This document shows positions 1 through 21,057 of a DNA stretch of 21,057 nt, one piece after another. The notes under the pieces are model-generated. The model made no database searches. It worked only from the letters and a program-made list of their open reading frames with translations, and had not been told where the DNA came from. A program made the translations under genes and the position numbers. Origin of the DNA: a virus; the IMG/VR virus record IMGVR_UViG_3300037327_000056, positions 1 through 21,057 of that record; one strand, 5' to 3'. Within the stretch, counting starts at the first letter, position 1. Each line of letters opens with the position of its first letter.

Positions 1-57
1 GATAATCCATATTTATCACTAGAAATAAAAGAACGATTAAATAACCTTCTAAATTAA
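1..57 (+). CDS. C-terminal end of an upstream late gene (partial)
   Basis: The frame is open from the first base and ends at TAA 55-57, giving the last 18 residues (DNPYLSLEIKERLNNLLN) of a protein that begins before the window. Only 5 nt separate this stop from the next ATG, which is the tight spacing of the late operon, so it is probably the preceding virion gene. Too little is visible to name it. Confidence 0.6.
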   Translation, partial: DNPYLSLEIKERLNNLLN

Positions 58-62
58 AGACT

Positions 63-617
63 ATGGCTTGGGTAGGAATATCAGCAGGAATAGGCGGAGC
101 AACCGCAATTATGGGTGGGATACAATCCTTATCCGCAGCAAAAGCAAAGAAAAAAGCAGCAAGAGAAGCAGCAAATATGAAAGATGTACCATTGACAAAT
201 ATTGCCGATGGATTACAAGTATCAACTATTGGCGCTAATCTACAGAAAGAGCAACAAGCAAGACTTGCAGCAGGACAAGTAGATGCGATGTCAGAGGGTG
301 GAGCGAGGTCAATTATTGGCGGTGTCGGGCGAATTTCGGCAGCTAGTCAAGATGTAAACAACAATATTAGTGCTGACCTTGACCAACAGCAAAAGAACAT
401 TGATATGACTCGTGCTGAGGATGAAGGAAGAATTAGGTCAACTAAAGAAGAAAGAGCAAGAGCTAAACTTGCTGCTTTATCAAGCCAATATAATGCCGCT
501 AATGATTCGCAACAACAAGGTTATGGAAACATGATAAAGGGTGCAGGAATGGCTTCAAGCGCATTAGCAAGTAAATCGAAAAACCTATATGACCCGCAGA
601 CAGGAGAGAAATTATAA
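63..617 (+). CDS. Small internal virion / DNA-ejection-like protein
   Basis: 184 aa. Residues 2-24 form a Gly/Ala/Ile-rich hydrophobic stretch (AGIGGATAIMGG) followed directly by a very basic Ala/Lys helix (SAAKAKKKAAREAA). The rest is Gln/Ala/Asp-rich and predicted helical, with a second small hydrophobic Gly/Ala/Met patch near residues 155-168. A hydrophobic N-terminus followed by Ala/Gln-rich helices is the layout of small ejection proteins such as T7 gp14, which leave the capsid with the DNA and enter the host envelope. It sits upstream of two large internal-type proteins and a fibre-like protein, which supports a virion role. I do not recognise a specific family; the ejection function is inferred from composition and position. 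Start ATG 63 lies 5 nt after the preceding stop. A rho-independent terminator follows directly. Confidence 0.6.
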   Translation: MAWVGISAGIGGATAIMGGIQSLSAAKAKKKAAREAANMKDVPLTNIADGLQVSTIGANLQKEQQARLAAGQVDAMSEGGARSIIGGVGRISAASQDVNNNISADLDQQQKNIDMTRAEDEGRIRSTKEERARAKLAALSSQYNAANDSQQQGYGNMIKGAGMASSALASKSKNLYDPQTGEKL

Positions 618-624
618 TAAAAAC

Positions 625-649
625 CCCGCTAATCACTTAGCGGGTTTTT
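625..649 (+). terminator. Rho-independent terminator after the first virion gene
   Basis: Perfect 8-bp stem CCCGCTAA (625-632) / TTAGCGGG (637-644), 4-nt loop TCAC, then TTTTT 645-649. It starts 7 nt after the stop of the 184-aa gene. It splits the late block into two transcription units, so the genes from 1056 onward need their own promoter. Confidence 0.85.
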
Positions 650-662
650 GCGTTTAATGCTG

Positions 663-962
663 TTATAAAAAATATAATAATTTATCCATAGGGTCTTTTT
701 TTATCTTTAATTTTGAATTATCATATTTCCATATAAAATTATTTGCAGTTTTTATTTTCCCTCTACAGCAATTTGCTATACTACAATAATTAGTATTAGT
801 ATCTTTAGCAGCTTGAGACATTTTTTCAAATTTATTAATTAGAATACCTTCAAGAGAGTACTGATTTACTGCTCTAAAAACAGTAGATGTAATAATATTA
901 GTTTCCATAATTTTTGAATTTTTAAGTTTAAATACATCACAAATGTAGCGAAGTGATTTCAC
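663..962 (-). CDS. NUMOD1-type DNA-binding remnant of a homing endonuclease
   Basis: 99 aa from a GTG start, antisense to the flanking late genes. Residues 32-80 read as a NUMOD1 repeat, the DNA-binding module of phage and intron HNH/GIY-YIG homing endonucleases: a V.QYSLEG.LI..F strand, an SQAAKDTN helix, then SIANCCRGK.KTA and FIWKY. No HNH or GIY-YIG catalytic motif is present. The frame stays open upstream of the GTG to a stop near 1034, without an ATG; there it reads CEINDCYVKSLRY, which resembles the YEISN.GRVKSL motif of NUMOD4. The gene is therefore probably what is left of a NUMOD4-(HNH)-NUMOD1 endonuclease after loss of the nuclease core. ATG 906-908 is an alternative start that keeps the whole NUMOD1. 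Whether it is expressed is unknown. Confidence 0.6.
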   Translation of the reverse strand: MKSLRYICDVFKLKNSKIMETNIITSTVFRAVNQYSLEGILINKFEKMSQAAKDTNTNYCSIANCCRGKIKTANNFIWKYDNSKLKIKKDPMDKLLYFL

Positions 963-984
963 ATAACAATCATTGATTTCACAT
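954..984. repeat. Direct repeat TGATTTCACAT x2, 20 nt apart
   Basis: TGATTTCACAT occurs exactly at 954-964 and again at 974-984. The 20-nt pitch is about two helical turns. The pair lies upstream of the -7 element at 1021 and overlaps the N-terminal coding part of the antisense NUMOD gene. It could be a binding site for a regulator of the promoter, or a small local duplication from the insertion event. Confidence 0.5.
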
Positions 985-1001
985 TTAGTTGGTATTAAAC
1001 G

Positions 1002-1028
1002 TTTGTTGTCGAATATTTTATATCTTTG
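1002..1028 (+). promoter_or_regulatory. Bacteroidetes-type promoter for the second late unit
   Basis: TATCTTTG at 1021-1028 matches the Bacteroidetes -7 consensus TAnnTTTG, and TTTG at 1002-1005 could be the -33 element, although the 15-nt gap is shorter than usual. It lies 27 nt upstream of ATG 1056 and after the terminator at 625-649, exactly where a new promoter is needed. Confidence 0.55.
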
Positions 1029-1055
1029 TAGTAGCTAAAACTATACTACTAAATT

Positions 1056-2495
1056 ATGGCATCAATCACAGTAAATCCAACACAAGACTACATAGGCCAA
1101 GCGCTAAACAACGCGCAAAACACCATATTTAGATATAAGGCGGAACAAAGCGAGAAGGAACAAGCGCAGGCGCAAGCGTTGAGGCAAAAGCAAGAAGATA
1201 GAAGAAGAGATATTACTGACGATGAAAATTATGCAGGTAAGCACAGAGGTATATCCACAGGAATAGGTGCCTTTAAAGATTATGAAGAGGATGCTTATCA
1301 AATAGGTTTCGAAAAGTATAAAGAAGCAAAAAGGCTATACATTGCAGGAGATCAAAGCCAAGCATCTGTAATGTCAAAAATAACATCTGGACTTGATGGA
1401 TTAAAAAACCAACAGGCAGCAGTAAATTCGATAAAAGAAGACGCTATAAAAAACTCGGATAATTACGAACCTGCAAGTTTAAAAGAAGTTTCTGATTTCA
1501 TAGAAAGACTTGATAAGGGAAAAGGAATGTCATTTGACGATTATGGAAATTCTTTATATACAACCTTTGATCGAAACCTAAACGGTAAAATTTCTGATGT
1601 AGATAAAGTTCCAAGGACTTTTCAGCAGTTGTTAAAGGAAATTACTCCCGACCCTAAACTTGATATGGGGGCTCAATTTGTTGATTATAAAAAATCACTT
1701 GGAGAACAAGAAGAGTCAACTGTTTTCGATGGTAAGAACAATAAAGACGTAACTACTAAATCTTATGCTAATGCTGAATTAAGAACAATAGATAAAGTAA
1801 ATGAAATTGTAGGTGTAGAATCTAATATGCGAAATTTAAGAAGGAGAAATGGACTTTCGAAAGATGACAAAAGTAAAGATGATGAAATAAAAGCGAGTTT
1901 AACTACACAGTTTAGAAATATATCTCGAACAGTTGTTTCAGAGAAGTTAAACCTACAACAAGCTAATTATGATTTAGCAGTATCTAACGAGGTATTTGAC
2001 AGAAAACAAACAGGTATTGTAAACGATAGAGAAAACAGCAAAATAAAAGGAAGTGGTACTCAATCAGGTGAAACTATTGCTTATGATAGAGGGAGTACAA
2101 TTGGTAAGTTTAAATTTGAGAAAGGAACGGAGCTTACTAATTATAAGTACTCAGGATCAGACAATAACCCTAAAACTTTTAGCATACATAAAACACCTTC
2201 AGGTAAATCTTATATGACTGTTGAAGATAAAATTACTGATGAAGATACACGTAAAATAATTACTTCAACAAAAACTTATGATGTAGATAGTAGTAGAGCT
2301 GATGATAAGACAACTGTAAATAAAATTGCTACTATAGCTGGCATGGGAGGAATTTCTGGATTAAAAAGTGTAATAGCAAAATCAGGAAAACAGATAGTTG
2401 CTAAAACAAAAGAAAAAGTTAGTGAAAAACCAAAGACAGTAACACAAAATGGAGTTACATACACATTAAATACTTCAACTAATCAATACGAATAA
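1056..2495 (+). CDS. Coiled-coil internal virion-like protein
   Basis: 479 aa, predicted mostly helical. Residues 1-60 hold a charged Gln/Ala/Arg-rich helix (SEKEQAQAQALRQKQEDRRR). Residues 60-300 are helical and charged; residues 330-400 look like a beta-rich segment; 425-455 contain a short Gly/Ala hydrophobic patch (IATIAGMGGISG); the C-terminus looks like a small beta hairpin (TVTQNGVTYTLNTSTNQYE). There is no signal peptide. It is the first gene after the promoter at 1021 and is 2 nt from the next gene, so the two are probably co-translated. Size and position match the middle member of a podovirus ejection-protein trio (compare T7 gp15), but I recognise no family motif; the role is inferred. 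Confidence 0.5.
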   Translation: MASITVNPTQDYIGQALNNAQNTIFRYKAEQSEKEQAQAQALRQKQEDRRRDITDDENYAGKHRGISTGIGAFKDYEEDAYQIGFEKYKEAKRLYIAGDQSQASVMSKITSGLDGLKNQQAAVNSIKEDAIKNSDNYEPASLKEVSDFIERLDKGKGMSFDDYGNSLYTTFDRNLNGKISDVDKVPRTFQQLLKEITPDPKLDMGAQFVDYKKSLGEQEESTVFDGKNNKDVTTKSYANAELRTIDKVNEIVGVESNMRNLRRRNGLSKDDKSKDDEIKASLTTQFRNISRTVVSEKLNLQQANYDLAVSNEVFDRKQTGIVNDRENSKIKGSGTQSGETIAYDRGSTIGKFKFEKGTELTNYKYSGSDNNPKTFSIHKTPSGKSYMTVEDKITDEDTRKIITSTKTYDVDSSRADDKTTVNKIATIAGMGGISGLKSVIAKSGKQIVAKTKEKVSEKPKTVTQNGVTYTLNTSTNQYE

Positions 2496-2497
2496 AA

Positions 2498-5473
2498 ATG
2501 CTACAACCAAAACCTAAATTTGACCCAAATAAAAAATATGAAGTAGTTGAGGATAAAAAGCCTGTTTTTGACCCCAATCAACCATTTGAAGAAGTAAAAA
2601 AAAAAGGAGATTCGGTTTCGAATGCTCCCGTTCAAGGTGCGGCTTCGGAACAGAAAGTTGGTTCTTTGGATGGCAAAGCTACTAAAGGTTTTCCTAAAGT
2701 AGATACCAATAGTATTGCTCCTGGAATGGGTGTTCAGCCGAGAGCCGAAACTGCGATTTATCCAATAAAGAAACAAGATTTATTTAAAAAGTCAAAGCCT
2801 TTAGATACTACTTATTTAGGTGGTGCGTTTATGGCTCCCGAAAAATTCAACTTCGCAGAACAAGGAATTTCAGAAGATGAAATAGTAAAAAGAGAGCTAA
2901 TTGCCAAAAAGAAAGCGAACGACCTATCTACAAAACAAAGTATAGCGGATGGTAGAGCAACTGTAAAACCTACAACAACAGGAAGGTATGATTCTCTCGC
3001 TATTGGGGTTTATAATGCGTTTGAATCGATGTTAGAGGTAGTTCCACTTGCTTACGATACTATGGCGGCTTATGCTACAAATCCTATAATAGAAGCACTT
3101 GGAGGAGAGAAAACATCATCTGAAATATTCGCTAAAGAATGGCATCTTGATAAGTTTGTTCCTGAATTTTATACAAAAAGGAAAGCAGAACTACAAAATA
3201 GTGTGCAAAAGTTTAATGAAGAAAGAGGAGGTGACATCATAGGGGCAGTTGAAGAAGGTAGAATTATAGATGCAGTAGATATGATTACATCTAGTTCTTT
3301 ACAGTCTTTACCTCAAATGGCAGTAGCTTTTGGATTTGGAGGAGGAAAAACAGCACTTACAGCAATAGGATTAACTACAGCAGCTAGTAGAAATGCAGAA
3401 TTAAAAGGTAGTAATCCTGAAATGGAATTATACACTAGAGTTCTTAACGCGGGAGTTTCGGGATATATAGAAGCTAATTTAGGACACGTAATGTCAGGTG
3501 CGTCGGGAGCTGCAGTGAAAAAAATATTAGCAAAAGAGGGAGTTGAAGCGACTTCTAAGATTATGTCAAAATCTTTTAGAAAGATAATGGCTAAATTTGT
3601 TGGGGAAAACCCAGTAGTCGGAATGGTTGGTGAGGTAACGGAAGAAACATTGACATCTGTATTAAATCAGCTTAATGATATTGCCACAGGAGTTAGAACG
3701 GAATCAGTTGATTTTAGACAAGCCGCTAATGAAGGAATAAGTTCTCTTGGCTTAGGAGTAGTTAACACGACTGCCGTGTATGGGGCAAAAGCGTTTGTTA
3801 AAAGTGTTGATTATCGACAAGCAAAAAAAACAAACAAAGAAATATCAAGATTGTCAAGTGAATTGACTAATGATGATTTATCTGACGCAAACAAAGAAAT
3901 TCTAAAAGCAAAAATACAGCGACTATCAGTAGATAATAAAAAATTAATAGGGGATGGTATAGATAAAGTAAATGCTTTGCCGATAAATGTAAAAGAAGAA
4001 TTAAGTACAATTGATTCCAGTATAGGTAGTCTTAAAGTTCAAATAGTTGCAATACAAGATGACTCATCAATTAACGATAATACTAAACAAGCTTTGATTG
4101 CTGAAATAAAAGAGCAAGGAAAGGAATTGATAGCTAGAAAAAGCAAAGTTATTGACGGTCATTATATCTATGATGATTTTGATAAATTGCCTCAAAAAGA
4201 AAAGAACAAATTCAAAGACGAAGCCGGAAGATTATTATTAGCCGAAGCTCAAAAAGGAGGTAAGGAGAATGCTTCATTTGAGGATGCTGAATTATCTAAG
4301 AAAGCAGCCGAACTCCATAATGAATCTTTAAAACAAGCAGCGAAAGCTCAAATTGAGGCAGAGCAAGAAGCCGTTGTTGATGCTCCAAGTGAAGTTGTAA
4401 CTCCTACACAAGAAGTAGAAGACCTTAGAGCGCAAGAGCAAGTAGAATTACAAGATGCAATTCCTAATATTGAGGATTACAAAGTTGATGGAAAAGTTGA
4501 CGAAAGTAAAATAACTGATACCGAAGACAAGCAAAAGTTTGAGGAAATTTATGATAAGTACGATAAATTAATTACGCCACTTTTAGAAAATGTAAAAAAT
4601 GATAAAAGAGCAGGTCTAAATAAAAAATCAACAGAGGAATTAGAAAAGCGACAACTTGAAATTGAAGGTTCTAAAATCAAAGAAGAACGAGGTGAATTTA
4701 ATGAAATTGAAAAAGAATTAGAAAAAAGAGAATGGCAATTAGTTTTAAATGCACCATTGAGCGAAATTAATAATGTTATTGATGCCCTTATAGAAAAAGA
4801 CAAAAACCCCGAAGTTTTTGGTTCATATATTGAAAAAAGAGACGCTAGAGAAACTAAGGAGGTAGTTGAAAAATACAGTCAAGAAGTTTCAAAAAAAGAT
4901 GCTAAACAAGACTTTAAGGATGCTTTTTTTGGAAATCCAAATACTTGGTATGCTGATGGTTTAAAGTTAAGAGAATCTGTAAGAGCTTTTACTGAACAAG
5001 GTGGCACTTTCAAAGAACTGTTAAAAGGAGTTCAACAAGAGTTTGAACAAGACGGTTTTTCCGAAGAAGATGCTGCTGGTGTTATCAAAATTAAATTAGA
5101 TAAAATACGTAAATCAAATGAAGCAACACCGCCAACAGATACTCCTGCTAATGGAAACGTTAAGCTTGGAACTCCAATCGTGGGAGAAAACGCAGGACAA
5201 CAAGGTAGTGATGCAGAAGTTCTATCGAAACCCTCTGACCTTGGAAAAAGTGAAGGAGATGTTGAAGTAGATAAAGAATACCAAGATGCCGTTTCTGAAA
5301 AGTTTGCAAATGCGAAACCACTTGAACTTGATTTATTAGGAGATAAAAGCCAAGTAGAAGACCTAATAGTTGATAAGGCAAAAACAGATAAAGAAGCTAG
5401 AAAAATGATGGCTACACATGAAAGAATACGCAAAACAATTGAAGTGCTTAATAAATTAAAAGACTGTGTATAA
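2498..5473 (+). CDS. Large internal virion / ejection-like protein with hydrophobic core region
   Basis: 991 aa. The N-terminus carries a motif twice, FDPNKKYEVVED (8-19) and FDPNQPFEEVKK (24-35), a form I associate with large phage virion proteins. Residues 165-200 and 262-345 are hydrophobic or amphipathic (PQMAVAFGFGGGKTALTAIG). Residues 371-437 contain the GMVGEVTEETLTSVLNQL..IATG segment seen in large phage internal proteins. The remainder is long charged helix (coiled coil at about 440-560, 640-760 and 840-920) with acidic Ser/Pro/Thr linkers. Amphipathic middle plus long coiled coils fits a protein stored in the capsid and ejected with the DNA, possibly forming a channel. No lysozyme or transglycosylase motif was found. 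Its stop overlaps the next ATG by one base (TAATG). Confidence 0.55.
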   Translation: MLQPKPKFDPNKKYEVVEDKKPVFDPNQPFEEVKKKGDSVSNAPVQGAASEQKVGSLDGKATKGFPKVDTNSIAPGMGVQPRAETAIYPIKKQDLFKKSKPLDTTYLGGAFMAPEKFNFAEQGISEDEIVKRELIAKKKANDLSTKQSIADGRATVKPTTTGRYDSLAIGVYNAFESMLEVVPLAYDTMAAYATNPIIEALGGEKTSSEIFAKEWHLDKFVPEFYTKRKAELQNSVQKFNEERGGDIIGAVEEGRIIDAVDMITSSSLQSLPQMAVAFGFGGGKTALTAIGLTTAASRNAELKGSNPEMELYTRVLNAGVSGYIEANLGHVMSGASGAAVKKILAKEGVEATSKIMSKSFRKIMAKFVGENPVVGMVGEVTEETLTSVLNQLNDIATGVRTESVDFRQAANEGISSLGLGVVNTTAVYGAKAFVKSVDYRQAKKTNKEISRLSSELTNDDLSDANKEILKAKIQRLSVDNKKLIGDGIDKVNALPINVKEELSTIDSSIGSLKVQIVAIQDDSSINDNTKQALIAEIKEQGKELIARKSKVIDGHYIYDDFDKLPQKEKNKFKDEAGRLLLAEAQKGGKENASFEDAELSKKAAELHNESLKQAAKAQIEAEQEAVVDAPSEVVTPTQEVEDLRAQEQVELQDAIPNIEDYKVDGKVDESKITDTEDKQKFEEIYDKYDKLITPLLENVKNDKRAGLNKKSTEELEKRQLEIEGSKIKEERGEFNEIEKELEKREWQLVLNAPLSEINNVIDALIEKDKNPEVFGSYIEKRDARETKEVVEKYSQEVSKKDAKQDFKDAFFGNPNTWYADGLKLRESVRAFTEQGGTFKELLKGVQQEFEQDGFSEEDAAGVIKIKLDKIRKSNEATPPTDTPANGNVKLGTPIVGENAGQQGSDAEVLSKPSDLGKSEGDVEVDKEYQDAVSEKFANAKPLELDLLGDKSQVEDLIVDKAKTDKEARKMMATHERIRKTIEVLNKLKDCV

Positions 5474-5850
5474 TGGAAGATACTTTCGAAAAAAAATTAG
5501 AAAACAAACGAAGCGAAGAAAATACTAAGGTTTTAAAAGCTATTTTGTCTAAAATAAGTGAAGATAATTTATCCGACAACAAACTTTTAGATGCTATTGA
5601 TAAGCAAACCAATAATTTATCGTTAATTTTGCATAAGGAAATCCCTGCACCGCAGGTTGTTGTAAATACGGATAATAAAGAATTAATAGCGGCTTTTGCA
5701 AGACTTGAAACTACAAATTTAGAGATTATTGCTAATCAAAAAAAAATAATTGAATTGAGTTCCATAAAGCCTAAGACATTAAAAATAAAAAGAGATCAAT
5801 CGGGTAATATGATAGACTCAGTTGAAATAGATTGGATAAAAACTAAATAA
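5473..5850 (+). CDS. Small helical protein of the late operon, function unknown
   Basis: 125 aa. Residues 1-60 are charged amphipathic helix (MEDTFEKKLENKRSEENTK), residues 75-100 a second helix (LIAAFARLETTNLEIIANQ), and the last 25 residues form a probable beta hairpin (LKIKRDQSGNMIDSVEIDW). The start ATG shares its first base with the stop of the 991-aa gene, indicating translational coupling. It lies between the internal protein and the fibre-like protein, so a structural, assembly or chaperone role is plausible. I do not recognise the family. Confidence 0.5.
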   Translation: MEDTFEKKLENKRSEENTKVLKAILSKISEDNLSDNKLLDAIDKQTNNLSLILHKEIPAPQVVVNTDNKELIAAFARLETTNLEIIANQKKIIELSSIKPKTLKIKRDQSGNMIDSVEIDWIKTK

Positions 5851-5857
5851 ATTTTTT

Positions 5858-7156
5858 ATGCTAACAAAACCTACCAACATTAAAGTTAATAAAGATATTG
5901 AAGATTTAAAATCAAATGATTTATTACTTGCTTCAAATATAAATAAAAATTCTTATTTAAACAGAATAATTGTAAATCAAGAAAATTTTACAGCAACTCT
6001 AGGTGGAGTAATAGATAGTACAAAAGAATATTTTTTAGATGGAGTAATTAATTTAGGGAGTACTCAAATTACTGTTCCATCTGGAGGCATTAATATTAAA
6101 GGTTATAATTTTGATAATTCAGGGTTAAGTTCAACAAGTAATAATTACACTATGTTTATAAGTCCTTCAGGAGGTTCTGGAGATGTTTTATTAAGTGGAT
6201 TAAGGTTTGAAATTTTAGGTAATAGTAGTAAATTATTTAACTTATTTGATAGCAATGGAACACATAGTTTTTCAGTTAGTTCTGCTAAATTTGTTAATTG
6301 TACGTCATTAGGAGAAATATCTGCTTATAGTGTAGGCCTTGAAATAGATACGAGAAGACTTGGAGGTTCACCGTCTTTAACTTTAAGTGGAAATTGGTCT
6401 AGTGGCTATTTAGTTTCTACAAGTTTAGTAAGAGGTATGAGTAATACAACCACAGAGCCTTTGTATAAAGCAGGTCTTAATTTTGTAATGAATAGTAGAT
6501 TTAAAACTAATGTAAATGTTGATTTAGGTACTCTACAACCATTTTTTAATTTTTCTAATATTAATTTTCCTAATCCTAGCACTTTACAATTAAAAGGAGT
6601 AGAATTAACTAGAAATTTGATTTACAATTCAATAGATACAAACATAACTCCAAATATAACAGAATCAAACTTATCTTGTGAGTGGATTGGCAATAATGGA
6701 ATTCAAAATACTTATGTTGGAGGAGGATTAGGACTAACTACAGAAGCAGACACTGTTATTGTAGGAGTAGATACTTTTACGGCATTGGCTGGAACTTTTA
6801 CCGCTGCAGATTTACAGCATTTTTCATCCCCTGCAAATGGAAGATTAACTAATTTAGGAAATAGTCCTAGAGAGTTTAAGTTAGTATCTTACATTATAGT
6901 AACGGGTGTAGCAGGAAATAATATAACAATAAGAATAAGAAAATTTAAGTTTAGTGACGGCACTACAACTACTGTAACTTCTCAACAATCTACCATAAAT
7001 AATATATCAGGAGGTACTAATAGAACTACTTTTAGTTTATTTGGTAAATTTCAATTAGATATAAATGATTACATTTTTATAGAAATAGCTAATAATTCAG
7101 CAATAGGAGTAGTAAGAGGTAAATTAGGAAGTTTTATAACTTTAGAAGAAAGATAA
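5858..7156 (+). CDS. Beta-rich tail fibre / spike-like (receptor-binding) protein
   Basis: 432 aa, very rich in Asn, Ser, Thr and Gly and almost free of Cys. After a short helical N-terminal stretch (about 1-45), residues 50-280 are a succession of short beta strands and turns (INLGSTQITVPSGGINIKGY, LSGLRFEILGNSS), the pattern of a right-handed beta-helix spike shaft. Residues 285-432 look like a separate beta-sandwich head (FKLVSYIIVTGV..ITIRIRKFKF, FQLDINDYIFIEIANN). This layout fits a host-recognition protein. I see no lyase or hydrolase signature, so enzymatic activity is not claimed. Base composition is more AT-rich by eye than in the genes around it, with heavy use of AAT, ATT and TTA, as often seen in frequently swapped adhesin genes. 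It starts 7 nt after the preceding stop. Confidence 0.6.
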   Translation: MLTKPTNIKVNKDIEDLKSNDLLLASNINKNSYLNRIIVNQENFTATLGGVIDSTKEYFLDGVINLGSTQITVPSGGINIKGYNFDNSGLSSTSNNYTMFISPSGGSGDVLLSGLRFEILGNSSKLFNLFDSNGTHSFSVSSAKFVNCTSLGEISAYSVGLEIDTRRLGGSPSLTLSGNWSSGYLVSTSLVRGMSNTTTEPLYKAGLNFVMNSRFKTNVNVDLGTLQPFFNFSNINFPNPSTLQLKGVELTRNLIYNSIDTNITPNITESNLSCEWIGNNGIQNTYVGGGLGLTTEADTVIVGVDTFTALAGTFTAADLQHFSSPANGRLTNLGNSPREFKLVSYIIVTGVAGNNITIRIRKFKFSDGTTTTVTSQQSTINNISGGTNRTTFSLFGKFQLDINDYIFIEIANNSAIGVVRGKLGSFITLEER

Positions 7157-7161
7157 TAATT

Positions 7162-7539
7162 ATGAATGAAATAACAACAGTAACAACTACAGGATTGACT
7201 TTAACGGCTTCTTTGTCTTTGGACGGAGTGATTGTTCAAAGCGGGATTACTATGCAGGAAACTACTACTAATGGAGTTTATGTAGGTTCAATGCCTTCTG
7301 TCTCTAAAGGTAATTATATTGTTTTAGTATTTAGCTTAGGTATTGTAATTGAAAGTGGAGTTATTTATTGGGATGGCGCGCGAGAAATTACGCCTTTATT
7401 ATATAGTGAAATACATAAAATACAAGGATTAGACGTTTTAAATCCGCTAACAACTACTCAAAATAGTATGAACTCTGGAGACGTGGCTATTGCTATAACA
7501 GGAAATGGAGAAACTCTTTCCATATTTACAAGGACATAA
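7162..7539 (+). CDS. Small beta-sandwich tail/virion accessory protein
   Basis: 125 aa. The first 75 residues alternate short strands (TGLTLTASLSLDGVIVQSGITM, NGVYVGSMPSVSKGNYIVLVF) as in an Ig-like or carbohydrate-binding fold, followed by the IYWDG.RE turn. Residues 82-125 contain IHKIQGLDVLNPLT..Q..M.SGDVAIAITGNGETLSIFTRT, which resembles a C-terminal tail found on small phage structural proteins. It lies between the fibre-like protein (5-nt gap) and a one-TM protein, overlapping the latter by one base (TAATG). An adaptor or fibre-accessory role is plausible but inferred; no enzymatic motif is visible. Confidence 0.5.
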   Translation: MNEITTVTTTGLTLTASLSLDGVIVQSGITMQETTTNGVYVGSMPSVSKGNYIVLVFSLGIVIESGVIYWDGAREITPLLYSEIHKIQGLDVLNPLTTTQNSMNSGDVAIAITGNGETLSIFTRT

Positions 7540-7787
7540 TGAGAACTTCGCTATCACTAGGGACAAGAGGGAAGTTGTCAAAGAATGTTAAAAGGGCATT
7601 AATTATAGCGTCTTTTGGATTTATTGCTTTATCCATTCCTAAAGTAATTAGGAACGGAGGCTTATCAAGTTCTTATGAATACGAAAGTAAATATGAAGAA
7701 ACGCATCAAGATAGAGTAAAAAAACGCATTAAGACTGACGATATAGAATTGATAATGATACTAAAGATAATGTTAAAATACATATAA
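7539..7787 (+). CDS. Small single-pass membrane protein of the late operon
   Basis: 82 aa. A basic N-terminus (RGKLSKNVKR) precedes one hydrophobic helix at about residues 19-38 (ALIIASFGFIALSIPKVI), then a highly charged tail (YESKYEETHQDRVKKRIKTDD) and a short hydrophobic end. The topology would be N-in/C-out or a tail-anchored virion peptide. Size and charge would fit a holin, a pinholin or a small ejection accessory, but position between receptor-binding genes and the giant 1623-aa gene does not decide this and no lysin gene is nearby. It overlaps the preceding gene by one base and is 1 nt from the next start. Confidence 0.45.
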   Translation: MRTSLSLGTRGKLSKNVKRALIIASFGFIALSIPKVIRNGGLSSSYEYESKYEETHQDRVKKRIKTDDIELIMILKIMLKYI

Positions 7788-7788
7788 T

Positions 7789-10700
7789 ATGGGACTTATA
7801 CCTTGCCTTACTAAATCAGGATTGCCATTTAACGAGAAGGAGATTCAAACTCAAATTGATAAATTAATCAAGGGAGGTAAGCCACCTATTGAAGCAGAAG
7901 CTATTGTTAAAAGAGATTTTATTAATACAAAACACGCGGAGTTAAACACAGAACTTAAAGCGCTAAAAGTCTCTTTAGGAAAAGGTAAAGGGCATAAAAG
8001 TGGGACTTCGTTAGGTAAATTAGATTTTAATACGGAAAGTGCTGATTATCTTAAAGCAAAAGAAGAAATTGAGTTAAATAAAAAAGCAGTAACTTTACAA
8101 GAAGGCGTAAAATCAGATGTTGATTATTCCTTAGAACAAATAGATAATGGGGTTTTACAATGGAACGGAAATATTGATTCTCCAAGAGTTGATTTAGGAC
8201 TTTCATGGGCTGACATACGTAAAGGCGAAGCTGATTTAAAAAGAGGGAAACCTAATAGCGTTCCTGCAAAAAGATTAATTGAGGCATTTAAAAAAGCTAA
8301 AGAAGAAGGTGGTTATCGATACAAGCAAGGTACAGGGGGAGAAAATATGCGTTCGGCGGAGTTTGTAACATTTGAACAGATGCAAAAAGCCACTAATGAG
8401 AATAACTTGACAGATGCCGAGCAAAAAGAATTAAACGAACACGAAGAGAAGCTAGCAAAAGAACATAACAATTACATTGACTTATTAGACGACGAATCAA
8501 TAACAGAAATAGATGGAAACCAAGAAAACAATAGAGCAAATGAGGGAGTCGCTGAAAAACCTACCCCAAAAGGAACGAGCGAAAAGAATGCTGATAATCA
8601 AGAGAAGCCAACAAAACCCGCCCGAAAAACCGCAGCCGAAAGGATAAATATTAATAATGCTAAGGTTGATGATATAAAGAATACCATTAATGGTATGGAT
8701 AGCATCTTTGGTTTTAAAATAAAAGCCGAGGATATTGATGGATTAGATAAAAACGGAATTGACATTGTAAATGTAATTGCGGGTATCGTAAAACAAGCGA
8801 TGGCAGCGGGAATTCAAATAGATGAAGCGATTAATAAAACGATTGAACATTTAAAAAAGACCTTAGATTTTGAGGTAAACATTGACGACATCAAGGCGAA
8901 TCTAAATCAAAAAACAAAACAGCAAGGAGAGGAATTCGAAAGTAAGCCAGGTAAAAAGTCTATTGCAAACAGAATATTTGAAGGGGATAACAAAGTAATG
9001 CGAGAAGCCATTGCTAAGTATGAACTTGATTACGAAGTAGAAAACCAAGCAGAAGCGCAATTAAACGCAGAAAAGTTTGTGGAAGAGGTAGGTATTCAAA
9101 ATGCCTACAACGCTGTGAAACTTGGCAATATAAAAGGGGCTACTAAAGCTTTTGTGTACGCTAAAATAATTAATGATTTATCCGAAGACATAAGCTCATT
9201 TCCAGAGTCAGAACAATCTGAAATAGCAAACATCAAAGAAAAAATGTTAGAAGATATTCAGCAAGAGTTTGACCAAGAAGGTAGAGATTCAGGTAGGTTT
9301 ATTGCTGCTTTATCAAGAATTTACAACACTTCAAACGGACGATATAGTTTGGCTAAAATGGTTAACGACTATAAAGCGAAAAACAAAGGTGAAATAGACA
9401 AAGAAATTCTAGCGAAACTTGCCGATGTAGAGCAAAAACTAAAAGAATACGAATCTAAAATAAAAGAATTAGAAGAAAAGCAAATAGCGGAACAAGAAGA
9501 AAATGCTTTTAACGATATTGTAGAATCAATTGCAAGAGGTAAAAAGATAAATACTTCTACTAAAATAACCAATAAGCAACAAGCTAAAAACCTTGCGGAT
9601 AAACTTCGCTCATTTAAGATTCATAAAAATGCAAATACAAGTGTAGCTACCCCAATAAGTTTAGCTTATGACCTTGCTATTGAAGCCGCAGCAAAAATAA
9701 TTGAAACGACCGGTACAATTGCCGACGCCATAAAAGCAGGATTAAATATTATACGAGGGCAAAACCTTACTAATGACGAACAAGAAAGTGCTGTTTCTGA
9801 CTTCCTTGATGTATTTGAGGATTCAAAAGCTATAAAAGGCACTGTTTCCGTTACCAAAGATGGAAAACTTAAAATTCCACATTCTGTTATCCGCGCAAAA
9901 GTAGAAGAAGGAATTAAAAACATTGAAGACCTAACTATGGCTTTGTCGGATGATGTTAAAGATCAATTTCCTGATTTAGATTTTACTGATAGAGAAGTTC
10001 GAGATGCTATAACGGGTTATGGAAAAACATTAAGCGCTACACAACCCGAAATTGAAGTAGAAATAAGTGTAATGAAATCTCTTGGAAAGATAGCTTCAGG
10101 TATTGAAGATGCTAATGCAGGAAAAAGACCTTTGCGTTCAGGACAACAACGCAGAGACACTACACCAAAGGAACGCATAGATATGAAGAAATTAAAGGCT
10201 TTGTTGAGAGATTTGCCTTTAGCGACTGCTGATATTGCAAAAGCCTATAAAACTGCCTTAGACGCTATTAAATCAAGGCTTAAAAATGAGATTGAAGAGT
10301 TAGATATTCAAATACAAAACGGAGAAAAACGTAAAGGACAAAAAAGCGTAATTGAATACGACCAAGAAGCTAATAATTTAAAAGTCATTAGAGATGCTAA
10401 AAAAGAGCAACTTGACGAAATGGTAGGTAAGCCTGAGCAATCAGAAGAGCAAAAGATAGAAAGAGCAGAGAAACTTTTACAAAAAAGAATTGATGAATTA
10501 AAAACTAAAATAGATAAAGGTGAGATAGACTACGCTAAAAAGGCTGAACAAGTTACTTCTCAGAAATTAGACAAAATGCGAGCGCTGAAAAAAGAATATG
10601 ATGCTCAGATGCAAAAACTACGTCAAGATACTGGATTAGCAGATCAAAGAGTATTGGAAATAGCCAAAGCGAGCGCAAAAAAAAGATTAGCGGTATTAAA

Positions 10701-12660
10701 AGAAAGAATTGCAACAAAAGATTTTGCTAAGAAAAAAAGAAAACCAAGCATTAATGATGTTGAGCTTAATGCTATTAAGGCAGAAATAGTCAAACAAAAA
10801 GAAATTTTTGATAAGGAAGTCTATTTAATTGAGCTTAGAAACAAAACAATTGGACAAAAAACGGCAGATATACTAAGGAACGTTATTGCTGTTCCTAAAG
10901 TATTAAGTTTCACTTTTGATTTAAGTTTTATAGGAATTCAGAATGTCACTCAAATCTATAAAATGGGTGTAAACTCAGCAAAATACTTAGCGAAAACCGG
11001 CAGATTAAAAGGGACTTTTAGAAGAGCATTAATAAACACGTTTAAAGCAATGGCAAGTCCAAAGTTTGAGCAAGAATATATGAACAAAGTTAAAAACGAT
11101 CCTGACTACATTTTAATGAAGGATAGTAAACTAGGATTAGTAGAATCTCATTACAAAGAATCAGCAAAAGCAGAAGTTTTCCAGCACAATGCTATATCTA
11201 TGATATTTGATTTCATAGGAAATGCCGTAGCTAAAAGAGGTTATGACAAAGCCGGTAATATTATTAAAGACTACGTAAATACTGTAGCTATATTTGAAAG
11301 GGGACAAACTATATTTGAAAATGAATTAAGAATAAACCGATTTAAAGAAGGCGTTGCAATGTTAAGAGCGCAAGGAATGAATCCAATTGATAATATGAAT
11401 GAGTTTAAAAGCGTTGCCGCTGCTGTAAACACATTAACAGGGAGAGCGAATACGGGAAGTAAAATAGCTTCTGCTTTAAAGGAATTCAATGGAACTCTCT
11501 TTTCATCATTCTCTAACTGGGCAGCAGGTGTGAATCAGTTAAATCCGTATTGGTACTCTACATTAACTCCAACAGCAAGAAAAATGGCTATAACAGATGT
11601 TGCGCATCATATTATAGGAGCCGGAGCAATGGTTAGTATGGCTGCCTTATATGCTTTAGGTCAAGAAGATGATGAAGATGAAAAAGATAAAGTTACAATT
11701 GAAACAAACCCTACTAGCTCAGATTTTATGGTTATAAAAGTTGGCGATGTTAGAATTGATCCGTGGGCAGGAAAGAAAACCACCGTAGTAGCATTTGCTA
11801 GGTTTATAAAAGGAGGTAGATTAGATAGATATGGCGACTTTAAAAAATACGGAATTGAATATGCTGATGAATCTTGGATAGATTTGCCATTAGATTATGC
11901 AGGAAATAAACTTGCTCCAGGTATCAGATTCCCAATGGAAAGATTATTTCAAACAAAAGATGTGGAATTTCAAGGTGAAACATTTAGAGAAAATAAGTAT
12001 GGAGAAGATTTTAAAAAATCAAAATACTTCATACCTCTTACATTAGAAAGTTTTAAAGAAGTTAATGAAGAGCAGCCTGGTTTATTTGGAAAAGTTGTAA
12101 TGGCAATATCTTGGACAGGAGCAGTTAACACAAGTGTATATGGTGGATTTAAGGAGGGATTAAAAGATATGCCTGACGACATTATCGACAAAGAAACTAA
12201 AAAGTCTTTACAAAAAGTAAAAAACTATATAAAGGTAGAAGAGTTAAAGATAAAACAGTTTTCAGAAGTAGCTATTGATAAAAATATATCTATTAAAAAA
12301 ATAAGGAAAAATAAGGAATTTTATTTTAAGGACATAGTAAAAGAAGACCCTAGTCCAATGACCGTATCGCAAAAAAGAGTTGTGTACAATGCTATTTTCC
12401 AAAAAGTAAAAAGGGTAATAGATAAAGCAGAGGAAGAAAAATTTATAAAACTTGGAATTAAAGACCCTTTCTATATTTTACTAAAAAACGAAAATAACAA
12501 TAAAATAAAAGCAAACTTGTTTTATGAGAAGTTTGGAGATTATAAAAAATCAAAACCACAAGATTTAGAGGAAATAAATAGAAACCTAAAAATAATTGGA
12601 AGACCAACAAGTTCTGTTTTTTGGGGAGAATATCGCAGGTTAATAAATAAACAAAATTAA
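7789..12660 (+). CDS. Giant polyvalent internal virion protein (1623 aa)
   Basis: The largest gene of the window. Residues 1-60 form a charged helical head (MGLIPCLTKSG). Residues 118-190 are a compact module (NGVLQWNG..SWADIRKG..GGYRYKQGTGG) reminiscent of small domains in 'large polyvalent proteins'. A Glu/Lys/Pro linker follows (220-290). Helical and coiled-coil segments occur at about 535-570 and 810-1010. Residues 1025-1385 are a separate, less charged domain (ILRNVIAVPKVLSF..LSFIGIQNV, LTGRANTG, LFSSFSNWAAGVNQ, a hydrophobic helix HHIIGAGAMVSMAALYALG). This resembles the C-terminal region shared by giant phage DNA-ejection proteins (LPD38-like; name from memory, not searched). The last 240 residues are charged helix. 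Such proteins are packaged in the virion and injected with DNA. No protease, MTase or polymerase motif was seen. It ends the late block; a terminator follows 3 nt downstream. Confidence 0.6.
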   Translation: MGLIPCLTKSGLPFNEKEIQTQIDKLIKGGKPPIEAEAIVKRDFINTKHAELNTELKALKVSLGKGKGHKSGTSLGKLDFNTESADYLKAKEEIELNKKAVTLQEGVKSDVDYSLEQIDNGVLQWNGNIDSPRVDLGLSWADIRKGEADLKRGKPNSVPAKRLIEAFKKAKEEGGYRYKQGTGGENMRSAEFVTFEQMQKATNENNLTDAEQKELNEHEEKLAKEHNNYIDLLDDESITEIDGNQENNRANEGVAEKPTPKGTSEKNADNQEKPTKPARKTAAERININNAKVDDIKNTINGMDSIFGFKIKAEDIDGLDKNGIDIVNVIAGIVKQAMAAGIQIDEAINKTIEHLKKTLDFEVNIDDIKANLNQKTKQQGEEFESKPGKKSIANRIFEGDNKVMREAIAKYELDYEVENQAEAQLNAEKFVEEVGIQNAYNAVKLGNIKGATKAFVYAKIINDLSEDISSFPESEQSEIANIKEKMLEDIQQEFDQEGRDSGRFIAALSRIYNTSNGRYSLAKMVNDYKAKNKGEIDKEILAKLADVEQKLKEYESKIKELEEKQIAEQEENAFNDIVESIARGKKINTSTKITNKQQAKNLADKLRSFKIHKNANTSVATPISLAYDLAIEAAAKIIETTGTIADAIKAGLNIIRGQNLTNDEQESAVSDFLDVFEDSKAIKGTVSVTKDGKLKIPHSVIRAKVEEGIKNIEDLTMALSDDVKDQFPDLDFTDREVRDAITGYGKTLSATQPEIEVEISVMKSLGKIASGIEDANAGKRPLRSGQQRRDTTPKERIDMKKLKALLRDLPLATADIAKAYKTALDAIKSRLKNEIEELDIQIQNGEKRKGQKSVIEYDQEANNLKVIRDAKKEQLDEMVGKPEQSEEQKIERAEKLLQKRIDELKTKIDKGEIDYAKKAEQVTSQKLDKMRALKKEYDAQMQKLRQDTGLADQRVLEIAKASAKKRLAVLKERIATKDFAKKKRKPSINDVELNAIKAEIVKQKEIFDKEVYLIELRNKTIGQKTADILRNVIAVPKVLSFTFDLSFIGIQNVTQIYKMGVNSAKYLAKTGRLKGTFRRALINTFKAMASPKFEQEYMNKVKNDPDYILMKDSKLGLVESHYKESAKAEVFQHNAISMIFDFIGNAVAKRGYDKAGNIIKDYVNTVAIFERGQTIFENELRINRFKEGVAMLRAQGMNPIDNMNEFKSVAAAVNTLTGRANTGSKIASALKEFNGTLFSSFSNWAAGVNQLNPYWYSTLTPTARKMAITDVAHHIIGAGAMVSMAALYALGQEDDEDEKDKVTIETNPTSSDFMVIKVGDVRIDPWAGKKTTVVAFARFIKGGRLDRYGDFKKYGIEYADESWIDLPLDYAGNKLAPGIRFPMERLFQTKDVEFQGETFRENKYGEDFKKSKYFIPLTLESFKEVNEEQPGLFGKVVMAISWTGAVNTSVYGGFKEGLKDMPDDIIDKETKKSLQKVKNYIKVEELKIKQFSEVAIDKNISIKKIRKNKEFYFKDIVKEDPSPMTVSQKRVVYNAIFQKVKRVIDKAEEEKFIKLGIKDPFYILLKNENNNKIKANLFYEKFGDYKKSKPQDLEEINRNLKIIGRPTSSVFWGEYRRLINKQN

Positions 12661-12663
12661 CAA

Positions 12664-12699
12664 TTAAAAAGCCTCTACGTAATTGCAGAGGCTTTTTAA
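12664..12699. terminator. Bidirectional terminator between converging blocks
   Basis: 13-bp perfect stem, 12664-12676 pairing with 12687-12699 (AAAAAGCCTCT / AGAGGCTTTTT core), with a 10-nt loop. The A-run on the left and T-run on the right make it act on both strands. It starts 3 nt after the stop of the 1623-aa gene and lies downstream of the last leftward gene, separating the late (+) and early (-) transcription blocks. Confidence 0.85.
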
Positions 12700-12747
12700 A
12701 TTTTAGATTAGTTCGTATAATGTTTTCATCGCGTTGTGCTTTATGAA

Positions 12748-12867
12748 TTATTTTTTTAGTGCTTTTCTTTTGGATTTGCTATCTACGGCTTTTAAAAATT
12801 TCTTCTGTACTTTGTTTTGTTGAACTAATGCAACTTCCCCTATTTCTACGCTTTTAAATTTTGCCAT
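12748..12867 (-). CDS. 39-aa lysine-rich small protein at the end of the early operon
   Basis: An ATG at 12867-12865 opens a 39-codon frame that ends at TAA 12750-12748. The product is strongly basic (MAKFKSVEIGEVALV...SKSKRKALKK), with about a third Lys/Arg. The start is 1 nt after the stop of the RusA-like gene, which is the coupling typical of this operon, so I think it is a real gene. No family is recognised. The charge suggests nucleic acid or nucleoprotein binding (inference). Confidence 0.5.
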   Translation of the reverse strand: MAKFKSVEIGEVALVQQNKVQKKFLKAVDSKSKRKALKK

Positions 12868-12868
12868 A

Positions 12869-13360
12869 TTAATAATTTATTGTTAATTCGATTTTAGCAT
12901 CAATTAGTTCATTGATTTGAACAAATCTGCATGTTTTTTGTTTAATAAACTCAACAGTATCTTCCTTGATTACTTTTTCGAGGACTAGAGTGTCGTTTCC
13001 TATTTTTGTCCATAAATCGGCTAGATTATCTAAGTCCCACGATGGTTTGTATCCTTTTTTGGGTGGATTCCAAGATATTCCTGATTTTAGTTTTCGAACG
13101 TCTCCGTGATTATATACTGTATGAAATTCATAGGTCAATTGAATATTATTACTATCGATGTTCATTCCCTTAAACTGCTCGTCTATATTATCAGCGAAGT
13201 AGTAATGCAAGTTGTTTACAACTATAGCTCTTGCAAAACGATTAAGCACTCCGTTATAAATGGATTGGTTGTTTATCTTGATATACTTGTCTACCGCTTT
13301 TTTATTAGCCGTTTTGGGAATATGCGTGATAAGCGGGATTGTGATTTTTATTTCATTCAT
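12869..13360 (-). CDS. rusA: RusA-like Holliday-junction resolvase
   Basis: 163 aa. The C-terminal half has the RusA signature: D109-L-D111-N112-L..LW.K..N-D123-T-L, followed by KVIKED (E133, D134) and V136. In Escherichia coli RusA the corresponding aspartates bind the catalytic metal. The N-terminal half has the family's N...K...YRF-like core (VLNRFARAIVVNN) and a strand before the active site. RusA dimers cut four-way junctions symmetrically; in phages they resolve recombination intermediates and branched DNA before packaging. This fits the annealase and exonuclease encoded upstream in the same direction. The insert HTVYNHGDVRKLKSGISWNPPK before the DxDN motif is longer than in E. coli RusA. 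Start ATG 13360. Confidence 0.8.
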   Translation of the reverse strand: MNEIKITIPLITHIPKTANKKAVDKYIKINNQSIYNGVLNRFARAIVVNNLHYYFADNIDEQFKGMNIDSNNIQLTYEFHTVYNHGDVRKLKSGISWNPPKKGYKPSWDLDNLADLWTKIGNDTLVLEKVIKEDTVEFIKQKTCRFVQINELIDAKIELTINY

Positions 13361-13479
13361 ATCGATTATTGGGTTTTAATTTCGTAAGCGAAAACAGTTG
13401 CTTTCTGATTATCTTACGTTAAGCATTATTTTTACTAGGTCTTACGAGGTATAAATACATATAGTAGTTATACGATAGC
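13361..13479. other. Non-coding spacer upstream of rusA with CGTAAG repeats
   Basis: No frame longer than about 13 codons. The hexamer CGTAAG/CTTACG occurs three times: 13383-13388, 13413-13418 (inverted to the first) and 13441-13446. The first two form an inverted repeat around a 24-nt centre. It could be an operator, or a diverged member of the spacer family seen in the next 2 kb (it also has CTTAACG on the minus strand). No clear promoter was found. Confidence 0.35.
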
Positions 13480-13767
13480 TTAAAACTGAATCTTCATCCA
13501 TCGACTAACTGTTTCATTAATAAGCCAATCATTATGATTAATTTCATCTACTTGATACCAATCAAAAAAATAATTACCATCGATAAATCCCTCGTAACAT
13601 TGACCGGTGAATCTTTTTCCATTCATAGTTTCAGCAAGAAATAAATCACTTTGTTTGCCATCCCATTCTCCAATAATATAACACAATGGTAACTCTTCGT
13701 CGAGAGAAAGCCATCGTATAACAACGGTTTGCACGCATTGCTCGTTTTTGTTTATATCGTTTTTCAT
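13480..13767 (-). CDS. DUF551-like small phage protein
   Basis: 95 aa. The ends match the DUF551 plan: IRWLSLDEELP near residues 17-27 (family form W.sV.erLP) and SRWMKIQF at 88-95 (family form tHWmplp), with a beta-rich centre containing DLFLAETMNGKRFTG and YFFDWYQVDEI. DUF551 proteins are common single-domain phage and prophage products of unknown function. In contrast to the upstream replication genes it does not overlap its neighbours: it lies 82 nt after the previous gene behind a cassette-like spacer. Confidence 0.5.
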   Translation of the reverse strand: MKNDINKNEQCVQTVVIRWLSLDEELPLCYIIGEWDGKQSDLFLAETMNGKRFTGQCYEGFIDGNYFFDWYQVDEINHNDWLINETVSRWMKIQF

Positions 13768-13796
13768 TTATTTTTAGTTTTTAATAATTAATATTA

Positions 13797-13840
13797 TTTT
13801 TCATAAGTCGCAACGATGTGCAAGCCGCATCCGTTATCAC
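13797..13840 (-). repeat. Cassette-like spacer element 1 (attC-like)
   Basis: Minus strand reads TAACGG (13836-13831), then GGCTTGCA, CATCGTTGCGA and TTATGAAAAATA. AACGGATG pairs with CATCGTT with one bulged G, giving an imperfect hairpin of the kind formed by integron attC sites. It begins 14 nt after the stop of the 63-aa gene and is clearly related to the element at 14156-14202. Confidence 0.45.
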
Positions 13841-13849
13841 TCAGCTTGA

Positions 13850-14041
13850 CTATCCTATTATCCAATTAAGAATTGGAGTAATTAATATTGAGAAAATAAT
13901 AATAAAAAGCATAAAAATAGGGGCTATTAAATAAAATTCTTTTGGGAATTCTTTTTTAGATACAATACAAATTAAATGCATTAATCCTACTGTTACTTCT
14001 ACTAAAAAAACCATAGCAATTATTAATCTTATTTTGTTCAT
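13850..14041 (-). CDS. Small two-TM membrane protein (accessory)
   Basis: 63 aa made almost entirely of two hydrophobic helices, residues 4-26 (IRLIIAMVFLVEVTVGLMHLICIV) and 38-61 (FYLIAPIFMLFIIIFSILITPI), joined by a short charged loop SKKEFPKEF. It would sit in the inner membrane as a hairpin with both ends on the same side. The gene is flanked by cassette-like spacers on both sides and ends with TAG. No family is recognised. Short two-TM proteins in phage accessory regions are often involved in superinfection exclusion, but nothing in the sequence proves this. Confidence 0.5.
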   Translation of the reverse strand: MNKIRLIIAMVFLVEVTVGLMHLICIVSKKEFPKEFYLIAPIFMLFIIIFSILITPILNWIIG

Positions 14042-14055
14042 AATTTTTTGTTTTA

Positions 14056-14202
14056 ATGAAGCCGAAGTGATAACATTTGTTTTGCCTCATTGCTTCGACC
14101 TGTAGTTAATTAATGTTTATTTTTCATAATTACTTTCATCTTATCCGAAAGTGTATTTTTCATAAATCAGCAACGTTGCAAAGCAAAGTACCGTTAGCAA
14201 AC
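14056..14202 (-). repeat. Cassette-like spacer element 2 with 17-codon mini-frame
   Basis: The promoter-proximal half (14202-14156, minus strand) has TAACGG containing the TAA stop of the 133-aa gene, then GCTTTGCA, ACGTTGC and TTATGAAAAATA, closely similar to element 1; TTGC/GCAA and AACG/CGTT pair on one side of a bulge. An ATG at 14163 opens a 17-codon frame ending at 14110. The distal half (14102-14056) has an inverted repeat GAAGC (14058-14062) / GCTTC (14092-14096) and the 11-mer ATAACATTTGT (14070-14080), which recurs exactly at 14990-15000 in element 4. Confidence 0.45.
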
Positions 14203-14595
14203 GGTCTGAACAACCGTTTCGTAATTAAAAGCCGTACCCATCCAAAATGAATGAATAATAGTTCTATATAGTCTTTTAGAATTCATTTGATGTTTATTTT
14301 GAGAATGAAAACTAATTGGATCTAATGTTTGTGCAGGAGTTGAATATCGCTTTACTGTAAAATCATATTTACCACCTTTATCTTCTACACAATTTTTTAA
14401 ATAATATTCAAATGACGGCAGTTGATTTTTTGAACTTCCAAGCCATCTTTTGGTGTCGTTTGCTATAATATCACATCTAAAAACTAAAAAATCTTTATAG
14501 TGGTCTAATTGCTCAAAAATATCGTGCAAGACCGATTTGCTAACATCGGTTTTGTTCAATGCCTCGTTTTCGTTAATTTCAAATTCTGTTTTCAT
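14194..14595 (-). CDS. Accessory protein of unknown function (133 aa)
   Basis: 133 aa, soluble, mixed helix and strand. The N-terminus is acidic helix (FEINENEALNKTDVSKSVLHDIFEQL), the middle has FLVFRCDIIANDTKRWLG and a charged helix, and the C-terminus has LYRTIIHSFWMGTAFNYETVV. No motif is recognised. Its TAA stop (14196-14194) is part of the TAACGG core of the spacer that follows, as in integron cassettes, where the attC site begins at or near the stop. The start ATG at 14595 follows a 76-nt spacer containing element 3. Confidence 0.4.
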   Translation of the reverse strand: MKTEFEINENEALNKTDVSKSVLHDIFEQLDHYKDFLVFRCDIIANDTKRWLGSSKNQLPSFEYYLKNCVEDKGGKYDFTVKRYSTPAQTLDPISFHSQNKHQMNSKRLYRTIIHSFWMGTAFNYETVVQTVC

Positions 14596-14623
14596 AATTA
14601 CATTTATTTTAAGTTGAAAGTTT

Positions 14624-14668
14624 AGTTTTCAAAAGTCATCACTAAACAAAGCCGAGAACCGTTAGCAG
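14624..14668 (-). repeat. Cassette-like spacer element 3 (attC-like)
   Basis: Minus strand reads GCTAACGG, TTCTC, GGCTTTG, TTTAGTGATGA, CTTTTGAAAAC. It shares TAACGG plus GGCTTTG with elements 1 and 2 at the same spacing, and CTAAC can pair with GTTTAG around the centre. It starts a few bases after the stop of the 85-aa gene. Confidence 0.45.
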
Positions 14669-14671
14669 TAA

Positions 14672-14929
14672 TTAATCTGAAAACTTGACAAATAAAAATG
14701 AAAAAAATAAAAATCCAGATTGCCATCTCCAAGCATCTATATTCATAAAACTACCAGTAAAATAGTAATCAATCCATATAACTTTGAAGTTCATCACAAA
14801 TCCAAAATTAGTTTCTAATCCAAGTATGCCAACAAATAGTAAGTTCATTACTGTTAAAGTAAGTGGTATTACTAACGTCAATGCATATACTTTAAATGTC
14901 CATTCTAAATCATCTTTTATTTTCTTCAT
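14672..14929 (-). CDS. Small membrane protein with two hydrophobic segments (accessory)
   Basis: 85 aa. A charged N-terminus (MKKIKDDLEW) precedes a long hydrophobic helix at about residues 14-36 (VYALTLVIPLTLTVMNLLFVGIL). A polar middle rich in aromatics (FKVIWIDYYFTGSFMNIDAWRW) leads to a second hydrophobic segment at 69-81 (SGFLFFSFLFVKF). Probable inner-membrane protein. No family is recognised. Composition (Trp/Phe/Tyr-rich) differs from the replication proteins nearby, in line with separate acquisition. It lies between spacer elements 3 and 4. Confidence 0.45.
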   Translation of the reverse strand: MKKIKDDLEWTFKVYALTLVIPLTLTVMNLLFVGILGLETNFGFVMNFKVIWIDYYFTGSFMNIDAWRWQSGFLFFSFLFVKFSD

Positions 14930-14959
14930 TTTTTTAATATTTTATCTTTAATTAACTAC

Positions 14960-15049
14960 TACTAACACTTGTTATTAGCAAGTTTGCCAATAACATTTGT
15001 GCTAAATTTTAAGAATTCTGCAAGGCAAAATTGCTCATAGCACCATAAG
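14960..15049 (-). repeat. Cassette-like spacer element 4 with strong hairpin
   Basis: A 120-nt gap between the 76-aa and 85-aa genes. It holds an almost perfect 26-nt palindrome at 14970-14995 (TGTTATT.GCAA..TTGC.AATAACA, one G-T pair), an adjacent inverted repeat GTGCTA (minus, 15042-15037) / TAGCAC (minus, 15004-14999), and a GCAA/TTGC hairpin between them. The 11-mer ATAACATTTGT at 14990-15000 is shared with element 2. There is no T-run on either side, so it is not a terminator. Confidence 0.45.
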
Positions 15050-15280
15050 TTATAAGTAATTATCACAAAGCACATCATCTATCAAACAAAATGCACAATC
15101 CATTAGCTGTATAATGTTTTTACCGTCATTTCGTATAGGTTTGCTTAATTGAATTCCTATTACTAAATCCTCCACGTCTTTATTGTTCTTTTCTGCTTGA
15201 TTAAATAAAAAACGGCTTATAATACTACCTATATGTAACACCTTTCCATTTTTATCAAAAATTTCTATATCTAATTCCAT
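15050..15280 (-). CDS. Small soluble protein of unknown function (76 aa)
   Basis: 76 aa. It begins with a strand-turn-strand (LDIEIFDKNGKVLHIGSII), continues with a helix (SRFLFNQAEKNNKDVEDL), and ends with IGIQLSKPIRNDGKNIIQLMDCAFCLIDDVLCDNYL, which holds three Cys. Mixed alpha/beta and acidic. No family is recognised. It is the first of the loosely spaced accessory genes after the NinG-like gene and is preceded by a 54-nt spacer with TAACGG. Confidence 0.45.
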   Translation of the reverse strand: MELDIEIFDKNGKVLHIGSIISRFLFNQAEKNNKDVEDLVIGIQLSKPIRNDGKNIIQLMDCAFCLIDDVLCDNYL

Positions 15281-15296
15281 TGTTTTAGTATTTTAA

Positions 15297-15338
15297 GTTC
15301 ATGTAGTTTTAAGACACTACACATAGCCTAACCGTTAC
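15297..15338 (-). repeat. Cassette-like spacer element 5
   Basis: Minus strand: TAACGG (containing the TAA stop of the NinG-like gene, 15337-15335) continues as TTAGGC, then TGTAGT and ACTACA, a 6-bp hairpin with an 8-nt loop. GTTAGGC matches the integron core-site pattern GTTRRRY. It marks the right-hand boundary of the spaced accessory region. Confidence 0.4.
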
Positions 15339-15757
15339 ATCTTATTTCCTCCATGTATTTTACTTAGTTGATACTCCTTTGCTAATTCTGAATTATTCTC
15401 TAATTCAATGTTATGTTGCGAACAGCATCCCGCCCAAGTTTTTGTATCTAAATAATTACTTCCCCATCTTCCTGCTCGATGTTCAATTGTATTAGCTTCT
15501 CTATTACATCCTTCAATAAAGCATTTTTTGTTTTCCGGCTTTCCTAAAAATTCTATCCTTAGTACGGAGTATTTCAATTGATCTATTTGCCTTTTCTTAG
15601 AAAACTTTGGTATTGTTTTTTGCTTTTCTTTTGGAAATGCTTTTAGCTTTCCACTTTGAAACTGTTTTTTGCACTCATAATCTCCACAGGTTTTATCGAA
15701 ACTACTGTAGGGTGTAAATGGAGTTTCGCATACTGTACATAATTTATCTTTTATCAT
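15335..15757 (-). CDS. NinG-like zinc-finger / HNH-type protein
   Basis: 140 aa. The N-terminus has a zinc-ribbon type knuckle, C7-x2-C10 ... C24-x4-C29, followed by a basic linker rich in Lys. The C-terminal half has C79-x4-C84, then TIEHRAGRWGSNYLD (H93, residues 90-104), C111-C112 and H115-N116. This order, a zinc knuckle followed by a GR.G..YLD...W..CC..HN box, resembles phage NinG/Rap-like and related HNH-fold recombination proteins; lambda NinG (Rap) stimulates Red recombination and targets branched DNA. A general HNH nuclease is the alternative. The start ATG overlaps the TGA of the upstream 49-aa gene (ATGA). Confidence 0.55.
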   Translation of the reverse strand: MIKDKLCTVCETPFTPYSSFDKTCGDYECKKQFQSGKLKAFPKEKQKTIPKFSKKRQIDQLKYSVLRIEFLGKPENKKCFIEGCNREANTIEHRAGRWGSNYLDTKTWAGCCSQHNIELENNSELAKEYQLSKIHGGNKM

Positions 15758-15903
15758 ATCTGCGTTATTTTAAAAATACATCTTCTTATCTCTCTTACTT
15801 CTTCAATCGCTTTATCGAGAGTTTCGGCGCTTACTGTTACGGTGTCAAAATCCTGTTCTTCGGCTCCGTACCTAAACCAATATTCGAAGGTGTAGGAAGT
15901 CAT
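15754..15903 (-). CDS. 49-aa conserved-looking small phage protein
   Basis: A 49-codon frame from ATG 15903-15901 to TGA 15756-15754. The product reads MTSYTFEYWFRYGAEEQDFD..., then a TVTVSAETLDKAIEEVREI strand-helix and a short basic end. The alternation of two strands and an amphipathic helix is protein-like, and the gene overlaps both neighbours by exactly four bases (ATGA at 15903-15900 and at 15757-15754), so coding here is very likely. Function unknown; beta-alpha small proteins of this kind occur in phage early operons. Confidence 0.7.
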   Translation of the reverse strand: MTSYTFEYWFRYGAEEQDFDTVTVSAETLDKAIEEVREIRRCIFKITQI

Positions 15904-16298
15904 ATTACTATTTTTTTTATTTCAGTAATATAATCCTCGTTTATAGATTTAGTTTTAGAAGTATGGTATCTATCTCCTAATTTGAAACAATCATATTTTA
16001 CAGTTTCGCCTTTAAATAATGCCGTAACTTCATACTGATTTTCTTTATCAAAACGGGCGTTAAACAATAAGCAATCTTCGTTTTCTTTTGCTATCCCATT
16101 TTCCATTGCATAGGTTTTATTTACCCACTCAAACAGCCTTTTGCGTTCATTTGTAGTTAAAACGTAGTAGTGTTTGTTTATCACATCTAGCCAAAACATT
16201 GCTCTTGCAATAGGTCTCGGTGGAACGCAAGCTTCAACAAGAAACGCAAATTCAAAGAAGTCAATATTGAAACGGTTTATTGGTTGTTTATTTTTCAT
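15900..16298 (-). CDS. Conserved phage early protein, function unknown (132 aa)
   Basis: 132 aa. The first half is helical and holds the striking run PPRPIARAMFWLDVINKHYYVLT followed by NERKRLFEWV (residues 27-64). The second half is beta-rich (CLLFNARFDKENQYEVTAL, FKGETVKYDCFKLGDRYHTS) and ends in YITEIKKIVI. I have the impression of a family frequent in Flavobacteriia phage early operons but cannot attach a function. No catalytic motif is evident. It overlaps the upstream gene by one base (TAATG) and the downstream 49-aa gene by four, so it is expressed as part of the replication operon. Confidence 0.55.
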   Translation of the reverse strand: MKNKQPINRFNIDFFEFAFLVEACVPPRPIARAMFWLDVINKHYYVLTTNERKRLFEWVNKTYAMENGIAKENEDCLLFNARFDKENQYEVTALFKGETVKYDCFKLGDRYHTSKTKSINEDYITEIKKIVI

Positions 16299-16510
16299 TA
16301 TTTTAAAATTTCGTTAATAAGTTGAACATCGTATCTACTCACGTTCGGGTTGTTTTTGATATACTCAATCCCTTCTCTTTTGGCTTGGATAAATAAATCC
16401 AAAAGTTTTTTACTGTAACTTCTCTTGCGACACAAATCTTTTCTAAATTCCTCAAATTCTTTGAATGAATTGGATTCTCTTACTGCGATAGCTAATTCTT
16501 CTACTGACAT
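16298..16510 (-). CDS. Small helical early protein, function unknown (70 aa)
   Basis: 70 aa, entirely helical and charged: VEELAIAVRESNSFKEFEEF, then a basic stretch RKDLCRKRSYSKK, a helix LLDLFIQAKREGIEYI and a final NPNVSRYDVQLINEIL. The basic middle could contact nucleic acid, but no known motif is present. It sits 11 nt after the upstream gene and overlaps the next ATG by one base. Confidence 0.5.
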   Translation of the reverse strand: MSVEELAIAVRESNSFKEFEEFRKDLCRKRSYSKKLLDLFIQAKREGIEYIKNNPNVSRYDVQLINEILK

Positions 16511-16521
16511 ACTGATTGGTT

Positions 16522-16773
16522 TTATTGGTTATTTATACTACTTTTAAAAATATATTCTTTAAAATGAATATCTTCTATTGCTTTTGAAGATGTCATTTGA
16601 TTGATTTGCATAATTTTAAATTTGAGGTATTGTATCTCGTCTAATATCATAAATGTTGGATTAGACTGATTGTAAATTTTGTTTATCTGATAATCCGACT
16701 GTGCTAATGGAAGGAAATTAATGTATTTAAACATTTGCTTTTCAAGCCTATTTCTATGAGTGATGTGATTCAT
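16522..16773 (-). CDS. Small helical early protein, function unknown (83 aa)
   Basis: 83 aa. The N-terminus is basic (MNHITHRNRLEKQMFKYIN), followed by helices LDEIQYLKFKIMQINQM and AIEDIHFKEYIFK. No family is recognised. The start ATG overlaps the TGA of the 241-aa gene by four bases (ATGA, 16773-16770), which implies translational coupling to that replication protein and a possible role as its partner (inference). Confidence 0.45.
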   Translation of the reverse strand: MNHITHRNRLEKQMFKYINFLPLAQSDYQINKIYNQSNPTFMILDEIQYLKFKIMQINQMTSSKAIEDIHFKEYIFKSSINNQ

Positions 16774-17495
16774 TGCATAATTTGTCTTTTTTGTTTCAAA
16801 TAATCAATATGCTGAGATAGTTTTTCATCTTTACTCCAATCTAATATTGTATCTTCTAGCATTTGTCTATCCATATTTTTCACCATTTCATCAACTTGCA
16901 ATCTAATTTTATACGACTGCTCTTTTTTAAATTTATCATCCCTCCTTTTTTTATAAAACTGCTCTACAGCATTATTTGAAGTTGTAGTTTCAGTAATTGG
17001 ATTTGCTTTGTTTAACCTTTCTACTTCTGCATATTTCTTATCTAAATATTCAGGAAACCATTTAGCTAATACATTCTGTCCATCAAGTTTAAAATCCTTC
17101 CCGTCACCAATAACCCCTTGTCTAACATACTTTAGAAGTAAAATAACATCTTCAATAGTCTCATAAGGGTATTTTTCTATTATATCAATAGCCATTATAG
17201 ACGCTTGTACACTTGTAATATTCTTACCTACATTGAAATTATCAGAAAACCGCATTAACAAATAAGTTATCACTTTCGTTGTATTTATCTCTCCTAATGA
17301 CTTTTCTAATTTATTAAGTTTAGTTCCTTCTATCGCATTATCGATTTTAAGCCTCTTTTCAAGCATTAATAACTCAACATGGTCTTTAGATACCAAACAT
17401 TGTATTAACTGCTTCGTCAGCGGATTGTTTAAGCTCGGCATCTGTCCTTGATGTGTTATTACTTTTAAGTTTGTTTCCATTTCCGTTGTTTTCAT
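16770..17495 (-). CDS. Replication-associated protein, probable helicase-loader-like
   Basis: 241 aa. The central region, residues 75-160 (ITYLLMRFSDNFNVGKNIT..., EKYPYETIEDVILLLKYVRQG, FKLDGQNVLAKWFPEYLDKKY), matches what I know of a Bacteroidetes phage and mobile-element family placed next to replication initiators. The C-terminus is a long charged coiled coil (165-235). Its position directly after the replisome organiser suggests it helps load the replicative helicase, by analogy with other phage replication modules. No Walker motif is present, so it is not a DnaC-type ATPase. The longest frame overlaps the upstream gene by 110 nt in another frame; internal ATGs exist at residues 6, 19 and 44, and only Met44 (17366) avoids the overlap. 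The true start is unsure. Confidence 0.55.
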   Translation of the reverse strand: MKTTEMETNLKVITHQGQMPSLNNPLTKQLIQCLVSKDHVELLMLEKRLKIDNAIEGTKLNKLEKSLGEINTTKVITYLLMRFSDNFNVGKNITSVQASIMAIDIIEKYPYETIEDVILLLKYVRQGVIGDGKDFKLDGQNVLAKWFPEYLDKKYAEVERLNKANPITETTTSNNAVEQFYKKRRDDKFKKEQSYKIRLQVDEMVKNMDRQMLEDTILDWSKDEKLSQHIDYLKQKRQIMQ

Positions 17496-18282
17496 AATTA
17501 CCTTCTAAAATTTTATTTAAGTTACCTGGTCTAAATACCCAATCGAAAGATGCTTTCCAATTGTTTATTTTTCCATTCAAATAATCGCTTTTAGATATTA
17601 GCTTAAATGCGATTCCTATTTTCTCTAATCCGTATTTAGATTCTATTTCTAAAATGGCTGATTTTCGTTCTTGTGTAATTTCTGAAACAGATGGTAGTTG
17701 ATTACAGATAGAATTAAAAATGTTTACTATTTCATTTATTTTAACATTATCAGTTGATGCGATTTCCAATGCTTTTATCTGCTCTTCTCTGTTTTTCTCT
17801 GTTCTTCTCTGTTCTTCTTTACTATACTCTACTTTACTTTGTGTGTTTACGGGTGTAATAAGTTCCCTTTTAGAAGGTTTACGTACCCGTAAACCTTCTA
17901 AAAGGGAGAGTAAACCCTCTAAAGTGATACATTTATTTTTTCTCTTAAAATAAGCATCTTGAATACTATCGATAAAATCCTGACACCAGATGATTTTATT
18001 TTCCTCCCAAAGCATTTCATTGAACTTTCCTAAGTGAACTAAATCTGTAATAATTCTTTCTAATAATTCCTTCGAAACTTTACATTTTGCAGATAAGAAC
18101 ATTAGTGTAGTAGGTTTAGACAAATTCAAATAATGGAACTCTGATCTTGCTAATTCTCGAAGTATTTTTATGAACGTAGCGTAACCATCGTTCCCATAAG
18201 TTTCCTCGATGTAATACATCTTTTTGCCATCATCGCAATCAAGAGGAAAATACGTTACTGTGTTTTTTTGAGGCCTAGCCAT
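17386..18282 (-). CDS. Replisome organiser (Lin1244/DnaD-like replication initiator)
   Basis: 298 aa. Residues 9-105 fit the N-terminal winged-helix domain of Lin1244/Lin1753-type (DUF4373-like) phage initiators: YFPLDCDDGKKMYYIEETYGNDGYATFIKILREL. Residues 115-175 are a charged linker. Residues 185-263 resemble the DnaD C-terminal region, ending in W242KASFDWVF..GNLNKILEGNY, a phrase typical of this group. Such proteins bind the phage origin and recruit the helicase loader. The linker-coding DNA (17771-17926) contains a pyrimidine tract with 10-nt period, a perfect inverted repeat and direct repeats, as expected if the origin lies inside the gene, as in lambda O. It overlaps the upstream HNH gene by 8 nt. 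Confidence 0.75.
   Translation of the reverse strand: MARPQKNTVTYFPLDCDDGKKMYYIEETYGNDGYATFIKILRELARSEFHYLNLSKPTTLMFLSAKCKVSKELLERIITDLVHLGKFNEMLWEENKIIWCQDFIDSIQDAYFKRKNKCITLEGLLSLLEGLRVRKPSKRELITPVNTQSKVEYSKEEQRRTEKNREEQIKALEIASTDNVKINEIVNIFNSICNQLPSVSEITQERKSAILEIESKYGLEKIGIAFKLISKSDYLNGKINNWKASFDWVFRPGNLNKILEGNYENNGNGNKLKSNNTSRTDAELKQSADEAVNTMFGI
17771..17840. repeat. Pyrimidine tract with 10-nt period (seven units)
   Basis: On the + strand seven consecutive 10-nt units run from 17771 to 17840; the middle ones are GCTCTTCTCT, GTTTTTCTCT, GTTCTTCTCT, GTTCTTCTTT. Ten is not a multiple of three, so the pattern is kept at DNA level rather than by the protein. It is a candidate DNA-unwinding element. 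Confidence 0.6.
17845..17926. repeat. Perfect 20-bp inverted repeat plus iteron-like direct repeats (candidate origin)
   Basis: 17864-17883 pairs without mismatch with 17888-17907 around a 4-nt loop TACC. The right arm is repeated directly: GTAAACCTTCTAAA at 17889-17902 and GTAAACCCTCTAAA at 17910-17923 differ at one base. GTTTAC/GTAAAC occurs four times, at 17845, 17877, 17889 and 17910. All of this lies in the linker-coding part of the replisome organiser gene. There is no T-run and it is mid-gene, so it is not a normal terminator. Confidence 0.65.
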
Positions 18283-18682
18283 TTAGTACCTCTCTTTCTT
18301 TTATAATTTCAAAGTTTTTTATAAATTCATTTGGATTTGAAATTGATACGTATGATGTAATGTCTTTATTATTATCAATAGAGAATAATAGCATCTTACC
18401 TGTTGAGACTTTAGCTATTAAAATTCCATTGTTTTTAATTACAGATGAAAGGCTTATTTTAGCTGATTTACATATCTCTTCAATATAGTGACAATGAGAG
18501 CATAGGGTTTGTAAGTCAGTTAAATTAGCTTCATGTGGCTCTCCATTGTATTTTAAATGATGTACATGAAGTTCTGTTTCTTTATCCCCGCATATTTTAC
18601 AAGTAAAATCATCACGATTAAGTACTTCTAATCTTTTTTTTTGCCATAAAGGGTTTGACAGTTTTCTTGAATAATTACTCAT
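18275..18682 (-). CDS. HNH endonuclease
   Basis: 135 aa. A classic HNH domain fills residues 11-66: W13..KR17..VL.RD24..TC28..C31, then ELH39VH41H42LKY, N53L..L, and L60C61..C64H65. The two Cys pairs form the zinc site and the HH/N/H set is the metal-binding nuclease core. The C-terminal 65 residues (SLSSVIKNNGILIAKVSTGKMLL...) are a small beta-rich extension I do not recognise. It overlaps the exonuclease gene by one base and the replisome organiser by 8 nt, so it is fully built into the operon rather than a recent insertion. Possible roles are DNA repair or recombination, host DNA degradation, or homing; the sequence does not decide. Confidence 0.8.
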   Translation of the reverse strand: MSNYSRKLSNPLWQKKRLEVLNRDDFTCKICGDKETELHVHHLKYNGEPHEANLTDLQTLCSHCHYIEEICKSAKISLSSVIKNNGILIAKVSTGKMLLFSIDNNKDITSYVSISNPNEFIKNFEIIKEREVLNG

Positions 18683-19563
18683 TAGTTATTTCCATTTAAG
18701 GTTATCGTTTTATAGTATTCCCTTGCTAATTTTACCATCTCTGCCATGTCGTCCATTTTGTATTTATCACGGTAGTATTTGAATGTTTTTACACGTTCTT
18801 CCTTTGTAAATCGTTCGTTGTTTGAGTACACCAAGTTTCGGTCAATTTGATCGTAGATGGGTTGCATCATCATTTCTAAGGTTACTTGTTCTTCCTCATT
18901 CATCGTGTCAGAATAATACTTTCTCCAAGCGTATTCTTTTTCTTTAGCGACTATATGTTCAGGGCAATCAACTAAGCAGTAACTCAAATAAAATTCATCT
19001 GCATCCCATAATTCCATGTAAACTCTCCCTTGCCATTCATAATCTGTTGAAGGTTTTGCTGACATAAAAGTTTCAGCGTCCCATGAGCATTTTACATCGA
19101 TTATAATACGTTTTCCATCTAAATCCTTCACGATGTCGCATTCTCCTGAGTGGTCTTTGTTATACCGCCTTTCCTCATTTTTAGCATAGAAAACTCCATC
19201 GACGTCAGATTTTAAAGTGATAGCTTCTTCTTCGTTGAATGTTCCTTTGTCCAGGTACTTTGACTTAATATCCTTCACTACTCCTTTTTCGTTTTTAAGC
19301 CAAATCTTTTTTACAAATGCTTTGGCCGTATCAGATAGTTCCGGTGGAGCATCTCGTTTAGCGATTAAATTTTCAAGTTCTTCAGGTTTCTTTGTCCCTT
19401 CAAATTTCACTTTATTTCCTGCGGCATTTATTCCGTATGATTTCTCATAAATCAACTCGTCAATTCTCTTTAATTGCACTTCGCTGATTCCCCCGCCTTG
19501 CTTTGTTACCATCAAGGCTCCTGTTCCGCTACTTCTAAATAAAACTTCTTCTATTGGTGTCAT
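18682..19563 (-). CDS. PD-(D/E)XK exonuclease (YqaJ / lambda-exo-like recombinase)
   Basis: 293 aa. Active-site motifs appear in family order: DKG107TFNE111E (residues 105-113), GECD143 (140-143), IIIDVK (D156, K158) and WQGR (Q178). These correspond to the E...D...DxK...Q arrangement of the lambda-exonuclease/YqaJ/RecB nuclease fold. The enzyme would resect double-stranded ends 5'-3' to expose single strands for the Rad52-like annealing protein encoded two genes upstream, forming a two-component recombination system. The extra N-terminal 75 residues (MTPIEEVLFRSSG...) are unusual but not unknown. The start is 2 nt after the preceding gene; the stop overlaps the HNH start (TAATG). Confidence 0.75.
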   Translation of the reverse strand: MTPIEEVLFRSSGTGALMVTKQGGGISEVQLKRIDELIYEKSYGINAAGNKVKFEGTKKPEELENLIAKRDAPPELSDTAKAFVKKIWLKNEKGVVKDIKSKYLDKGTFNEEEAITLKSDVDGVFYAKNEERRYNKDHSGECDIVKDLDGKRIIIDVKCSWDAETFMSAKPSTDYEWQGRVYMELWDADEFYLSYCLVDCPEHIVAKEKEYAWRKYYSDTMNEEEQVTLEMMMQPIYDQIDRNLVYSNNERFTKEERVKTFKYYRDKYKMDDMAEMVKLAREYYKTITLNGNN

Positions 19564-19565
19564 AA

Positions 19566-20561
19566 TTAAAGTTTTTCGATTTCAGATTTAGCCCACATTT
19601 TGAAAGAGTTGAATTTTTTTGCTATCTCAATAGAGGTTTCATTTCCTTTATCAATTTTTGGTATTTCAAATGAGTCTACCCATACAGTCATTTGCTCTTT
19701 TATTGGAGCTTTAGCTTTTAATTCAGCTTCTTTTTTTGCTTTTAGTTCAGCATCTTTTCTTTCGTTTTCCGCCTTGGTTTCAGCATCTTTTTTAGCTTGT
19801 AGTTCTTTTTCTAATTTTACACGGGCTATTCTCTCAACTTCAAGTTTAGCATCTGCTTCTTGTTTTTGTTTTGCTAAAACATCAGCCTGTTTTTTACGTT
19901 CTACCTCCAACGCCTTTGCTTTTAGTTCAGCTTCTTTTTTCAGCTTTTCGTTTTCAATGCGTTGTTTCTCTATAGCCTTTTCTCTTTCTACTCTATCAGC
20001 TTCAAGACGTTTAGCTTCTATTTCAATTTCCTTTAGTCTTTGTCCTTCAACAACTCGTTCTGCTTCAATTTTATCTTCAAATGCTTTTTTTCTACCGGCA
20101 TAAAAGTCATTAAAAATATCATCTTGCATGTTTCCTAGGTCTAATCCGAAAGTGTCGGTATATGGACTGATTAAATCGATACGTTTTTTTTGTAAATCAA
20201 TTATTTTTTGCTTTTCGATAGCAATAAAGTGGTTTTCTATCTCGGCAAGTTTTTCTTCCATTTGCTCAACTGGGAGCGTTTCTTTATTTTTCCACGCATC
20301 AACAAATTTCCCACTCGCTAAGAAAAAAGCTTTTTGAGTTTTATGGATTTCAGCTATACCGGTTCTTACTTTAGTTAATTGAAGCCTTGTTTTTTTAGCT
20401 TTAATACATAACTCAGGAGTTAGTTCTTTTTTTATCAATTCATTATAAATTTCAGCGATAGCATTTCGCTCTTGTATCTTAGGTAAAAAAGCTTGTTCAA
20501 TTGTCAATACATTTTGTGCTTCCAATCCAAATTCTTTAGGGTCAATAATTGTGATTTCCAT
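19566..20561 (-). CDS. Long coiled-coil protein in the recombination module (DUF1351-like)
   Basis: 331 aa. The N-terminal 110 residues are helical (RNAIAEIYNELIKKELTPELCIKAKKTRLQ). Residues 160-285 are one continuous, Ala/Glu/Lys-rich, TolA-like coiled coil with repeated AELKAK and EREKAIEKQRIENE phrases. The last 45 residues form a small folded tail (VDSFEIPKIDKGNE...FNSFKMWAKSEIEKL). The architecture resembles DUF1351-type phage proteins, which are commonly found next to phage annealing and exonuclease genes and are of unknown function. It lies between the annealing protein (2 nt) and the exonuclease (2 nt), so a scaffold role in the recombination complex is likely by context. Confidence 0.6.
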   Translation of the reverse strand: MEITIIDPKEFGLEAQNVLTIEQAFLPKIQERNAIAEIYNELIKKELTPELCIKAKKTRLQLTKVRTGIAEIHKTQKAFFLASGKFVDAWKNKETLPVEQMEEKLAEIENHFIAIEKQKIIDLQKKRIDLISPYTDTFGLDLGNMQDDIFNDFYAGRKKAFEDKIEAERVVEGQRLKEIEIEAKRLEADRVEREKAIEKQRIENEKLKKEAELKAKALEVERKKQADVLAKQKQEADAKLEVERIARVKLEKELQAKKDAETKAENERKDAELKAKKEAELKAKAPIKEQMTVWVDSFEIPKIDKGNETSIEIAKKFNSFKMWAKSEIEKL

Positions 20562-20563
20562 GA

Positions 20564-21057
20564 TTAGTTTTGTGTGTTAAGTTTAAGTAGTGTTTCTTTT
20601 GTTCTGTTGTATGCTTTGACTTGTTTTTTCTCGATTACGTTTCTGATGTCGTCGAAGTCATTAGCGGGAATAAGGTCTTGGACTACTGCGAAAAGAGCTT
20701 TTAATTCATTTAAGTCTGCTTCTTTATCGAGGTTATTGTCAACTCCAAAAGCCATTTGTTTTTCCCTGTTCAAATCCCTTCCGAATAGTTTTCCAATATG
20801 GTCTGTGGCATCTGATATAGCGAAACTCACTGCTTTAGGTAGACTCATTGCCACTGCGTTATTTCCAATACTTCCTAAATCCGCTGGACTTGCCCCCGAT
20901 TTTGTTTGAATTTGGTCGGCGCCTGTTCCATCATGAAAATCCCATTCTCCCGTAATAGGATGTAAATAGTGTAACCTTATCGTTACATAAACGGCATTGA
21001 ACATAGTGCCTTCTCTTAAAATCTCAATTCGAGTACGTTTAAATATCCTTTGCAGTA
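20564..21057 (-). CDS. Rad52/22-like single-strand annealing protein (5' end outside window)
   Basis: The frame is open to the window edge. 146 codons follow the internal ATG at 21004, and another 17 codons (...RIFKRTRIEILREGT) lie upstream in frame, so the true start is outside. The sequence YVTIRLHYLHP.TGEW.F.DGTGA (about residues 6-30 after the ATG) and SPADLGSIGNNAV...AVSFAISDATDHIGKLFGRDLNR correspond to the core of Rad52/22-type (Sak-like) phage recombinases, where the last motif is typical. These proteins form rings that anneal complementary strands. With the exonuclease downstream it makes a phage homologous-recombination system. The C-terminal tail (EADLNELKALFAVVQDL...) is helical. 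RecT- and Erf-type families fit less well. Confidence 0.65.
   Translation of the reverse strand, partial: LQRIFKRTRIEILREGTMFNAVYVTIRLHYLHPITGEWDFHDGTGADQIQTKSGASPADLGSIGNNAVAMSLPKAVSFAISDATDHIGKLFGRDLNREKQMAFGVDNNLDKEADLNELKALFAVVQDLIPANDFDDIRNVIEKKQVKAYNRTKETLLKLNTQN

Follow-up and report, generated by a model that had tools for sequence, protein, structure and literature searches.

The question raised by this locus is whether five small genes that stand apart from each other in a viral genome form an array of exchangeable cassettes, as an earlier note on the sequence had proposed. The window, i.e., the whole stretch of DNA analyzed, is an IMG/VR virus record of 21,057 bases. Its structural genes lie on the plus strand (with one head/packaging match), and its minus strand carries genes for replication and recombination, namely a replication initiation protein, an exonuclease, a RusA-like and a NinG/HNH-like protein. 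The five genes are located on the minus strand between the latter two and are separated by gaps of 54–152 nt, as the note had stated. The HNH/NinG-like gene (15335..15757, minus strand) matched phrog_7108 with an E-value of 2e-33 and the HNH family phrog_2323 with an E-value of 0.014. The RusA-like resolvase gene (12869..13360, minus strand) matched phrog_1682 (E-value 0.004), and its product is 75% identical to the homologues in the relatives L006 and L007. Searches of the window for Rfam families and for tRNAs returned no matches.

In L006 and L007, the homologues of the HNH and RusA genes overlap or are separated by 12 nt, with nothing between them, and the 1,867-bp block of the window (13467..15333, minus strand) is therefore an insertion. 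It consists of five attC-gene units, and its edges are the AAC of the HNH stop codon and the AAC of the last R'' box. The earlier note had considered that spacers and genes might be conserved as a fixed block in all relatives; this is not the case, as the block is absent at the same flanks in these two relatives and homologous units are found elsewhere in other contexts. All five genes are on the minus strand. The first (15050..15280, 76 aa, from the ORF list) has its start codon within the loop of the first site and gave no family matches above cut-off. The second (14672..14929, 85 aa) contains hydrophobic stretches that suggest a membrane protein, and the fourth (13850..14041, 63 aa) likewise encodes a small putative membrane protein. 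The third (14194..14595, 133 aa) follows a boundary after which 258 nt lack an in-frame ATG. The fifth (13480..13767, 95 aa) has homologues in the phage-contig arrays L391 (55% identity) and L408 (42%, in the body of the protein only). The products of genes 3 and 5 had no matches in the phage record collection, and the Pfam and PHROGs searches assigned a function to none of the five proteins.

The spacers had been described as sharing motifs from the stop codon on and as folding into hairpins. The motifs TAACGG, GGCTTTG, CGTTGC and TTATGAAAAATA are indeed shared among the spacers beyond chance. The arms of the hairpins also pair, but a spacer accounts for no more than the 5' half of its site, the 3' half often lying within the start of the next gene. 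The complete attC-like hairpins are approximately 85–125 nt long, with the start codon often within the loop, and in the window the 3' half, GCAA..CAAAACCG..GTTA, reaches up to ~50 nt into the next ORF. The five sites, again on the minus strand, are attC1 (15217..15340), which is degenerate, with ATT for GTT at the R' box, and whose 5' arm begins at the HNH stop codon; attC2 (14960..15055), of a short type; attC3 (14538..14667), with an in-loop start codon and the leader MKTEFEINENEALNKTD; attC4 (14068..14199); and attC5 (13716..13839), with an in-loop start codon and the leader MKNDINKNEQCVQTV, a near-identical site being present in the phage contig L046/L274. When the arms of the sites, delimited as 15336–15223, 15051–14966, 14663–14544, 14195–14074 and 13835–13722, were shuffled, the observed pairing score was reached by 1, 4, 24, 11 and 1 of 1000 shuffles for sites 1 to 5, respectively. 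DNA folding recovered the hairpin as the minimum-energy structure for sites 3–5 and, on the plus strand, for site 2 (fold z-score of −2.8 for attC3). The energies of several window sites were only modestly better than those of shuffled sequences; the folding proposed in the earlier note recovers hairpins for several of them, with energies that by themselves did not decide the matter.

A second signature lies in the ends of the units. In units 2–5, the start is complementary to the unit's own end at 9–13 of 14 positions, with the own-end comparison the best for each, although the start of unit 2 is also complementary to the end of unit 1 (11 of 14). Such complementarity would be expected of a unit that had once been circular and contained a single complete site, like an integron cassette. 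The match between the bases after GTT and the bases before AAC of the same unit is an integron-cassette signature. The AAC and GTT are conserved in the core boxes of the window, and several boxes depart from the R/Y pattern of RYYYAAC/GTTRRRY, e.g., GTTATAC and GTTATCA.

Related arrays were found by pattern and read whole (L046/L274, L275, L276 with ~18 units, L277 and L278). An alignment of 31 sites contained 13 consensus pairs, of which 12 showed compensatory changes on both sides. The covariance model built on these 31 sites, among which were the three strong sites of the window, scored attC3, attC4 and attC5 at 98.6, 90.5 and 86.5 bits and matched the two others weakly, attC1 with 21.7 bits (E-value 0.03) and attC2 with 20.8 bits. 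A covariance-model search, as suggested in the earlier note, thus matched all five sites with the model built here. In having AAC/GTT core boxes and compensatory arms, the hairpins agree with those that define an integron. A scan of genome contigs with a short motif was too loose and gave mostly chance matches; in the order to which G001 belongs, a similar motif matched 7 of 346 genomes, which did not exceed the reversed-pattern controls.

Could the block be an ordinary hot spot for accessory genes, with terminators or promoters as spacers and genes moved by homologous or illegitimate recombination? Moron genes are frequent at such places in phages, and hairpin spacers could terminate transcription. 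However, the spacers did not prove to be ordinary promoters or terminators, and the exact AAC boundaries, the complementarity of each unit's own ends, the compensatory covariation, the fixed arrangement of attI and recombinase and the unit-wise junctions of the Freya phages at one fixed trinucleotide (both described below) argue against this explanation, which we regard as extremely unlikely.

After the last gene of the window lies an attI-like terminal site, TCGTATAAC-TACTATATGTATTTATACC (13449..13475, minus strand), whose core AACTACTATATGTA also precedes a recombinase gene in L275, L277 and others. A conserved AAC-TACTATATGTA adjoins the 3' end of the array in L275 and L277 as well as in the window, and in L275 and L277 the terminal site is directly followed by a gene for a tyrosine recombinase of 267–268 aa. 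The 21-kb window contig contains the array and the attI-like site and lacks a recombinase gene; the array may therefore be inactive or served in trans. Viral contigs were searched with the L275/L277-type recombinase, yielding 8 and then 80 loci, and the counts were made on the 66 whose upstream sequence was 500 nt or longer. Cassettes were present in 65 of these 66 loci, 294 in total, on IMG/VR contigs some of which may include non-phage DNA; a Markov-resampled control was not free of matches, with 23 cassettes in 14 of the 66 loci. A terminal site was found in 61 viral loci, in most of them as an R''AAC followed by a TAYTATATRTA-like core ~55–100 nt before the recombinase. This order of array, terminal site and integrase is also that of the cultured phage Leef_1.

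The recombinases of the relatives are XerA/XerC-like and group with those of the cultured phages Freya and Ingeline. Their best family was NF040815 (recomb_XerA_Arch), with 179–225 bits at a cut-off of 220. They remained below the cut-off of TIGR02249 (141–211 bits vs. 265) and lack the IntI-specific insert, with 61–67 residues between the motifs as compared to 109 in true IntI. The title of NF040815 in NCBIfam, 'site-specific tyrosine recombinase/integron integrase', hints at integrons even though these proteins are without the IntI insert. A true IntI above the family cut-off was found in one of 295 Bacteroidia genomes. This protein (L280; G492:C40:3592-4530) contains the insert and scored 422 bits, and the covariance model had no match in that genome.

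The best evidence that the units are mobile is the natural variation among the Polaribacter phages Freya_1 to Freya_10 (MT732463-MT732472), isolated on one host, of which seven isolates were read. The isolates differ directly upstream of the integrase gene by 842, 902, 472, 307 and other numbers of bp, and in all nine pairwise comparisons the junction lies in a stretch that both genomes share and that ends in AAC, before ACCCCTATAAC or another attC. At one junction, Freya_6 and Freya_9 differ in the units present, and the differences in genome length among the isolates are gains or losses of units at attI. The gain or loss at an AAC boundary that the earlier note had suggested looking for in related phages is thus seen between cultured isolates. 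Together with the terminal sites, these junctions place the insertion point in related phages at the attI beside the recombinase.

The isolation paper took the integrases of Freya, Leef and Ingeline as an indication of temperate potential (PMC8776804), and the words 'integron' and 'cassette' are absent from its main text. A further explanation would be that the neighbouring recombinase is a lysogeny integrase and the arrays are incidental. We find this very unlikely, as all but one of the 66 viral loci have an array adjoining the recombinase, and every attI-side variant of Freya has its breakpoint at the terminal site. A temperate lifestyle inferred from the integrase may accordingly be wrong for the Freya phages, and calling a phage temperate on an integrase alone would become questionable.

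With five attC sites, where at least two are required, and no integron integrase nearby in 21 kb, the array of the window falls under the definition of a CALIN. It could then consist of canonical gene-attC cassettes, taken from a host integron with IntI and frozen in the phage. The attC-like hairpins with AAC/GTT boxes are compatible with such an origin, and CALINs are already on record for phages, one of them a Polaribacter phage with an attC2 that IntI1 can use (PMC9892861). An array in a phage is on that account not new in itself. To determine polarity, homologous genes were compared for the flanking site that they share. Among 8 informative pairs from related viral arrays, to which the units of the window do not belong, the gene kept its preceding site in 5 and its following site in none; 3 were undecided. 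Two viral cases are exact: L353 and L374 have an identical 264-bp unit whose preceding sequence is the same in both and whose following sequence differs, and L394 contains a unit in duplicate. In independent viral loci that had not been used in building the model, 62 of 62 model matches were on the cargo strand. In chromosomal arrays of Bacteroidota, in contrast, the following site travels with the gene, and in 38 of 43 loci (our own tally) the strand that carries the cargo is opposite to that of the phage arrangement. The phage unit is therefore attC-gene, reading toward attI, and the order of gene then attC that characterizes integrons is not that of the related viral arrays. Together with the attI-like terminal site and the non-IntI recombinase adjoining the arrays, the rarity of true IntI in Bacteroidia genomes and the Freya junctions at the R'' AAC, this polarity makes a frozen canonical CALIN unlikely.

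The polarity also bears on translation. A start codon is found inside the site in 82 of 250 viral coding units and in 11 of 146 chromosomal ones. Most of the viral in-site starts are located 40–60 nt ahead of the boundary and give leaders like MNTVLENAESSNALKP; chromosomal arrays lack this peak. In the window, genes 1, 3 and 5 begin inside their own sites. Since the phage site belongs to the same unit as the gene, a unit carries its own translation start, and the in-site leaders are probably translated. An initial idea, that the units are canonical gene-attC and borrow a start codon from the neighbour, was rejected for the phages by the homologous-unit test and the Freya junctions.

We conclude that the block in the window is very probably a cassette array of an integron-like phage system, recombined by the XerA/XerC-like enzyme of related phages. 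The cassette-like array described in the earlier note is hence real, and its integron-cassette reading is supported in its one-gene units, attC-like sites and boundaries; it has to be amended in that the units are attC-gene, the attI-like site is at the 3' end and the recombinase of the relatives is not IntI. In the proposed mechanism, each unit would begin with an attC-like hairpin site and carry one small gene behind it, and the XerA/XerC-like tyrosine recombinase next to attI would join the AAC of a unit site, folded as a single strand, to the AAC of attI. Units would thus be gained or lost at the attI end. Cargo oriented toward attI could be read by early phage transcription, and in about one-third of the viral cassettes the start codon in the unit's own attC loop, with a leader of ~14–20 aa, would provide its own translation start. 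The phage of the window would need the recombinase in trans, supplied by a co-infecting phage or encoded in a portion of the genome that the contig lacks.

The system works like an integron, and by the criteria of IntI and of gene-attC order it is not one. With integrons (IntI, attI and attC; class 1 and sedentary chromosomal) it shares one-gene units, AAC/GTT hairpin sites, capture at attI and a simple attI-like site adjoining a tyrosine recombinase. It differs from them in the missing IntI insert, the attC-gene units, the start codon in the site and the position of attI, which in cargo orientation follows the array at its 3' end. The phage CALINs of Qi et al. 2023 (PMC9892861) similarly are attC cassettes in phage genomes, DNA methyltransferases included; they were found by IntegronFinder/HattCI and assayed with IntI1, and the portions of that paper on which we draw do not mention a dedicated class of phage recombinase, such an attI or reversed polarity. 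In P12002L the present model matched one weak site only (31.5 bits). Complete integrons are very few in Bacteroidetes according to IntegronFinder 2.0 (PMC9024848). Like XerC, XerD and XerA, the phage recombinase has NF040815 as its best family match and lacks the IntI insert; unlike them, it is partnered with a cassette array and attI instead of a dif site. No description of the arrangement of recombinase, attI and reversed cassettes, or of start codons in attC, was found in the open-access literature, so that its novelty is provisional, most subscription papers and preprints lying outside this coverage.

The cargo is mostly without known function. About one-fifth of the 60 largest viral cargo proteins matched families of DNA methyltransferases, Mom or DNA-glycosyltransferases. 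Matches among the 60 included five C5 and four N6/N4 DNA methylases, methylases of the D12 and Dam types, Mom and a TET-associated glycosyltransferase, besides PAPS reductases and further families. These matches would fit counter-defence and a rapid trade in protection against restriction. In the viral contig L276 (IMGVR_UViG_3300044612_002213), the cargo of the ~18 cassettes includes a DNA methylase-like protein. Array and recombinase together appear to be an undescribed gene-capture system by which phages trade genes, e.g., for DNA-modification enzymes, which suggests a dedicated gene-shuffling system in Bacteroidota phages, with isolates on one host already varying unit by unit. On balance, we favour the further view that it is a separate, phage-specialized class that arose from a Xer-type recombinase independently of IntI, with reversed units carrying their own start codon and serving the exchange of counter-defence genes, and that the 'lysogeny integrases' annotated in some phages of this group are cassette recombinases. 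The definition of the integron would widen, and the IntI insert would seem unnecessary for hairpin cassettes.

The site family is also found on chromosomes, with model matches at an E-value of 1e-4 or better in 113 of 247 sampled Bacteroidota genomes. In the loci that were read, chromosomal arrays (G057:C1:110000-147000, i.e., L291+L292, as well as L293, L294, L299 and others) mostly consist of a recombinase, attI and then gene-attC units; the check by own-end complementarity covered the loci retrieved. Those of L291+L292, L294 and L299 resemble the phage arrays in site family, in polarity relative to attI and in a related simple recombinase, and differ from them in their gene-attC units and in a recombinase of ~350 aa that forms a separate clade. 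A small-unit array with phage-type polarity is located on contig 85 of G001, Flavobacterium gawalongense (L295), and may be a prophage remnant.
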